From positions 62,001 through 126,000 of the forward strand of contig JABARV010000005.1 of NCBI GenBank assembly GCA_019186965.1: a stretch of 64,000 nt of DNA, read 5' to 3'. The stretch comes from Turneriella sp. (GTDB lineage Bacteria; Spirochaetota; Leptospiria; Turneriellales; Turneriellaceae). Under the pieces are notes generated by a model. It was not told where the DNA came from, ran no database searches, and saw only the letters and a program-made list of their open reading frames with translations. Position numbers and translations under genes: made by a program. This document shows positions 1 through 64,000 of the stretch, one piece after another; within the stretch, counting starts at the first letter, position 1, and every line of letters starts with the position of its first letter.

Positions 1-2
1 AG

Positions 3-1154
3 AAAAAAGAATGCGATACAACTAAAGATCCTGACTGCGGCGTTATCCGGCAAGACGGTAACGTACACGTGTACCGCCTGGAAAATATGCAAGCAGAGAA
101 CGTGGAAGCAACGCTTAAAAAAATCCAGCTTCCCGTAGAACCCCTGCGCTCTGCCCCCGCCTCCACTTCTGCAGCAGGGGGCAATCCACCGCCTGCTGTC
201 ACACAGGCAAATGTACAAAAAAGACCCATCGACGTTGTAGCGCACAAAGAAACCAACAGCATTATTTTTGTCGGTACAAACGACGAGTTCGAGCTTGTAC
301 GTAGCCTCATTAAACGTATCGATTTGCAGCGCCAACAGGTGTTACTCGAAGTCTTAATTGTCGAAGTGGGTGTCGACAACACAAACGAATTTGGTATTGA
401 CTGGCTTGTTGGTAAAGGATACAACGCCCAATTTAACAGCACCAAAATTGCCGCAACCTCGGGTTACATTGCGCAAGACGGAACCGTAAAAACCTCGGGA
501 TTAAGTTCGCTTCCCGGGTTTACTTTATCTTTTACCGATAAATCTATTTCTGGGTTAATGGGCATTTTAAACGCACACGTTGGGCGCTCCAATTTTATGG
601 TCGTCTCTGCGCCGCAAATTTTGACATTAGATAACCAAGAAGCGGAAATCAATGTCGGTGAAGATAGGCCAGTCCAGGTAAATACAATTTCGTCGGCTGT
701 TACTGCAACGGGGCTTAGCCAATCGAAAAGTTTTGAATACCGTCCGGTTGGGGTTAAACTCAAATTTACCCCACAGGTAAATAAAAACCGTATGGTGACA
801 CTCAACCTATACCAAGAAGTAAAAAGCATTACAAGCACCGATTCCAATTCTGGAAACCCCATCATTGGAAAAAAAGACATCAAAACATTCGTGCGCGTGC
901 AAGACGGCCAAACAATCGTTATAGGTGGACTTGTCAGTAGCGACCGCCGCACAGAAATGAAAAAAGTTCCTATTTTAGGAGATCTTCCACTTTTGGGGTA
1001 TATTTTTAAACGCACTGGCACCACTAAAAAACGCAGTAACTTACTTGTCTTTATCACCCCCCACGTTCTTACAAACCGCGCTTTAGCAGACAAGGTAACC
1101 GAAGATTTACGCGAAGACCAAATCAAAGAACTTAAGCGCAGCCAAGTGGAATAG
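3..1154 (+). CDS. gspD: Type II secretion secretin GspD, C-terminal part (5' end outside window)
   Basis: The frame is open to the left window edge, so only the last 383 codons are present. The product is the C-terminal half of the outer-membrane secretin that forms the exit channel for type II secretion. The end of the last N domain (VAHKETNSIIFVGTNDE, VRSLIKRIDLQRQQVLLEVLIV) leads into the secretin barrel. The family signature follows near the end: VRVQDGQTIVIGGLV, then VPILGDLPLLGYIFKRT and NLLVFITPHVL. A GTG at 69 would be an internal start but is unlikely, because coding sequence continues upstream of it. gspE follows after 43 bases, then gspF, so this is the tail of a type II secretion operon. 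Confidence 0.93.
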   Translation, partial: KKECDTTKDPDCGVIRQDGNVHVYRLENMQAENVEATLKKIQLPVEPLRSAPASTSAAGGNPPPAVTQANVQKRPIDVVAHKETNSIIFVGTNDEFELVRSLIKRIDLQRQQVLLEVLIVEVGVDNTNEFGIDWLVGKGYNAQFNSTKIAATSGYIAQDGTVKTSGLSSLPGFTLSFTDKSISGLMGILNAHVGRSNFMVVSAPQILTLDNQEAEINVGEDRPVQVNTISSAVTATGLSQSKSFEYRPVGVKLKFTPQVNKNRMVTLNLYQEVKSITSTDSNSGNPIIGKKDIKTFVRVQDGQTIVIGGLVSSDRRTEMKKVPILGDLPLLGYIFKRTGTTKKRSNLLVFITPHVLTNRALADKVTEDLREDQIKELKRSQVE

Positions 1155-1197
1155 TGTACGGGGAGATTAAAGAGCGGCAAATACAGGCTCCTTTAAT

Positions 1198-2922
1198 ATG
1201 CGAAAGTTTGGCGAAATTCTCCTCGACGCAGGCTTAATCGAAGAAGCCGAGCTTAAAAAAGCGCTTTCGCTCCAGCGTAAATCTTCTCTAAAAATTGGGC
1301 AAATTCTCGTCAAAAAAGGACTTATTTCCGAAGACGACGCGCTTAAAGCGCTTTCGCAACAGTACGAAATTGAGTACATTGAAAAACTCGAACCGTCTGG
1401 AATTGAAGCGCTTGTTGAAAAAGTTCCTCTTAAGTTTGTACAAAAATACCGTGTAGCTCCGTATTACGTAAAAGACAGAGAAATAAAAATTGCGCTAAGC
1501 GACCCCTCGCTTTTACATCCCTTGGATGAATTCCGTTTGCTTTTTATTGGGTACGATGTAATTCCTGTACTTACGCGTGAAAGTGAAATTTTACGCATTA
1601 TCCATAACGTCTATGAGGCAAAATCACGTGCGGAAGATTCATCTATAGAAATGGGGGACGGGCTTGAAATTTTGGACGACATCCAAGATTTACAAGACTC
1701 TTCTGAACTTGCAAACCAAGCGCCAATTATTAAACTTGTAAATATGGTTCTCTCGAATGCGGTCAACGAAAAGGCATCCGATATCCACTTTGAACCGCAC
1801 GAAAATAAATTTACCATCCGTTTTCGTATCGACGGTATTTTACACGAGATGATGTCCCCCCCTAAATCTATACAAAACGGCGTTATCTCGCGCGTCAAAA
1901 TTATGGCAAATTTGAACATTGCCGAAAACAGGCTTCCGCAAGACGGGCGTATTCGCGTGCGCTTTGGCGGAAACGATATCGACATCCGCGTTTCGTCTTT
2001 ACCCACACAACACGGCGAGAGATTGGTTTTGCGCTTACTCAACAGGACAACCGCAAAATACGATTTAGCCAACATTGGTTTTGAAAAACAAACATACGAA
2101 CAGTTTGTTTCGATGATTAACGAACCCAACGGAATTATCCTTATTACAGGGCCAACGGGTTCTGGAAAAACTACAACACTTTATGCCGCGCTTGTGCGCC
2201 TCAATAGTCCCGAAAGAAATATTATTACCGTAGAAGATCCTATAGAATACCAAATCGAAGGGATTGGCCAAGTACAGGCGCGTTCAAAAATTGGATTTAC
2301 CTTTGCCGAAGGGTTGCGTTCAATTTTGCGCCAAGACCCCGACGTTATTATGGTGGGGGAAATCCGCGACGAGGAAACCGCACGTATCGCAATCCAATCA
2401 TCTTTAACAGGCCACCTTGTCTTCTCGACGCTCCACACAAACGACGCACCTTCCGCAATTACACGCCTTCTCGACATGGGGATTGAACCATTTCTAGTCA
2501 CGTCAACGTGCCGAGGGATTATGGCGCAGCGTTTGGTCAGAAGGCTGTGTTCGCACTGTAAAAAAACACGCACAATTACGATAAAAGAATTAACTGCGCT
2601 GGGGCTTACGTATCTGGAGCGTAAAACAAAAGCAAAAACAAAAGGGAAAAAAGCTCCTCCAAAACCAGCTTCAGAAAAAATCCAAATTTTTGAAAGCGGC
2701 GGTTGCAAAGAGTGCATGCACACAGGCTTTCGTGGGCGTATGGGTGTATACGAATTTATGCCACTAACAAGTAAAATTCGCGAAATGGTTTTAGCGCGTG
2801 CTTCACTCGACGACATAAAAAATGTGGCCATTGACGAAGGATTGATTACGTTACGAAACGCAGCGCTACGCCAAGTGGTAAATGGTACAACCTCTTTAGA
2901 TGAAGCCTTGCGGATAACTTAA
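1198..2922 (+). CDS. gspE: Type II secretion ATPase GspE
   Basis: Cytoplasmic hexameric ATPase that powers pseudopilus assembly for type II secretion. Of 574 residues, the first 150 form the GspE/MshE N-terminal domains (RKFGEILLDAGLI, KALSQQYEI). The ATPase follows: Walker A GPTGSGKTTT at about residues 318-327, Walker B-like VIMVGEIRDEETA at about 383-395, and a His box FSTLHTNDA. A zinc-binding four-cysteine segment is split between CSHC at about 452 and CKEC at about 504, with a Lys/Pro-rich insertion between. The ATG lies 43 bases after gspD and the stop abuts the gspF start codon, so the genes are co-transcribed. Assignment to GspE rather than PilB rests on the gspD neighbour. Confidence 0.94.
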   Translation: MRKFGEILLDAGLIEEAELKKALSLQRKSSLKIGQILVKKGLISEDDALKALSQQYEIEYIEKLEPSGIEALVEKVPLKFVQKYRVAPYYVKDREIKIALSDPSLLHPLDEFRLLFIGYDVIPVLTRESEILRIIHNVYEAKSRAEDSSIEMGDGLEILDDIQDLQDSSELANQAPIIKLVNMVLSNAVNEKASDIHFEPHENKFTIRFRIDGILHEMMSPPKSIQNGVISRVKIMANLNIAENRLPQDGRIRVRFGGNDIDIRVSSLPTQHGERLVLRLLNRTTAKYDLANIGFEKQTYEQFVSMINEPNGIILITGPTGSGKTTTLYAALVRLNSPERNIITVEDPIEYQIEGIGQVQARSKIGFTFAEGLRSILRQDPDVIMVGEIRDEETARIAIQSSLTGHLVFSTLHTNDAPSAITRLLDMGIEPFLVTSTCRGIMAQRLVRRLCSHCKKTRTITIKELTALGLTYLERKTKAKTKGKKAPPKPASEKIQIFESGGCKECMHTGFRGRMGVYEFMPLTSKIREMVLARASLDDIKNVAIDEGLITLRNAALRQVVNGTTSLDEALRIT

Positions 2923-4143
2923 ATGCCACACTACCAGTATACCGCGTTTAACCAAAAAGGACAAAAGGTAACAGACGTCATAGAAGCTATCTCTGCGCAA
3001 GCAGCTACACAAAAACTTAAAGCGTTAAACCTTTACGTACGGGAAATACGCGCCGATTCGACTAAACGCGACAGGGAGCTTTTTCCCTTTTTAAGTAACC
3101 TACTCTACCGTATCAAGCGTAAAGACACAGGAATTTTTTCACGCCAACTTGGCACCCTTTTAGGCGCAGGAATTCCCCTGAACGAAGCCCTTTCTGACAT
3201 TAGCGAACAAACCGAAAACAAACACCTGCGAAAGATTATCCAAGAAATGAAACAACAAGTCACCGAAGGAAAGTCGCTCTCGGAGGCAATTAAACAGTAT
3301 TCGGATGTTTTTCCGCCCGTGTACGCAAGCATGATTCGCGTAGGCGAAGCGACGGGTAACTACGAACCGACGCTAAAACGTTTGGCAGACCTCGAAGAGC
3401 GTAACGAAGAGCTTAAATCGCGTGCAATTACCGCGATGATTTACCCTGCGTTTATGCTTGCAATTTCTGTTGGGGTAATCTTTTTCCTTATGACTTCGGT
3501 GGTTCCGCAACTTTCCGACCTTTTTAGCGGTTTTAAGGCAGAGCTTCCCCTTATCACGCGTATCGTAATTGGGCTTTCAAAAATTTTCTCAAACTTTTGG
3601 CATGTAATGATTTTATCTATCGCGGGCGGCATTTACGCGTTTGTCCGTTACCGCTCGACGCCAAAGGGCAAAAGGAAAACCGATACAATAATTATGCGGA
3701 TTCCCTTTTTCGGAAATTTACTCCGCCGTATCCAAGTAGGACTTTTCTGCCGTAACTTGGGAATTCTCGCCGAAAACCAAGTTCCCCTTTTAGACTCGCT
3801 CCGTATTGTCGCAGGTACCGTCACCAACTCTATTTTTGTCGAAGAGATAAACTCTGCAGCGGAGCAAATTAAAGAAGGTTCGTCGCTTCGGGAGTCTTTA
3901 CGCGACTCGGTGATGCTGCCGCAAATGGCAAAAGGGATGATCTCCGCTGGAGAAAGTACCGACCGCCTGTCGGAGCTACTCATCAAAGCCGCCGAAATTA
4001 TGGAAAGTGAAGTCGACGGCGCTGTACGCCGCATGACACAGTCCTTGGAACCTATCATGATTATTTTTTTGGGCGGCATTGTCGCGGCGATTATGGCGGC
4101 AGTTATGTTGCCGATGTACAAGATGACCGAGTATATTAAATAA
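2923..4143 (+). CDS. gspF: Type II secretion inner-membrane platform protein GspF
   Basis: Polytopic inner-membrane protein of the type II secretion platform that contacts GspE and the pseudopilus. The 406-residue length is normal. It begins with the typical MPHYQYTAFNQKGQKV, then has two tandem T2SSF domains, each starting with the phrase FSRQLGTLLGAGIPL (about residue 75) or CRNLGILAENQVPLLDSL (about 275). Hydrophobic segments lie near residues 170-195, 217-240 and 372-395. The ATG follows the gspE stop directly. No gspG or other pseudopilin follows; a glycosyltransferase gene begins 4 bases after the stop, so the remaining secretion genes are elsewhere. Confidence 0.94.
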   Translation: MPHYQYTAFNQKGQKVTDVIEAISAQAATQKLKALNLYVREIRADSTKRDRELFPFLSNLLYRIKRKDTGIFSRQLGTLLGAGIPLNEALSDISEQTENKHLRKIIQEMKQQVTEGKSLSEAIKQYSDVFPPVYASMIRVGEATGNYEPTLKRLADLEERNEELKSRAITAMIYPAFMLAISVGVIFFLMTSVVPQLSDLFSGFKAELPLITRIVIGLSKIFSNFWHVMILSIAGGIYAFVRYRSTPKGKRKTDTIIMRIPFFGNLLRRIQVGLFCRNLGILAENQVPLLDSLRIVAGTVTNSIFVEEINSAAEQIKEGSSLRESLRDSVMLPQMAKGMISAGESTDRLSELLIKAAEIMESEVDGAVRRMTQSLEPIMIIFLGGIVAAIMAAVMLPMYKMTEYIK

Positions 4144-4147
4144 GGCC

Positions 4148-5275
4148 GTGTGGTTACGACTACTCGAATACATTTCGCTTTCGCGTAAAAGACTTTTACG
4201 TATACGACGAATTTTTGCGCGTAAAATTACTCCACCTAAAATTCTAATTATCCGCAACGACGGCCTGGGAGACTTTATTTTGACTCTCCCCATGGTTTCT
4301 GCGCTCAAAAAACAACTGCCACACGCACGTGTTTACGTTCTTTGTGCACGCAACCTCCATTCGATGTCCGCATTTCTCCCCGAAATTGACGGCTGGATTT
4401 TAGATCCCGGCTGTCTACTTAAAAGACACACAAAGAAAAAAAGGCAGCTACAAATAAAAACCGAATATACTAATTTGGTACGCGAAATCGCCGCATACCG
4501 TTTTGACCTTGCAATCTTTTCGTACGCTGAACCTAAAAGCGCAAAACTTGTTCGCGACGCGGGTATTCCGTACCGCTTAGGTCCTTTACGCCGTTCATTC
4601 CTTTACCGTTTTAACTTATGGTACTTTATCCGCCGCAAAAATACTAACCAGTCGGAGTTTCAGCTCAACCTTAAAATTTTACGTGCGCTTCGCTTAGAAA
4701 GTTTATTCCAGTTTCCACGCGTCAAAATTCCACCATTACGGATGGCAAAAATAAAAGGACGCTACATCGTTATGCACCCTTACAAAAGGTCGGGAACTGC
4801 GCTTGTTTGGCCAATGGAGAACTTCCAAGCCCTTGCAAAATACTACGCCGAAAAAAAAACTCAGGTAGTTATCCTGGGAGATGGCGCCGACGAAGAAATA
4901 CTCCAAAAGTATTTTGGCCGAATACCGCGTGTTAAAATAATGACGCACCTAACTCTTGTACAAAGCGCGGCTCTTCTTAAACAAGCAGCACATTTTTTTG
5001 GAAATTCCTCTGGCCCATTGCACTTGGCCGCGCTTGTAGGTTGTCCACACACTGCTTTTTTTCCGCAGAATAAAGCTTCCTCTCAGCGTAGGTGGCGCAC
5101 ACTCCCTTTAGATAAAGCCCCTTTTTTGTCAGAGTACCTTCTTAGTACAGATTTCCCTATGGATACGCTTAAATGCAAACTTGCAAAGTGCAAGTTTTAT
5201 CCTTGTACGGCACAAATTAGCGTCGAAGCTGCAATTAACTCCGCCAATGCATGGAAAAAACGGCGGAGAAAGTAA
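4148..5275 (+). CDS. Glycosyltransferase family 9 (heptosyltransferase-like)
   Basis: Predicted GT-B glycosyltransferase of the ADP-heptose:LPS heptosyltransferase family, acting at the inner face of the cytoplasmic membrane on lipopolysaccharide core sugars. The N-terminal half carries KILIIRNDGLGDFILTLP (about residues 28-45), the family's acceptor-side motif. The C-terminal half has VVILGDGADEE and FFGNSSGPLHLAALVGCP, the nucleotide-sugar binding region. The extreme N-terminus is strongly basic (RLLRIRRIFARK). The start is a GTG 4 bases after the gspF stop, suggesting read-through from the secretion operon. Family membership is secure; the exact donor and acceptor are not visible. Confidence 0.85.
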   Translation: MWLRLLEYISLSRKRLLRIRRIFARKITPPKILIIRNDGLGDFILTLPMVSALKKQLPHARVYVLCARNLHSMSAFLPEIDGWILDPGCLLKRHTKKKRQLQIKTEYTNLVREIAAYRFDLAIFSYAEPKSAKLVRDAGIPYRLGPLRRSFLYRFNLWYFIRRKNTNQSEFQLNLKILRALRLESLFQFPRVKIPPLRMAKIKGRYIVMHPYKRSGTALVWPMENFQALAKYYAEKKTQVVILGDGADEEILQKYFGRIPRVKIMTHLTLVQSAALLKQAAHFFGNSSGPLHLAALVGCPHTAFFPQNKASSQRRWRTLPLDKAPFLSEYLLSTDFPMDTLKCKLAKCKFYPCTAQISVEAAINSANAWKKRRRK

Positions 5276-5359
5276 TCCGATCGTTTAATGACACCTTACT
5301 GACAATGCACGGGCTTTACGTTTTTGCCCAACCTAAAATAAAGGATATGCCTACTTCCT

Positions 5360-6631
5360 ATGCCGCCATTGGGCTTTTTTAAACGCTTCCACGCTCTATC
5401 GCTAAGCATTGCTACACACGAAGTGGAAGCCCTTGCAGCGTTTCCTGACTCACGCCGTTTCTACACCGAAAACTCCATCACGCTTCCACCAACAATCCGT
5501 GGACTTCTTTATATGGCGACGTGTAACCGTATCGAAATCTATACCGAATTTTCTGAAGGAATAGAACCTAAAGATGGCTTTGCTACACTTTATAACTTAT
5601 CGCCTATTTTCAAAAAGATGGAAGAGGCCAAACCTCGCTACCTAAGCGGCGAAAAAGTTTTAGTCCACCTTATTTCAGTTGCAAGCGGACTTAAAAGCCT
5701 CGCTTTAGGTGAAACACAAATAGCGGGACAAATTAAACGTGACATGTCTCAGGCAAGCGCACTGGGCTGGCTTTCCTCTGGCCTTTCGACACTTCTTGCA
5801 AAAGCATTGGAAGCGCAAAAAAAGATACGTACGCAAACAGGAATTTCTGAAAATGCGTACTCGCTTATGAGCCTTGTCGAAGAAGCAATTTGCGAACGTA
5901 ACCTTCACCCAATACAAAGCACCCTCGTTCTTGTAGGTGCATCGGATATGTCGGCAAAAGTAACGCGTTTTGCTTTGCGGCGAGGCGTCAAAAATTTTAC
6001 TTTAGTACGCAAAGAAGTTTCTCGTGCGATGAACCGCGAAATGCGGCGGCTAATAGACTATACGCCAAACTGTTTCCGTATAGTTTCTTTGGCAGATTTC
6101 CAACAAGACTCCTCAAATTTATCCGCGCAAGCGATTATACTCGCCTCGAGCGCAACGGAGCCACTCTTCTCTGCACACGATTTGGCAAATCTTACAAGAA
6201 ACAAAACCCTCGTTGAAAACTCTGCCGTGGTGGATCTATCGCTTCCAGCAAATGTTGCACCCGACGCAGCAGAAAAACTGGGTAACCGGTTTATTTCTCT
6301 AGCGTCGCTAAAAAAAATTTCCGATGAAGCGCGTGCACAAAGAGCGGCATCTGCCAAAGAAGCAGAACCCATTATCCGACGGACGGTATACCAGCTATGG
6401 CTCGACTCGCTTTACCGCGAGAATCCTTCCGTCGTGCGCGACTATTTAGAAACCAAAACCAACCAAACCGACAGCCAATGGCAACGCCTTGCCGAAGAAG
6501 CTTCGCTGAACGAAAAACAAAAACGTATTTTATACGACTTTGTAAAAAAAGAACAAAGGCGTACCCTGCAGCAACACCGCGAGATGATCCTTGACCTTAT
6601 TTCAAACGCGAAAATTACTCCTGAAATTTAA
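5360..6631 (+). CDS. hemA: Glutamyl-tRNA reductase HemA
   Basis: NADPH-dependent reductase that converts glutamyl-tRNA to glutamate-1-semialdehyde, the committed step of C5-pathway tetrapyrrole synthesis. At 423 residues it has normal length. The N-terminal catalytic domain has MATCNRIEIY with the nucleophilic Cys at about residue 55. LVHLISVASGLKSLALGE and QIAGQIK are also family motifs. A Rossmann domain follows (STLVLVGASDMSAK, about 190), then a helical dimerisation tail rich in Glu, Lys and Arg. It heads the haem gene block and lies 84 bases after the glycosyltransferase. An 11-codon reading frame at 5347-5382 overlaps the start in another frame, and the AAGGA at 5341-5345 sits oddly close to that frame and far from this ATG, so the true start is not certain. 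Confidence 0.93.
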   Translation: MPPLGFFKRFHALSLSIATHEVEALAAFPDSRRFYTENSITLPPTIRGLLYMATCNRIEIYTEFSEGIEPKDGFATLYNLSPIFKKMEEAKPRYLSGEKVLVHLISVASGLKSLALGETQIAGQIKRDMSQASALGWLSSGLSTLLAKALEAQKKIRTQTGISENAYSLMSLVEEAICERNLHPIQSTLVLVGASDMSAKVTRFALRRGVKNFTLVRKEVSRAMNREMRRLIDYTPNCFRIVSLADFQQDSSNLSAQAIILASSATEPLFSAHDLANLTRNKTLVENSAVVDLSLPANVAPDAAEKLGNRFISLASLKKISDEARAQRAASAKEAEPIIRRTVYQLWLDSLYRENPSVVRDYLETKTNQTDSQWQRLAEEASLNEKQKRILYDFVKKEQRRTLQQHREMILDLISNAKITPEI

Positions 6632-6632
6632 T

Positions 6633-8357
6633 ATGGCACATCCCGTTAAAAAATCCATTACACTTGCTTCGCGTGACTCGCTTTTAGCGCTTGCACAAAC
6701 CATAGACGCTGCTATGCGTTTAGAAAAAGTTGGATTCCAAGTGCGTATAGAAGCTTTGAAAACAGCGGGCGATATTAAACTCGACGGTCCTCTTTACCAT
6801 GTAGCGGATAGCGCAACTAAAGAAGGCCGTGCTTTTTTTACGCGAGAACTTGACGAAGCCCTTATTACAAACCGTACAGACGCGGCTGTACACTCTTTTA
6901 AAGATTTGCCTACAGAAAAAATTCCAGAAATTTCGGACGCAATCCTTTTTTCTGAAACCACATCTGCAGATATTCTCCTTTCGCTCTCGCCAATTAATTT
7001 AAAAAACGACGGAGAAAAACTCGTTATTGGAACATCGTCGCTGCGCCGTATACACCAGCTTGGTTTTACCTTTCCAAAAGCCAAAACAGCAACTTTACGC
7101 GGCAATATAGTTACGCGCCTTAAAAGACTTGTCGAAAAAAATAACGGCATCAATACCATTTTAATCGCAGAAGCAGGCTTTGAGCGGATGAAAAAATTTT
7201 CATCTATCGAGCCCAAGCTCTATACGCATTTTTTAGAAGAACACACACGAAAACACCTCGAAGATGAACTTTCGCATTTTAAAAAATATACCGCAGTGGG
7301 TCTTCACACATACCAGATAAATGAAAAAAAATTTCCCACAGCGCCAGGCCAAGGAGTTCTTGCTTTCCAGTTCTCAAAAAAAGCAGAGCAGAAACTCTCT
7401 CTGCATATAGCAGAAATTTTTCCTGAACACGCCAAAATTGCTTCACGCACATTTGTCGAACGGCAAGTAATGACGCTCCTCGAGACTGGTTGCCACGCGC
7501 CCATTGGGGTTTCTGCGTTTTATTCTTCCCAGCCCAATTTTCACGTATCGCTCTGTTTTAGCCGAAAAACTGAAACAAACCCTGTGTATTTTGCAGAATC
7601 AATTTTTTTAGAACGTATTGTCCACGATGCAACAAATATAGTTTCTGAAATAAAAGAAGGGTTTGACAAAATTTTTTGGTGGGGAAAAACAAACGCCGTT
7701 ATAGATAATCCTAAATTCCAGTTTATAAACGCCATCGAAGAGCGCTATTTAAACACTGACGCACAAAAAATTCTGGATGCAGAAGTTCTCTTTATCGTAA
7801 GCCCGTCTATCTTTCCTTTTCTTGAAAAAAATCCGCAACTTTTAACTAAAGATTTTTTTACCGCCGGCGAAGAGACAAGCCGACGCTTAAAGGAAAAATT
7901 TCCACAAGTTAAAGTTTACGAAACAGGAAAAGGATTTAGTTCTGCGCTCGATTCTATAAAAGCGAATGCGGTTTGGTTGGGGTCTTTGGCAGGGCTTTCC
8001 CGTGCACAAGAAATAGCGAGAGGATGTACAAATTTTCGCTTTGTTCCCGTTTACGAAAATTTGCCCACACCTTACGAAAAAATATTAAGTAAAACTCCCA
8101 TACTAAAACAATTGAAGGGAAACACTCTACACGCGCTTACTTCAGGTACGGCGGCAAGAAGTTTTGTAGAATTTTATAAAAAAGAAAATCCAAAAAATGG
8201 TTTAGTTTCGTGCTTTGGAAACTCCGCCCAAGAAGTTTTAAAAGAGCATGGAATACCTATATACCATTTAAGCGAAGCACCCAACTTCAAACTTTACACC
8301 GATGAACTTTTAGGAAACACCAATCTAATGCACCACGAGGAAATAAATGGAACATAG
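6633..8357 (+). CDS. hemCD: Fused porphobilinogen deaminase / uroporphyrinogen-III synthase (HemC-HemD)
   Basis: A single polypeptide of 574 residues for two consecutive haem steps: polymerisation of four porphobilinogens to hydroxymethylbilane, then cyclisation with ring-D inversion. The HemC part (about 1-350) has SRDSLLALAQ, HSFKDLPTE, IGTSSLRR, RGNIVTRLKRL and the dipyrromethane-cofactor cysteine in TGCHAPIG at about residue 287. A stretch near residues 205-235 is longer than in most HemC. The HemD part (about 360-574) is poorly conserved, as usual for the family, but has the expected size. I take the ATG at 6633, which gives the usual KSITLASRDS start, not the ATG at 6591 inside hemA. 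The 3' end overlaps hemL by 11 bases. Confidence 0.92.
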   Translation: MAHPVKKSITLASRDSLLALAQTIDAAMRLEKVGFQVRIEALKTAGDIKLDGPLYHVADSATKEGRAFFTRELDEALITNRTDAAVHSFKDLPTEKIPEISDAILFSETTSADILLSLSPINLKNDGEKLVIGTSSLRRIHQLGFTFPKAKTATLRGNIVTRLKRLVEKNNGINTILIAEAGFERMKKFSSIEPKLYTHFLEEHTRKHLEDELSHFKKYTAVGLHTYQINEKKFPTAPGQGVLAFQFSKKAEQKLSLHIAEIFPEHAKIASRTFVERQVMTLLETGCHAPIGVSAFYSSQPNFHVSLCFSRKTETNPVYFAESIFLERIVHDATNIVSEIKEGFDKIFWWGKTNAVIDNPKFQFINAIEERYLNTDAQKILDAEVLFIVSPSIFPFLEKNPQLLTKDFFTAGEETSRRLKEKFPQVKVYETGKGFSSALDSIKANAVWLGSLAGLSRAQEIARGCTNFRFVPVYENLPTPYEKILSKTPILKQLKGNTLHALTSGTAARSFVEFYKKENPKNGLVSCFGNSAQEVLKEHGIPIYHLSEAPNFKLYTDELLGNTNLMHHEEINGT

Positions 8358-9696
8358 GAAATCTCTACGCCTTTGGAAGCGTGCGCTTGCTGCAATACCT
8401 GGCGGGGTAAATTCACCCGTACGTGCGTTTGGTTCTGTAGGTATAGATCCCGTTTTTATAAAATCAGGAAAAGGCACATACGTGTACGACGTGGACGACA
8501 ATAAGTATCTAGACTTTCTCTCGAGTTGGGGGCCTTTAATTTTAGGGCATGCCCCACGCAAAGTCGTTAAAGCTACGCGCAAAGCCGCTTTACAAGGTTC
8601 AACTTTTGGCGCGGTTACAGAACTCGAAGTAGAACTTGCTGAATTTATTTTAGCCAAACTGCCGTTTGCCGACAAAATCCGTTTTGTAAATTCTGGCACA
8701 GAAGCTGTAATGACTGCATTGCGGTTAGCGCGGGGCGTTACAGGGCGCGATAAAATAATTAAATTTGAGGGATGTTACCATGGGCACAGCGATGCACTCC
8801 TTGCAAAGGCAGGTTCTGGCCTTTTAACTTTATCGGGAAACATCGCTGAGGCAAGCTCTCCCGGAGTACCCGAAGAGATTGTGCAAAACACCTTGGTTCT
8901 ACCCTTAGATAACAAAGTAGTCTTTGAAGAAACTTTAAAAAAACACGCAACGAGTATCGCTGCTGTCATTATAGAGCCTGTACCTGCAAACGCCGGACTT
9001 TTGCTGCAAACACGCGAATTTATCGAATTTATTTTAAAATCTGCGCAGGCAAAAGGAATTCTTGTTATTTTTGACGAAGTTATTTCTGGGTTTCGTTTGG
9101 GATTTTCGGGTTATTCAGGGCGTGAAAAATTCTCTCCAGACTTAATAACATACGGAAAAATTATTGGTGGAGGTTTACCCGTAGGCGCTATCGCGGGGAA
9201 AAAACATGTTATGGATTCCTTAGCACCCCAAGGACCTGTTTACCAAGCAGGAACCCTTTCAGGCAATCCGCTCGCAATGGCTGCTGGACTTGCTGCGCTC
9301 AAAGCACTCAGCCGCAAAAACGGAGAAGTTTACCGGAACCTTCGGGAAAAAGCGGAGTACTTAAAAAAATCCTTCACAGAGGAAATAAGTCCACTTTTTT
9401 CTTCTTACGAATGGCAAATACGTTTAGTACAGGAAGAATCACTTTTTTGGTTTTCGTTCCAGCAAAAAGGCGAGACAAAAACTGTACGTAACGTACAAGA
9501 CATCGAACCTTTTTCGGCAAAACTTTACGCTAAAATTTTTCGCAGTTTGCTTGACCTTGGAATTTATATTGCACCTTCTGCATACGAAGTTGGTTTTTTA
9601 AACGATGCAATGGTATTTAAAGATATTGATTTTTTTATACGTTCACTCAAAAAAGTAATAACTGGATTACCAAAAGCACTTCGAGAAATTTCTTAA
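8347..9696 (+). CDS. hemL: Glutamate-1-semialdehyde 2,1-aminomutase HemL
   Basis: PLP enzyme that converts glutamate-1-semialdehyde to 5-aminolevulinate, directly after HemA in the pathway. Of 449 residues, the N-terminus has the typical IPGGVNSPVRAFG, then YVYDVDDNKYLDFLSSWGP. FVNSGTEAVMTALRLARG and EGCYHGHSD bind the cofactor phosphate. FDEVISGFR precedes the Schiff-base lysine in YGKIIGGGLPVGA (about residue 271). GTLSGNPLAMAAGLAAL closes the core. It overlaps hemCD by 11 bases and abuts the sensor kinase gene, so translation of the block is probably coupled. hemB, expected between hemCD and hemL in Leptospira, is not present here. Confidence 0.95.
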   Translation: MEHRKSLRLWKRALAAIPGGVNSPVRAFGSVGIDPVFIKSGKGTYVYDVDDNKYLDFLSSWGPLILGHAPRKVVKATRKAALQGSTFGAVTELEVELAEFILAKLPFADKIRFVNSGTEAVMTALRLARGVTGRDKIIKFEGCYHGHSDALLAKAGSGLLTLSGNIAEASSPGVPEEIVQNTLVLPLDNKVVFEETLKKHATSIAAVIIEPVPANAGLLLQTREFIEFILKSAQAKGILVIFDEVISGFRLGFSGYSGREKFSPDLITYGKIIGGGLPVGAIAGKKHVMDSLAPQGPVYQAGTLSGNPLAMAAGLAALKALSRKNGEVYRNLREKAEYLKKSFTEEISPLFSSYEWQIRLVQEESLFWFSFQQKGETKTVRNVQDIEPFSAKLYAKIFRSLLDLGIYIAPSAYEVGFLNDAMVFKDIDFFIRSLKKVITGLPKALREIS

Positions 9697-10758
9697 ATGG
9701 AGACCCAGAAAAAAAATCTATCGCGGATTTCTTTTTTTACAGGCTCGACGCTTGTAATGGCATTCTCGATGCTTTCTGTGATCGTTTTTATTTTTTGGTG
9801 GCAACACCTTATTGATAGAAATCTCGAAAACCAGTACCAATTTTTTGTACGACAAATTTCCGAAGGGCATATTTCTAACGCTATGCGCGAACTTATCGAG
9901 AAGCAAGATAATAGACTAGCGGATAAAATTTTTGTATCAAAAACCTCTAATGCCGTGTGGCCTAATGCCACCCAGTTTGTTGAAGAAAGACTGCAAAGCC
10001 GCCGCCAAATGGTTTTCTACGAACAATCTTTTTTTATTATTTTGCTTTTAGCGGTGCATATTTACTTGCTTTACGTTTATTTTCGTGAACACCGTAGAAG
10101 AAAAATTATTGAACAAGCAATTCTTTTAGCGACACACGAATTGAGGCAACCTTTACAATCGCTTTCTTTGGCGCTTGAAGCAATTTATCCTAAAGCACCA
10201 GAAAAAACACAAGGCGCCGTTCTCTCTGGACTTAACGACATACACCGCTTAGGCGAACTCGTACGTTATTTAGCGGGAGCATTTAATCCCAAAACAAATA
10301 CAGGTTCTCTTGTAATTAAAAATTTAGAAGAGCACCTTACTACCTTACTTAATATAGATTTTGAAAAAACAAAAAAACGTATTCAACTACGAGTAAATTC
10401 TCGCTCTATATTCAAGCTACGTATTGGAGAAGAAAAACTACATTTTATACTGCGAAACCTTATCGAAAATGCACTCAAATATACTCAAGGTAAAATTCAA
10501 GTGACTGCAACCAACGAAAGCAATTGTTTTACTTTTTGTGTGACAAATTCGGGCGAAGCGATGGACAAGGCGTCTTTTAAAAGAATTGGAAATGCTTTTT
10601 ACCGTGCAACATCTGCCGATGTGCAAAACAAAACAGGGTTTGGACTTGGCCTACATTTATGTGGCTATATTGCGCGGCGCTCGGGCGGAAAATTGACTCT
10701 CGAAAATAGTACGGATGGTATAACGCGCACGATTTTAAAACTACGGAGTTACCCATGA
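9697..10758 (+). CDS. Membrane sensor histidine kinase in the haem operon
   Basis: Inner-membrane sensor kinase of 353 residues. Two hydrophobic segments (about 16-33 and 108-127) flank a roughly 75-residue periplasmic region with no recognisable sensor fold. The cytoplasmic part has the H box THELRQPLQSLSL with phospho-acceptor His at about 147, an N box LIENALKYT, and a G2 box GFGLGLHLCGYIARR. The D/G1 box is reduced to FCVTNSGEAMD. The start codon directly follows the hemL stop and the last four bases overlap the response regulator start (ATGA), so the pair is translated together within the haem operon. In Leptospira a kinase/regulator pair sits at the same place between hemL and hemE. Control of haem synthesis or uptake is an inference. 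Confidence 0.88.
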   Translation: METQKKNLSRISFFTGSTLVMAFSMLSVIVFIFWWQHLIDRNLENQYQFFVRQISEGHISNAMRELIEKQDNRLADKIFVSKTSNAVWPNATQFVEERLQSRRQMVFYEQSFFIILLLAVHIYLLYVYFREHRRRKIIEQAILLATHELRQPLQSLSLALEAIYPKAPEKTQGAVLSGLNDIHRLGELVRYLAGAFNPKTNTGSLVIKNLEEHLTTLLNIDFEKTKKRIQLRVNSRSIFKLRIGEEKLHFILRNLIENALKYTQGKIQVTATNESNCFTFCVTNSGEAMDKASFKRIGNAFYRATSADVQNKTGFGLGLHLCGYIARRSGGKLTLENSTDGITRTILKLRSYP

Positions 10759-11447
10759 GCCGTGAAAAACACATTGCGATTGTCGAAGACGACGATACCA
10801 TACGAGAGCTTCTTTCAGAACATTTAAAAGAAGCGGGATACCGTGTTTCTGCTTTTTTTAGCGCAGAACAACTGGAACGTAAGCTCGATCTCGACTACAA
10901 TTTACTGCTTTTGGATATTATGCTTCCCGGAAAAAGTGGATTGCAGCTTTTAAAAGATATACGCGCAAAAGGAGTAGATTTTCCAGTTATACTCGTAACT
11001 GCCTCCGAAGCAGATGCCCACATCGATGCAGCACTTTCCGATGGCGCAAACGACTACATCATTAAACCTTTTAATTTAAAACACCTCCTTTTAAAAATTG
11101 AAAATTTATTCCACCAAATCGATGCAACGCTTAAAGCTGATTCAAGCGAAATATATACTGTCGGCGCGGGAAAGTACGAAGTCGAATTACAAGTCGTCGT
11201 CCGTGATAAAAAAGAATACAAGCTTACTCCCTCTGAAGCGACGACACTACTTTATTTTTTAGAAAACTCCAACCGCATTATTAGCCGTGAAGAGCTGCAA
11301 GAACACATTGGCGCACATGCAAAAAATATTTCTTCGCGTAACCTTGATAATTATATTTTGAAGTTTCGTAAGCTTTTTGAATTCAACCCCAAAGAACCAA
11401 CGTTCTTTGTCACAATACCCCGCAAAGGATACGCCCTAAAAAAATAA
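10755..11447 (+). CDS. OmpR-family response regulator in the haem operon
   Basis: Cytoplasmic transcription factor of 230 residues, partner of the preceding kinase (4-base overlap). The receiver domain has the acidic pocket IVEDDDT at residues 9-15, the phospho-acceptor Asp54 in LLLLDIMLPGKSG, VTAS near 79 and the conserved Lys in IIKPFNL near 102. The C-terminal domain (about 135-230) is an OmpR/PhoB winged helix, with KLTPSEATTLLYFLE, the recognition region SRNLDNYILKFRKLFE and the closing wing TIPRKGYALKK. It ends 2 bases before hemE. Its binding sites cannot be identified from this window. Confidence 0.9.
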   Translation: MSREKHIAIVEDDDTIRELLSEHLKEAGYRVSAFFSAEQLERKLDLDYNLLLLDIMLPGKSGLQLLKDIRAKGVDFPVILVTASEADAHIDAALSDGANDYIIKPFNLKHLLLKIENLFHQIDATLKADSSEIYTVGAGKYEVELQVVVRDKKEYKLTPSEATTLLYFLENSNRIISREELQEHIGAHAKNISSRNLDNYILKFRKLFEFNPKEPTFFVTIPRKGYALKK

Positions 11448-11449
11448 AT

Positions 11450-12481
11450 ATGGAAAAGCCAATGAATTTATTTGATAGCGCCGTACGCGCAATTAAAACT
11501 CCGTCGACTCCTATATGGTTTATGCGGCAAGCGGGTAGGTACCTTCCCGAATACCGCGAGGTACGCAAAAAATATTCGTTCGATGAAATGCTCAAAAACG
11601 CCGACATCGCGACAGAGGTTACCTTGCAACCTATACGCCGCTTTAATTTGGATGCGGCTGTTATTTTTGCTGACATTATGACAATTCTCGCTGCGGTAGA
11701 TATCCCCTTCCATTTTATGGCAGGCGGCCCTACCCTCGAATTTGATATATCCTCTTCGCACGATGTTGAAAAACTGAGTGCAGAACGATTGCAACAAAAC
11801 CAGAAAAGCCTCACACCTTTTTTAACGGCAATCCGCCAGACACGCAGAGCGCTTGGGAGCGAAAAATCTGTAGTTGGTTTTGCCGCCTCGCCTTTTACCC
11901 TTTTAAGTTACCTCATCGAAGGTAAAACCTCTAAAACACATAACCGCACCCGTGCATTTATGGCGTCTTATCCCGAAACGTTTAAAAAAATTATGCACTC
12001 GGTTGCAAAGCTTACAGTAGAATATCTTAAATTGCAACACAGCGCGGGAGTAAGTGCGGTACAAATTTTTGAATCGTGGGGGGATGTTTTAGGTGGATAC
12101 GAATATACCGAATATGTTCTTCCCCATATTGAAACAATCGTAAACGCCATCTCTACCACCCTTCCTGTTATTTTTTACGACAAAGGGGCTTCTATCCATT
12201 TTAAGCATGTAAAACCTTTTCTCGAAAAAAATACGGCTATCTATTCGATAGATTGGCGCATTGGTATTCACGAAATGGCAAATTTCAAAGTGCAGGGAAA
12301 CCTCGACCCTGCGCTTTTAGAAAGCACGCCCGAGGCAGTAAAAATTGCGACAAAGGAAATTATAAGTTCCAGAAATTCAATCCCCGGACACATCTTCAAC
12401 TTGGGGCATGGAATTACCCCCGAAGCTAAAATGGAATGCGTCGAAGCAATGGTCGAGACAGTAAAAACGACAAAAATTTAA
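11450..12481 (+). CDS. hemE: Uroporphyrinogen decarboxylase HemE
   Basis: Removes the four acetate carboxyls of uroporphyrinogen III to give coproporphyrinogen III. The 343-residue length is normal. The N-terminal signature TPIWFMRQAGRYLPEYRE (about residues 22-39) includes the substrate-binding Arg residues. VIFADIMTILAA holds the catalytic Asp region and GFAASPFTLLSYLIEG is also diagnostic. QIFESWGDVLG and the C-terminal FNLGHGITPEA complete the match. It begins 2 bases after the response regulator, with an alternative ATG 12 bases in. It is the last haem gene in the block; the later haem genes found beside it in Leptospira are absent, and the next gene is on the opposite strand. Confidence 0.95.
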   Translation: MEKPMNLFDSAVRAIKTPSTPIWFMRQAGRYLPEYREVRKKYSFDEMLKNADIATEVTLQPIRRFNLDAAVIFADIMTILAAVDIPFHFMAGGPTLEFDISSSHDVEKLSAERLQQNQKSLTPFLTAIRQTRRALGSEKSVVGFAASPFTLLSYLIEGKTSKTHNRTRAFMASYPETFKKIMHSVAKLTVEYLKLQHSAGVSAVQIFESWGDVLGGYEYTEYVLPHIETIVNAISTTLPVIFYDKGASIHFKHVKPFLEKNTAIYSIDWRIGIHEMANFKVQGNLDPALLESTPEAVKIATKEIISSRNSIPGHIFNLGHGITPEAKMECVEAMVETVKTTKI

Positions 12482-12486
12482 ACCAT

Positions 12487-14367
12487 TTACTTTGTCGTAA
12501 TCGTTGTTACTCCCACCTGCCCCGCGACCCAGTTATCCCCGGTGCGCCATAAACTCGACAAAATGAGCTGACGGATAAAGAAAAGTTCTTTGGGGAGCTT
12601 GTCGTAAATACGGTCGAAAAATTCTTCGTGCTGCAATACCTCGTCTTTGTAAAGACGGGTATTTATCGTCATGACTTTGTTAAAATCTTCACGAGAGAAA
12701 TCTAACCCTTCCCAATCCATTTCGTCGTAACGCGGCATCCATCCCAATGGGCTTTCTGTCGCCGTACCTTTACCATGAACACGGTCGACAATCCATTCCA
12801 AGACGCGGGTGTTTTCGCCAAAACCAGGCCAAAGAAATTTTCCATTTTGGTCTTTGCGGAACCAGTTTACAAAAAACATTCGGGGTGGATTTCCTAAATC
12901 ACGGCCCACTTGTAACCAGTGGTTGAAGTAATCTGCCATGTGGTAGCCGCAAAAGGGAATCATTGCAAAGGGGTCTCGGCGTACTTTTCCAATGGTACCT
13001 GCGGCAGCAGCTGTCATCTCCGAACCAATGGTTGCGGCAAAATAGACTCCGTGGTTCCAGTTGCACGCTTGGAAAACCAAAGGAACCGTTGTCGAACGGC
13101 GGCCACCAAAGACAAACGCGCTAATTTTAACGCCGTTGGGATTGTCAAAGTCCGCATCAAGCGCCGGATTTTGTGTTGCTGGTGAAGTGAAGCGTGCGTT
13201 GGGGTGTGCTGCGTGGCGGCCACAGTCGGGTGTCCACGGCTGTCCCGTCCAATCGGTAATGCCTTCAGGAATTTCCTTCGTCATTCCTTCCCACCAAACG
13301 TCGCCGTCTGCGGTTAAGGCTACGTTGGTAAAAATGGTGTTCTTGCTAATGATTTCCATCGCGTTGCTATTCGATTCTTTCGAGGTGCCGGGAAGTACGC
13401 CAAAGTATCCTGCTTCGGGGTTAATGGCAACAAGGCCGCCATCGGGAGCACGGCGTATCCACGCGATATCGTCTCCTACGGTAGTTACTTTGTAACCTTC
13501 GTACGCCTTGGGAGGAACCATCATTGCGAAATTAGTTTTACCGCATGCAGAAGGAAACGCCGCTGCTATATACGTTTTGTCTCCTTCGGGTTTTTCAAAA
13601 CCCAAAATGAGCATGTGTTCGGCAAGCCAACCTTCGTCACGGCCAATGACAGAGGCTATACGCAACGCAAGGCACTTTTTACCTAAAAGTGCATTACCTC
13701 CATAACCCGAGCCGTAAGACCAAATTGCGCGTTCTTCGGGAAAGTGGACAATGTATTTATTTTCTGCATTGCATGGCCAACGTACATCTTTTTGGCCTTT
13801 TTCCAGCGGCGCTCCCACTGAGTGCATGCACGGAATAAAATTTCCATCGCCGATTTTTTGGAGCGCGGCTTTTCCCATACGTGTCATGATTTTCATGCTC
13901 ACGACGGCATAAGGTGAATCGGTAATTTGTACACCGTAGAGGGACATTGGGCTTTCAAGGGGCCCCATACAAAACGGCACCACGTACATGGTACGCCCGC
14001 GCATTGAACCATTAAAAAGCGAATTTAGCTTTGTCTTCATTTCGCGTGGATCCATCCAGTTATTGGTGGGGCCTGCATCGGCGGGGCGTTTTGAGCAAAT
14101 AAACGTACGCTCTTCGACACGTGCGACATCCGCAGGGTCTGACCATGCAAGATAGCTATTAGGCCGTTTTTCGGGGTTTAGCTTGATGAGAGTCCCGCTT
14201 GTAACCATTTCGGCACATAAACGGTCGTATTCTTCTTCGCTTCCATCGCAAAAGTGTATATTATCGGGTTGTGTGAGGTTCGCCATCGCTTCAACCCAGC
14301 CAACAAGGCGTTGGTTTTTTACAAATTTGGGCACTTCCATGCTGTTTTGAACGGGAAATAGGTTCAC
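12487..14367 (-). CDS. pckG: Phosphoenolpyruvate carboxykinase, GTP-dependent
   Basis: Cytoplasmic gluconeogenic enzyme that interconverts oxaloacetate + GTP with PEP + GDP + CO2. The 626-residue length and the PEPCK-specific motifs match the GTP family, not the ATP family: [14 protein letters not shown] near the N-terminus, [15 protein letters not shown], the P-loop [13 protein letters not shown] with the characteristic Cys, and GDDIAWIR. The C-terminal region has [22 protein letters not shown]. The most upstream start is GTG at 14367; an ATG at 14340 (MEVPKFV) is equally possible and neither has a clear ribosome site. It converges on hemE with a 5-base gap and diverges from the UbiB gene. 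Codon use looks more G+C-rich than in the neighbours. Confidence 0.95.
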
Positions 14368-14444
14368 GGCGTCAAGCGAGTCTACCCTTTAAACCAAAAA
14401 TTTGTTGTCCATGCCGCTCTTTTATTGATTCATGCTTGCCTCGT

Positions 14445-16127
14445 ATGAATCTCAAGACTTACGCAGAAATAAGGCGGTTACTTTCCGTAACATCCATCAT
14501 TATCCAATTTGCGTTAGATATTTTTGTTTCCAACCTTTACCGTCCTCGTGGATTAAGAAAACGTTCGTTTAGTAGAAGGTTACTTGCTTTGGTATTGCGG
14601 CTTCTTTTGCGGCGCCCTGCTGGAATGGTACATTTTCCTGTTCGACTACGGCAAACGATTGAAAGGCTCGGACCCACGTACGTAAAATTAGGGCAAATTC
14701 TTTCGTTGCGCGAAGATCTACTTCCCCGACGCATTACCTACGAACTTCGTAACTTACAAACAAAAGTACCTCCCATCACATACGAGGAAGCGAAGATGGT
14801 TATTGAACAAGAATTCAACGTACCATTACGCCATATCTTTAAAGAATTTGCTCCAAAACCTGTCGGTGCTGCTTCTTTAGCGCAGGCGCATATCGCGTAT
14901 TTACGTAACGGCCAAAAGGTTGTCGTAAAAGTCCAGCGTCCTGGAATCGTTCCTATAATGACAAACGACCTAAGGATTATGCAACGCCTCGCTTGGGTGC
15001 TCCAGCAAATTCCTTACATCCGCGATTTTCAACCACGTAAACTTATCCAAGAATTTTCCGACTATACAATGAAAGAGTTGGACTTTAACCAAGAAGGAAA
15101 ACACGCAGATATTTTTCGAGAAAACTTCAAAGACCAAGACGACGTAATTTTACCCAAAATTTATTGGGAATACACAACTAAAAAAGTATTAACGCTAGAA
15201 TTTATCGAAGGCATTAAACCCGACGACAGCGAAAAACTTAAAAAATTAGGAATCGACGGGCCGCACGTCGCTGCGCTTGGAGCGCGTGTCGTTATCAAAC
15301 AACTTTTTATCGACGGCTTTTTCCACGGCGATCCACACCCTGGAAACATCTTCATAGTAGGTAAAGACCGCTTTTGCATGATTGACTTAGGAATGATTGG
15401 CCAGTTTACCCCGCAAACAATGAATGCGATGTTCCTTTTCTACTACTACCTTATCATCCATGACTTTGAAACAGCGTCAAAGTACATGGTAAGCCTCACC
15501 GAGACCACCCCTCAATCCGACATCCCCGGCTTTAGGGCAGAGGTTGAAGAAATTGGTAAAAGGTGGATTGGCGCAGGTTTCAAAAATTACTCTTTGGGCA
15601 AGTTAATCCTCAATTCGATGAATATGGGGGCAAAATACAAACTCTATTTCAACAAAGACATTATGCTTGCGGTTAAAGCAATCGTTACTATAGAAGCAGT
15701 AGGGTATATTCTCGATCCAAACATGAATTTGGCAAAAGTGTCCCTCCCCATGATGAGCGAAATTTTTGTTAAACGGATTTCTCCCATGCGTATGGCAAAG
15801 CCTGTACTGCGTGCTCTTCCCGATTATTTAGACTTTTTAGAGCATGCCCCCGCCACCCTACTAAAAACGCTTGGGATGTTTTCGAGCGGTAAATTCCAAG
15901 TCGAGATGCTCGAGAAAAAAATTGAAAAGAAACCGCAAACCCCTCTTTGGAAACTATGGATTCCTTTTGCGGCGCTAACAACTGCACTTTTATTGCTCCC
16001 ACAGGACGCCCCTTTGGGTGGCGAATTGCGGATTACTCCACAACTACAAATGCCCGTTGCTTCTGCCATTGGGTTTGCTATTGCAGCATGGTATGGCATA
16101 AGGTATTGGCGGCACGCTCGCAAATAG
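14445..16127 (+). CDS. ABC1/UbiB/AarF-family atypical kinase-like protein
   Basis: Member of the UbiB/ADCK family, membrane-anchored kinase-like ATPases linked to quinone or isoprenoid lipid metabolism. Of 560 residues, the KxGQ motif is in YVKLGQILSLREDLLP (about 80-94), the family-specific AQAH at about 145 and VVKVQRPGI at about 160. HGDPHPGNIFI (about 293) and CMIDLGMIG (about 310) form the catalytic and metal-binding loops. Two hydrophobic helices at the C-terminus (about 503-520 and 535-553) are the usual UbiB anchor. I chose ATG 14445; a TTG at 14436 is in frame. It is divergent from pckG. Leptospirales use menaquinone, so a role in ubiquinone synthesis should not be assumed. Confidence 0.85.
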   Translation: MNLKTYAEIRRLLSVTSIIIQFALDIFVSNLYRPRGLRKRSFSRRLLALVLRLLLRRPAGMVHFPVRLRQTIERLGPTYVKLGQILSLREDLLPRRITYELRNLQTKVPPITYEEAKMVIEQEFNVPLRHIFKEFAPKPVGAASLAQAHIAYLRNGQKVVVKVQRPGIVPIMTNDLRIMQRLAWVLQQIPYIRDFQPRKLIQEFSDYTMKELDFNQEGKHADIFRENFKDQDDVILPKIYWEYTTKKVLTLEFIEGIKPDDSEKLKKLGIDGPHVAALGARVVIKQLFIDGFFHGDPHPGNIFIVGKDRFCMIDLGMIGQFTPQTMNAMFLFYYYLIIHDFETASKYMVSLTETTPQSDIPGFRAEVEEIGKRWIGAGFKNYSLGKLILNSMNMGAKYKLYFNKDIMLAVKAIVTIEAVGYILDPNMNLAKVSLPMMSEIFVKRISPMRMAKPVLRALPDYLDFLEHAPATLLKTLGMFSSGKFQVEMLEKKIEKKPQTPLWKLWIPFAALTTALLLLPQDAPLGGELRITPQLQMPVASAIGFAIAAWYGIRYWRHARK

Positions 16128-16435
16128 TTTTCCGGGATAAATTTGGATCCTGTTTATAATCTAAATGGAACTTCATAATTTTGGCACTCTATTACAGTAA
16201 AAACACGTTTTAGAGTGGGCGGTGCGCGTGTTTCTTCTTATTATTACAGCGTACTTAACTTTTACTGTGCGCTACATAAACTTGAAAACATTACTTGTTG
16301 CGGTGTCTCAAAAACAGAATTTGGCGGAATTAAACATTATTGGTGTATATGTTCGATAATGTAGTTAGTATTCTATATTGCAGGTATGTAGCTTTCCAGA
16401 TAATCTTAAACAATACCTAAAAAAGAGGAAACGAA
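16128..16435. other. Upstream region of the primary sigma factor gene
   Basis: These 308 bases contain no convincing gene and are A+T-rich. A TATAAT hexamer lies at 16155-16160 without a good -35 at normal spacing. A weak candidate promoter is TTGGCG (16321-16326), 17 bases, then TGTATA (16344-16349). TTGGCACTC at 16181-16189 is the exact reverse complement of a half-site in the groES control region, and GAGTG recurs at 16213. A good ribosome site (AGAGGAA) precedes the GTG start of rpoD. Confidence 0.4.
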
Positions 16436-18391
16436 GTGGATCTTGAACAACTACCGGAAATTCAGAAAATTATCCATATTGGCAAAGCCAACGGGGAAAT
16501 CACTTACGACGAAATCAACGATATTCTACCGGAAAAACTCACCAACTCCGATAAAATCGACGACGTTTTTATTTTGCTCAACCAGTACGGAATCGAAATC
16601 GTAGAAGAGTACGAAAAAAAGCAGGTGGGGCGCCGCGGCGATACCTCTTCTGTTATTGTGCCAGGAAACTTTGGTTCTTTGGGCGAACAAAAAGTATCAA
16701 AAGCGCTTGTCTCAGAGCTTAAATCGCAAGGCTACGAAATTAAGCAGCCCGAAGGAAAAAACGTATTAACAATACAAGACCTCGCGATGCAAATGCTCAA
16801 CCGTGGGTACGATTTAGACCCCTTACAATTATTACTCCAAAAACCAGAATTTCGCCCAACAATCCCCAAAAAAAGAAAGACAGCGGGAACAGCTGGTACA
16901 AGCGCCGCGGATGACCCTATTCGCCTTTACCTTAAAGAGATTGGAAAAATTTCACTTATTTCAGGAGACAAAGAAGTTGAATTAGCACGCCGCATCGAGG
17001 GTGGCGAAAATATTATGGAGGACGCAGTTTTGCGCTCCTCGCTATTGCGTAGCGCATTTATTAAAGCGTATAACCGTGTCGATAAAGGCACACTCCGAAT
17101 TACCGATATCGCCCGCGCTTCTAAAACATACTACATTAGCACAAGCGAACAAAAAGACTTACGCGAAAAATTTCTTAAAGAAATTAAACCCGTTATCGAC
17201 TACGATAAACAAATTGCGTCGTTAAAGGCAAAACTAAAACGCTACACGCACAAAAGTAAAAAACACCAGGAAGTTTGGGCACAAATTCTTAAACTTGAAG
17301 GTTTGGCATCTGAGCATGTTATCCGCGTTGGGGTATCGCAGAAAGAGTTACAAAAACACGTCAATAAAATCAAGAGTATGGTTTTCCGCATTAAGGAAAT
17401 TAAACGGCATTTCTTAAAACTCAAAGAACGGTACGGCCACGACGTTAAAGGGATTAAAGCGTTTAACCGCTATATAGAGCGCAACGAAGACTTGCACGTG
17501 GTTGAACGGGAATTGGGATGCACCGTTGAAGACGTAAAAAACCTAATTAAAGACATCCGCAACAACGAACGCAAGTTACGCCGCATGGAACAAGAAGCAG
17601 GTTCGCCAACGCTTATTATTCTGCTTTGGGGTGAGAAAATTGGGCGCGGTAGCCGCGAAATCGATTCTGCAAAAAAAGAGCTTATCAACGCAAACTTGCG
17701 TCTTGTCGTTTCTATTGCAAAGCGTTTTGCTAACCGCGGAATGCATTTCTTCGATCTTATCCAAGAGGGAAACATTGGCCTTATGCGTGCGGTAGAAAAA
17801 TTTGAATACCGCAAAGGGTATAAGTTTTCGACATACGCGACATGGTGGATTCGCCAAGCGATAACCCGAGCGCTTTCGGAGCAAGCGCGTACAATACGTA
17901 TTCCCTCGCACATGATTGAACAGATTAACAAAGTCAATCGAGAAGCGCGTATCTTTTTGCAAGAAACCGGCCGCGAGCCTTCGGACGATGAAATCGGCGA
18001 GCGTTTGGGGTGGCCTGTTGCAAAAGTAAAACAGGTGAAGAGCGTTGCAAAAGATCCCGTATCGCTCGAAACTCCAGTAGGCGAAGATGAAGATTCCGAG
18101 CTGGGCGACTTTGTAGAAGATAAAAAGGCGCCGAGCCCACTACAGGCAACTGCGCAATCCATTCTTGCAGAACAGTTAAAGCACGTCCTTGCAACTCTCC
18201 CTGCACGCGAACAAAAAGTAATCCGCATGCGTTTTGGCCTAGACGACGGCTATACGCATACCTTGGAAGAAGTTGGTTACGTATTTAAAGTTACTCGCGA
18301 ACGTATACGCCAAATTGAAGCAAAAGCTTTACGCCGTTTGCGTGCACCTACACGGATGCGCCGTTTACGCGACTTTTTAGACCAGCATTGA
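16436..18391 (+). CDS. rpoD: Primary sigma factor RpoD (sigma-70)
   Basis: Housekeeping sigma subunit that directs RNA polymerase to -10/-35 promoters. The 651-residue product has region 1.1 at about 5-60 and region 1.2 ([17 protein letters not shown]) at about 160-176. A long basic, helical non-conserved segment runs from about 190 to 410. Region 2 starts at about 412 ([17 protein letters not shown]) and includes the melting and -10 helix with [13 protein letters not shown] near 470. Region 3 begins [12 protein letters not shown], and region 4.2 is [16 protein letters not shown] at about 619. It is longer than the E. coli protein because of an extra linker at about 100-150. The start is GTG with the ribosome site AGAGGAA. 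nth overlaps its stop. Confidence 0.96.
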
Positions 18392-19071
18392 ATAACGCTA
18401 CAGGGCTTAAAAAGCGTGCAGAGAAAGTTTTTCTCCTCCTTACAAAGGAGTTTGGGGATCCCGACTGCCCGCTCCACTTTGCGACAATTGAACAGCTTGC
18501 CGTTGCAGTAATTTTATCGGCACAGTGTACGGATGCCCGTGTTAATTTGGTTACTCCCGCGCTATTTGCAAAATTTCCCGATATGGAATCTTTAGCGAAG
18601 GCTAAAATTACCGACATTGAAAAGCTTATCTTTAGTACTGGCTTTTACCACAATAAAGCAAAGAATTTATCTGCATTGGCAAAAATTCTTGTGAAAGAGT
18701 ATGGCGGAAAAATACCCAAAGATTTTGCGCTCCTACCTACTTTACCCGGTATTGGGCGTAAAACGGCAAATGTCATTATGGCGGAAGGTTTTGGTGAGGC
18801 ACCTGGAGTCACTGTCGATACGCATGTTAAGAGGGTTAGTAACCGCTTAGGATTTACAACAAGTACTAATCCTGTTATTGTAGAGCGCCATTTAATGGAA
18901 ATTTTTCAAAGAAAAAAGTGGCGCACGCTACCGCTACTTTTAATCCTCCACGGACGCAAAACGTGCATTGCACGTAGGCCTCAGTGTGAAACATGTGTTT
19001 TATTGAAAATTTGCCCCACGGGACAGGAGGTCACAGGGTTTAAGGCCGGCATGGATGCCGTCTTTGCCTGA
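18388..19071 (+). CDS. nth: Endonuclease III (DNA glycosylase/AP lyase), 3' end replaced by a repeat
   Basis: Bifunctional base-excision repair glycosylase and AP lyase for oxidised pyrimidines. The helix-hairpin-helix [16 protein letters not shown] carries the catalytic Lys, and VDTHVKR the catalytic Asp. The C-terminal [4Fe-4S] ligands have exact C-X6-C-X2-C-X5-C spacing ([17 protein letters not shown]). The TTG start overlaps the rpoD stop, so it is probably co-expressed. The reading frame runs into a 58-bp tandem repeat, so the last ten residues or so ([10 protein letters not shown]) come from repeat sequence. The final partial repeat at 19313 continues in the same codon phase to a TAA at 19340, just before a terminator. 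The ancestral protein therefore probably ended TGFKIK (inference). Confidence 0.93.
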
Positions 19072-19333
19072 AACCACGGGACAGGAAGTCACAGGGTTTA
19101 AGGCCGGCATGGATGCCGTCTTTGCCTGAAACCACGGGACAGGAAGTCACAGGGTTTCGGGCTGGCATGGATGCCGTCTTTGCCTGAAACCACGGGACAG
19201 GAGGTCACAGGATTTCGGGCTGGCATGGATGCCGTCTTTGCCTGAAACCACGGGACAGGAGGTCACAGGGTTTAAGGCCGGCATGGATGCCGTCTTTGCC
19301 TGAAACCACGGGACAGGAAGTCACAGGGTTTAA
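19023..19333 (+). repeat. 58-bp tandem repeat array, 5 full units plus a partial
   Basis: Units begin at 19023, 19081, 19139, 19197 and 19255, with a partial copy at 19313. They are nearly identical. Differences are AGGAGG/AGGAAG near the start and AAGGCCGGC versus CGGGCTGGC in the middle. Each unit holds a short palindrome, CGGCA-TGGA-TGCCG in the first type. The other half of the unit (CCACGGGACAGG...GGGTTTAAG) matches the coding end of nth. There are no unique spacers, so this is not a CRISPR array. Confidence 0.95.
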
Positions 19334-19342
19334 GATTAAATA

Positions 19343-19377
19343 ATTTGTTTTGGGTGCACGCTGCACCCAAAACAAAT
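19343..19377. terminator. Strong bidirectional hairpin between nth and the lipase gene
   Basis: Perfect 16-bp inverted repeat (ATTTGTTTTGGGTGCA, loop CGC, then its complement) between two convergent genes. The A/T-rich outer stem supplies T-rich ends in both directions. It starts right after the in-frame TAA at 19340-19342 that is the likely ancestral nth stop. Confidence 0.85.
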
Positions 19378-19383
19378 ATACCT

Positions 19384-20307
19384 TTACTGGTTGTTTTTCG
19401 CGTTCAACGCCATGCTCATCCAAAAGCCACGGACGTCAAACCAAGGTTCTCCTAAATAGAGTGTATTGCTGACTTCGAGGTGGTCTAAGCCAGTCGTCAT
19501 GATGCTATAGCTTGGGCTACCTTTCCATGTTCCCCACTTTGCAGAGGAAAGCGGAACAAGTCCATCGTTAGCAAGCCCTTGTCCTTTTGCAACCCCGCCT
19601 ACGCCGGTAATAGGAACTAAAAGCCCCATCATCGGGTGTTGGATTAAGTCTGGAACGGTGACTTTAGAGCCGTACGAGTAGTATTTTACTCCCGAAGCGT
19701 TTGGTGCCGACGCATTAAATGCGGATGCATTTGTTGTTGTTAAGGATTGCAACGATGCTTTTATATTGTTGCTATTACCGCCCCAAACAATACCGACAAG
19801 CGCATTGAGCGCAGTGGAAACATACGGCATTAACCACGAGGGGATGACGGTAAGCACAATATCTGCGACTGGGCTTCCCTTGTGAGGAGTGCTGAGCGAG
19901 GTAAGCGTTGATACTTTAGACGCCATGCCAAGGTTTGATACCATATAGCGGCTATCTAAACCACCTTGTGAATGGCCAATAATGTGTACTTTGGTATATC
20001 CGCCAGAGGCCATAAAAAGGTTTACCTTCGTTTTTAGTTCATTTGCGCGGAACGCATTCGACTGCAACGCGGATTTTCCTGGGGCATATACAGCTACACC
20101 TTGCGAGCGTAGGTAGTCGTCGAGCCCACCCCAGTATTGCATAATACCGATAATGGAATTAGTATCGTTGGCTCCCCAGCCAAACATACCGTGCGACAAC
20201 ACGATTGGGTACGAACCCTTGAGAGAGGTTTGCGAACTACCTGCACCGGCAAAAACACCCGTTGCTAAAAATAGTGTCGCTATAATTGAAGCGATTTTCA
20301 ACTTCAT
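19384..20307 (-). CDS. Secreted triacylglycerol lipase/esterase (alpha/beta hydrolase)
   Basis: Exported lipase of the Pseudomonas/Burkholderia-type LipA family. The 307-residue product has a signal peptide at 1-20 (hydrophobic core, cleavage after VFA). The mature part starts with YPIVLSHGMFGWGAND, whose HG supplies the oxyanion hole. The nucleophile is Ser113 in GHSQGG, preceded by VHII. The likely acid is Asp248 (NDGLVPLSSAKWG) and the base His276 (TTGLDHLEVSN), in the expected order. The DNA has an AAGGAG ribosome site at 20318-20323 and a TATAAT at 20353-20358. The protein is a plausible type II secretion substrate. No foldase gene is adjacent. It sits between a repeat array and a decayed transposase, so it may belong to the accessory island. 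Confidence 0.88.
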   Translation of the reverse strand: MKLKIASIIATLFLATGVFAGAGSSQTSLKGSYPIVLSHGMFGWGANDTNSIIGIMQYWGGLDDYLRSQGVAVYAPGKSALQSNAFRANELKTKVNLFMASGGYTKVHIIGHSQGGLDSRYMVSNLGMASKVSTLTSLSTPHKGSPVADIVLTVIPSWLMPYVSTALNALVGIVWGGNSNNIKASLQSLTTTNASAFNASAPNASGVKYYSYGSKVTVPDLIQHPMMGLLVPITGVGGVAKGQGLANDGLVPLSSAKWGTWKGSPSYSIMTTGLDHLEVSNTLYLGEPWFDVRGFWMSMALNAKNNQ

Positions 20308-20317
20308 AAAGAAATTT

Positions 20318-20358
20318 CTCCTTCACGCCTTATTCACTTATTATGTCGTTTCATTATA
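20318..20358 (-). promoter_or_regulatory. Lipase -10 box and ribosome binding site
   Basis: Reading on the minus strand, a perfect TATAAT lies at 20353-20358 and AAGGAG at 20318-20323, 10 bases before the lipase ATG. No good -35 hexamer is seen at normal spacing; a G+C-rich stretch and a T run occupy that place, which is the tail of the transposase remnant. Confidence 0.5.
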
Positions 20359-20758
20359 GTGCGGGGCCAAAAAAAGAAGCTTTTTTGTAAGGAGCCTCAT
20401 GCGGTGTCTTAAGAGCGAGCAAATTGCTTACCCTCGGCGGCAAGGTCGGACAATCTTTGGCCAAACCATAGTTTTTGAAGCCTCGGCGGGGAGGTCGAAC
20501 TAAGCCGACATATTTTGTTTTCTCTGCTTCTGGTCGATCAATGATCGTCGGGTCAGCAATCAAAAACGGCACATTACCGCAGAGCATACGCTGCAGAACC
20601 ATGTCGTGATCATTGAACTCATTTAAGAATCGCGTAATGCGCCGATATGCTGTTTCATAATTTGCTTTCATCGCATGCGCAACAGATGAAATTCTGAGTG
20701 CCCGCGCTGCAAGAATTGCGTTTACTCCCCGCCGAGGAGAAGAAAAACTATTTGACAT
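20354..20758 (-). pseudogene. Decayed IS4-type DDE transposase, N-terminal fragment
   Basis: The predicted peptide begins MSNSFSSPRRG and includes AHAMKANYETAYRRITRFL, then IADPTIIDRPEAEKTKYVG. That phrase is typical of the region holding the first catalytic Asp in IS4-like transposases. Homology then stops: after about residue 90 the frame enters short G+C-rich repeats and ends, so the second Asp and the Glu are missing. About three quarters of a normal transposase is absent. An ATG at 20758 and a TTG at 20764 are possible starts. I infer an old insertion that decayed by deletion and repeat acquisition. Confidence 0.65.
20432..20737. repeat. Short G+C-rich direct and inverted repeats within the transposase remnant
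   Basis: CCTCGGCGGCAAGGTCGGAC at 20432-20451 and CCTCGGCGGGGAGGTCGAAC at 20481-20500 are direct copies 49 bases apart. A perfect 13-bp inverted copy of the second, CTCCCCGCCGAGG, lies at 20725-20737 near the start of the fragment. They could be ends of a small nested element or recombination debris. Confidence 0.6.
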
Positions 20759-20786
20759 ACGCAATTAGAAATGGTGTGTAATTCTT

Positions 20787-22157
20787 ATGCTAAATAAGAT
20801 CCTATTTCGTTTTGCCTCTTTTCTTTTAGTAACCGTCCCGTTTACCTATCTTGCGGCGGATATTCAACCACTTTCGGATGCAACGCTCTGTAATGCCGAC
20901 TCCTCGTATGGCGGCAGTTGTTACTTAAACGACATGAATACAGTGAACCAACCCGCCGATACGCAAACCCAGAGTTTAGGTGTGCCGAATCGGCTCATCG
21001 AAAACGACATGAATATGTTCGTCAACCCGGGACAAGTCATGAATTACGGCACCGCGTACCTGGAAGGTCGAAGCTCCGCTAACCTCGTTTGGGGCGGTGC
21101 AACCGTGCCTTTGCCAGCAAACCAAAAATTGGCAGTTTTTGTACGCCGTCCTATGAACGCCAATAGCCTTTTAGGCTCTGTTGTGGGGCTTTTGGGTAAA
21201 TATTCCCCTGCGCTAAATGCGAGTAATCCGTTGAATGGTGTGACCGGTGTACAGATGGGGATACTCGATACCAAAGCTAAAGGTTTTGGTAATCTCGACG
21301 CGATGTACGGTCTCAGCATGGGCGATATGAATTTCGGTTTTCGCCTAAGCTATGCAAATCTGAAAAATAATTATGACAAAACTCAAACCAACGGCGATAT
21401 TTCAAAATACAAAATTAGTGCACACAACATCGGCGTTGGCTTGGGTTTGCAGTGGAAAAACTTAGGGCCGGGCTATCTCGACCTTTCATTGTCTTCGGAT
21501 ATTGCATTCTTTAATGCAAGTTCTAATTATACGGTCACAGGTGTGTCGGGTGAATCGACGATTGAAAGTACCGCGTTGCCCTCGATTAGCTTTCTTGGTC
21601 GTTATGTGACACCCGTGGGTCAAGATAAACTGATTCTGGCTGTGAACGTCGACCAATATAAAATGCCGCTCGAAATACGCGCGACCGACTCGGGTGTGGC
21701 GTCTTCAGTCGATACCTCGGCGTCGGCGTTTAACTTGGCGCTCGATGCAGCGTACCACCAAATGCTGCAAGATGGTAAACTGCGCGTCATTTACTCGGCG
21801 GGTGTCGGTTCAACCAACATAACGTATTTGAATAAAGCGAGCGGTGCTGAAAGTAGCTTTGAAAGTTCGCACTTTTATATCCCCATTGGCGTTGCGGTCG
21901 AACATCTGACATTTGAAGCTTTCAAAACGCGTATCGGTGTGCGTAAGAATATTTTCTCCAATAAATCGCTTAAAGATGCAACGCCGACTCAAACCACAAC
22001 GCAAGCGACTTCTTTCTATCTTGACGACGAGCTCCTGTTGGCAACCGGCTTTGGCTGGGTACCGGCGGATAAAGTACAAATTGACTTTGCGTTGAACGCC
22101 ACTGTTTTAAGTTCAACCATGCTTTTTAGCTCGGTTTCAGCGCGCTACCACTATTAA
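20787..22157 (+). CDS. Putative outer-membrane beta-barrel protein
   Basis: Unrecognised 456-residue exported protein. A signal peptide covers residues 1-24 (basic start, hydrophobic core, cleavage near YLAA-D). The rest shows alternating hydrophobic strands rich in Gly, Asn, Ser and Tyr, for example MNFGFRLSYANL and KLRVIYSAGVGS. The last residues (SSVSARYHY) end in an aromatic residue, as in barrels inserted by the BAM machinery. An N-terminal stretch with two Cys (TLCNADSSYGGSCYLN) may form a disulfide. Codon use and G+C content are visibly higher than in the core genes, suggesting transfer. A FecR-domain gene follows after 51 bases. Transport or attachment roles are both possible. Confidence 0.7.
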   Translation: MLNKILFRFASFLLVTVPFTYLAADIQPLSDATLCNADSSYGGSCYLNDMNTVNQPADTQTQSLGVPNRLIENDMNMFVNPGQVMNYGTAYLEGRSSANLVWGGATVPLPANQKLAVFVRRPMNANSLLGSVVGLLGKYSPALNASNPLNGVTGVQMGILDTKAKGFGNLDAMYGLSMGDMNFGFRLSYANLKNNYDKTQTNGDISKYKISAHNIGVGLGLQWKNLGPGYLDLSLSSDIAFFNASSNYTVTGVSGESTIESTALPSISFLGRYVTPVGQDKLILAVNVDQYKMPLEIRATDSGVASSVDTSASAFNLALDAAYHQMLQDGKLRVIYSAGVGSTNITYLNKASGAESSFESSHFYIPIGVAVEHLTFEAFKTRIGVRKNIFSNKSLKDATPTQTTTQATSFYLDDELLLATGFGWVPADKVQIDFALNATVLSSTMLFSSVSARYHY

Positions 22158-22208
22158 AATGACCTTCTTAAGGCTGGTATGCGTCAAATAAGTATAAGGG
22201 GAGTCTTT

Positions 22209-22868
22209 ATGAAAGTATTGTTTTTGGCGTTTCTTGTATTTGCGGGCAGTCTTTTTGCCGTTGAAGGTCGAGTCACCTATTTGGTAGGCAAGGCCACAAT
22301 CAGGAGCGGTAAAAAAAGCCAAGCGCTCAAGCTCGGCGGCACCATACGCGAAGGCGACGTGATTTCAACCGCTAAAAATAGCAGACTGGGCGTGCAGATG
22401 TCCGACGGCGCGTCTTTTTTAGTCAACTCAATGACGACGCTGGAAATACGCCCTAAATCAACGTATTATCAAGCGCAAGGTACAATTAGCATGAACTTTC
22501 GTAAAGGTGGTAAAGATGCTACCAGCAAGTGGGCGATTAAAACCCACGTGGTCACGGCGGGTGTACGTGGTACTTCGTTTACCGTCGATGCAAGTAAAAA
22601 CTGGGCACGCATCGTGATGTTTCGAGGCAAAGTCATCATGACCGACTTTGTGCGTGAGACGGGCTTGCAAAGCGATCCCAATCTTATGATGCAAGACTTT
22701 TTGAACGACATTGAACTCAACGCCGGCACTGCACTGCGCTACGACGGCAGCGACGTCAAAAAAGAAAATGTCAACTTAGATGATGAGCCGACCAAAGCGC
22801 TGCACGATGAACACGCGAAGTTAGAAAAGTCTGTGGCATGGAAAAAAGCCGGTGCTGAGTTAAAATAG
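22209..22868 (+). CDS. Exported FecR-domain protein
   Basis: Periplasmic 219-residue protein with a signal peptide at 1-17 (MKVLFLAFLVFAGSLFA). The FecR fold follows: VTYLVGKATIRSG, a second strand set around GDVISTAKNSRLGVQMSDG, then the core WAIKTHVVTAGVRGTSFTVD and ARIVMFRGKVIM. The C-terminal tail is charged and helical. The ATG at 22209 is supported by AAGGGGAG just upstream, so I reject an in-frame ATG at 22179. No sigma factor or TonB receptor gene is adjacent, so it is not a classical FecIRA set. It pairs with the preceding outer-membrane protein and shares its higher G+C content. Confidence 0.85.
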   Translation: MKVLFLAFLVFAGSLFAVEGRVTYLVGKATIRSGKKSQALKLGGTIREGDVISTAKNSRLGVQMSDGASFLVNSMTTLEIRPKSTYYQAQGTISMNFRKGGKDATSKWAIKTHVVTAGVRGTSFTVDASKNWARIVMFRGKVIMTDFVRETGLQSDPNLMMQDFLNDIELNAGTALRYDGSDVKKENVNLDDEPTKALHDEHAKLEKSVAWKKAGAELK

Positions 22869-23136
22869 CAAAAAAGCTACCACATGACGGCAGCAAATCG
22901 CCGCTACCGACCGCGAGATTGAAAGGATACGATTATACCATTCGGTGACACAGTTTTTTGCATAACCGAACTTACACACGAGCAACTTAAATTGACGAAT
23001 GTAATTGGATCGATTTTTGACGGTACGTTTGTATATAGGAAATTACTCCCCATTAGAGCCTACTCAGCCCATGATCTCTCAGGTGTAAAGTCTGTTTCAC
23101 AGGGTGACTATTTAATCCAGGGACATATGTTACAGT
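22869..23136. other. Non-coding junction before the second transposase remnant
   Basis: No gene can be supported. The stretch probably holds remains of the 5' part of an insertion sequence, because transposase homology appears immediately after it, but I see no clear terminal inverted repeat or target duplication. Confidence 0.35.
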
Positions 23137-23582
23137 TGGGTTGCTGAAATAAGCGCCTGGACTGGTTTTGAGGATGATAACGGCAATAATGTTTACTTTT
23201 TCCCGGTTATCGACGATTGTAGCCGTGTCGCAACGGTGCACGTTTGCGACTCTAAATCCGGCGGTGAGGCGGTTGTGGCAATGGAGAAATTCATTGAACA
23301 ATACGGCCAACCAGAACAGGTACAGACCGACAACGGCGTGGAGTTTACGAACGATATACATCCCGCCGTCGTGTCGGTGCTGTGCGCGGGACTTATGCCC
23401 TATTTGAACAGTATCTATATGGGAACGGAATTTCGCACCAGCTGATCAAAGTTCGCACGCCAGAGCACAACGGAAAAGTTGAACGCCTAAATGGTACCAT
23501 TAAGCGCAGGCCACACTGGTCTCTGAACCGATTGACACCGCATGAACGATTTTACGGCATTCGTCTGGCTAAGACCGCTTAA
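23137..23582 (+). pseudogene. Decayed rve-type transposase (IS3/IS481-like integrase core)
   Basis: Fragments of a DDE integrase core survive in more than one frame. One frame from 23137 reads WTGFEDDNGNN, then VIDDCSRVATVHV (first Asp) and QTDNGVEFTN (second Asp), and stops at 23443. A second frame from about 23382 carries YGNGISHQLIKVRTPEHNGKVERL with the catalytic Glu region and stops at 23580. At least one frameshift lies between them, near 23350-23390, and the N-terminus is missing. The segment cannot give a working transposase. It closes the right side of the outer-membrane protein/FecR pair. Confidence 0.8.
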
Positions 23583-23661
23583 GTGTACGATATCTCCCCG
23601 GATTGGACGCATGAGGCTCTGAATCCTCTTTACGCCGCTTTTGTTTTCTTAACTTTGCCAA

Positions 23662-24435
23662 ATGCGGATGCGGATTTTTTTGGCGTTATGCTTAATTTCT
23701 CTTATGCCAGTTTTTTATCTATGGGCGCAAGAAAAGGCGCCTAACACAGCATCTCCAAAAGTTGAGGCTTCCACTACGCAACCTTCTCCTACCCAAGAAG
23801 CAACGTTGACAAACGCCATCGCCGAAGCAGGCCAATGGCATTTTGGCTCAGACCCCACCGTTTGGGTGATGATCTTTATCTTCAACTTGGCGCTTTTCGT
23901 GGTTCTCGAGCGCGTCTACGTTTTACGCCACACACGTAGCAAAACTTCTGAGCTTGTTGACTACACGACAACAGCGCTTTCTAAAGGGGAAGATCCCCAA
24001 AAAATCGCAGAGGCTATTCACGATCCTAAATACGGTTTAGAGGGCCGTGTAGCCGCTATATCGCTTAAAGGGTGGGCGCATGGCGAACACGCGATGAAAG
24101 AATTTGCGGAAGCAGCCCTCATTGGAGAAAGACGGCGTTTAGAAAAGCGTCTGGTTATCCTTTCGACATTAGGGAATAACACCCCTTTTATTGGCCTACT
24201 GGGTACTGTATTAGGAATTATGAAAGCGTTCCGTGATTTATCCACAATGGGAGACGCTGGCCCAGCGGTCGTTATGCGCGGTATTTCCGAAGCGCTTATT
24301 GCAACCGCGATGGGGCTTGCCGTTGCAATTCCCGTTGTTATTGCGTACAATGCGCTTTCGCGTGCGGTACAAGACAAAATTTCACAAGCAGACGAAATTG
24401 CGACCCTTTTACGCGCAATGCGGCTTAACCGGTAA
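23662..24435 (+). CDS. exbB: MotA/TolQ/ExbB proton channel family protein
   Basis: Inner-membrane subunit that with ExbD or TolR uses proton flow to energise an outer-membrane process. The 257-residue product has a signal peptide-like segment at 1-22 and a Pro/Thr/Ser-rich linker to about 50. Three membrane segments follow: about 68-88 (VWVMIFIFNLALFVVLE), 165-188 (NNTPFIGLLGTVLGIMKAF) and 207-228 (SEALIATAMGLAVAIPVVI), the last two carrying the family signature. An N-terminal extension with signal peptide is more typical of ExbB than TolQ. It overlaps exbD by one base. Start choice between the ATGs at 23662 and 23668 is open. Confidence 0.88.
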   Translation: MRMRIFLALCLISLMPVFYLWAQEKAPNTASPKVEASTTQPSPTQEATLTNAIAEAGQWHFGSDPTVWVMIFIFNLALFVVLERVYVLRHTRSKTSELVDYTTTALSKGEDPQKIAEAIHDPKYGLEGRVAAISLKGWAHGEHAMKEFAEAALIGERRRLEKRLVILSTLGNNTPFIGLLGTVLGIMKAFRDLSTMGDAGPAVVMRGISEALIATAMGLAVAIPVVIAYNALSRAVQDKISQADEIATLLRAMRLNR

Positions 24436-24854
24436 TGGCATTTTCTAACAAAAATAGCGGCGGCCCCATAAGCGACATTAATGTCACGCCGCTTGTCGAT
24501 ATTATGCTTGTGCTCGTTATTATTTTAATGGTCACTGCTGAATTTACGCGATACAAAACAGTTCCTGTGCATTTACCCAAAGTCAACGCGGCGGCTGTAA
24601 AAACAGAACCCCACCGCGTAACGGTAACCATAAAAAAAACAGGCGAGATCTATATACAAGATAAAGCCGCAAACGACCTTAACGACCTTTTTGAACAGGT
24701 TAAAGCAGCGAAAGCGGCGTTTCCCGACCTCGCCGTTATCTTACGCGCCGAAGGAGACCATCCGTACAAAAAAATCTTAACCGTCCTCGATAAGATAAAA
24801 GCGGCTGGAGCGTCAAAGGTTGGGCTTGCTGTCGACGCAGATAAAACATACTAA
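24435..24854 (+). CDS. exbD: ExbD/TolR family protein
   Basis: Partner of the preceding channel protein. The 139-residue product has a short cytoplasmic N-terminus with INVTPLVDIMLVLVIILMV. Asp22 in that single membrane helix is the conserved proton-carrying residue. The periplasmic domain (about 40-139) ends with the usual YKKILTVLDKIKAAGASKVGLA. The ATG overlaps the exbB stop by one base, so translation is coupled. No TonB, TolA or receptor gene is adjacent. The two following genes encode membrane proteins of unknown role. Confidence 0.9.
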   Translation: MAFSNKNSGGPISDINVTPLVDIMLVLVIILMVTAEFTRYKTVPVHLPKVNAAAVKTEPHRVTVTIKKTGEIYIQDKAANDLNDLFEQVKAAKAAFPDLAVILRAEGDHPYKKILTVLDKIKAAGASKVGLAVDADKTY

Positions 24855-24856
24855 AC

Positions 24857-25792
24857 ATGCGCACTCCAAATAAAAGTTCTACAAACTTGTCTATGCTATA
24901 TACGCCGCAGCGGCAAAAAAATTTATTTGCTCCATTAGATTCAATTGCGATTAAAGTAACGTTTGCTCTTTTTACTCTCATTCTGCTTGCGATTCCTTCT
25001 TTCTTTTTTATTTTTAAAAATATCTCTCTTCTTGCTTATTACGCAGTGTATCCTTTGTTGCTTACTTTAGGGCTTTACTTACGCTTTCGTAAAAAAGAAT
25101 ACTTGAGTGGCCTTGTTACCATCGTTGGGGTCTATGCGGTGGTTTTCTGGATCTCTATTTTGAGCAACATCCAACAGACATCGCACCTTATGTGGTGGAT
25201 TATCTCACTACTCCCTTGGGTGCTTTTTACAGATCGCCAAAAAGTTGGGCTTGTTGTTACCGCGCTTCTTCCCATTGTTTTTTCTTTCTTTATAGGAGAG
25301 ATAAATTTACCTAAAAGCCCACTTGTCCCTGCAGAGCAAGATTTTGTAAGGCGCCTCCTTTATATTTCCGTTGCTGTCGGTGCGTTTGCCTGTATTTTTT
25401 TCCAAAGGCAAAGCCTTTCTGCAATTGAACATGCACGCGCAGAAGAAAATGATTTTTTAGTAACGGCTTTTGAAACAATCCCGTTCCCCATCCTTGTCAA
25501 AGATGGTATCACTTTGGAAATTATTTCTTTTAATAGCGCGGCAAAAGATATTTTTGGCCTTTCACCGGAAAAAACATACTCCAACACAGATATTTTTACC
25601 GCACGGAGCGCCGCAGCAGTTTCTGTATTAGATAACGAAACAATGCAGTCTATGGCTTACCATGTTGAAGAAAAAGAGCATCTTGAGTCTATCTCGGGTA
25701 TGCATTTATATCTTCGTTCTTCGCGAATTCCGCTTATCCTTAAAAAAAGTGGACGCCGACTACTTTTTTGGGTATTTGAATTAAGGGATTGA
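24857..25792 (+). CDS. Polytopic membrane protein with a C-terminal PAS-like domain
   Basis: Unrecognised 311-residue protein. Residues 35-190 hold about six hydrophobic segments (for example VTFALFTLILLAIPSFFFIF and YAVVFWISILS). A short charged linker (IEHARAEENDF) leads to a PAS-like sensor domain at about 203-310: FETIPFPILVKDG, IISFNSAAKDIFGLSP and the final RRLLFWVFELRD. No kinase, cyclase, GGDEF or phosphatase output follows, so it would have to act through a partner. It begins 2 bases after exbD, suggesting an operon. The stop codon is inside a hairpin that precedes the next gene. Confidence 0.6.
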   Translation: MRTPNKSSTNLSMLYTPQRQKNLFAPLDSIAIKVTFALFTLILLAIPSFFFIFKNISLLAYYAVYPLLLTLGLYLRFRKKEYLSGLVTIVGVYAVVFWISILSNIQQTSHLMWWIISLLPWVLFTDRQKVGLVVTALLPIVFSFFIGEINLPKSPLVPAEQDFVRRLLYISVAVGAFACIFFQRQSLSAIEHARAEENDFLVTAFETIPFPILVKDGITLEIISFNSAAKDIFGLSPEKTYSNTDIFTARSAAAVSVLDNETMQSMAYHVEEKEHLESISGMHLYLRSSRIPLILKKSGRRLLFWVFELRD

Positions 25793-25820
25793 CAAGACCA
25801 TTTCGTGAAAAGGTCAATCC
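25786..25820 (+). promoter_or_regulatory. Hairpin just upstream of the next start codon
   Basis: GGATTGAC (25786-25793) pairs with GTCAATCC (25813-25820) around a 19-base loop. The left arm contains the upstream stop codon and the right arm ends 3 bases before the ATG at 25824, where no Shine-Dalgarno sequence is visible. It may be a weak terminator or limit initiation. Confidence 0.4.
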
Positions 25821-25823
25821 TTT

Positions 25824-26333
25824 ATGATTGACGTTGGCGAAGAAATACGTATACAAAGAAAATCAGGCCCTACAAGCCTTTTTCTCCACATTCCTTACCT
25901 TAACTACATTTTCTTTTTCTTTCAAGCGCGTGGCGCATACAACATTGTAAAAAATCTATACGAACAGAAAAAAATCGTACCCAGTTTTTTTCAATCAGCT
26001 TGGTTAACAATAAAATTTGCGCTTCTTAGCACAATGGCCTCTACAGCCATCTTTGCAATACTACTACTTATGGGGTATAATCCCTTTGGTAAAGTACTTG
26101 CAAAATACATCTACTCAATTAGCACGTTAATTGGAGGACTTCTACCTGTAACTCCGTTAGCGCTATTTTTTGGCGAAGTTCCTGCGAGTTTATTTTTTCC
26201 AACATTCTCTACCGCTACGTTTATCGCAATTGGTATAATTACTTTCGGTACTTATTTTATTTTTGGAATGGCAGGCGCTACTTTAGCTATCTTTAACATA
26301 AAGGCAGATTTACGCCGCGCAGAATTCTATTAA
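25824..26333 (+). CDS. Membrane protein of unknown function
   Basis: I do not recognise this 169-residue protein. After about 60 residues containing an amphipathic aromatic stretch (NYIFFFFQARGAYNIVKNLYEQKK), it has three or four hydrophobic helices at about 65-88, 97-120 and 128-155. The C-terminus is short and charged (IKADLRRAEFY). It lies downstream of the ExbB/ExbD and PAS membrane genes on the same strand, 31 bases after the last, and may belong to that group. No catalytic or metal-binding motif is visible. Confidence 0.55.
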   Translation: MIDVGEEIRIQRKSGPTSLFLHIPYLNYIFFFFQARGAYNIVKNLYEQKKIVPSFFQSAWLTIKFALLSTMASTAIFAILLLMGYNPFGKVLAKYIYSISTLIGGLLPVTPLALFFGEVPASLFFPTFSTATFIAIGIITFGTYFIFGMAGATLAIFNIKADLRRAEFY

Positions 26334-26367
26334 CCCCACGCCTACAAAACCCAAAATTCGTTTAAAC

Positions 26368-26988
26368 ATGGCCATGACTTTAGATGGCCATGTTGCACAC
26401 CCTACGCAGGCATGGGAATTTGGCTCACCAGAAGATAGAAGGCGTATGGACAGGCTACGCGAGTGGGCGGATTGCCTCGTTGTTTCTCGCCGCACTCTTG
26501 AGCACGACGACATGAACCTCACCGTGCGGACAAAACCGCACAGCAAAAGACACCCGCGTCCTGTAATTGTCATGAAATCTCTACGTCCTTTTAAGCCAAA
26601 TTTACGTACCCTAAAAAACCGACACAGGGGGGGAGAGCTATGGATTTCCATAGCTACTCCTCCTAAAATAGAAACCCTTTGGCCCGATTTACACGAGATG
26701 TGGCCTGTTTTCACATTTAACCAGATACACGATATCGTATCTTCGCTCCAAGGGCGAGGATACCAGAAAATTTTATTGGAAGGTGGGCCTACACTCAATG
26801 GTTTATTTTTCGAATCTAACCTTGTGGATGAATTTTACTTAACGATTTTACCTCTTATTTGGGGAGGGAAAACCACAGACCGCTCTGTAATTACCGAAAA
26901 TCCAATACCACTACAGCGTTTTACGCTACGCAGCTGTGAAAGAAGAAAAAATGAGATTTATTTACACTACGCAAAAAAGCGTACGTGA
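26368..26988 (+). CDS. RibD C-terminal (DHFR-like) reductase domain protein
   Basis: NADPH-dependent reductase fold of the riboflavin pathway, resembling the reductase half of RibD that acts on 5-amino-6-ribosylamino-pyrimidinone phosphate. The deaminase half is absent. Diagnostic pieces are MAMTLDGHVA at the N-terminus, CLVVSRRTLEHDD, ILLEGGPTLNGLFFESNLVDEFYL near residues 132-155, and PLIWGGK. The first beta strand (KIRLN) is encoded upstream of the first ATG, where only ATT codons (26308, 26329 and 26356) could initiate. Translation may therefore start upstream; ATT 26329 overlaps the previous stop. It lies 34 bases after the membrane protein gene and converges with mutL. Confidence 0.75.
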   Translation: MAMTLDGHVAHPTQAWEFGSPEDRRRMDRLREWADCLVVSRRTLEHDDMNLTVRTKPHSKRHPRPVIVMKSLRPFKPNLRTLKNRHRGGELWISIATPPKIETLWPDLHEMWPVFTFNQIHDIVSSLQGRGYQKILLEGGPTLNGLFFESNLVDEFYLTILPLIWGGKTTDRSVITENPIPLQRFTLRSCERRKNEIYLHYAKKRT

Positions 26989-26993
26989 GGACA

Positions 26994-28745
26994 TTAGACT
27001 TGCCGTTTAAAGTAAGCGAAAATTTCTTTTTCGTCAATGCGAACGATTGTCGGCCTTCCATGCGGGCAACGCAGTGGCATTTTACATTTTTGTAGTTTCG
27101 CGTACAATTCACGAAAATCTGTTAGCGACGCGCTTTCGCCCTTACGGATTGCGTGCCGACACGATAAATCTTTTGCGAGTTGATCAAAAAGGTCGCTTGT
27201 ATTTATCCCTCCCAAACCCTCGACGATTTTAATCGCAGTGTCAAGCGCGGCTAACTCTTCGCCTAATTCAACATACGAAGGGATTGACTCAAGCGCTAAA
27301 CCTGCTGGCCCCAAATCGTTCAATTTAAAGCCTAATGCAAGTAGTTCTTTTTGGTGTTTTTTTATACGATCGTGACTAAAAACATCGGTCGAAATAGGTA
27401 GAGCGCTCAGCAAATTTTGTGTAATATTTTTCTTTTGTGCCAACTGATCTAAAAAAAATTCGTAGTTAATCCTCTCGTGTGCGGTATGTTGGTCGATAAG
27501 AAAAAGCCCTTCGGGATTTGTTCCGACAATAAAAGTATTAAAAATACGCGTATGGAGTGCAAGGTTCTCGGGGAGTAAAGTTGGCGCTTCTTTGTCGCTA
27601 AATTTTAAAAGTGTACTCCCGCTAAAAAGAGTTTGGTCTAAAGGCGCTTCTTTAAGAGGCGCATTATTCCCAAATGTTTTTGTTGCCGTTTGGAGGTTGC
27701 CCTCTTTGCCTACTCTATCTTGCGGAAGGCGTACCATGCTTGCCGCCGCTATCCCTCCTTCTTGGCTAATTGTACGGCTAAACGCTTGCCTTAAAAAATT
27801 TTGTACGGCAATTTCTTCTTTAAACCTAACCTCACGTTTTTGCGGATGCACATTCACGTCGATATCTCGTTCTTTTACAGAAAGGAAAAGCGCCGCGAAT
27901 GGAAATCTGCCTTTTGGCATAAGTTCGCCGTATGCATGCCGTAAAAGCATCACAAGCGGTTTATATTCGACTGGCCTCTTGTTTACCCATAAACGGATGT
28001 CGCTAGCAAAATTGCGGTAAAAATAAAATTTTGAGATATACCCTTCGAGCGTAAAACCGTCGGACGTCCAAAAAAGCGGCAGAAGATTTTCTTGGATACT
28101 GCCGCCGAAAATTTGAGAAAGGCGCTCCAAAAGATGCGAGCATGAAGGAAGAACAACGGGTTCTTTGTTATCCAGCGTATAGCGAAAAGTAACGCCGTAA
28201 CGCGCAATCGTTACCTGCATAAGGATATCATTTATTTGCCTTACAATTTTCGCACGGTTCTTGTAATAGGAACGCCGCACCGGAACATTATAAAAGAGGT
28301 CGCGGACAACGACACGAGTTCCTTTTATTATAGGTGAAGGCGTAGTGCTCCGCCCTGTCTCGTCGACAGTAACTTGCGAGCCGAGGCTATCTATTTGTTT
28401 TGACTCTATCGTGAGTCTACTTACCGCTGCAATTGAACCTAAGGCTTCTCCGCGAAATCCCATAGTCTTTGCCGTAATTAGCTCTTCAAAAGAGCGGATT
28501 TTACTCGTTGCAAAACTATCTACTGCAAGAAGTAAATCATCCTCGTGGATGCCATGCCCGTCGTCGCGCACCTGAATTTCTTCAAAGCCATCCCCTAAAA
28601 TTTGTATATCAATTTGTGTTGCGTTTGCATCGAGTGAATTCTCGACAAGTTCTTTAACGATTGCAGCGGGCGATTCGATTACCTCTCCTGCCGCGATTTG
28701 CGCAATGAGCGCATCGTTGAGTTTGTGGATTCGTGCCCTTGCCAT
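26994..28745 (-). CDS. mutL: DNA mismatch repair protein MutL
   Basis: Mismatch-repair ATPase that links MutS recognition to strand incision. Of 583 residues, the GHKL ATPase is N-terminal, with IAAGEVIESPAAIVKELVEN and NSLDA, DDGHGI, and GFRGEALGSI. After a variable linker, the C-terminal domain has IDQHTAHERINYE, which matches the metal-binding endonuclease motif DQHAxxExxxxE with Thr for Ala, plus LSCRHAIRKGE and CPHGRPT. It is therefore an endonuclease-type MutL, unlike the E. coli protein. I chose the ATG at 28745 (MARARIHKLND); a longer frame to 28772 would start inside the upstream terminator hairpin. Confidence 0.95.
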   Translation of the reverse strand: MARARIHKLNDALIAQIAAGEVIESPAAIVKELVENSLDANATQIDIQILGDGFEEIQVRDDGHGIHEDDLLLAVDSFATSKIRSFEELITAKTMGFRGEALGSIAAVSRLTIESKQIDSLGSQVTVDETGRSTTPSPIIKGTRVVVRDLFYNVPVRRSYYKNRAKIVRQINDILMQVTIARYGVTFRYTLDNKEPVVLPSCSHLLERLSQIFGGSIQENLLPLFWTSDGFTLEGYISKFYFYRNFASDIRLWVNKRPVEYKPLVMLLRHAYGELMPKGRFPFAALFLSVKERDIDVNVHPQKREVRFKEEIAVQNFLRQAFSRTISQEGGIAAASMVRLPQDRVGKEGNLQTATKTFGNNAPLKEAPLDQTLFSGSTLLKFSDKEAPTLLPENLALHTRIFNTFIVGTNPEGLFLIDQHTAHERINYEFFLDQLAQKKNITQNLLSALPISTDVFSHDRIKKHQKELLALGFKLNDLGPAGLALESIPSYVELGEELAALDTAIKIVEGLGGINTSDLFDQLAKDLSCRHAIRKGESASLTDFRELYAKLQKCKMPLRCPHGRPTIVRIDEKEIFAYFKRQV

Positions 28746-28746
28746 A

Positions 28747-28796
28747 CAATAAAAAAGGCCGCCTAAAAGCAATATAGCTTTTTGGGCAGCCTTTTT
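28747..28796 (-). terminator. Rho-independent terminator after the RRM protein gene
   Basis: Reading on the minus strand, an A-rich arm containing AAAAAGGCTGCCC pairs with GGCGGCCTTTTTT across a TATATT loop, forming a stem of about 19 pairs with one mismatch and one bulge, followed by a T run. It separates the RRM gene from mutL. Confidence 0.85.
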
Positions 28797-28820
28797 GGAC
28801 TAACTACTTAGTTACAATTA

Positions 28821-29192
28821 CTACCAAGCATTTTCGTCGCTATGGCCGCGACGAAAATTTCCACCGCCTCGACCGCCACGGTTGTTTCCACGGTTGCCAC
28901 CGCCAAAACCACCACGACCGCCACCATGACCTCCACCACGGTTTCCCTCTTCACGAGGGCGAGCTTCGTTTACAACGAGGTTGCGACCATTTACATCGCG
29001 GCCATTCATTTGTTTTACCGCATTTTGCGCCCCTTCGCCATCTTCCATTTCGACAAACGCAAAGCCACGTGAGCGCCCCGAATCGCGATCACGCACGATT
29101 TTTACGGAAGATACTGTGCCAAACGCTTCAAAAGCAGAACGTAATTCTTCTTCGGTTGCGGCATAAGCTAAGTTACCTACATAGATATTCAT
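28821..29192 (-). CDS. RNA-binding protein with one RRM and a glycine-rich tail
   Basis: Small cytoplasmic single-stranded RNA-binding protein of 123 residues, like the cold-inducible Rbp proteins of cyanobacteria. The RRM spans 1-80 with RNP2 IYVGNLA at 3-9 and RNP1 RGFAFVEM at about 43-50. A tail of Gly/Arg/Asn repeats follows (RGGGHGGGRGGFGGGN and similar), ending HSDENAW. The ATG at 29192 has a clear AGGAG at 29205-29209, so the extended frame to 29375 is not used. It has a long upstream region and its own terminator, consistent with a separately regulated single gene. RNA-chaperone activity is an inference from the family. Confidence 0.92.
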   Translation of the reverse strand: MNIYVGNLAYAATEEELRSAFEAFGTVSSVKIVRDRDSGRSRGFAFVEMEDGEGAQNAVKQMNGRDVNGRNLVVNEARPREEGNRGGGHGGGRGGFGGGNRGNNRGGRGGGNFRRGHSDENAW

Positions 29193-29499
29193 TGTTGTTA
29201 TTTTCTCCTGATTTTTTACTATCAGCGCGCCGATGAAAAAGACATGGTTTCCATGCCCGTTTGCAACACCGACCAAGAGAATACAAAAACGCCCTTGACC
29301 TACATCCTTGAAGGCTGTCGAACTGTCGAACCATCCTGACACTCTGAAAATAGAATATTTACTATTCTTTACCAAATTTGTCCGCTTGTTGGCCTTGTCA
29401 ACGTATTATTATTGACGCGTGAAAAAGCTGCTACGGGTGTTCCACGCACCCTTAAGCCAAAAGCTTTTGAGCGCAAAGATAGAAACTTAGGAGAATACA
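29193..29499. other. Divergent intergenic region between the RRM gene and a small secreted protein gene
   Basis: About 307 bases with no gene. It must hold promoters in both directions. On the minus strand a perfect TTGACA lies at 29396-29401, but no good -10 follows at 16-18 bases. AGAATA/TATTCT and GGGTG/CACCC form two small inverted repeats. Ribosome sites AGGAG flank both genes. I see no riboswitch. Confidence 0.4.
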
Positions 29500-29718
29500 A
29501 TGCTGAAAAAATTATTAGCATTACTGCTCGCACTCACTTTCATCGGTGGCGTAGTAGCGCAAGACGCAGAAGCAACTTCAGAAGAAGCGCCTGCATCTGC
29601 ACCTGCAAAAGACGACGCTAAGCCAGCGAAAAAAAAGAAAGCGAAAAAAGCAAAAAAGCACAAGAAGAAGCGCAAAGCTAAAAAAGCTGCCGCAGAATCT
29701 GCCGAAAACGGAAACTAA
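29500..29718 (+). CDS. Small secreted lysine/alanine-rich protein
   Basis: A 72-residue protein with a clear signal peptide (MLKKLLALLLALTFIGGVVA, cleavage before QDAEA). The mature peptide of about 52 residues has an acidic/Ala/Pro first half (ATSEEAPASAPAKDDA). A run of Lys-rich repeats follows (KKKKAKKAKKHKKKRKAKK) and a neutral tail. The ribosome site AGGAG lies just upstream and a terminator follows, so it is a real single-gene unit. Such low-complexity cationic peptides could bind acidic polymers such as LPS, peptidoglycan or nucleic acid in the periplasm, but no function can be assigned. Confidence 0.75.
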   Translation: MLKKLLALLLALTFIGGVVAQDAEATSEEAPASAPAKDDAKPAKKKKAKKAKKHKKKRKAKKAAAESAENGN

Positions 29719-29762
29719 TCCGTATTCGAAAACCATTCGAATGTCATAATTCTATGGTTTGA

Positions 29763-29812
29763 CATCGGGCTCCGTTTAGGTAAACACCTTTATGGAGTCC
29801 CGATGACTTTTT
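29763..29812 (+). terminator. Terminator after the lysine-rich gene
   Basis: CATCGGG-CTCC pairs with GGAG-T-CCCGATG (one bulged T) around a 20-base loop and is followed by ACTTTTTCC. The right arm overlaps the last codons of the convergent gene that ends at 29790. Confidence 0.7.
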
Positions 29813-30512
29813 CCTTAAATAACTTTAACACCTCGAAAATTTTAATCCTTTCTGCTTCTATCTGCTCTTTTGGGTATTTTTTTGTTCGCATATATTGTAA
29901 CCTGTTGGGTCCTGGGCATACCACCGTTGGTAGGCTTTGCCACGTAAATACCTTCCCTTGTAGTTCCAAAAGCTCTTTTTTATCCCTAAATACAAAAGCT
30001 GCCGCCTGCCCAAAAAGAATAATTCCTTTGATTGAAAACTTCTCGATGTCGCTACGCACGTGGATTTGGCAGTTTTCTACTTGTTCAACGGTTCCTGTTT
30101 CATCCATTGAGAAATGGCAACGCAAAATTTCGCGTACAAGGGCATTTTCGGCACGAAACCCCAAAACTCCTTCAACCATTTTCTCGAACAAACTATTTTC
30201 TGCTAAGTCGTTATAGAATTTAGCTTTTGGGCCTAAAAATGGATTATGGACAAGAAAAAGGTATGGTTGCGAAATTCTATGGAAACCAAATTGCTCTTTT
30301 TTATAAGAAATTCTACGCGCACATAACGTACACGCATTTTTATCAAACTTACGTTCAATAACTTTTTCAGATACAACTGGCCTAAAAGAGAGCTTTATTT
30401 TTTCGGGTTCAAGCTCTTCATCGCGACGCCACAGAAAAAATCGACGCCCTTTTAAAAGACGCAGGGCGTCTTCTAAAATTTCACTGAGTTCGGGATAGAG
30501 ATCGACGCGCAA
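29790..30512 (-). CDS. Divergent Fe-S uracil-DNA-glycosylase-like protein
   Basis: Of 240 residues, four Cys have the exact pattern of family 4 uracil-DNA glycosylases: Cys61-X2-Cys64, then 67 residues, Cys132, then 15 residues, Cys148. The known [4Fe-4S] enzymes use C-X2-C-X68-C-X15-C or close variants. YLFLVHNPFLGPKAKFYND lies where the catalytic GEAPG...ED motif should be, and KGIILFGQAAAFVF matches the core strand and helix (IVALGxxAA). CPGPNRLQY stands where HPSxxL is expected. The fold therefore fits but both active-site motifs are altered, so it may bind DNA without standard excision or act on another substrate. The TTG start directly follows the stop of the DksA-like gene. Confidence 0.55.
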   Translation of the reverse strand: MRVDLYPELSEILEDALRLLKGRRFFLWRRDEELEPEKIKLSFRPVVSEKVIERKFDKNACTLCARRISYKKEQFGFHRISQPYLFLVHNPFLGPKAKFYNDLAENSLFEKMVEGVLGFRAENALVREILRCHFSMDETGTVEQVENCQIHVRSDIEKFSIKGIILFGQAAAFVFRDKKELLELQGKVFTWQSLPTVVCPGPNRLQYMRTKKYPKEQIEAERIKIFEVLKLFKEKVIGTP

Positions 30513-30917
30513 TTATTCGATTTCGGGTGCGCGTGTTTGCATTCTACGCTTACGTTGTAATTTGTCGAATATTTCTTGCGCAGCAAGTGTCCGTAACGCT
30601 TCGGGAACAGCTTTTAGGCGTGCCTTATTAATAACTTCGCCAGTATCGACACAAATTCCATACGATTTTTCTTTAATACGTTTGAGCGCCGCGTCAATTT
30701 CTTCCAAACGCTCACGATCGCCTTGCGAAAGCGACATTTTAAGCTCACGCTCGATGAGTTCGGTCGCAAGATCGGCCAAGTCGCCCACGTCCTCTTTTTC
30801 ACTTGAAGTTAATTCGTCTTCTTTACCTTGGATTTCTTTGATGAGTCGAGCCTTTTTCTCTGAAAGAAGCTCTTTAAATTCGTTCAGCTCTTTGGCTGAA
30901 AAAGGAGATTTTGCCAT
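30513..30917 (-). CDS. DksA/TraR-family protein lacking the zinc cysteines
   Basis: A 134-residue protein with the DksA layout. A long antiparallel coiled coil (about 8-85) carries the tip-region phrase DVGDLADLATELIERE. A short C-terminal domain (about 86-134) includes YGICVDTGEVINKARLKAVPEALRTL, which aligns with the DksA zinc finger YGxCxxCGxxIxxxRLxAxPxAxxC. Only the first Cys is kept; the other ligands are Thr, Leu or Ala. DksA proteins bind the secondary channel of RNA polymerase and modulate rRNA and stress promoters; zinc-free forms are known. It is co-directional with the UDG-like gene, whose TTG start abuts this stop. Confidence 0.82.
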   Translation of the reverse strand: MAKSPFSAKELNEFKELLSEKKARLIKEIQGKEDELTSSEKEDVGDLADLATELIERELKMSLSQGDRERLEEIDAALKRIKEKSYGICVDTGEVINKARLKAVPEALRTLAAQEIFDKLQRKRRMQTRAPEIE

Positions 30918-30975
30918 TGGCGCAAGTTAACCTATCTGGATTGTTTTGGCAAGTTTTTTATTGTTTTTTGCGTGG

Positions 30976-32451
30976 TTAGTGGGCGTCTAACACCAATATT
31001 GTTGCGTCGTCGTTGAGTACGGGTTGTATAGTGCGAAATTTAAGCATATCGTCAAAAAGTTTTACACAAACATTTTGCGCATCTAAAAGTGTCGTTTTTT
31101 GCAATAAAAGCCGCAAGCTTTCTTTTCCATACATTTCTCCTCTATCGTTTTCATGCTCTAAAACTCCATCGGTTAAAAAAACTACTCGATCTTTAGGATT
31201 AAGTTCTATAGTACGTTCTGCGTATTTTTGATCTGCAAAAACTCCTACCATCCCTCCTTGGCAGTTATACGTATTTATTTCACCTGTTTCTCTATTTATC
31301 GTCCAAAGGTCGGGATGGCCTCCGTTGGCAAAGGTAAGTTTTTTTTGTGCAGGTGAAAAAAAAGCGTAAATAAGCGTCAAAAAGCGATTCCCTATATGCC
31401 CGTACAAAGTTGCGTTTAGGTACGCAGCCATTTGCGCGGGTGAATTTGCCAGGTCGTGCCGCACGGCGACCGCCATTTTGGCCATCCCTGTAATGAGCGC
31501 TGCAGGAACTCCGTGGCCGCTCACGTCGGCAATAAAGATTCCATAGCCGTCTTTTACTTCAAATACATCGTAAAGATCGCCCCCCACTTGCGCCATTGGG
31601 GTAAAGTGCGCGGCAAACCCAAACGAGGTATTCTGGGGAAGACTTTCCGGCAAAAATGCGCGTTGTATCGTTTGTGCAGCGTTAAGTTCTCTATCTTTTT
31701 CTTTAAGCTCTTCGATATGCTGCTTGAGCGAAGAGAGCATCGAATTGAATGAACTTGCAAGTTCGCCAAATTCGTCTCGGCGGTTAAGTGTAACGGCAAA
31801 ATCAAGATTTCCTTTAGCTAACTCACGCGTCCCTTGCTTTAAAATTTTTAACGGCCTTGTCATCTGGAAACTAAAGAAAATCGCTAGTATAAAAACAATT
31901 ACAAACGCAACGCTAATAGCGACGGCCAGATTTTGTTTTAATTCTTGGATTGGAGCAAGTATTGCTGCTTCTGAATACTCCAACGACACCAAAAGGTTGG
32001 GAGCTTCTCCTTTAAGCCCCACGCTCGTCGAAAAAACCATACAGCGGTTGTTTATATTTAGCGCACACGCCTGAATTGTGTATTCGGGGGGTATTTTACT
32101 AAATACTTCTTTCTCGATAATAGACGGCCAGCTTGCGAGAATAAAACCGTTACGGCTTTCATCACGTGAAAGAAATACCGCCTTCATAAAGTGCAAACCT
32201 TGCGCTTTTTGTCCTTCAAATATTTTTAAAATTTCACGAGAATCCACTTGGGTTGACACAAGATTTCCGCCATTCGTCAGTAGCAGGTTAAAAATACTAC
32301 GGGCGAAAAAAAGAGCTTGCGCCTTTCCTTCTTGCTGTGCTTTACTGATGCTTGACGCTTCAAACCGTGAAACACTATAAATCGAAATTGGAATAATCGA
32401 TACACTGATAACGCACAATAATGCTATAATAAGTTTGTTTCGGACACGCAC
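30976..32451 (-). CDS. Membrane-bound PP2C (SpoIIE/RsbU-type) serine phosphatase
   Basis: Predicted signal-controlled Ser/Thr phosphatase of 491 residues. Membrane helices lie at about 6-27 and 178-198, flanking a 150-residue periplasmic sensor. A HAMP domain follows (MTRPLKILKQGTRELAKGNLD) and a short coiled coil with LNAAQTIQRAFLPESLP, then the phosphatase. The metal-binding acidic residues are in VGGDLYDVFEV, IADVSGHGVPAAL, FLTDGVLEHEN and NDDATILVL. Family members usually dephosphorylate an anti-sigma-factor antagonist, but no STAS or HATPase gene is adjacent, so the target is unknown. The start is a GTG at 32451. Confidence 0.9.
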   Translation of the reverse strand: MRVRNKLIIALLCVISVSIIPISIYSVSRFEASSISKAQQEGKAQALFFARSIFNLLLTNGGNLVSTQVDSREILKIFEGQKAQGLHFMKAVFLSRDESRNGFILASWPSIIEKEVFSKIPPEYTIQACALNINNRCMVFSTSVGLKGEAPNLLVSLEYSEAAILAPIQELKQNLAVAISVAFVIVFILAIFFSFQMTRPLKILKQGTRELAKGNLDFAVTLNRRDEFGELASSFNSMLSSLKQHIEELKEKDRELNAAQTIQRAFLPESLPQNTSFGFAAHFTPMAQVGGDLYDVFEVKDGYGIFIADVSGHGVPAALITGMAKMAVAVRHDLANSPAQMAAYLNATLYGHIGNRFLTLIYAFFSPAQKKLTFANGGHPDLWTINRETGEINTYNCQGGMVGVFADQKYAERTIELNPKDRVVFLTDGVLEHENDRGEMYGKESLRLLLQKTTLLDAQNVCVKLFDDMLKFRTIQPVLNDDATILVLDAH

Positions 32452-32614
32452 CTGCCCTGCTTTGTACTAAGTCTCAGGTAAACAATCTTTTTTATACAAC
32501 AAGTAGGAGGGGCCACAGAGTAATTTTTTTATAATTTTTTTTAGATTTCTGTAAAATTAAGGCACTTCTTCCTCCTGTGTGCCGATATAAAGCCGTGGAT
32601 ACAAGGAGTTACAC

Positions 32615-32962
32615 TTGGAAGAATTATTAAAAAAAGTTATCAATTTGGGTATTGGATCAATCCAAACGCTTGAGGCGAATTTACAGTTCGCGCTCAAAAA
32701 AACCGAAGAGAGCATCAACGATCTTGTCACAAAAGGTGATACCTCAAATTCCGAGACAGCCAGTAAGATAAAAAAACGCGTCAACGACCTATTGCTTTCT
32801 GTACAAGACTATGAAAACAAAGTCAAGGCCACAGCTACCCAGCTTATCGCGGCTTTAGAAGAGATTAAAACAATGCCCCAAAAAGCCCAGAACGATTTGG
32901 AAAAATATATCGATACACTTTCCACAAAAATACGAACGCTCTTTTCTAAGGAACAAGACTAA
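32615..32962 (+). CDS. Phasin-like helical protein
   Basis: Almost entirely helical 115-residue protein resembling the polyhydroxyalkanoate-regulator/phasin-related family: MEELLKKVINLGIGSIQTLEANLQ, then a predicted coiled coil (VNDLLLSVQDYENKVKATA) and a charged tail. The TTG start has AAGGAG at ideal spacing. In the leader, an AGGAGG at 32505-32510 can pair with CCTCCT at 32571-32576. A TATAAT lies at 32530-32535. A strong terminator follows, so it is a single-gene unit. No PHA synthase is in the window, so a granule role is speculative. Confidence 0.7.
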   Translation: MEELLKKVINLGIGSIQTLEANLQFALKKTEESINDLVTKGDTSNSETASKIKKRVNDLLLSVQDYENKVKATATQLIAALEEIKTMPQKAQNDLEKYIDTLSTKIRTLFSKEQD

Positions 32963-33001
32963 AAGCGCTACGGGATTTAAAGCCTTGTAGCGCTTTTACT
33001 T
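32961..33001. terminator. Bidirectional terminator between two convergent small genes
   Basis: Perfect 11-bp stem AAAAGCGCTAC / GTAGCGCTTTT at 32961-32971 and 32987-32997 with a 15-base loop. The A/T ends allow termination in both directions. The left arm includes the phasin-like stop. Confidence 0.88.
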
Positions 33002-33089
33002 ATTTCTTTTTATGACGGTTAGCGCGACGCTTTTTTTTCCGTTTATGGTTTGCAATTTTTCTACGTTTACGTTTACGGCCACTGGGCAT
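33000..33089 (-). CDS. 29-aa AURKAIP1/COX24-domain small basic protein
   Basis: Short gene with product MPSGRKRKRRKIANHKRK followed by KKRRANRHKKK. It closely resembles the tiny basic AURKAIP1/COX24-domain proteins of Bacteroidetes and other phyla, related to a mitochondrial ribosome-associated factor. An in-frame ATG at 33101 would add four residues (MKSP), but homologues begin MPSG. No strong ribosome site is visible for either start. It shares a bidirectional terminator with the phasin-like gene and diverges from ribF. It is probably ribosome-associated (inference). Ordinary length filters would miss it. Confidence 0.75.
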   Translation of the reverse strand: MPSGRKRKRRKIANHKRKKKRRANRHKKK

Positions 33090-33135
33090 CGGTGACTTCA
33101 TTATTTGAAAGGACAGCGTGTAAAGACCTTTATAT

Positions 33136-34071
33136 TTGCCACCTGTAAAACTTGTGGAATTTATCGAAGACTTAAATCTACTACCTGCAAGTATGCGCGG
33201 TAGCGTAATTGTTATGGGTGATTTTGACGGTATCCACCGTGGGCACAGGGTTCTTATTTCTGAAGCGATTTCTTATGCACAAAAAGAGAAGCTGACCTCA
33301 ATACTTTTAACGTACGAACCAAGTCCTAAAAAAATTATGCGTAAACTTACGTTAGATAGCAGACTCACAACGCATGAAGAAAAAAAAATGATTCTGGCCA
33401 ACACAGGGCTCGACATGGTTATTTTTTATCCGGTATCTAAAGACACCCTAAGGATTTCAGCCCGCAATTTTTTACGGAACTTTCTTTTGGAAAGATTATC
33501 GATGCGCCACCTTGTTATGGGTAACGACCACCATTTTGGATACAACCGCCGTGGAAATGCAACCTACTTAAAGGCTGCCCAAGCGCGTTACGGCTTTACG
33601 CTATCTATCGTCGAAGAGCAACTAACGCACGGAAAAAGAACATCCTCCTCGCGCATCCGCGAAGCGCTCGCGCAAGGAGACACTCCAGAAGCGGCAGATA
33701 TCATAGGTAGGCCATATTCAGTAACTGGGATAGTAATCCGTGGAGAAATGCGAGGACGCACCATTGGATTTCCTACGGCAAACCTTAAATTAGATCCTGA
33801 AAAACTTCTTCCCGCTATAGGAGTCTATAAAGGAATAACGGTACTTGAAAATGGCGAACGTATAACCTCTGTTGCAAATCTGGGGAAAAAACCGACTGCT
33901 GGCAATTTTCCTGTTGGAGTAGAAATCCACCTGTTAAATTTTACGCAGGACCTTTACGGTAAACATCTCACGTTTGAATTTGGGAAGCGCCTTCGCGCCG
34001 AAAAAAAATTTGCAAACTTTGAAGAACTCCGCGCACAAATTGCCACCGACATAAGCCAAGCGCGTTTGTAA
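33136..34071 (+). CDS. ribF: Bifunctional riboflavin kinase / FAD synthetase RibF
   Basis: Phosphorylates riboflavin to FMN and adenylylates it to FAD. Of 311 residues, the N-terminal nucleotidyltransferase has VIVMGDFDGIHRGHRVLI, with the HxGH-type motif as HRGH, and ends with SSSRIREALAQGD. The C-terminal kinase (about 185-310) has GRTIGFPTANL with the PTAN magnesium motif, and GVEIHLLNFTQDLYG. The usual start phrase GNFDG is GDFDG here. The start is TTG at 33136, without a strong ribosome site. It is divergent from the COX24-like gene. Confidence 0.95.
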   Translation: MPPVKLVEFIEDLNLLPASMRGSVIVMGDFDGIHRGHRVLISEAISYAQKEKLTSILLTYEPSPKKIMRKLTLDSRLTTHEEKKMILANTGLDMVIFYPVSKDTLRISARNFLRNFLLERLSMRHLVMGNDHHFGYNRRGNATYLKAAQARYGFTLSIVEEQLTHGKRTSSSRIREALAQGDTPEAADIIGRPYSVTGIVIRGEMRGRTIGFPTANLKLDPEKLLPAIGVYKGITVLENGERITSVANLGKKPTAGNFPVGVEIHLLNFTQDLYGKHLTFEFGKRLRAEKKFANFEELRAQIATDISQARL

Positions 34072-34140
34072 ATTTGGCGCACAATTTTTAATTTAAAAAA
34101 AGTGTCGCTTTTTCCTATATTTTGACGTATATTAAAGGGG

Positions 34141-34632
34141 ATGGGGAAAAGTTGCCTCAAGCTTATTTTAGGAGCGTTTTTTGCGTCTATAGCCGTTTTT
34201 CCGCTTCACCCTCGCGATGTTGTCGGTGTACTACTCGAAGACACTATCGCGACTTTTTCCGATTCGTACGACCTTCTTGTCTATTCACTCAAAGCAGCAA
34301 TCCAACGCGATTTGCGCGAGCAGCGCCAAAGCGTCCGTGAAGAGGCAAAGGTCACGAACGAACGTGTCGAAGCGTATCTTGAAGCAAAGGGTATTTTTTC
34401 ACGCCGCGACCGCCAACCCATTACCCGCAAAGAATTTGCGCAGCTTATGTTCCAGCGGTTTGATTTACCACGCGGATTTTTTACAAAACTTTTAAAAACA
34501 ACATCCTGGTACTATAGAGACGCCGTTCGTCTTGGGCTTTTTAACGACACCGATTCGTCGGATGGTACTATGTCCACCCGCGAAATGCTCTCTGTTTTTA
34601 TAAAAGCCGAAGCTTTAGGCCGCTCTCGATAA
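34141..34632 (+). CDS. Exported protein with a weak SLH-like repeat
   Basis: Unassigned 163-residue protein. A signal peptide-like N-terminus (about 1-22) is followed by an acidic/hydrophobic helix and an Arg/Glu-rich predicted coiled coil (IQRDLREQRQSVREEAKV). The C-terminal half, ITRKEFAQLMFQRFDLP, later RDAVRLGLFNDTDSSDG and MSTREMLSVF, has the spacing of an S-layer homology-like helix pair, found in some envelope proteins. The GGGG just before the ATG gives an unusually short ribosome-site spacing. It converges with trxA 2 bases from its stop. Function unknown. Confidence 0.6.
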   Translation: MGKSCLKLILGAFFASIAVFPLHPRDVVGVLLEDTIATFSDSYDLLVYSLKAAIQRDLREQRQSVREEAKVTNERVEAYLEAKGIFSRRDRQPITRKEFAQLMFQRFDLPRGFFTKLLKTTSWYYRDAVRLGLFNDTDSSDGTMSTREMLSVFIKAEALGRSR

Positions 34633-34634
34633 AA

Positions 34635-34952
34635 TTAAGCGTGTTTACTTAAAATATTTTTGTAGTGTTCTTTAGGCGCTGCTCCTACTGCCCTGTCTAC
34701 AACTTCGCCATTTTTAAATACCATAAGTGTTGGAATACTTGTAATGCCAAACTTCATTGCAGTTTCTGGATTTTCATCGACGTTCATTTTTACAATAGAC
34801 ACTTTGCCAGACATTTCTTTTTGTAAATCTTCCAAAACTGGTGCGACCATTCTGCATGGGCCACACCAAGGCGCCCAAAAATCTACCATTACTAGACCGG
34901 ACGCTATTTTATCTGAAAAATTTTGGTCTGAAATTTCTTGTACTAGCCCCAT
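34635..34952 (-). CDS. trxA: Thioredoxin
   Basis: Cytoplasmic 105-residue disulfide reductase. The active site is WAPWCGPCRM (CGPC at about residues 30-33), followed by a cis-Pro loop ITSIPTLMVFKNG. VVDFWAPW-type strands and KVNVDENP-type motifs (here KMNVDENPETA) match the family throughout and the length is standard. It converges with the preceding gene and is divergent from the M23 peptidase gene. Confidence 0.96.
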   Translation of the reverse strand: MGLVQEISDQNFSDKIASGLVMVDFWAPWCGPCRMVAPVLEDLQKEMSGKVSIVKMNVDENPETAMKFGITSIPTLMVFKNGEVVDRAVGAAPKEHYKNILSKHA

Positions 34953-35032
34953 AACTACCTACCTTTTGGCTTGACGCTTTATTTCCTTGAAGTATACAAA
35001 ACAAACAAGCTTTTAGCAAGTTTTTGTCCTTC

Positions 35033-35914
35033 ATGCGCCGTTTAGCTTTAAAGAAAAAAAAACGATTTACGAAATCGCGTGCATTCACGCTCGCGATTAT
35101 TCCCAATTCACAGCACCATAAACGCGAATGGCGGATTTCGTACGCCGCAATTTATTTTGTTTTTACGATGCTTATTTTACTCGGAGTCGTTCTTATCTTC
35201 TCCATTTGGCGTCAAGCTCCCGTCACGTACGAAAAAAAGGAATCCGCAGAACTTGCTGCGGCATGGATTGCACGGTGGAATTTACTGGAAAACGGAAAAA
35301 ATGAAATTCGTAAAAACTTAGACCAACTTAAAGAAATTGGCGACGATTACTACAAAACAATTTTTAAGGCGCCTCCCGAATTAGAAAATTTTTCTTCGTT
35401 AAACCCATCTACAGAACAAAATGCAAAAATTTTACCGCTTAAAAGCGTAATGCGGCTCTTGACTGCACGCGAAGAAGCTTATATTAGCATGCCCATTGGA
35501 ATTGCAATACACTCAAACCAAATTACATCGCTTTATGGGGGCCGGGTCGATCCCTTCGGTTTAGAAACAAGTTTCCACACAGGCATCGATTTTGCTGCTG
35601 GAACCGGAACTCCTATCTACGCAACTGCTGACGGTGTCGTCGTAACAACAGATGATGCGGGAGAATCGGGTTTGGGTAAATACGTTAAAATTTTACACAA
35701 ATACGGAATCATGACTGTTTACGGGCACATGAGCCTTATTACAACTACTAAAGATAAGAAAGTTAAACGTGGTGATAAAATTGGTGAGGTAGGTTCCACT
35801 GGCCGCTCGACAGGGCCACATTTACACTACGAAGTCCACGTAAAAAACCAAGGCCCTGAAACGTGGTTTGACCTAACGTACAATCCCATGCCGTTTATTA
35901 AGGAACAGTTGTAA
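35033..35914 (+). CDS. Membrane-anchored M23 (LytM-type) peptidase
   Basis: Single-pass inner-membrane protein of 293 residues with a periplasmic C-terminal LytM domain. A basic N-terminus (RRLALKKKKRFTKSR) and a membrane helix at about 40-60 are followed by a helical linker. The peptidase (about 165-290) has the zinc motif FHTGIDFAAG (HxxxD), GDKIGEVGSTGRSTGPHLHYEVH (HxH), and VVVTTDDAG strands. All zinc ligands are present, so it may cleave peptidoglycan cross-bridges or activate amidases. I chose ATG 35033 over TTG 35024. tyrA follows after 13 bases. Confidence 0.9.
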   Translation: MRRLALKKKKRFTKSRAFTLAIIPNSQHHKREWRISYAAIYFVFTMLILLGVVLIFSIWRQAPVTYEKKESAELAAAWIARWNLLENGKNEIRKNLDQLKEIGDDYYKTIFKAPPELENFSSLNPSTEQNAKILPLKSVMRLLTAREEAYISMPIGIAIHSNQITSLYGGRVDPFGLETSFHTGIDFAAGTGTPIYATADGVVVTTDDAGESGLGKYVKILHKYGIMTVYGHMSLITTTKDKKVKRGDKIGEVGSTGRSTGPHLHYEVHVKNQGPETWFDLTYNPMPFIKEQL

Positions 35915-35927
35915 CAATTAACACATA

Positions 35928-36788
35928 ATGGAAAAGAAACCACGCATTTTTATTTGGGGAATGGGATTAATAGGCGCCTCGCTGGGTTTAAAACTCAAAA
36001 CGCTTGGCTATTTCGTGCAAGGATGTGTGCGCTCCGAAGAAAGCCAAAAAGTGTTGCACGGGATGGGGTTTGAATCTGTTTTTATCCGCCAAGACGAAGC
36101 TTTGTCTGCACTTGAAAACTGCGATATACTCGTCTTAGGGATAACCCTATCCGATTCGTACCCTGTTCTCGATTTGGTTTTTTCAAACCCAAAACTTGCA
36201 AACCGCTTAATTGTTTTCGATACCTGTTCTACCAAAAAAGATATTTGCGAATTTGTTGCACAAAAATATCCACAGGCGCAATTTGTCGGAGTGCACCCTA
36301 TGGCGGGTAAAGAAACGAATGGTCCATCGTCTGCAGACGCAGCGCTTTACGAAGGCGCAACTATTTATATTGTACCCAGCAAAAAAAGCGAAGTAAACTC
36401 TACTGTAGCTACGCTTTGGAAAAATTGTGGCACCACCCCTGTGTATATTGAAGCTGCCGAGCACGATAGGCTCATGGCGTACATGAGCCACGGCTTACAT
36501 TTTACTGCGTGCATTTTGGCACTTATGGCAAAGGACGTAGAACACATCGCGCCTTCTGTTTATCCTGGTGCTGGCAGCTTTCGTGACATGACGCGTATTG
36601 CACAAAGCCCTGGAGCACTTTGGCGCGGCATTATACTGAGCAACAAAGAGAATATTGTTTCGTGGCTAAAACAACTTGCGCACGAGACAGAAACTATCGC
36701 TACGGATTTAGAAAACGAAGCGCTCGATATTGTGCAATTTTTTGAAAAAGCAAATGAAGCGCGAAATCGCGTTATGCGTAAGTCGTAA
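35928..36788 (+). CDS. tyrA: Prephenate dehydrogenase TyrA
   Basis: NAD(P)-dependent oxidative decarboxylation of prephenate to 4-hydroxyphenylpyruvate in tyrosine synthesis. Of 286 residues, the Rossmann motif is IFIWGMGLIGASLG at about 7-20. FDTCSTK and FVGVHPMAGKE (about 115-128) carry substrate-binding residues, and HDRLMAYMSHGLHF holds the catalytic His region. GAGSFRDMTRIAQSP matches the helical C-terminal domain. Length fits a monofunctional enzyme without chorismate mutase. The 3' end overlaps the next convergent gene by 17 bases. Confidence 0.92.
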   Translation: MEKKPRIFIWGMGLIGASLGLKLKTLGYFVQGCVRSEESQKVLHGMGFESVFIRQDEALSALENCDILVLGITLSDSYPVLDLVFSNPKLANRLIVFDTCSTKKDICEFVAQKYPQAQFVGVHPMAGKETNGPSSADAALYEGATIYIVPSKKSEVNSTVATLWKNCGTTPVYIEAAEHDRLMAYMSHGLHFTACILALMAKDVEHIAPSVYPGAGSFRDMTRIAQSPGALWRGIILSNKENIVSWLKQLAHETETIATDLENEALDIVQFFEKANEARNRVMRKS

Positions 36789-37128
36789 ATCGCCCCTGTT
36801 CCGGTTTAGGATTATTTTCTTCTTTGGTCGGTTTATCTTCAAAAAAACTTTCTTTAGGTTTGTTGCCTTTACCCTCGTTCTTCTTTTTTTTCCCCTGCCC
36901 TTCGGTTTGTGAATACTCTGGAGGTTCGTAGTCGCGTTCCAAAAAAAGATCTTCCTCAAGCAGTTGCGCCTGTGGCGCTACAACACTTTCGTCTCGTACA
37001 ACTTGTTCGCGTTTAGCATCTTCGTTAGCCAATTGCCCGACAATATGTGGCTTATCGAGACGAACCGCCTCTACCCTTGCCGCTTCGTACGAATTTTGGA
37101 TTCCAATTTGTAAATCAAGCGGTTTCAT
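36772..37128 (-). CDS. Conserved-type small protein downstream of FapA, unknown function
   Basis: I do not recognise this 118-residue protein. The first 40 residues (KPLDLQIGIQNSYEAARVEAVRLDKPHIVGQ) form a compact segment. The rest is highly charged and low-complexity (EGQGKKKKNEGKGNKPKE), so probably disordered. It begins 9 bases after the FapA-like stop, in the TPR-FapA operon. Similar short proteins with a conserved head and a disordered tail often accompany FapA genes, but this is recalled context, not shown here. Its 3' end overlaps tyrA by 17 bases on the other strand. Confidence 0.65.
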   Translation of the reverse strand: MKPLDLQIGIQNSYEAARVEAVRLDKPHIVGQLANEDAKREQVVRDESVVAPQAQLLEEDLFLERDYEPPEYSQTEGQGKKKKNEGKGNKPKESFFEDKPTKEENNPKPEQGRFTTYA

Positions 37129-37137
37129 TTTCTCTAC

Positions 37138-39171
37138 TTATTTTTTTACGTCGCTATAGCGCCCTTTACGGCGATGTTTTTGGAAGTGTACGTCGTCTTC
37201 TTCGGGGGGAACATACGCTATAATATTAATGCGTCCATTTTCTTCGACAAAACTGACGTTGTTATATTCGTCTTGAACAGCGAAGGAAGCCCCATTGATT
37301 TCAATGGTAACGCCTGGGAACACAGTTTTCTCGACATGTACCGCGCCCAAAGCTTCATTATCTTTCATGAACTCAGAAATATTAGCCGCTTCTGCAAATG
37401 CTTCACGAAGACGTTCTTCCAACTTTTCTTTAAACGCAAGCGTCTTTACCAGTTGCTCTTCTTTCGCATCCCCAAATGCTTCTGGCGCTGCGGCTTTTTG
37501 CTGTTGCAATGTCTTTAAATTGACTTCTGTTTGTTCTAACTTTTCTTTAAGTTGTTTTTCGATTTGGGCAATTTGCTTCATCTGCTGCATCGCACGCGGA
37601 TTAACTCCGGCAATCACTTTCGTCGGCGTCGCCGCCATTGCGCCTAAAGATTTAACCCTAACAACGCCTCCGCAAATAATTTCGCCGCCAACAAGTTGCG
37701 CTCTTTTTCCATTGCAAATAACGTTACGCCCTGCGTAAACACGCGAATGCATAATATTTTCAGCCATCACGACATCAAGTTCTGCCATACAGGTTGAACT
37801 CTGCAAAAATTTTCCATAAATAGAGCCGGATGTAGATTCGATTTGCGCGTTCTCGCGACCAATGATACCTTGCCGTACAATAATGTCGCCCTCTGCTTCG
37901 ACAAATGCTTTTTGTATAGTACCCGCAACCTCGACTCCGCCAGCGGCCTTGACGTGCATGTTATCGTCGATATTTCCTGTTACAACAATAGAACCCAAGA
38001 AGGTAATGTTACCTGTCGTAATGCCCACGTCACCGTAAACAGTGAACATGTCATGGACGCTTAAAATACCACCACGATAAATAACTTGCCCGTTTTTCTC
38101 TGCTAAAAGCCGTTTTCCATCATCGGAAAGCATCGTTCCTGGGCCAGGCCGTATCGTTACAGGGTTACCATTTTTTGCCGGAGTTATTTTATTAAAAAGA
38201 TCTCTCCCCTCTTGCCCACGCTGCGCAGGAACTAAAACAGCAAGTACTTGCCCTTGTATAACGTTCTCTACAAGGTCACGCTCTAAAAAGTCTACACGCC
38301 CCGATTCATCTTCCTTAAATTCAATCTTTTTCTCGGTACGTACCTTGTAGTCAATATAACCGTCGTTACCATTTCTAGCGGCAGTGCCCTCTGCTACAAC
38401 AACTGGTGTTGCGTACGCTTCTTCGTCCAATGCTTTTTCAATAATATTTTCGCGAATCCCAAACTGGACACCATTTGCTTTTATAGCCTGGATAACATCC
38501 GCTACCTGCAAATGGCGTCCGCCTGGACGTGGGCGCGTCATTGTCATTATGGCACGCATGTGGTCTGCAGAAATTTCGATCGAAAGATGCGAATCTGCTT
38601 CTGGCCGGGGAGTCCACTCCGCAATTTTAAGAGGTTTTGCACTTTTCGCTTTGAGCTCGCTTTCAAGGCGGCCCTTATCAAACGCGGTAACTCCTGCAAG
38701 GCGTAGTTTTTCCAATGCTTGTTGCAGCGACACAGGAGCCCCATCCCCAACAGGGGGACGTACGGTAACATAGACTCCAGTACGATAAATACGCACGAGT
38801 ATTTTTCCTTCTGCATTAATTGCAATTGGCCCATCTTCTGAAAAAGCTGCCGCTGCCATGGCATCCGAAAGCGAAATGTCCATGTCTGCTAAATCGCTAA
38901 AGCGGTTATCTTCTTTTGCTTTAAAAACATGTATACGGTACGGTAGTTTTCGCAAGCCCAAAAGCTGAGAGCCACCTCGGCTTAAAATTTTATAATCAAG
39001 CTGCAAGGTGTCCAACTGCATTTCCATTGCCGCCAATTTTAAAGCCTGCTTTACAGAATCAGCAACGACGATAACTTCGGACGGAGGCCTGTTTTTGGCC
39101 TCATTTTTTAAATCGTCTTCATTTTCAAGAGCAAGAAAAATTTGGCGTAACTGATCCCCTGCCGATGCCAC
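37138..39171 (-). CDS. fapA: FapA-family (DUF342) polymerising-type protein
   Basis: Large cytoplasmic protein of 677 residues of the FapA/DUF342 family. A Jag-N-like N-terminal domain (about 1-80: VADSVKQALKLAAMEMQLD) is followed by the FapA core (about 150-520) with right-handed beta-helix repeats, such as GDVGITTGNITFLGSIVVTG and VEVAGTIQKAFVEAEGDIIV. A coiled-coil region at about 545-600 (MKQIAQIEKQLKEKLEQTE) and a C-terminal IEINGASFAV domain complete it. Characterised FapA members influence flagellar or pole localisation. It follows the TPR gene by 2 bases and precedes the small protein gene, so the three form an operon. Confidence 0.85.
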   Translation of the reverse strand: MASAGDQLRQIFLALENEDDLKNEAKNRPPSEVIVVADSVKQALKLAAMEMQLDTLQLDYKILSRGGSQLLGLRKLPYRIHVFKAKEDNRFSDLADMDISLSDAMAAAAFSEDGPIAINAEGKILVRIYRTGVYVTVRPPVGDGAPVSLQQALEKLRLAGVTAFDKGRLESELKAKSAKPLKIAEWTPRPEADSHLSIEISADHMRAIMTMTRPRPGGRHLQVADVIQAIKANGVQFGIRENIIEKALDEEAYATPVVVAEGTAARNGNDGYIDYKVRTEKKIEFKEDESGRVDFLERDLVENVIQGQVLAVLVPAQRGQEGRDLFNKITPAKNGNPVTIRPGPGTMLSDDGKRLLAEKNGQVIYRGGILSVHDMFTVYGDVGITTGNITFLGSIVVTGNIDDNMHVKAAGGVEVAGTIQKAFVEAEGDIIVRQGIIGRENAQIESTSGSIYGKFLQSSTCMAELDVVMAENIMHSRVYAGRNVICNGKRAQLVGGEIICGGVVRVKSLGAMAATPTKVIAGVNPRAMQQMKQIAQIEKQLKEKLEQTEVNLKTLQQQKAAAPEAFGDAKEEQLVKTLAFKEKLEERLREAFAEAANISEFMKDNEALGAVHVEKTVFPGVTIEINGASFAVQDEYNNVSFVEENGRINIIAYVPPEEDDVHFQKHRRKGRYSDVKK

Positions 39172-39173
39172 CT

Positions 39174-41633
39174 TTACTCCTTTTGCTTTTCTATGAGTTT
39201 AACCATCCCTTTATACTCTTTTGCCTTTTTTGAGTTTGGATAGTATTTAAGTAGTTTGTTAAACCCGTCGAGTGCTTTGTCGTAGTCTTTAACTTTACGG
39301 TAGTAAAGGTACGCAAGATGTTCAAGAACAGCGCTGTCTTTTGGATGCTCGAGCAAAAAGTCGTTATACACCTTTGCTGCCTTTTCATTTTGTCCCCCTT
39401 GTTCGTAGCTTGATGCAAGCGGCAGAATAATTTCACGCGAATTTTCTTTCTTACGAGCAGCCTCAAAATACTCAATCGCACTTTGAAACTTTTTTTGCCT
39501 GTATAACGTGTTCGCAAGGTTTAGGTTTGCATCAAACGAACTGGGTTCTATGTCTAGTGCTTTGCGGTAAGCATTCTCCGCTTGTTCTAATTTTTGCGTA
39601 CGTGCGTAAATTTTTCCTAAATTAATCCAGCCATTAAAGTATTGCGGATTTTTCTTTACACTTATTTGGTATTGTTTTTCAGCATTATCAAACTCTCCTG
39701 CGTCTTCGAGTAATTTACCATAAGTATAATGTAAGTCTGCTGGAGAATTTTCGTTGATGATATTAGAGAGGACGCGATCGGCGCCTTTGGGATCTTTGAG
39801 CTTATGGTACACAAGCGCTAAATTAAAAGTCGCCTCGTAGTGTTGCGGCTTTTGCGAAACAACTTTCGAAAGCTCTTCTTTGGCATCGCTATAACGCTTT
39901 TCCTTTAAATAAATTTCCCCCCTTTGGTACTGTACATCAATACCGTTACCCGCTTTCGAGAGCTCTTGCAAAGCCTGGCTATACTTTCCTTGTTTTTTTA
40001 AGAGGATTGCACTATTAAAATGTGGTTGCGTAAGTGCAGGATCAACTTCGCTCGCTTTACGGTACGCACTAAGCGCAGAATCAACTTTACCTTGCTTCTC
40101 ACGAGAAAGCCCCAACGAATACTGTGCCGGAGCAAATTTTTCATCTGCTGCTGCTGCCTTGGCAAAATGCCTTTCTGCGTCTACGTACTTTTGCGCAAGA
40201 TACAATTGCCTTCCCAAATAGTAATTTGCTTTGGAATGGTTTGGATCTTTTTCAAGAATTTTTTTATATTCATCTGCTGCGAGATTATTTTTTCCTTGCG
40301 CTTCGAGCGTACGTCCCAAAAAATAACGTGCGTCCAAGTTCTGTGGTTCTTTTTCTAAGGCTTTTTTGAAATGTGCTTCTGCTGCAATATAATCTTTTTC
40401 GGAAAAAGCTTTTTTACCCGCATCGATATCGCGTTGAGCGCTCTCCACTCCTTTATTTGTGCTTCCTGTATTTGTTGCAGAAGTTGTATTTGTGCTTGTT
40501 CCTGTTTGCTTTTCAGGAACACTTAAACCATCTTCGGGAGGTGTTTTTGCCGTTGCGTTTTCGTATCCCCCACCTGGCGTTGTCCCCTGTGTAGAGCCTT
40601 TATCTACTTTCGCTACGGAGTCATTGGGCGGAAAAAGTTCATTGTAGAGTTTCGTATATTTTTCTCTCAGTCCAGTATTGCGTCCATCGCGTTTTAACGC
40701 ATCCCTAAAATGTTCGAGCGCTTTTTTCTTGTTATTCTGCGCAAGTTCGGCATCGCCCATCGCTGCAAGAATTTTAGGGTTTTTGTTATCCAACGCATAC
40801 GCCTTTTTAAGCGCAGCAAGATACCCTTCTTCGTCGCCTAAACTTTTTAAAAAGCGTGCGTACTCAAAGTGTAAATCTGCATTTTGTGGATCAAGCGTAA
40901 GTGCCCTCTTATACGCATCTTTTGCCTTTTCGTTATTTTTGGTGCGCACAAAACCACGTGCAAGGTTGCGGAAAGCAAGCGCATTCTTGGGGTTTTTTCG
41001 CACTCCCATCTTGAGCCACTCCATCGCAGCTTTAGGTCTCTTCTTTTTAAATTCTTGATTTGCAAGAAGCGCGTACGTTTCAGGATCGTTTTCGTCCAAA
41101 TCTAATGCGCGTAAATACTGGAGCCTTGCTTCATCGTCTTTTTTAAGTTTTTCTAAAACACGACCTTTCCTTTTTAAAGGCGCAGTTTTGGTTGGCTCGC
41201 TTTGTGTAGCTTTCTCTGCATACAAAAGCGCTTTGTCGCTTTCACCCAATGCTTCGTAAATTTTAGAAAGCAAAAGGTACTGTTCTGTTAAAAAATTTTT
41301 TGTGGCGTTTTGTTCTATCCCAAGCCTAATAGCTTCTAACGCATGTTTTTCCGCATTTTTTAAATCGGGACGTGCTTTTTCTAAAGGTTGGTTTTCTGCA
41401 AGCGAATAATAAAGCTTTGCCAGTTGGGCATGCGTTTTATAGTCTCGGTTATCTAATTTTAGAAGTTCAAGTAGGGAGCGGATTTCAACATCGCGTTCGT
41501 CCTGGATGTGTAGGGGGTTATAAGCCGCCGATCCATTATTTTTTTTACTAACAAAATAGCTCCCCACCAAAAAAGTGGCGATTAAAACAATCGCGGCGCC
41601 CCTTTTGGCTGAAAGATACGGAACTTCCCTCAT
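39174..41633 (-). CDS. Large membrane-anchored TPR repeat protein
   Basis: An 819-residue scaffold protein. One membrane helix near the N-terminus (about 13-30, GAAIVLIATFLVGSYFV) puts the remainder in the periplasm. Two TPR blocks are separated by a Ser/Thr/Gly-rich linker at about 345-400. Repeat phrases include AFRNLARGFVRTKNNEKAKD, LDARYFLGRTLEAQGKNN and FNGWINLGKIYARTQKLEQ, about 18 repeats by eye. TPR solenoids bind partner proteins and have no catalytic motif. It is the first gene of a minus-strand operon with fapA. It overlaps nothing and lies 40 bases after the CcmE-like gene. Confidence 0.85.
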   Translation of the reverse strand: MREVPYLSAKRGAAIVLIATFLVGSYFVSKKNNGSAAYNPLHIQDERDVEIRSLLELLKLDNRDYKTHAQLAKLYYSLAENQPLEKARPDLKNAEKHALEAIRLGIEQNATKNFLTEQYLLLSKIYEALGESDKALLYAEKATQSEPTKTAPLKRKGRVLEKLKKDDEARLQYLRALDLDENDPETYALLANQEFKKKRPKAAMEWLKMGVRKNPKNALAFRNLARGFVRTKNNEKAKDAYKRALTLDPQNADLHFEYARFLKSLGDEEGYLAALKKAYALDNKNPKILAAMGDAELAQNNKKKALEHFRDALKRDGRNTGLREKYTKLYNELFPPNDSVAKVDKGSTQGTTPGGGYENATAKTPPEDGLSVPEKQTGTSTNTTSATNTGSTNKGVESAQRDIDAGKKAFSEKDYIAAEAHFKKALEKEPQNLDARYFLGRTLEAQGKNNLAADEYKKILEKDPNHSKANYYLGRQLYLAQKYVDAERHFAKAAAADEKFAPAQYSLGLSREKQGKVDSALSAYRKASEVDPALTQPHFNSAILLKKQGKYSQALQELSKAGNGIDVQYQRGEIYLKEKRYSDAKEELSKVVSQKPQHYEATFNLALVYHKLKDPKGADRVLSNIINENSPADLHYTYGKLLEDAGEFDNAEKQYQISVKKNPQYFNGWINLGKIYARTQKLEQAENAYRKALDIEPSSFDANLNLANTLYRQKKFQSAIEYFEAARKKENSREIILPLASSYEQGGQNEKAAKVYNDFLLEHPKDSAVLEHLAYLYYRKVKDYDKALDGFNKLLKYYPNSKKAKEYKGMVKLIEKQKE

Positions 41634-41673
41634 ATACCATTATCGGCATTTCCCGTGAGAGTGAAAGGAAGTT

Positions 41674-42093
41674 TTATTGTGTTTTAAGCTGGCCACTTGC
41701 AGCGTCGTAACGCGATGCACATTTAGCCATTACCTTGTGCGAAACGAAAAGGTTTCTATCCTTATCGTAGTAACCTTCGGCACCTGCGTCGGCGCCATCT
41801 TGGAATGTATCGGGAAGAAGGGTTTTTCCTGAATGCTCAACAACAATTTCGTTTTTTCCGTCGATAAGTCGGAAGCGGGCTTTAACGCCTTCGCGTTCGA
41901 TACTCCCCTCTTTCACCTTCCCGTAAAGGGTTAAATTCCGTTTTAAAAGGTTTGAATCGGTATTTTTGGCGATCTCTGCCTGAAAATCGTGCAATTGGAC
42001 GTGTACCTGTGCAGCGGAAGTGCTCGATGTAACGGCAAGCACAACGAGTGCCCCTGCAAGAAGGATAAAAAAGACCGCTAACTTTGTCCGCAT
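41674..42093 (-). CDS. CcmE-like haem chaperone with Cys in place of the haem-binding His
   Basis: Membrane-anchored 139-residue periplasmic protein. A hydrophobic anchor (about 5-25) is followed by an OB-fold: NLTLYGKVKEGS, the strand FRLIDGKNEIVVEHSGKTLLPDTF, and the segment VSHKVMAKCASRYD. In CcmE of cytochrome c maturation this segment reads AKHxxxY, where His binds haem covalently. Here it is AKCASRY, matching the CxxxY variant known from some deltaproteobacteria and archaea. No other ccm genes or c-type cytochromes are adjacent. It diverges from the GT2 gene. The OB-fold assignment is good; haem binding is inferred. Confidence 0.75.
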   Translation of the reverse strand: MRTKLAVFFILLAGALVVLAVTSSTSAAQVHVQLHDFQAEIAKNTDSNLLKRNLTLYGKVKEGSIEREGVKARFRLIDGKNEIVVEHSGKTLLPDTFQDGADAGAEGYYDKDRNLFVSHKVMAKCASRYDAASGQLKTQ

Positions 42094-42191
42094 GTTTCAT
42101 TATAATAAATCGAAACCTGACCGCCCATTGTTTTTGGCTCCTCGTTTGGATTTATTGACGGTGTGTTTCATTTTTGTACATTGCACCATCC

Positions 42192-43760
42192 ATGGACGCT
42201 CTTCTTATATTGAGTCTTGTAATCTATATCGTTGATATCCTCTTTTTATTTTATTACGGCGTACACTGCTTTGTCATGGTGCGTCTTTTTTTCAAACACC
42301 GCCGCAATTGTGAAACAGACGAAAATCGCCTTGAAGAACTGACAAAAAAAATGAAGTCTTGGCCACGCGTCACGGTACAGCTTCCCATGTTCAACGAATA
42401 CTACGTTGCAGAAAGGCTCATTGATACGACAATGAAAGTCAAGTATCCTAAAGACCGGCTCGAAGTACAAGTCCTTGACGACTCTACCGATGAAACAACC
42501 GATTTAGTCCGAAAAAAAGTTGCGTACTACAAGAAGAAAGGTTTTGATATTAAACTCATCCACCGTGTAAATCGGCAAGGGCACAAAGCGGGTGCGCTAC
42601 GCGAGGCACAGGAAAAAGCAAGAGGCGAGTTTATTGCGATTTTTGACGCTGATTTTATGCCTGCAGAAGACTTTCTTATAAAAACTGTTCCGTATTTTTA
42701 TGAGGCAGAAGATATCGGTATGGTTCAAACACGTTGGGGACACATCAACGCCGACTACAGTATTTTAACTAAAGGCCAAAGCTTAGGTATCGACGGCCAT
42801 TTTACAATTGAACAAATTGCGCGTGGAGGTTCTGGATTGTGGATGAACTTCAACGGCACTGCAGGCATTTGGCGGAAAAAATGTATCTACGACGCAGGCA
42901 ACTGGTCTTCTGATACACTCACCGAAGATTTTGATCTTTCGTACCGTGCAGAGCTCAAAGGCTGGCGCTTTAAGTATGTCGTCGACGTCGTTAATCCAGC
43001 AGAATTGCCTGCAACAGTTTCTGCGTATAAATCACAGCAGTTCCGCTGGTGTAAAGGTTCAATACAAACGACAGTGAAATTAGCGCCGACGATTTTTCGC
43101 ACCAATTTACCGTGGAAGGTTAAACTCGAAGCACTTACGCACCTTACCAATTACCTTGTGCATCCACTTATGGTTATCAATATCCTTGCAACGTTGCCTG
43201 TACTCTATTTTAGCGAACGCTTGGGAAATATACCCGATGCAATAATTGGTATTGCCGCTGTCTTTTTTTCTTTGGGAACTTTTGGCCCCATTGCAATGTA
43301 CCTTGTCTCGCAAAAAGTCCTCTACAACCGCTGGGCAAACCGCGTTGCTTGGATGCCCATCCTTACGATGATTGGCACAGGAATTGCGGTTTCAAACACA
43401 CGAGCCGTTTGGCAGGCATTTACCGGAAAAAAATCGACATTCATCCGTACGCCAAAATTACGCATCGAAGGCCAAACAGATAAAGTTGCTGAGCGGATGA
43501 AATACGCCGGCCACGTAAAATTAGATAAAACTCCTTTTTTAGAATTTCTTATGGGACTCTATTGCCTTGTAATTATCTACACCGCATTTGCTTTTAACCG
43601 TACAATGTTTGTTCCTTTTATGGCGATGTACGCATCGGGATTTCTCTACATTAGCCTTGCATCTTTTTACGAAAACTTCAAAGAAATGCGGGCAAAACGT
43701 GAGTTCTCGTTAAGAACTGCAACGGCGGCTGCAATCGTTACAACGCCGTTTAAAAAATAG
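42192..43760 (+). CDS. Membrane glycosyltransferase family 2 (cellulose synthase-like)
   Basis: Processive-type GT2 enzyme of 522 residues in the inner membrane. An N-terminal helix (DALLILSLVIYIVDILFLF) is followed by the GT-A domain. It has VTVQLPMFNEYYVAERLID, the nucleotide-binding VLDDSTDETTD, the DxD motif FDADFM (about 157), TEDFDLSYR with the catalytic base, and QQFRWCKGS. Four or more C-terminal membrane helices close it, including MVINILATLPVLYF and FLEFLMGLYCLVIIY. Similar proteins make glucans or glycosylate lipids; there is no PilZ domain and no partner subunit. I chose ATG 42192; a TTG 18 bases upstream is also in frame. It converges on the prepilin peptidase gene with a 3-base gap. 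Confidence 0.88.
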   Translation: MDALLILSLVIYIVDILFLFYYGVHCFVMVRLFFKHRRNCETDENRLEELTKKMKSWPRVTVQLPMFNEYYVAERLIDTTMKVKYPKDRLEVQVLDDSTDETTDLVRKKVAYYKKKGFDIKLIHRVNRQGHKAGALREAQEKARGEFIAIFDADFMPAEDFLIKTVPYFYEAEDIGMVQTRWGHINADYSILTKGQSLGIDGHFTIEQIARGGSGLWMNFNGTAGIWRKKCIYDAGNWSSDTLTEDFDLSYRAELKGWRFKYVVDVVNPAELPATVSAYKSQQFRWCKGSIQTTVKLAPTIFRTNLPWKVKLEALTHLTNYLVHPLMVINILATLPVLYFSERLGNIPDAIIGIAAVFFSLGTFGPIAMYLVSQKVLYNRWANRVAWMPILTMIGTGIAVSNTRAVWQAFTGKKSTFIRTPKLRIEGQTDKVAERMKYAGHVKLDKTPFLEFLMGLYCLVIIYTAFAFNRTMFVPFMAMYASGFLYISLASFYENFKEMRAKREFSLRTATAAAIVTTPFKK

Positions 43761-43763
43761 TAG

Positions 43764-44582
43764 TTAAATAAATTTATAAACGCGTACAAGAGCGAGGATA
43801 AGGTAGCCCATACCTAAAAAAACTCCAAACGGAATTTGTTTCTCCGAAGGTGCATAGAGAAGAATCGAACGGCGCCGTAGTATATAAAATACAATTGCAA
43901 GCATTGCCGCAAGCCCTGGAAGAAATAACGCAAGGGGATGCCCTAAAAGTAACCCAAGGGCGAGCACCAGAGGAACATCCGCCGCTCCCATTTTATACCC
44001 CGATAAAATACGTAAAAGGTGGAATAAAAAATACCAAACAAACGCCACCGATAAATCGAGCATTAAATCTATATTGGGAACAAAGCCACGGGAAATCCAA
44101 CCCCATACGGGGTAGCGGATAGCGAACAAGTAAATCAGCGCAAGAAGAAGTAAAACAAAAATTGCCTCGAGGGGAATTAAAAGAACGCGGTAGTCGATTG
44201 CCATAATAACCCAAAGCGAAGCGTATGCAACAAGAAGCAATGTAAACTCTACGGGATGCACCGAAGCAAATCCCAGTAAGACCCCGTAGAGAAAAGCCAG
44301 TGCTTCAAAAAAAGGAAAGCGGTACGAAAGCGGGCGAGAACACGAAGTACATTTTTTATTTACTAAAAAATATCCTACAATCGGAATTAGCCCATACCAC
44401 GGTACATGGGTCATACACATTTCACAACGCGACGAAGAATAAAAAACAAATGCAAGTTTATTTTCTATACGTTTGCGCTCAGTCGAGTAGTATGCTGTGT
44501 AGATACGCCATGCCAGTTGGTCGCAAAAAGAATGCCAAACTGCAAAAAGAACTCCAGCGCCAATGGTGAGAACTACTTCCAT
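43764..44582 (-). CDS. Type IV prepilin peptidase, with an altered catalytic GxGD motif
   Basis: Inner-membrane aspartic protease of 272 residues that cleaves and N-methylates pseudopilins for type II secretion or type IV pili. The cytoplasmic zinc module has C53-X2-C56 and C78-X2-C81, as in PilD. The first catalytic Asp is D130 in MAIDYRVLLIP. The second should lie in GxGDxxL but reads KMGAADVPL (G199-A-A-D202). The Asp is kept, but the third residue Gly is Ala. At least six membrane helices are present. It is far from gspDEF and on the other strand, just ahead of a large low-complexity gene, so it may serve a second pilus-like system. Confidence 0.88.
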   Translation of the reverse strand: MEVVLTIGAGVLFAVWHSFCDQLAWRIYTAYYSTERKRIENKLAFVFYSSSRCEMCMTHVPWYGLIPIVGYFLVNKKCTSCSRPLSYRFPFFEALAFLYGVLLGFASVHPVEFTLLLVAYASLWVIMAIDYRVLLIPLEAIFVLLLLALIYLFAIRYPVWGWISRGFVPNIDLMLDLSVAFVWYFLFHLLRILSGYKMGAADVPLVLALGLLLGHPLALFLPGLAAMLAIVFYILRRRSILLYAPSEKQIPFGVFLGMGYLILALVRVYKFI

Positions 44583-44585
44583 CGC

Positions 44586-46778
44586 TCAATTTGCGCGAGT
44601 CACAAGATACTTTTGCAAATACTCGGTAATGTCTTTTATATTGCGGTCAACCATGTGCCGAAACTCAGTTGGTATTTGTTGTTCGCGGATAACGCGGTAG
44701 TAATTAAGCGCACGCGTGATTTGCTTACGTTTAATAAATTGGTGGGCTTTAACAAGCATCGGTTTGTACTTATAGTATGCATATTCAAAAATACCATTGT
44801 CCTTTGCTAAATGGTACGAGTGTGGAATTTTTGTAAAATCGTAAGTGAGGGTAAGGAAAGGAGTGTCTTCTTGGTCGGGAGTTTTTAACTCAAGAACTCC
44901 TCGAATTTCCTGTACCTTGTTCTCTTCGGGTTTATCTTCGTCCGAACCAGAATCATTTGCGCCGCCTTCTGTATCTGCGGGGGCGTTGGGCATGGCATTT
45001 CCATCAGGTGCCATATTGGGAATTTCCGGCGGCTCCATAACCCCTTCCGAAGGTGGGGGATTAAGAGGAGCACTTGGCTTATTTCCAGAACCTGAAGTAT
45101 CTGGAACTGAAGCTTCTTCGTCTGCTTGGGGTAAAGCCGCCTTTTCACTTTCTCCATCTTGCGCGGAAGGCGCTTCTTCTGGAGGTTCCTCTGCGGGCAT
45201 TTCTTCTTTACGCCTGTCGCGTCCCGAACGGCGTTCAGGAGCGCTTCCACCGCGGGTATCTGGAGCGCCCTTACGCCTATCTTTACCCTGCCTTAAATTT
45301 TGTTGTTCCTCTTCTTTATCTTCGGTTTCATCAATTGTTCCCTCAGCGGGTGGAGTATCTTCTGATTCTGCTTCTGATTTTTCTGTACCCCCTGAAGATT
45401 TTTTTTCTATAATTGAATCTTTTAGTTCAAAAAGAGCGCGAGCAATTTCAAAAAAACCTTTATCTAAATTGATGGTAATATTTTTTGCTTCAACGGGCAT
45501 CTCAGAAACATTTACTCTTGTTTCTGGCATCTCTTGCCATGGATTTCTTTGCCAACTATTTTGGTTCCACGGGGAAAGCGGCATAAAACTACCCCAATCG
45601 TGGCTTCTACGGTATTTTTCTAAAGCGTCGAGGTTCTTCTCAATTTTTTCTTTTATAGTTTTGTCTTGAATTTTTACGAGAAGCTTTTCATAGATAACTT
45701 TTGTAAGCTGTAGTTCGCCTTCTCTAATAAAAAGTTCTGCATTTTTAAGACTGCGAAAAAAGTGGGAATACTCGCTTTCCTCTCCTACAATATCCTCTGC
45801 AAGGTATGGCAATTGGAAAGGGCCTGGCACAACCGAAAGCGAACCATCCGCTGCAATTTTTATACTACGGGTGGGTAAATCAATCGGTAGCGTTTTAGGC
45901 CAAAAAATATCTTTTGCAGAAGCGGTTGGAACATTTTCATCTACTTTTTTACTCTCGCCCCCTTCATTTAATAATTCTGTAGAAACGTGGTGGCTTGTAA
46001 GAGGTGGCGGGGTGGACTGTTTTATTTTATCGGAAGGAAGGTATACGTCACGGATAAAACTGCCTTTGTCGAGTTGTGAATGTAAATTTTTCAAATTTTC
46101 AGAGATGCGTTCCATTGTATCCGTGAACGCCACAAGAGGCTCTACCGCTTTATCGGCGGCGGTTACGCCTTGCTCTGTTTCTTCATACCCAAAATTTTCA
46201 CCAAAAGAAATGGGATTTTCCAACTCTCCTTTTGCATTAAGGCGATTCCAAGGAAAAATTGCCCAAGGTTGGATTAACTCGTCTTCTTGAGATTCAAGTA
46301 CTCCAGAATCGCTCTGAATATCCGTCGCCTGGTGAGAGGTAGTAGAACTTGGCACTCCGCCATCTACAGTACCGGAACCGCTTCCGCTTACTCCAGACAC
46401 GCCGCCGCCATCTGTGCCGCGTATTCGCTTGAGTAACTTCGCAGCTTTTTCCCTTAAGCTTGATTTTTTGGATACACTACCTACCCCATGCTCTAAAGGT
46501 GGGGTTGTAGAAATACCGCTTCCTGAAGCGCGAGAAAGAAGTTTTCGTGCTCTTTCGCGTAAAGAAAGCTTTGTGGGCCTTGGGGTTGTTTGCGTTAAAG
46601 CACCTAAATGTTCGTATTGTGCTTCTAAATCAATTTTATCGGTTAAAGCTTGCGAACGCTCATAAAATGAAGAACGAACCCAATCAACGCCTTTTTTCTC
46701 GCTGGCGTTACGGGATACACCTGTCGATTTTATGCCGGATGTTCTCGCTTTCTTGATAGATTTGGCAAGCAAGCCCAC
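44586..46778 (-). CDS. Large low-complexity protein of unknown function
   Basis: I do not recognise this 730-residue protein. The N-terminal 110 residues contain two copies of a helical motif, KLSLRERARKLLSRA and SSLREKAAKLLKRI. Gly/Ser linkers follow. A conserved-looking middle section (about 290-470) includes DLPTRSIKIAADGSLSVVPG and the helix FIREGELQLTKVIYEKLLVK. A long acidic/Pro/Gly-rich stretch holds RDRRK-type basic motifs (about 515-545). A structured C-terminal domain (about 635-730) ends IPTEFRHMVDRNIKDITEYL. There is no signal peptide or membrane helix, so it is probably cytoplasmic. The GTG start is 3 bases from the next-gene boundary region; it precedes the prepilin peptidase in the same operon (4-base gap). 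Confidence 0.6.
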   Translation of the reverse strand: MGLLAKSIKKARTSGIKSTGVSRNASEKKGVDWVRSSFYERSQALTDKIDLEAQYEHLGALTQTTPRPTKLSLRERARKLLSRASGSGISTTPPLEHGVGSVSKKSSLREKAAKLLKRIRGTDGGGVSGVSGSGSGTVDGGVPSSTTSHQATDIQSDSGVLESQEDELIQPWAIFPWNRLNAKGELENPISFGENFGYEETEQGVTAADKAVEPLVAFTDTMERISENLKNLHSQLDKGSFIRDVYLPSDKIKQSTPPPLTSHHVSTELLNEGGESKKVDENVPTASAKDIFWPKTLPIDLPTRSIKIAADGSLSVVPGPFQLPYLAEDIVGEESEYSHFFRSLKNAELFIREGELQLTKVIYEKLLVKIQDKTIKEKIEKNLDALEKYRRSHDWGSFMPLSPWNQNSWQRNPWQEMPETRVNVSEMPVEAKNITINLDKGFFEIARALFELKDSIIEKKSSGGTEKSEAESEDTPPAEGTIDETEDKEEEQQNLRQGKDRRKGAPDTRGGSAPERRSGRDRRKEEMPAEEPPEEAPSAQDGESEKAALPQADEEASVPDTSGSGNKPSAPLNPPPSEGVMEPPEIPNMAPDGNAMPNAPADTEGGANDSGSDEDKPEENKVQEIRGVLELKTPDQEDTPFLTLTYDFTKIPHSYHLAKDNGIFEYAYYKYKPMLVKAHQFIKRKQITRALNYYRVIREQQIPTEFRHMVDRNIKDITEYLQKYLVTRAN

Positions 46779-46814
46779 AAATAATTATCGACTTTCGCCC
46801 AAGCAAACTTGTCT

Positions 46815-47594
46815 TTAGCCGCCTCTAAGTTGATTTTCTAACCGTTTAACACGATCTTTTGCCTGTTCGGTGGTTAAGCCCTCTTGTTTAAGCCTTTGCT
46901 CGTACTGTTCTTTAAACTGTTGTGCATCCTGCGTTTTCTTTAGCTTAACGCTGGTAGCCCAAAGGAAATAGATGACATCCACATCGTTATTGTTGAGCGA
47001 ACGCGCCTGTTCAAAGTTATCGAATGCGAGTTTATAGTCTTTTAGGCCACTAAAATAGATTTGCCCCAAAGCCGAATACGCGTTTGCGTTACGGTTATCT
47101 AAAGCTATAGCCTTTTGTGCGGTATCAAGCGCCTTTTTATAGTCATGTTTGTAGTAATAGTATTTCGCCATCTCTTCGATTCCAACCGCAAAATTAGGGT
47201 TTTGTGCATAGACCTTATCGAACCAATCTTTAGCCTCTTTAAGTAAATCTTCGCTCCCTTTCCCTTTATCGTCCAAAGTGAGTTCGTACTTTTTTAAGCT
47301 AACTACCGCCATATTAAACTGTGCGTTGATATAATTGGGATCAACCTCGAGAGATTTTTTATAATAGTTTTCTGCTTCGACAACATTTTGTTCTCCTAAA
47401 AGAAAAATATTGCCCAGTTCTTTATAGGCTTCTGCTGTTGGATTTTTTTCAACTGCCGCAAAAATTTTACTTTTTGCCTCTTTCCATTTTTGGTTTTTCC
47501 TTAATTCAACCCCTTCTTGGAGTAAAGCCTCGTATCCTTTTCCGCAGTAGGTTGACAATAGAGCGACTAAAACAAATAAAAAAGTTTTTCTCAT
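46815..47594 (-). CDS. TPR-repeat lipoprotein
   Basis: Lipid-anchored protein of 259 residues. The signal sequence ends with a spirochaetal-type lipobox LLSTYC, placing the acylated Cys at 17. About five TPR units follow (AEAYKELGNIFLLGEQNVVE, INAQFNMAVVSLKKYEL, ANAYSALGQIYFSGLKDY). A charged C-terminal coiled coil ends it. I chose the ATG at 47594 (MRKTFLF) because it gives a proper signal peptide; the ATG at 47609 does not. It lies 36 bases upstream of the low-complexity gene and about 80 bases downstream of the FecR gene, in a same-strand series with the cyclase gene. Confidence 0.85.
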   Translation of the reverse strand: MRKTFLFVLVALLSTYCGKGYEALLQEGVELRKNQKWKEAKSKIFAAVEKNPTAEAYKELGNIFLLGEQNVVEAENYYKKSLEVDPNYINAQFNMAVVSLKKYELTLDDKGKGSEDLLKEAKDWFDKVYAQNPNFAVGIEEMAKYYYYKHDYKKALDTAQKAIALDNRNANAYSALGQIYFSGLKDYKLAFDNFEQARSLNNNDVDVIYFLWATSVKLKKTQDAQQFKEQYEQRLKQEGLTTEQAKDRVKRLENQLRGG

Positions 47595-47674
47595 GTGCAA
47601 AGATGGCATCGCTTATAACGCAGTCAACAAGAAAGAATTTTTTTAAGATCTTAATGGGTACCCGTGCCCTGCTT

Positions 47675-49261
47675 TTAATCTGCTTCTACTGATTTTACCT
47701 CTGGCGGCAAGGGTAGCTTCTTTTGCACCACTACAATTTTTTGTGGTAAAGTCGACGCCAAAGGCGCTCCTTTAGATTTTGAACGCACATCGACACGGTA
47801 ATAGTACGTTCCCGGCTTAAGAGAAAGCACGGCACTTCCCTTTCCTTTTACATTCGTACTTTTGACTACCTTTGAAAAGCTCTTTGTGGGCGAAACCCTA
47901 ACCCGATAGTAGTTATTTTTATCCACTGGTTTCCACGAAATAAGCGCCAATGCAACCGCTTGATCTGGATCGAGGGTAAAACTCTCTTTTGCACTCGCCG
48001 TCAGCCTATGTTTTTTACCTGTTAAATGTGTTTCTTCACCTTTTGGTTCTATGCTTTTGCCTTCTGCTGGTAATTTTTTTCCAGTTTTACTTTTTGTAGT
48101 GTTTATACCTTTTTGTTCGCGTGAATCTACCTCGGCTAAAAGCTCACCTTTATCCGATACGGTAAAAGTCGCTGTTTTGGGCGCACGCTTTGCACTCGTG
48201 GGCGAAAGACGCCAGTAGTATTTTCCCTGCTTTAGACTACCAACAGCCAAGCTTTGGTCTGCTGTCGTTTCCTTACGGATAATTTTTTTGAAAGCAGCAT
48301 CTTCAGAAAGTTCTACTTTTACAGGCGTGTCGGATTTCCACCGCAACGAAAGGTTGTTCGCCTCGTTCGCATAAACCGTTTGTCCTGCGCTTGGGTAAGT
48401 AAGCTCAAATGTATTATCCGCACGGGCACGAAAAATTCCTGTCCCTGAAGATATTTTAGCTGCATCTTTTGTGCATTGGGTACGCCATTTGTAGCTTCCT
48501 GCATCCACCTTAGTGCGTGTGGGAGAAGTTTTGGCTGCAATTGTACGAGTTTTTCTTTCGCTCTCCAGAAAAATTTTACAATCTTTTGCGCCAGCCGGTT
48601 TTTTAAAGGAGAATTCAACCTCTTTAGAAGTGTCGTCGATAACTACACCATCTACCGGCGTAAGCAACTGGATTTGTGTTTTTTCTTTTTTAAGAGTTCC
48701 TTTGGTTAAAGTTCCTACTTCGCCCGCTTCGAGATGCTCTGCTTTACCATCTTTTTTTACAGAAACATTTCCTTCTTTAACGTCAATACCGATAGAGCTA
48801 CCGTCGGTCGCAATTTGTGTTTTTGCATTCGAGAGTTCAATTTCTGTTCCATCTGCTGTTTTAATTTTTGCGTCTTTAGCGTCTTTTGCATCTGCTTGTA
48901 CAGAGCCGCTGTGCAGAGTAAGCCCTACCCCTGCTTGGTTTTCGTCGATTTCAATCATCGACTCTGGATCCATGTCTACTTTGAGCCCATTTTTAAGAGT
49001 AATACGTGCATCCGATTTTTGTTTTGTCATCACCCAATCGTACGCGTACACTGGAGATTTTACATCGACATCTTGCCACTGGAGGCTATCGGCAAATTTG
49101 CGCTGCACTTCGTGGTATTTATACTCGACTGTCCCTACGGGTTTCGCGCTACTCTGCCCGCCGCTTTTATTTCGAAAATGGCACTGTAAAAAATAGAGTA
49201 ACAACAAAATAATAGCCACAACGACAGTGGTAACAACTTTATCGCGGCGGCTCAGTTTCAT
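47675..49261 (-). CDS. Membrane-anchored FecR-domain protein with repeated beta modules
   Basis: Periplasm-facing protein of 528 residues with one N-terminal membrane helix (about 9-26). The FecR domain spans about 60-190 (RITLKNGLKVDMDPESMIE, GLTLHSGSVQAD, GIDVKEGNVSVKKDG). It is followed by at least three fibronectin-like beta modules that share the phrase WRxxxT or YYWRLSP (for example SYKWRTQCT, KYYWRLSPTSAK and TYYYRVDVRSKS). A Lys/Thr-rich linker separates the second and third. It ends 6 bases upstream of the adenylate cyclase start is not the case; rather the cyclase stop lies 6 bases before this ATG, so the cyclase is transcribed first. Confidence 0.82.
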   Translation of the reverse strand: MKLSRRDKVVTTVVVAIILLLLYFLQCHFRNKSGGQSSAKPVGTVEYKYHEVQRKFADSLQWQDVDVKSPVYAYDWVMTKQKSDARITLKNGLKVDMDPESMIEIDENQAGVGLTLHSGSVQADAKDAKDAKIKTADGTEIELSNAKTQIATDGSSIGIDVKEGNVSVKKDGKAEHLEAGEVGTLTKGTLKKEKTQIQLLTPVDGVVIDDTSKEVEFSFKKPAGAKDCKIFLESERKTRTIAAKTSPTRTKVDAGSYKWRTQCTKDAAKISSGTGIFRARADNTFELTYPSAGQTVYANEANNLSLRWKSDTPVKVELSEDAAFKKIIRKETTADQSLAVGSLKQGKYYWRLSPTSAKRAPKTATFTVSDKGELLAEVDSREQKGINTTKSKTGKKLPAEGKSIEPKGEETHLTGKKHRLTASAKESFTLDPDQAVALALISWKPVDKNNYYRVRVSPTKSFSKVVKSTNVKGKGSAVLSLKPGTYYYRVDVRSKSKGAPLASTLPQKIVVVQKKLPLPPEVKSVEAD

Positions 49262-49267
49262 TTGCTA

Positions 49268-51097
49268 TTACTTCCGTTTTCCTTTTTGTGGGTAGAAATC
49301 GATACGCTTATGTAGCTCGGCAAGACTTTTTGGCGCGGTCGAATCTTTAGTTTTTCCTAACACAGCGTATACCCTTTGCGCGTCCGTTTTTCCCTTTACT
49401 TTAACTTTCTGCATTTGTACACAGGAAAATTTTTCACGGACAAGCTTGTAGGTGTTTTCGCTAATAAGGATATCTGTTCCAAAAACTTTGTTTAGCCCCT
49501 CCATACGCGAGGCAAGGTTCACCGCATCGCCAATAACGGTATACTCCAAACGGTCGTTAGAACCAATTTGCCCCGCCAAAACTTCGCCTGTATTGATTCC
49601 CATACCAATACGGATAATCGGCTTATTTTTGCTACCGCGTTTTTCGTTAAATTTGTGCAATGCCTGCCGCATCTCGAGAGCAGCTAAAATAGCGTTTTCA
49701 ACATCGTTGTCTTTTGCAACGGGCGCTCCCCATAAGGCCATAATTGCATCGCCAATAAATTTATCGACAACCCCGTTATACTTGTAGACGATATCGACCA
49801 TCAAGGTCATATATTCGTTTAAAAAACCAACCACTTCTTCTGGAGAAAGCTTTTCCGAAATTGAAGTAAAAGAGCGTATATCAGAAAAAAATACCGTTAC
49901 CGTTTTTGTTTCGCCGCCCAACGCCAAGTCACCCTTCATCACCATGTTCGCCACTTCTTTGTTGACGAATTTTCCAAAAGCGCCTTTAAGTTTTTCCCGC
50001 TCTTTTAAGCCAACAGCCATTTCATTAAAAGCTTGCGTCAACTCTCCTGTTTCGTCGTCGGATGCCTTTTCCAAATGGACGTCGTAATCCCCGCTGCGTA
50101 TGGTCTGTGTTGCACGGACAAGCTTTTTTAAAGGATCTGAAATTGTACGTGAGAAAAAGTAAATAAAAAGAAACGCCACCGCAATAGTAAGGAGTGCAAT
50201 AATAATCGTTAAAAGCCGCGCCCAACGCACGCCGGCTAATGCGACATCCTCATTAACAGTCGTAATAATTCCTGCGCTGCCAAGCCCTAACTTTCGGTAG
50301 CTACCGTATTCGGACACTCCGTTATAAGTATACCGCTGGACTCCTGTTAAAACCTGCTTTGTAAAATTTTTAAACGCGATTTCGACGATGGGGTATTTAG
50401 AAACATCTTGCCCAAATTGGAAATGGTGGCTATCCGAATGCGCGACAAGTTTTTTATCTGCATCGACAAGCATTGCATCGTAAAGTGACGTTGTAACACC
50501 TTTCGTTCTTACTGCTGCCAAGAGAGCCGCCAAAGAATTACCGTTCATGATAGCTGCAACAGCCTGCGTTCCTTGCTTTTTTACAGGCACGACCAAAAGC
50601 CATATACGTTGCCTTGGAGAACTAAGGGCACGGATAATAAACTTTCCCGTACGGATTTCTTTTGCGTCGTCTGCGCTAAATTTTAAATACGACAAAAGAG
50701 TTGTACGTTGAAGGCCAAAACGTTCCAATTTTTTCTCTAGTGCATACACTGCTGTAGGTTCTTCATCCAACGATACATAATTTGCAATTAAAAAGAAATC
50801 CTTCTCTGGTAAAAAGTATGCTTTTTCGACAGCGGCTCCTTTATGCGAAAGAGAACTTAATAAACGCAGTTGTTCGGCCGTATTACGCAGTTCTCCTTCA
50901 ATTTTGTCAGAGAGCATTTTTGCGTTATTTCCGTTATTGAGTTTAACCATTTCTGTCATGTTCGTTTGGAACATATCGAGAGAAATTCCTGTAAAAAGGA
51001 GTACGCTAATAATAATGATTAAAGAAACAAAGGCTATAAGCTTTGCACGGATTGTGGTAAAATTTCGTGCATAGATTTGCCGTAACTTATCGCGCAT
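49268..51097 (-). CDS. Membrane adenylate/guanylate cyclase (class III) with sensor and HAMP
   Basis: Receptor cyclase of 609 residues that makes cAMP or cGMP. A membrane helix at about 18-40 precedes a large periplasmic sensor, probably cache-like (about 45-290). A second helix lies at about 297-318, then a HAMP domain (SDPLKKLVRATQTIRSGDYD) and a class III catalytic domain (about 395-590). The metal-binding Asp residues are in VFFSDIRSFTS and FIGDAIMALWG, and EYTVIGDAVNLASRMEGL is a family motif. The FecR gene begins 6 bases after its stop and nuoF overlaps its start by 11 bases. Confidence 0.92.
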   Translation of the reverse strand: MRDKLRQIYARNFTTIRAKLIAFVSLIIIISVLLFTGISLDMFQTNMTEMVKLNNGNNAKMLSDKIEGELRNTAEQLRLLSSLSHKGAAVEKAYFLPEKDFFLIANYVSLDEEPTAVYALEKKLERFGLQRTTLLSYLKFSADDAKEIRTGKFIIRALSSPRQRIWLLVVPVKKQGTQAVAAIMNGNSLAALLAAVRTKGVTTSLYDAMLVDADKKLVAHSDSHHFQFGQDVSKYPIVEIAFKNFTKQVLTGVQRYTYNGVSEYGSYRKLGLGSAGIITTVNEDVALAGVRWARLLTIIIALLTIAVAFLFIYFFSRTISDPLKKLVRATQTIRSGDYDVHLEKASDDETGELTQAFNEMAVGLKEREKLKGAFGKFVNKEVANMVMKGDLALGGETKTVTVFFSDIRSFTSISEKLSPEEVVGFLNEYMTLMVDIVYKYNGVVDKFIGDAIMALWGAPVAKDNDVENAILAALEMRQALHKFNEKRGSKNKPIIRIGMGINTGEVLAGQIGSNDRLEYTVIGDAVNLASRMEGLNKVFGTDILISENTYKLVREKFSCVQMQKVKVKGKTDAQRVYAVLGKTKDSTAPKSLAELHKRIDFYPQKGKRK

Positions 51098-52406
51098 TTA
51101 TACCTGCTGCATTAAGCCGTGCATCAAACTCCGGACGGAATTTTTTGATAATCGGCGTAACCGCCATAACTGCCGCATCGGAAAAAGGACAAATTGTTGT
51201 ACCACCAACCATATTTGTCGTGAAACTTAACATTGTTAAAATGTCTTCTTCGATTGCCTTGTTGTCGCGCACACGGTGCATGATGTCAGACATCCAACGG
51301 GAACCTTCGCGGCACGGGGTACACTGCCCGCAACTTTCATGCCCGTAAAAGTGCGCAACGCGGTACGTAAGTTCGACTAAATCGGTTGTGTCGTCCAATA
51401 CCATAAGCCCACCTGAACCCAACATCGAACCCACCGCGCTAATCCCTTCGTAATCTAAAACCGCTTTTTCAACTTCTTCGGGAGTAAGGATGGGTGTAGA
51501 GCTTCCCCCCGGAATAACTGCTTTTAAGGTTCTTCCGGGACGCAAACCTCCCGCGATTTCAATCACTTCGGAAAGTGGTAGTCCAAGCGGGAATTCGTAG
51601 ACCCCCGGGTTTTGCACATGCCCAGAAATTGAAAAAACTTTTGTTCCACCCGATTTTTCGTTTCCCTTGCAAAGTTTCGCGTACGCTTCTGCGCCCATAC
51701 GAAAAACTGCAGGCACGGTAGCAAACGTCTCTACGTTGTTGACAACAGTTGGCGAGGCATAAAGTCCCTTGAAGGCAGGAAAAGGAGGTTTAAGCCGTGG
51801 ATGCCCACGCTTACCTTCCAAACTTTCTAAAAGCGCAGTCTCTTCGCCACAAATGTATGCACCTGCGCCGCGGTACGTTGCCAAGTGAAACTTACGGCCA
51901 GTACCTAAAATATTATCTCCTAAATACCCTTTCGCGTACGCTTCTTTGAGCGCAGCTTCGATCCTTTCCCAGCCTTTGTAAAATTCTCCCCTAAGGTAGA
52001 TGTACCCTTGCTCGCTGTTGAGGGCAAGCGCGGCGATAACCATGCCTTCGATGATCGAGTGCGGAATTTCTTCTACCATGAAGCGGTCTTTGAAGGTTCC
52101 AGGCTCGGATTCGTCGGCGTTACAAACAACGTATTTGGGTTCGGGGCTATCTTTTGGAACGAAAGACCATTTCATCCCTGTGGGAAATCCAGCCCCCCCA
52201 CGCCCGCGCAAATTTGAACGTTTAACTTCGTCTATAATTGCATCGGGAGTCCATTTTTCTTTTTCATCGCGGATTAACCGCTTAAGCGTAGCGTAGCCGC
52301 CTTCTGCTTCGTAACCTTCTAACGTGTACGAATTTTCTTTATGGAAGTAACTGAGCACAACCCGGTGCTCTTTGGGATGCGCAGGACGCGCCTTCGCTGG
52401 ATGCAT
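51087..52406 (-). CDS. nuoF: NADH-quinone oxidoreductase subunit F (NuoF)
   Basis: Flavoprotein subunit of complex I that accepts hydride from NADH. The 439-residue product has the FMN/NADH motifs GRGGAGFPTGMKW and YVVCNADESEPGTFKDR. It also has RGAGAYICGEETALLESLEG, and the N3 iron-sulfur ligands CGQCTPCREGSRW near residue 355. The length matches NuoF better than hydrogenase or formate dehydrogenase subunits. No nuoE, nuoG or other complex I genes lie in the window, and the neighbours are a cyclase (11-base overlap) and purine nucleoside phosphorylase. An orphan nuoF is unusual; the other genes may be elsewhere. Confidence 0.88.
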   Translation of the reverse strand: MHPAKARPAHPKEHRVVLSYFHKENSYTLEGYEAEGGYATLKRLIRDEKEKWTPDAIIDEVKRSNLRGRGGAGFPTGMKWSFVPKDSPEPKYVVCNADESEPGTFKDRFMVEEIPHSIIEGMVIAALALNSEQGYIYLRGEFYKGWERIEAALKEAYAKGYLGDNILGTGRKFHLATYRGAGAYICGEETALLESLEGKRGHPRLKPPFPAFKGLYASPTVVNNVETFATVPAVFRMGAEAYAKLCKGNEKSGGTKVFSISGHVQNPGVYEFPLGLPLSEVIEIAGGLRPGRTLKAVIPGGSSTPILTPEEVEKAVLDYEGISAVGSMLGSGGLMVLDDTTDLVELTYRVAHFYGHESCGQCTPCREGSRWMSDIMHRVRDNKAIEEDILTMLSFTTNMVGGTTICPFSDAAVMAVTPIIKKFRPEFDARLNAAGINAR

Positions 52407-52466
52407 ATAGAAGCATCTTTAGAACGCTTAAGCGGTGTAAATAAAAATGCAAAATTAGGAATTACG

Positions 52467-53297
52467 CTACTCTCGGTTTATCGAGCGGATAATCCCTGAA
52501 ATAAGGTTTTGGAAGTCGCCCTTCCGCGCATGCGCAATTTCAACAACTTCTGCGTGGCTAAGCGTTGACGCAATCCCTGCACCCATGTTGGTTATTAGGC
52601 TTAATCCCAAAACCCTCATTCCACACTGCCGAGCGACAATAACTTCAGGTACAGTACTCATTCCACATGCATCTGCCCCTAAAATCCGAAGCATGCGTAT
52701 CTCTGCTGGAGTTTCGTAAGTAGGTCCCGAAAGCGCTGCGTATACACCTTCGCGAAGTTCAATATTGTATTCACGCGCAACACGGTGTGCTTCTTTGGCA
52801 AGATGTGGAGTGTAAGAATCGGTTTGGTCGACAAAACGCTCCCCCCACTCTGGATAATGCTTACCGATGAGAGGATTTTGCCCCATTAAATTGAGATGGT
52901 CTTTAATAAGCATAAAATCACCAGGAGTAAAGGAGTCGTTTACCGCGCCCGCTGCGTTAGTCACGATGAGGGTGCGAACCCCCAAAGACGCCATAAGGCG
53001 AATCCCCATCGCAACCTGCTGCATCGAATAACCTTCGTAAAAGTGCACACGCCCCTGCATTAGCATTACGGACGTATCTTCAATGAAACCGGCGACAAAG
53101 CTGCCGCTGTGGCCTTCGACTGTCGATTTAGGAAAGTGTGGAACTTTTTCGTAAGGGATGGCTACACCATTTTGCGCTTGTGAAGCAAACTGCGAAAGAC
53201 CAGAACCTAAGACAACGCCAGCTTGAAGCGGAAAATTAATTTTGGTGCGTAGATAATTGGCTGCGCCTTCAATTTCATTTGGGTTTATAGAGACCAT
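52467..53297 (-). CDS. punA: Purine nucleoside phosphorylase (trimeric type)
   Basis: Cleaves inosine and guanosine by phosphorolysis for purine salvage. The 276-residue product has GVVLGSGLSQFASQ, HSGSFVAGFI and GRVHFYEGYSMQQV. TNAAGAVNDSFTPGDFMLI and GPTYETPAEIRML bind the nucleoside. The base-binding segment is CGMSTVPEVIVARQCGM and the closing signature is LSLITNMGAGI. These define the class I trimeric family rather than the DeoD hexamer. The GerMN-domain gene starts upstream, with only a 3-base gap to this ATG. Confidence 0.94.
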   Translation of the reverse strand: MVSINPNEIEGAANYLRTKINFPLQAGVVLGSGLSQFASQAQNGVAIPYEKVPHFPKSTVEGHSGSFVAGFIEDTSVMLMQGRVHFYEGYSMQQVAMGIRLMASLGVRTLIVTNAAGAVNDSFTPGDFMLIKDHLNLMGQNPLIGKHYPEWGERFVDQTDSYTPHLAKEAHRVAREYNIELREGVYAALSGPTYETPAEIRMLRILGADACGMSTVPEVIVARQCGMRVLGLSLITNMGAGIASTLSHAEVVEIAHARKGDFQNLISGIIRSINRE

Positions 53298-53300
53298 TTT

Positions 53301-54035
53301 TTACTGCTTTAAAATTTCAAATTTTGTAGAAGGTAGATTTTTTTTAAGTGACTCACGGATACAATACTCTGTTATTTTCTGTTCATTGGGTCGCATTTTA
53401 TCCCAAACTTTTTTTTCTGTAGTAATATAAAGTTTATCGTTATAAGTCCACAGCGAGCGTAGAAACATTTTTTCTTTTAGCAAATTACGTGCTTTAAGAG
53501 TCGCTACCTCGCCCGATGGGCCGGCGATAAGCTCGTAAAGTACGCGCCGCGCTACCGCTTCTCTGTCCGAAAGCTCTACGTTGCCAATTTTGTGTATAGG
53601 GTGTGCAACCATTTTTTGGACGGCAATAACTTCCGCTTTAACCTGTTCATCGTCAAGAAGCTTGCGGGTATCAATTTCCGTTTCTGTGGCCATTTTGTTG
53701 GCTTCCTGGAAAGTTCCGTCTTTTTTACCCTCGTCTTTTTCATCTACGCTATACATTTTTTCTATACCCGTTAGTGAAAGCGAGCGAGGGAAATAAAGCT
53801 CCATTGTTTCGAGCCCTTCGGTTTTTGAAACAAAAAGAAAAGCCAAAGGATTTACAAGTTGTAAATAGCTGCTTTTTGTAAGAGACATAAATGCGACAAA
53901 ATCAAGAGCCAAAAGGAGCACCAAAAACCGAAAACGGTTACGGGGAACTAAAAACCAAGCTATAAAACGGTTAAGTAGCGAGGGTTTTCCACTATCTTTC
54001 TTGGAGAATTTATTTTTCAGACTTTGCCAGTTCAC
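53301..54035 (-). CDS. Membrane-anchored GerMN-domain protein
   Basis: Protein of 244 residues with one membrane helix (about 24-42, RFRFLVLLLALDFVAFMSL) and a periplasmic C-terminal part. The last 100 residues look like a GerMN fold: VARRVLYELIAGPSGEVATL, then LRSLWTYNDKLYITTEKKVW and TEYCIRESLKKNLP. GerMN domains occur in spore-germination and envelope proteins of unknown biochemical role. I start at GTG 54035 because GGAG lies 9 bases upstream; longer TTG starts lack one. The first 26 bases overlap the end of the amidase gene, suggesting a cell-wall role. Confidence 0.7.
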   Translation of the reverse strand: MNWQSLKNKFSKKDSGKPSLLNRFIAWFLVPRNRFRFLVLLLALDFVAFMSLTKSSYLQLVNPLAFLFVSKTEGLETMELYFPRSLSLTGIEKMYSVDEKDEGKKDGTFQEANKMATETEIDTRKLLDDEQVKAEVIAVQKMVAHPIHKIGNVELSDREAVARRVLYELIAGPSGEVATLKARNLLKEKMFLRSLWTYNDKLYITTEKKVWDKMRPNEQKITEYCIRESLKKNLPSTKFEILKQ

Positions 54036-55131
54036 GTAAGAATGCTCCGATACCACGGCTAACCCCAACAGCGAACGCGTCGGCGTATTGGGTGCTCTGT
54101 AGTTTTTTGAGATCGTCTTTGTTAGTCAAATACCCCGTTTCTATTAAAATTGCCGGCATGAGTGAACCCCGAAGCACGGCGAAGTCTGCTTTTTTCACTT
54201 TGCGAGGTTTAATCATGCCGTCAAGGTGATTGGTAATCCCTGAAAAGACCATCCGTGCCAAGTTTTTACTTTCACGCTGTATTTGCGCATTCATTAAGCG
54301 GCTTGTAAGGCGGCGGATGTACGAACTTTTTTCATAGCGGTTGTTTTCGCGTAAGTAGAGTTCGCGTAAACTTTTGCTGCGGGCATTTTGTGCAAGGTAG
54401 TAAATTTCAAACCCTTTAACACGCGGGGAAATATGCGAATTGCAATGGATACTCACAAAAATACCAAACGGAGGAAACTCTTTCTTTTTTTGGATGCGGC
54501 GGTTTGCAAGAACACTACGCCTTTCCAAGCTAATAAATTTGTCCGAGCTGCGCGTCATATAAATTTGTGTATTGGGAAAATCTTTTTTGAGTCTCTTATA
54601 AAGGCGTTTAGCTAAACGCAGGGTAATATCCTTCTCTGCTATATCAAAATAACCCAACGCCCCTGAATCTTTTCCGCCATGCCCCGCATCGATATAAATA
54701 AAATCGAGTTTTTCCGCTGAAATCCTTTCTTCGTTAACTTGAATAAAAAGGTATTGTTTCGTAAATCTATACGAAACAGGAAGGCTTAATTCCGTAAGGA
54801 TTTCTTCTACAAATTCCTGCGAAAAGAAAAATCCTTTGTTGTAGATAACACCAATATTATCCAATTCGTGGATTTCCGCTTGCGATTGGTACTCCGACTT
54901 ACCAATTTCAAAAAGGATAACCCGTTTTGCGAACCGAATTTCTCCTTGGTTTTCCTTTCGGCTTATGTGGAGGGTCAATTGGGGGTGAGTGCGTTTGAGG
55001 TTTGCAATTGAAAGGTATGCTTCTCCTTTTATATACACCAAAGTGCTTCGTATTTGTTCAGGTGCGGCAAATAGGTATTGGCTGATGGCAATCTGAAGAA
55101 AAACATATATAAGGAAGAAAAACTTTCTCAC
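54010..55131 (-). CDS. Secreted N-acetylmuramoyl-L-alanine amidase (AmiC-type)
   Basis: Zinc amidase that splits stem peptides from peptidoglycan glycans. Of 373 residues, a signal peptide (VRKFFFLIYVFLQIAISQYLFA) and an AMIN-like N-terminal domain are followed by the Amidase_3 domain (about 145-370). Zinc ligands are seen in FIYIDAGHGGKDSG, the Glu of IAEKDITLRLAKRL and IFVSIHCNSH, and the catalytic Glu in AILIETGYLTN. I chose the GTG at 55131 because it opens a signal peptide. A longer frame to 55260 would overlap the divergent gene. A GerMN gene follows with a 26-base overlap. Confidence 0.88.
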   Translation of the reverse strand: MRKFFFLIYVFLQIAISQYLFAAPEQIRSTLVYIKGEAYLSIANLKRTHPQLTLHISRKENQGEIRFAKRVILFEIGKSEYQSQAEIHELDNIGVIYNKGFFFSQEFVEEILTELSLPVSYRFTKQYLFIQVNEERISAEKLDFIYIDAGHGGKDSGALGYFDIAEKDITLRLAKRLYKRLKKDFPNTQIYMTRSSDKFISLERRSVLANRRIQKKKEFPPFGIFVSIHCNSHISPRVKGFEIYYLAQNARSKSLRELYLRENNRYEKSSYIRRLTSRLMNAQIQRESKNLARMVFSGITNHLDGMIKPRKVKKADFAVLRGSLMPAILIETGYLTNKDDLKKLQSTQYADAFAVGVSRGIGAFLRELAKSEK

Positions 55132-55206
55132 AGAAATTAATCCACTTACATTGTCACTTTTGAATTGTCCCGTACTGCGGCAAAGCAGTTTTGACTCTAA
55201 ATAACT

Positions 55207-55887
55207 GTGGGCCTCCTCAAAAAAGACCATAAGCGTGTACTTGTCGATCCATATAGGCAATTAGTAGTTAATACGTATGTCTATAGGTCGCGCGAAACGT
55301 ATAAAGATTATTTTGAACAGCCACACACGCGCCCACTTGCAGATTATTTTTTTGAAAAAATCTATACCCTCGATGGAAAAGTGGAGCGGGATGCGTTAGC
55401 AGAAAAAACCTACAATAGGTTTAGGGCAATGCTTACCGAAAAGAGCCGTGCACGTATTGAAAACCTATTGCTCCTTAACGAACTTACCGATAAACTCGAC
55501 ACGGAACTCGCAAATTACCTTCGGGTACACCCCAAGCATTTAGTGGGTACGCCAGATAAGCAACACATCGATTTAAAAAAGTTACCACAGCTTTACCGCG
55601 AATGCAATCTTATGGCCGACAGGGTGGAACAGTTGCGCCTTGTTGTCCATAACCTGGAGTCTTTCTTCGAGCTATCCAAACACCCACTTGCAGGGGTTAT
55701 TATGCGCCCTGTTTCTATTGCGGCGCGTACAGTCGGATTTACTTCGCTTTTTAAAATTTTTGAGGAAGGCTATTACGCCACTAAACCTATCTCGAAAGAA
55801 GTTTTTTTTGAATTCACACAATACGTACGCGGGCACGAAACACAGTTTTTAGAAAAGGTTTACAAAAAGCGCATCCACCTAACATGA
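55207..55887 (+). CDS. Helical protein of unknown function
   Basis: I do not recognise this 226-residue protein. It is mostly helical with few hydrophobic stretches, so it is probably cytoplasmic. Phrases include YKDYFEQPHTRPLADYFFE, EKTYNRFRAMLTEKSRARIE and LADRVEQLRLVVHNLESFFE-like segments (here LMADRVEQLRLVV), and a final KEVFFEFTQYVRGHE. The start is a GTG at 55207. It overlaps the next gene, an FNR-like reductase, by 4 bases (ATGA), so the two are translationally coupled and may work together. No catalytic motif is seen. Confidence 0.6.
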   Translation: MGLLKKDHKRVLVDPYRQLVVNTYVYRSRETYKDYFEQPHTRPLADYFFEKIYTLDGKVERDALAEKTYNRFRAMLTEKSRARIENLLLLNELTDKLDTELANYLRVHPKHLVGTPDKQHIDLKKLPQLYRECNLMADRVEQLRLVVHNLESFFELSKHPLAGVIMRPVSIAARTVGFTSLFKIFEEGYYATKPISKEVFFEFTQYVRGHETQFLEKVYKKRIHLT

Positions 55888-56498
55888 CAAAAATTAAAGT
55901 CGAGAGTAAAAAGCAAGATCCTGCAGGATTTACTCACCTTATACTTTCAAAGCCCAAAGAGTACCGCTATAAACCTGGGCAGTACACTTATTTGGCGTTA
56001 AGTGAAAACGACAAAAAAACACTGGCGTATGCCTCGCACGAAAGTGAACCACACTTGTATTTTCTTTTTCGCGGTGACTACACGCACAGTACAACCCCTA
56101 CCCTCTCTAAACCACAGGGTGCGGGGTTTACATGCGTGTTTGATAATAATACTCCGATGCTCTTTATTACGCATGGTACAGGAATAACCGCTTTGCGCGG
56201 GGCAATGGTCGAACGTAAAATCCATAACCTCTTAAAAAAAGATACACTCCTTTACGGAAGCCCAAGTAAAGATAGCGAACCTTCGCTTGATTGTTTATCT
56301 GCAAATTTTGGTATAAACCAGCTACGCGCATACTCTCAAGACCCAAAAAATTTACACATCCAAGACGTACTCCAAACGTTGGATGTAAAAAATTTTGAAA
56401 GCATACTCCTTATAGGTTCAGGCTCGATGACAAAAACATGCAAAGAAATTCTTATTACAAAAAACTTTCCTATAGAAAAAATTTATACGAATTTTTAA
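55884..56498 (+). CDS. Short FNR-like flavoprotein reductase
   Basis: Protein of 204 residues with the two-domain layout of ferredoxin-NADP reductases, shortened. The FAD-binding part has YRYKPGQYTYLALSE with the PGQY phrase and LAYASHES in place of the RxYS motif. The nucleotide part has FITHGTGITALRGAM (GTGxxP/A loop), TLLYGSPSKDSE and ILLIGSGSMTKTCKEIL, ending in a C-terminal F. The usual Arg of RxYS is missing. It overlaps the preceding unknown gene by 4 bases. The electron donor and acceptor are not identifiable. Confidence 0.75.
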   Translation: MTKIKVESKKQDPAGFTHLILSKPKEYRYKPGQYTYLALSENDKKTLAYASHESEPHLYFLFRGDYTHSTTPTLSKPQGAGFTCVFDNNTPMLFITHGTGITALRGAMVERKIHNLLKKDTLLYGSPSKDSEPSLDCLSANFGINQLRAYSQDPKNLHIQDVLQTLDVKNFESILLIGSGSMTKTCKEILITKNFPIEKIYTNF

Positions 56499-56551
56499 CA
56501 ATCTCTTTTACTATTCCTTGACGGGATAAATCCCACCGCCAAAGCTTGTTT

Positions 56552-56932
56552 ATGGTTACCATCAGCATACTCGCCAGCATCGCTGCTTTTTTGCACCTTG
56601 TGTTTTTTCTTTTTGAAAGCGTATTGTGGACAAAGCCCGTGGTGCGTAAAATTTTCGGTCAAACCGAAGCCGACGCGCACACGACAAAACTTCTCGCGCT
56701 CAACCAAGGTTTTTACAATTTGTTTTTAGCGCTTTCGACCGTTGCGGGGATTCTCTTGTGGCACACCGGCTCTATCCCAGCGGCGGTGGGAATTTTGACC
56801 GTGTCACTCGCGTCGATGGTGGGCGCGGCGGTGGTGTTGTTTTTTTCGGGCGGCGTAAAAATGCTACGGGGTGCGCTCATCCAGGGCCTTGTGCCTGCGG
56901 TGTGTTTAATTCTTTTGTGGCGTCCCGCGTAG
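56552..56932 (+). CDS. DUF1304 family membrane protein
   Basis: Small integral membrane protein of 126 residues with four hydrophobic helices and the DUF1304 features: VTISILASIAAFLHLVFFLFESVLW with the buried His and Glu, then LALNQGFYNLFLALSTVAG and the final GALIQGLVPAVCLILLW. The family is of unknown function and distantly resembles MAPEG proteins. I chose ATG 56552; TTG 56546 is also in frame. Its G+C-rich codon use contrasts with the genes before it. The queG start follows one base after its stop. Confidence 0.85.
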   Translation: MVTISILASIAAFLHLVFFLFESVLWTKPVVRKIFGQTEADAHTTKLLALNQGFYNLFLALSTVAGILLWHTGSIPAAVGILTVSLASMVGAAVVLFFSGGVKMLRGALIQGLVPAVCLILLWRPA

Positions 56933-56933
56933 G

Positions 56934-57857
56934 TTGACTTTAACGCTTCTTCAAGAAGCCGCAACGGCGTTAGGTTTTTCACGCGTTGCCGCACTGCCGA
57001 TAACCCAAGTCGAGGACGAGTTTCGCGTTTTTTACGAAGAATACTTAACGCGCTGCGGGCACGCCGACTTAAAATATTTAGAGCGGCCCGAGCGTTTTAC
57101 TTTAACTGCAATTTATCCCAACGCAAAGACCCTTCTGATTTTTTTATACCCATACCGTTTTCGCAGCGTGGAGGCGCAGCTACGCGCCGCGCCGTACAAA
57201 ATTGCCCGCTACGCGTGGCAGAAAGATTACCATTATCTTTTGAAAGAGAAATTAAATGCGCTCCTTGAAAAATTCAACTGGCAGGGGCGTGCGGTCACCG
57301 ATTCTGCACCGGTCTTAGAGAAGTACTGGGCGCGGCGTGCAGGTATGGGGTTTATCGGGCTGAACAGTCTTCTCATCGACCCTTTATCGGGGAGTTATTT
57401 TTTAATCGCTTCGCTTTTCATTGACGAGAAGCTTCAGCCGGATTTACCCCGTCGCGATCTCAATTCATTTTTGGCAAACGATTTCCACACCTTCTGTAAG
57501 GACTGCACGCTCTGTATCGACGCATGCCCCACCAGTGCGCTCTCGGGCGACGGACTTATGGACACCCAAAAATGTATTTCGTACCAGAGCATCGAAACGA
57601 AAGAAGCGGCAGTGTATCCCGAAGGCACAAAAAAGCACCGTTGGATTTTCGGCTGCGATATTTGCCAACAGGTGTGCCCTTACAATAAAAATGAAAAATC
57701 GTATAGCGACGAAAAATTCAACGAAACACACCCTGCCATTCCCCTTGTGGCTTCTGGTGAGGATACCCTCACACGCTCAGAGATTAAAGGTTCGGTTTTG
57801 GAGCGGCGTGGGATGAAAAAAGTGCGCGAGAATAAAGAAGCGCTTGAAAAATTTTAG
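56934..57857 (+). CDS. queG: Epoxyqueuosine reductase QueG
   Basis: Cobalamin- and iron-sulfur-dependent enzyme that makes queuosine in tRNA from epoxyqueuosine. Of 307 residues, the cobalamin domain has the catalytic Asp region VTDSAPVLEKYWARRAGMGF. Two [4Fe-4S] clusters are CKDCTLCIDACPTSAL and CDICQQVCPYN. The protein is shorter than many QueG because the C-terminal HEAT-like part is missing, as in other short members. The TTG start follows one base after DUF1304. It converges with the lipoprotein gene by a 4-base overlap and has higher G+C content than the local average. Confidence 0.9.
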   Translation: MTLTLLQEAATALGFSRVAALPITQVEDEFRVFYEEYLTRCGHADLKYLERPERFTLTAIYPNAKTLLIFLYPYRFRSVEAQLRAAPYKIARYAWQKDYHYLLKEKLNALLEKFNWQGRAVTDSAPVLEKYWARRAGMGFIGLNSLLIDPLSGSYFLIASLFIDEKLQPDLPRRDLNSFLANDFHTFCKDCTLCIDACPTSALSGDGLMDTQKCISYQSIETKEAAVYPEGTKKHRWIFGCDICQQVCPYNKNEKSYSDEKFNETHPAIPLVASGEDTLTRSEIKGSVLERRGMKKVRENKEALEKF

Positions 57858-59035
57858 TTTGTGCGTAGTGCGCTATAAAAGGCTTCGTAACGTGTGGGTT
57901 TGCCGTGCAACGAATATGCATAAACATTAATTTGGAATGTTGAGCTTGCGCGTGGTTTTAATTTTTTGAGCACAGTAAATCCATACGCACTACCGATGAA
58001 TTTATTTTTCGCGTCAAAAAAACTCACCAGCACTTTGGGAAAGCTTATAGTGACTGTGTCTCGGTTCGTGAGTTTGCCGCTAAAAACATAGCCGTCCATA
58101 AATGAGCTGGTATCTTTTTTGAATTTCAAATTTGTTCCGAGTAAAGCATTCGAGCGCCTGGCATGGAGGCCAGCTTGTAAATTCAAGATGGCTTTATGGT
58201 TTGCATACTTCGGCAGTGGTTTGAACACACATGAAAATGGTAGTTTTTCTTTGGGTTGGATTGCTCTGTCGGGCGCCATACAATACGTTGTGCCGATGAT
58301 TCCTCCCTGTTTGTCGAAATGGGTGAGAGAAACGTTCACCGAATAGATGGGAACTTTCCCCACATTTTCAATACGGCCAATGTGTTGCGCGTAACCACCA
58401 GCGCCCATTGCACGAAAGCTTTGGTCAACGAGGCGCCCTTTCACATCGTCCACCGCTTCAATTTCTCCCGTAGCAATGTCGCGGCTTCCTCCTCCTGCTC
58501 CAGGCAATACTTCGACAGGAGAAGAGTCTTCTCTGCTGCTTTTGTTTGTGTTGGAGCGTGGAGCATCGCGCGGGATTATCCCTTGTGCGGTTTTGAGGAT
58601 TTCACCGGTGGAAGAATCGACGAGTCGCAAGTAGACTTCGTCACTATCGGCTTTTCCTGTGACGACCGACAAGATGACCGCGTCGACGCCTAAAATTTTA
58701 CCCACTTTAGCAGCGGTGTGTACATCGATAACTCCCGATTGCCCCAACTCGGATTCTTTCAAAACTTGGTTGAGGCGTGAGCGTTCAACGACGCGCAAAT
58801 CGGTGGAGTTTACAATTTCATGCGTAAGTTTTTCTGTAAGTTCGAGCGCGTCGGCTTCATTTGAAAGGCCGCGCGTCTCGGGCAATAGGATTGCGACAGT
58901 CTTTTGGGAAAGGCGATTTTTTCCAGCGGCAATCTCCTGCGCTAAACCACGCACTGTTGTCGTTTGCGCTTTTCCGCACGCGGTAAGAAGCACGGATAAA
59001 AATAGGCACAAAAAGAAAACATAACGCGCTAGCAT
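57854..59035 (-). CDS. Lipoprotein with a CsgG/FlgO-like domain
   Basis: Lipid-anchored protein of 393 residues with the lipobox LLTAC (Cys at 20). The first domain (about 45-150: TVAILLPETRGLS, the helix TEKLTHEIVNSTDLRVVERSRLNQVLKE, then KVGKILGVDAVILSVVTG and VYLRLVDSSTGEILKT) matches the CsgG/FlgO fold that forms outer-membrane secretion pores or flagellar-associated rings. A linker with Ser/Asn runs about 160-180. The C-terminal half (about 200-393) resembles FxLYD-type beta domains (IENVGKVPIYSVNVSLTHF). The ATG at 59035 gives the signal peptide. It overlaps queG by 4 bases, convergent. Confidence 0.75.
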   Translation of the reverse strand: MLARYVFFLCLFLSVLLTACGKAQTTTVRGLAQEIAAGKNRLSQKTVAILLPETRGLSNEADALELTEKLTHEIVNSTDLRVVERSRLNQVLKESELGQSGVIDVHTAAKVGKILGVDAVILSVVTGKADSDEVYLRLVDSSTGEILKTAQGIIPRDAPRSNTNKSSREDSSPVEVLPGAGGGSRDIATGEIEAVDDVKGRLVDQSFRAMGAGGYAQHIGRIENVGKVPIYSVNVSLTHFDKQGGIIGTTYCMAPDRAIQPKEKLPFSCVFKPLPKYANHKAILNLQAGLHARRSNALLGTNLKFKKDTSSFMDGYVFSGKLTNRDTVTISFPKVLVSFFDAKNKFIGSAYGFTVLKKLKPRASSTFQINVYAYSLHGKPTRYEAFYSALRTN

Positions 59036-59220
59036 ACTGTGCAAGTATTAAAAGAAAAGTGTGTGTCAAATAGAAAATAGTAACGATAGTGTGACCTATT
59101 CTGTCGAGCCAAACCACCTGTTTTTTGGCACCCGCTCCAGAGGCAGACTATCCTATCTCTACACACCACCGCCCTCTTTGCAGACACCCGCAACGCCGGA
59201 CGTTTCGGTGCCGAGTTCAG
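59036..59220. other. Intergenic region with a coding-like relic
   Basis: About 185 bases with no confirmed gene. The + strand at about 59160-59255 reads ALFADTRNAGRFGAEFSYGD in one open frame, with a G+C-rich, protein-like composition that the surrounding genes do not explain. It may be a decayed gene fragment overlapping the end of the phosphodiesterase gene on the other strand. Confidence 0.3.
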
Positions 59221-60225
59221 CTATGGCGACACGATAGGTGTTTTGCGTATGTCGGCGTACAGGCTCTCGTGCACCCGATTCAACCTGTCTGGATAATCTG
59301 TAATTATACCATCGACCCCCATACCTAAAAGTCGCGACATTTCATCTACACCGTTCACCGTCCATGTATAAAGCGGCATATCTTTTAGATGCGCTTTTTG
59401 TACAAAAAGTGGCGTAACATTTTTAAAAAAGGGCGCGACAATGTCGGCTTGGTATTCTTTTGCTTTTTCTATAATTTTTTCTTCTGAGCGTAAGCGTTTA
59501 GGAAGTTTAGAAAAACTATTGAAAAGCGCAACAGTTAAAATAGTCGGATTTACTTTTTTAACAAAAGGCAACAACCGTAGTTCAAAAGATTGTACAAGTA
59601 CACGTTTTTCCATTCGTGCCGTAGATACTTTCTGGACAATGCTTTGTGCAATTTTTTCTAAATGCGCATCGGTCGCAGTAAACTCTGGTGTTACTTTAAC
59701 GTCGATAGTTATATTTATTTTTTGTGCGTCTGTGTATTCTTTCTCAAAATTTTTAAGGAGTAAAAAAAATTCATCTAACGTAATTAACGGTGTTTTAGGA
59801 ACAAGAAGCCGCGACGGAAATTTTTTATCTAGAACAGAACCGCAGTCAAGCTGCTTTAAATCGGCAAGCAAAAGCGAATTTACAGCCAAACGCCGCACAC
59901 GGCTACCATCTGCGTGTATACAATTTTTCGGATTAAGGTATGCGTCGTGGTGTATAATAAACGCATTGTCGCGACTTTGCCTTACATCAAGTTCAATGTG
60001 CGTCATACCTAACCGGATTGCTTCTTCAAAAGCAGGCCACGTATTTTCGGGACGAAGTCCCCGTGCCCCACGGTGTCCTTGCAACGCCAATTTAGGTTTT
60101 ACCGTAGGCGCAACAATGGACGCGGGTGTATTCAAATCGCTTACGCCCGCTGTGGGAGGAGAAAATTTTGAACAACCAATTACAGTGGAGAGAAAAACTC
60201 CAAAAAATAATTTCTTATTAAGCAA
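59221..60225 (-). CDS. Lipoprotein glycerophosphodiester phosphodiesterase
   Basis: Hydrolyses glycerophosphodiesters to glycerol-3-phosphate and an alcohol. Of 334 residues, the signal sequence has a lipobox TVIGC (Cys18), so it is anchored in the envelope. The GDPD TIM barrel has GHRGARGLRPENTWPAFEEA with the first catalytic His. IELDVRQSRDNAFIIHHDAYL supplies the metal-binding Glu and Asp and the second His. It ends with PLYTWTVNGVDEMSRLLGMGVDGIITDYPDRL. It overlaps the upstream DAHP synthase gene by 8 bases on the same strand, so the two are co-expressed. Confidence 0.9.
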   Translation of the reverse strand: MLNKKLFFGVFLSTVIGCSKFSPPTAGVSDLNTPASIVAPTVKPKLALQGHRGARGLRPENTWPAFEEAIRLGMTHIELDVRQSRDNAFIIHHDAYLNPKNCIHADGSRVRRLAVNSLLLADLKQLDCGSVLDKKFPSRLLVPKTPLITLDEFFLLLKNFEKEYTDAQKINITIDVKVTPEFTATDAHLEKIAQSIVQKVSTARMEKRVLVQSFELRLLPFVKKVNPTILTVALFNSFSKLPKRLRSEEKIIEKAKEYQADIVAPFFKNVTPLFVQKAHLKDMPLYTWTVNGVDEMSRLLGMGVDGIITDYPDRLNRVHESLYADIRKTPIVSP

Positions 60226-61285
60226 CTGCTTTTTTCATCGCTCGGCGTTTTTTCACTGCGCTTGCTAATTCGTCCAAAAGCGGCGCAGTGGTTTCAAAGC
60301 TAATGCACGCGTCGGTGATCGATTTTCCGTATTCAAGTTTTGCGAGCGGCGCTTCTTTTTGGTTGCCTTCTTTAATGTGGCTTTCGAGCATTACGCCCAT
60401 AATCGTTTCGCTTCCCTCGGCAACTTGTTTGGCCACGTCGCGTGCCACAATAGGTTGACGGGTAAAATCTTTCTTTGAATTGCCATGGCTACAGTCGATT
60501 ACAACACGCGGAGTTACTTCGGCGGCAATAAGTTCTTTCGCTGCAGCTTCAACACTCGCTTTATCGTAATTTGCCCCCTGTGTAGATCCACGCAAAATTA
60601 AATGCGCAGTGGGATTTCCTTTAGTGTGGACAATCGCCGCGACACCTTGCTTCGTAATTGATAAAAAACGGTGCGGTGACCCTGCGGCACAAATAGCGTC
60701 AACGGCAATTTTTACATTACCGTCGGTGCCGTTCTTAAAACCCACCGCCATCGATAAGCCAGAGGCAAGTTCGCGGTGTATTTGGCTTTCGGTGGTGCGT
60801 GCGCCGATGGCTCCCCAACTTACGCAATCCGCCAAAAACTGCGGACTAATCGTGTCTAAAAATTCACAGCCTACAGGAAGCCCCATTCCTGTTAAATCTA
60901 CCAAGAGCCGGCGGGCCAAACGCAACCCTTCGTTAATTTGGAATGAGTTGTCGATGTGGGGATCGTTAATAAGCCCTTTCCAGCCAGAGCGCGTGCGCGG
61001 TTTTTCAAAGTACACACGCATAATAATCTCTAAATCTTCTTTATACTTGTCGCGCAGCGGTTTCAAAAGAGACGCATACTCGTGTGCGGCCTTAATGTCG
61101 TGTATGGAGCACGGCCCCACGATGACCATCAGCCTGTCGTCTTCGCCTTTAACAATCGCGTTAATACGGTCACGAGACGCCTTTATGAAAGTTTGGTTTT
61201 CGTAGTTAAGAAGCACTTCCTCAAGAAGGATTGCTGGCGGAACAAGCGGCTTTAGCGTTTCTATACGAATATCGTCTGTAATCAT
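60218..61285 (-). CDS. aroG: 3-deoxy-7-phosphoheptulonate synthase (class I DAHP synthase)
   Basis: First enzyme of the shikimate pathway: condenses PEP and erythrose-4-phosphate. The 355-residue product has VIVGPCSIHD with the metal-ligand Cys, EIIMRVYFEKPRTRSGWKGL, GANYDKASV-type motifs and VVIDCSHGNSKKD. These define the class I alpha (AroF/G/H) group. I chose the ATG at 61285 (MITDDIRIETL); a longer frame to 61393 would run through the groES control region. No feedback class (Phe, Tyr or Trp) can be assigned from sequence alone. It diverges from groES. Confidence 0.93.
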   Translation of the reverse strand: MITDDIRIETLKPLVPPAILLEEVLLNYENQTFIKASRDRINAIVKGEDDRLMVIVGPCSIHDIKAAHEYASLLKPLRDKYKEDLEIIMRVYFEKPRTRSGWKGLINDPHIDNSFQINEGLRLARRLLVDLTGMGLPVGCEFLDTISPQFLADCVSWGAIGARTTESQIHRELASGLSMAVGFKNGTDGNVKIAVDAICAAGSPHRFLSITKQGVAAIVHTKGNPTAHLILRGSTQGANYDKASVEAAAKELIAAEVTPRVVIDCSHGNSKKDFTRQPIVARDVAKQVAEGSETIMGVMLESHIKEGNQKEAPLAKLEYGKSITDACISFETTAPLLDELASAVKKRRAMKKAVA

Positions 61286-61352
61286 AGTCTTATATCGGTA
61301 AATTGTACTTATTTTCAGGTAAAATTTCAATATTTTTTGGACGAAATCGAGA

Positions 61353-61434
61353 TTTTTGCTATATTGGCAGTATAGCAAAAAGAGTGCTAACACATTTTTT
61401 AAAGAGTGATAGCGTATCGATTTGCGAGTGCCAA
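61353..61434. promoter_or_regulatory. Operator region upstream of groES: perfect inverted repeat and three GAGTG half-sites
   Basis: A perfect 11-bp inverted repeat, TTTTTGCTATA / TATAGCAAAAA with a 7-base loop, spans 61353-61381. GAGTGCTAA, the right half of a CIRCE site, follows at 61382-61390; the matching left half (TTGGCAGTA at 61364-61372, correct 9-base spacer) agrees at only 6 of 9 positions. Two more half-sites, GAGTGATAG (61404) and GAGTGCCAA (61426), are spaced exactly 22 bp apart. HrcA is the known CIRCE repressor. The region also lies between divergent aroG and groES promoters. Confidence 0.7.
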
Positions 61435-61455
61435 TAGTTTAAAACAAGAAAACGT

Positions 61456-61477
61456 AAACTGGAACACTCTCCAGTTT
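61456..61477 (+). promoter_or_regulatory. Leader hairpin upstream of groES
   Basis: AAACTGGA pairs with TCCAGTTT around a 6-base loop (8-bp stem), 55 bases before the groES ATG. It could affect message stability or thermosensing; there is no T run, so it is not a terminator. Confidence 0.45.
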
Positions 61478-61531
61478 TGGTGTTCTTGAGTTAAGCTTAA
61501 CGGCGCTTAATTTTTGGAGGCGAGAGGAAAT

Positions 61532-61819
61532 ATGGCAATTAAACCATTAGCAGACCGCGTTCTCATCGAAGCGGCCCCTGAGAAAGAAGAAAAAATAGGT
61601 AGCATCTTTATCCCCGATACGGCAAAAGAAAAACCCAATATCGGCGTGATTGTTGCTGCTGGCCCAGGCAAAGTAACTGACGACGGCAAAACTGTGCCGC
61701 TACAAGTGAAAGCAGGGCAAAAAGTGCTCTACGGAAAATATAGCGGCACTGAAATCAAAGAAAACGGAAAAGAATATCTCATCGTGAGGGAGTCCGACAT
61801 CCTCGCGGTTGTAGAATAA
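61532..61819 (+). CDS. groES: Co-chaperonin GroES
   Basis: Heptameric lid of the GroEL folding chamber. The 95-residue product begins [16 protein letters not shown] and has the mobile loop [17 protein letters not shown] and the closing [29 protein letters not shown] precedes the ATG at 61532. It is followed by groEL after 12 bases, forming the usual operon under the operator region at 61353-61434. Confidence 0.97.
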
Positions 61820-61828
61820 GGTAGGTAA

Positions 61829-63472
<1,644 letters not shown>

Positions 63473-63512
63473 GGTCGCCACCGAAGACGGAGAGCGAAGA
63501 CGCTCGCGATAC

Positions 63513-63660
63513 GAAAGGGGCTATCTAAAAAGTCCCCTGCCAAGCAAAAACGCCGGTGTTTGGTACCCAAACACCTCGCAAAACGGCCATAAATGGCCTG
63601 TTTTCGCTTGGCTGCCGCGCCTGTGCAGCGCGGTTCGGGACTTTTTAGACAGCCCCTTTC
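63513..63660. mobile_element. 148-bp nested inverted-repeat element (MITE-like or structured RNA)
   Basis: Outer 24-base arms at 63513-63536 and 63637-63660 are complementary at 23 of 24 positions (core AAAGGGGCTATCTAAAAAG). Inside are a 13-bp stem with one mismatch (63539-63551 with 63600-63612), a perfect 9-bp hairpin GGTGTTTGG/CCAAACACC (63555-63575), a hairpin GGCCA/TGGCC (63585-63598), and CCGCGC/GCGCGG (63615-63633). Arms starting GGGGCT(A/G)TCTAAAAAGTC resemble ends of some IS families, so a non-autonomous element is the simplest reading. Confidence 0.75.
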
Positions 63661-63707
63661 ACTCGGTCACCGAGGGCAAATCTTATCGAGGTGCCCGTGG
63701 CTATCTC

Positions 63708-63732
63708 AAAGGCAGCTTCGGCTGCCTTTATT
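63708..63732 (+). terminator. Terminator-like hairpin with TTCG loop
   Basis: Perfect 9-bp stem AAAGGCAGC / GCTGCCTTT around TTCG, followed by ATTG. It probably ends groESL transcription beyond the palindromic element, although the T run is short. CTCGGT-C-ACCGAG at 63662-63674 is a second small palindrome next to it. Confidence 0.6.
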
Positions 63733-63791
63733 GCGTCCAAATCCGGCTTTACGGGAGTAATCAATGCGAAATACTCCCACTAATTCTTCTC

Positions 63792-64000
63792 ATGCAGTAC
63801 CGTAAACTAGGGAAAACAGGTATCGACGTAAGTGCAATTTGCCTCGGCACTATGACGTGGGGTGTCCAAAACTCTGAAAAAGAAGCACATGAACAAATAG
63901 ACTACGCGTTAAGCCAGGGCGTCAATTTTATCGACACCGCAGAAATGTACCCCGTCCCCGCAACAGAGGAAAAATATGGGATTACCGAAAATTATATCGG
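63792..64000 (+). CDS. Aldo/keto reductase, N-terminal part (3' end outside window)
   Basis: Only the first 69 codons are present. The peptide starts MQYRKLGKTGIDVSAICLG, continues with TMTWGVQNSEKEAHEQIDYA and has the catalytic-Asp/Tyr region NFIDTAEMYP. This matches NADPH-dependent aldo/keto reductases of the Tas-like group. The frame is open to the right window edge. An inverted repeat (GGGAGTA/TACTCCC) lies just upstream of the start. Confidence 0.88.
   Translation, partial: MQYRKLGKTGIDVSAICLGTMTWGVQNSEKEAHEQIDYALSQGVNFIDTAEMYPVPATEEKYGITENYI

Follow-up and report, generated by a model that had tools for sequence, protein, structure and literature searches.

The closest described relatives of the protein analyzed here are the family 4 uracil-DNA glycosylases (UDGs; UdgA), represented by TTUDGA (1ui0/1ui1), TM0511 (1vk2), and the S. 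tokodaii protein (4zby). These combine the UDG fold with a spacing of four cysteines like that of the UDG-like Fe-S protein of Turneriella sp. (hereafter UDGL), and family 4 is the closest profile family to UDGL among NCBIfam models. The two differ in the pocket, where family 4 has GE(A/G)PG, Asn, and HPx and UDGL has VHN-x, Glu/Asp, and GPx, and UDGL scores below the curated HMM cut-offs. UdgX (6ajo), a covalent uracil-DNA-binding UDG, is likewise an Fe-S UDG with an altered motif A and is the best structural match to UDGL, tied with family 4. Unlike UdgX, UDGL has no motif-B His and lacks both GEQPG and the KRRIH R-loop (15 residues separate C132 and C148), which rules it out as a UdgX. Mug/TDG and SMUG1 (families 2 and 3) resemble UDGL in having Asn at the third position of motif A, and Mug/TDG also in doing without the motif-B His; to our knowledge, these families have no Fe-S cluster. 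Their G-x-N-P-G motif A is not kept in UDGL and their fold matches it less well. Lastly, the canonical UDG linked to priA in Treponema-like spirochetes (e.g., L145 and L162) shares with UDGL the ancestral locus 5' of priA and the C-x15-C spacing but, unlike UDGL, has intact GExPG, Asn, and HPS.

UDGL lies in the window, the whole stretch of 64,000 nucleotides that was analyzed. The order of this genome is referred to as Turneriellales and the rest of the class Leptospiria as Leptospirales (order labels were deduced). Two genes are central, given in window positions:

29790..30512, minus strand: UDGL, the gene of the UDG-like Fe-S protein, an open reading frame of 240 amino acids with a TTG start
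30513..30917, minus strand: dksA-like gene directly upstream of UDGL, adjacent to it in 15 of 15 Turneriellales loci

The reading frame proposed in a preliminary description of this DNA is real, and its start abuts the stop of the dksA-like gene (the coding strand reads TAATTG, a gap of 0 bp). Just downstream of UDGL, on the opposite strand, is a short open reading frame (29500-29718, plus strand). The start of its product resembles a signal peptide, and the tail is very rich in lysine and alanine.

UDGL belongs to a largely unannotated family of orthologs that is core to the entire class Leptospiria. A family profile matched all 30 good genomes from the class, with essentially one copy in each; outside the class, only two sampled Spirochaetota genomes match the profile at E<=1e-8, and weakly. 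None of the Leptospirales members tested had a convincing Pfam or NCBIfam match. Pseudogene decay is ruled out by dN/dS of about 0.07-0.12 in close ortholog pairs and by the occurrence of the gene in every good genome of the class. Near their C-terminus, some Leptospirales orthologs (loci L023, L025, L028, and L030) have a long insertion that is charged and coiled-coil-like.

The relationship of UDGL to UDGs is weak by single-sequence HMM, in which the best matches were Pfam UDG (19.2 bits; curated cut-off 24.3) and TIGR00758, the model of family 4 (27.4 bits; curated cut-off 125.3), whereas by profile and by modeled fold it is firm. With hhalign, the Turneriellales family matched the canonical family 4 UDGs of the class at an E-value of 5.9e-8 (probability 94.7; <1 for reversed and shuffled negative controls). 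Leptospirales members had no significant match to these canonical UDGs (E = 0.17) and did match the priA-linked UDGs. An AlphaFold2 model built from eight sequences (pLDDT 73, pTM 0.65) has the alpha/beta fold of UDGs and was matched by Foldseek to family 4 UDGs and UdgX with a probability of 1.00. VIA Z scores were 13.6 for UdgX, 13.4 for TM0511, 13.2 for TTUDGA, and 10.3 for Mug. Homology to Fe-S UDGs, as claimed in the preliminary description, is thus upheld by family profiles and by structural comparison, TTUDGA included, though UDGL itself falls short of the cut-offs of Pfam UDG and TIGR00758.

The four predicted cluster ligands are as follows:

30330..30332, minus strand: C61, predicted cluster ligand 1, Cys in 142 of 142 aligned sequences
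30321..30323, minus strand: C64, predicted cluster ligand 2, Cys in 142 of 142 aligned sequences
30117..30119, minus strand: C132, predicted cluster ligand 3, Cys in 142 of 142 aligned sequences
30069..30071, minus strand: C148, predicted cluster ligand 4, Cys in 142 of 142 aligned sequences

Their spacings (2/67/15) place the predicted cluster in the frame of family 4 and are nearly those of most priA-linked canonical family 4 UDGs (2/68/15), in agreement with the near identity of spacing noted earlier. In second canonical UDG copies of the class, the spacings are 2/68/21.

The pocket is where UDGL departs from known UDGs. In UdgX, E52 activates the nucleophile or water, and N91 and H178 hold uracil (PMC10359453). 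Pocket columns were read from an alignment of 142 sequences, and functions were assigned by UdgX numbering. The replacements in UDGL are:

30243..30248, minus strand: H89-N90, replacing E-A/G in motif A (E52 and Q53 of UdgX); His in 15 of 15 and Asn in 15 of 15 sequences of the order
30129..30131, minus strand: E128, replacing the Asn that reads uracil (N91 of UdgX); 12 Glu and 3 Asp in Turneriellales, 19 Glu and 8 Gln in Leptospirales
29907..29912, minus strand: G201-P202, replacing His-Pro in motif B (H178-P179 of UdgX); Gly in 15 of 15 and Pro in 15 of 15 sequences of the order

Hence none of the three pocket features of family 4 is present: V-H-N-x stands for GE(A/G)PG with its catalytic Glu, Glu/Asp for the uracil-reading Asn, and Gly-Pro for His-Pro. 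GEAPG aligns to V88-H89-N90-P91-F92, and three MAFFT modes put the canonical Glu at H89, although moving one gap would put it at N90. Both motifs are therefore altered, as the preliminary description stated, but its account of motif B needs correction because the His column corresponds to G201 (of GPN) and not to C199. With respect to G-[IM]-N-P-G of families 2 and 3, Asn is present, Gly is absent, and Pro is variable. The combination of residues in UDGL is absent from all UDG family motif sets of PMC10359453.

Catalytic residues are exchanged in 42 of 42 class orthologs. In Turneriellales (n = 15), replacements are invariant, except that Glu and Asp alternate at the uracil-reading position. 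Leptospirales mostly have Tyr/Phe, Asn/Thr/Glu, Glu/Gln, and Ser at the positions of E52, 53, N91, and H178. The entropy of pocket columns in Turneriellales is 0.14, compared with 1.60 for random columns, and the fraction of random columns as low is 0.0001; in Leptospirales, the fraction as conserved as the pocket is 0.0027. Because conservation in the replaced columns far exceeds that in random ones, we conclude that the pocket was exchanged and is under selection, rather than abandoned or decayed.

Locations of UDGL and its relatives correlate with priA across the phylum. UDGL is directly upstream of priA in 13 of 13 Leptospirales loci examined, where the typical order is hprK, HPr, histidine kinase, sigma-54 regulator, UDG-like, priA, and fmt. 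In two genomes of other classes, a diverged UDGL homolog is located between an ntrX-like regulator and priA. More broadly, most of the sampled Spirochaetota that have a family 4 match carry a UDG-superfamily gene immediately 5' of priA, and priA was detected just downstream of the UDG in 57 of 65 further Spirochaetota loci that were read. Many Spirochaetota genomes have no family 4 match, so the link is not a feature of every spirochete. In most sampled genomes that do, the family 4-type UDG gene overlaps or abuts priA (L136-L175 and L106-L135), including in a 1.1 Mb Treponema-like genome (L162). A literature search, in which most subscription papers were outside reach, found no account of UDGL or of a udg-priA operon.

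The state of the priA-linked copy varies. It is canonical in Treponema-like families, and 7 of the 14 canonical genomes examined yielded no other UDG-superfamily member. In other Spirochaetota families, it is without motif A, and the residue at E52 is Asn in 29 of 30 sequences. In eight loci (L139, L141, L143, L144, L149, L163, L168, and L171), erosion is irregular, with motifs lost and the four Cys kept. The eroded priA-linked UDG is the only UDG-superfamily match found in genomes G070, G316, and G332, which, judging from gene content, may be without ordinary uracil excision by this superfamily.

In a tree inferred without motif columns, the class orthologs fall into a single clade (support of 100/99), and no fewer than three changes are needed to account for where motifs are intact or lost; a second tree left out three very long-branched eroded sequences. 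In profile comparisons, the class UDGL family aligned best with eroded priA-linked UDGs (E = 2.9e-15) and least well with the second canonical copy (E = 4.5e-6). On these comparisons, UDGL is demonstrably a class-wide descendant of the family 4 UDG gene located just upstream of priA; it descends from family 4 yet fails the motifs that define that family. The genome of the window separately keeps a canonical family 4 UDG. Duplication of that gene as the source of UDGL is disfavored by its C-x21-C, versus C-x15-C in UDGL. The latter is common to UDGL and priA-linked UDGs, and profile distances and the tree also disfavor such a duplication. A third UDG-superfamily protein of this genome, on contig C10 (L032:1408-1995), has 195 amino acids with GQAPG...HPSP and scores 77.9 bits against Pfam UDG.

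In Turneriellales, priA has other neighbors and no adjoining UDG, and the gene has moved to the neighborhood of dksA. Coupling to a DksA-like gene had been noted before, and it is conserved throughout the loci of this order: the gap is 0-9 bp in nearly all 15 and 90 bp in one, and the pair is kept even in loci otherwise without common surroundings. In-frame readthrough from dksA into UDGL (TAA, then an in-frame TTG) was considered and rejected since it is available in only part of the genus; we take the arrangement as translational coupling. The dksA-like gene is the only DksA-like match in the genome of the window at E<=1e-5. Its product has the coiled-coil tip DVGDLA (DxxDxA), but three of the four zinc-ribbon Cys are absent; it exceeds the cut-offs of Pfam DksA_N and zf-dskA and is under those of the NCBIfam equivalogs. 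The link to RNA polymerase suggested in the preliminary description is plausible through this neighbor, but adjacency to dksA is specific to the order, and the link to priA is older and wider in the phylum. In E. coli, the formation of new origins at R-loops relies on DksA as well as PriA (PMC6488371). By association, the two neighbors would point to one process.

We tentatively favor, at slightly under even confidence, the explanation that UDGL is a repurposed DNA-recognition protein that probably does not excise uracil and is tied to replication restart or transcription-replication conflict. UDGL would no longer excise uracil by the known mechanism, while the UDG scaffold and the Fe-S region would be used for DNA binding. 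The rewired pocket (H89, N90, E128, and G201-P202) would recognize an abasic site or a non-uracil base. Where forks stall or transcription and replication conflict, UDGL would then serve chiefly as a factor for binding or hand-over, in a pathway common to PriA and DksA. Several findings count against this explanation. Gene neighborhoods can persist without functional coupling, genomes with an eroded UDG do not always carry another UDG, which weakens the case for loss of uracil excision, pocket residues differ between Turneriellales and Leptospirales, so that the ligand need not be common to both, and in the model pLDDT is <50 in the cluster loops. A broader proposal is more speculative, though still a reasonable candidate: UDGL may constitute a functionally new family within the UDG superfamily, core to Leptospiria, with a pocket for AP sites or a non-uracil base in PriA/DksA-dependent restart. 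It would derive from a udg-priA operon spread across the phylum, where excision of uracil became dispensable several times.

The main rival, which we consider somewhat unlikely, is that UDGL is an active DNA glycosylase of new base specificity, in which N90 would activate water and Glu/Asp128 would read a cytosine-like or other non-uracil base. Such specificity is consistent with the invariance of H89-N90 and G201-P202 and with a residue 128 that is always acidic across the 15 orthologs. N90 occupies the position of the catalytic Asn in motif A of Mug, TDG, and SMUG1, and families with GINPG/GMNPG use Asn there (PMC10359453). There is also a precedent for an acidic base-reading residue: UNG becomes a cytosine-DNA glycosylase when its base-reading Asn is changed to Asp (PMC11289083). 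However, the base-anchoring His of motif B is lost (Gly/Ser), the column of N90 varies among N/T/E/S/A in Leptospirales, and motif A is V-H-N-x, not G-x-N-P-G.

Less probable again is that UDGL is a noncatalytic partner, structural or regulatory, of PriA and/or DksA-RNA polymerase, with its Fe-S fold serving as a scaffold and its pocket unused. Glycosylase motifs were repeatedly lost at the priA-linked position while all Cys were kept, and linkage to dksA or priA is invariant within orders, both of which favor such a partner. But a pure scaffold would not need pocket columns that are more conserved than random. That UDGL is a divergent ordinary repair enzyme, removing uracil or hypoxanthine with different residues beside neighbors that reflect only operon history, is very improbable: it has a UDG fold and other UDG families do use different motif residues, but Glu, Asn, and His have been replaced together and a canonical family 4 UDG is kept elsewhere in the genome.

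For a nearly unannotated core gene of the class of Leptospira, the analysis thus supplies a fold and an evolutionary origin and predicts a cofactor. Because glycosylase motifs were repeatedly lost beside priA and the Fe-S Cys never were, the role of the cluster appears separable from base excision, which makes Fe-S function in DNA glycosylases directly testable. The locus further hints that recognition of base damage may be connected, in a way so far undescribed, to the restart of replication.
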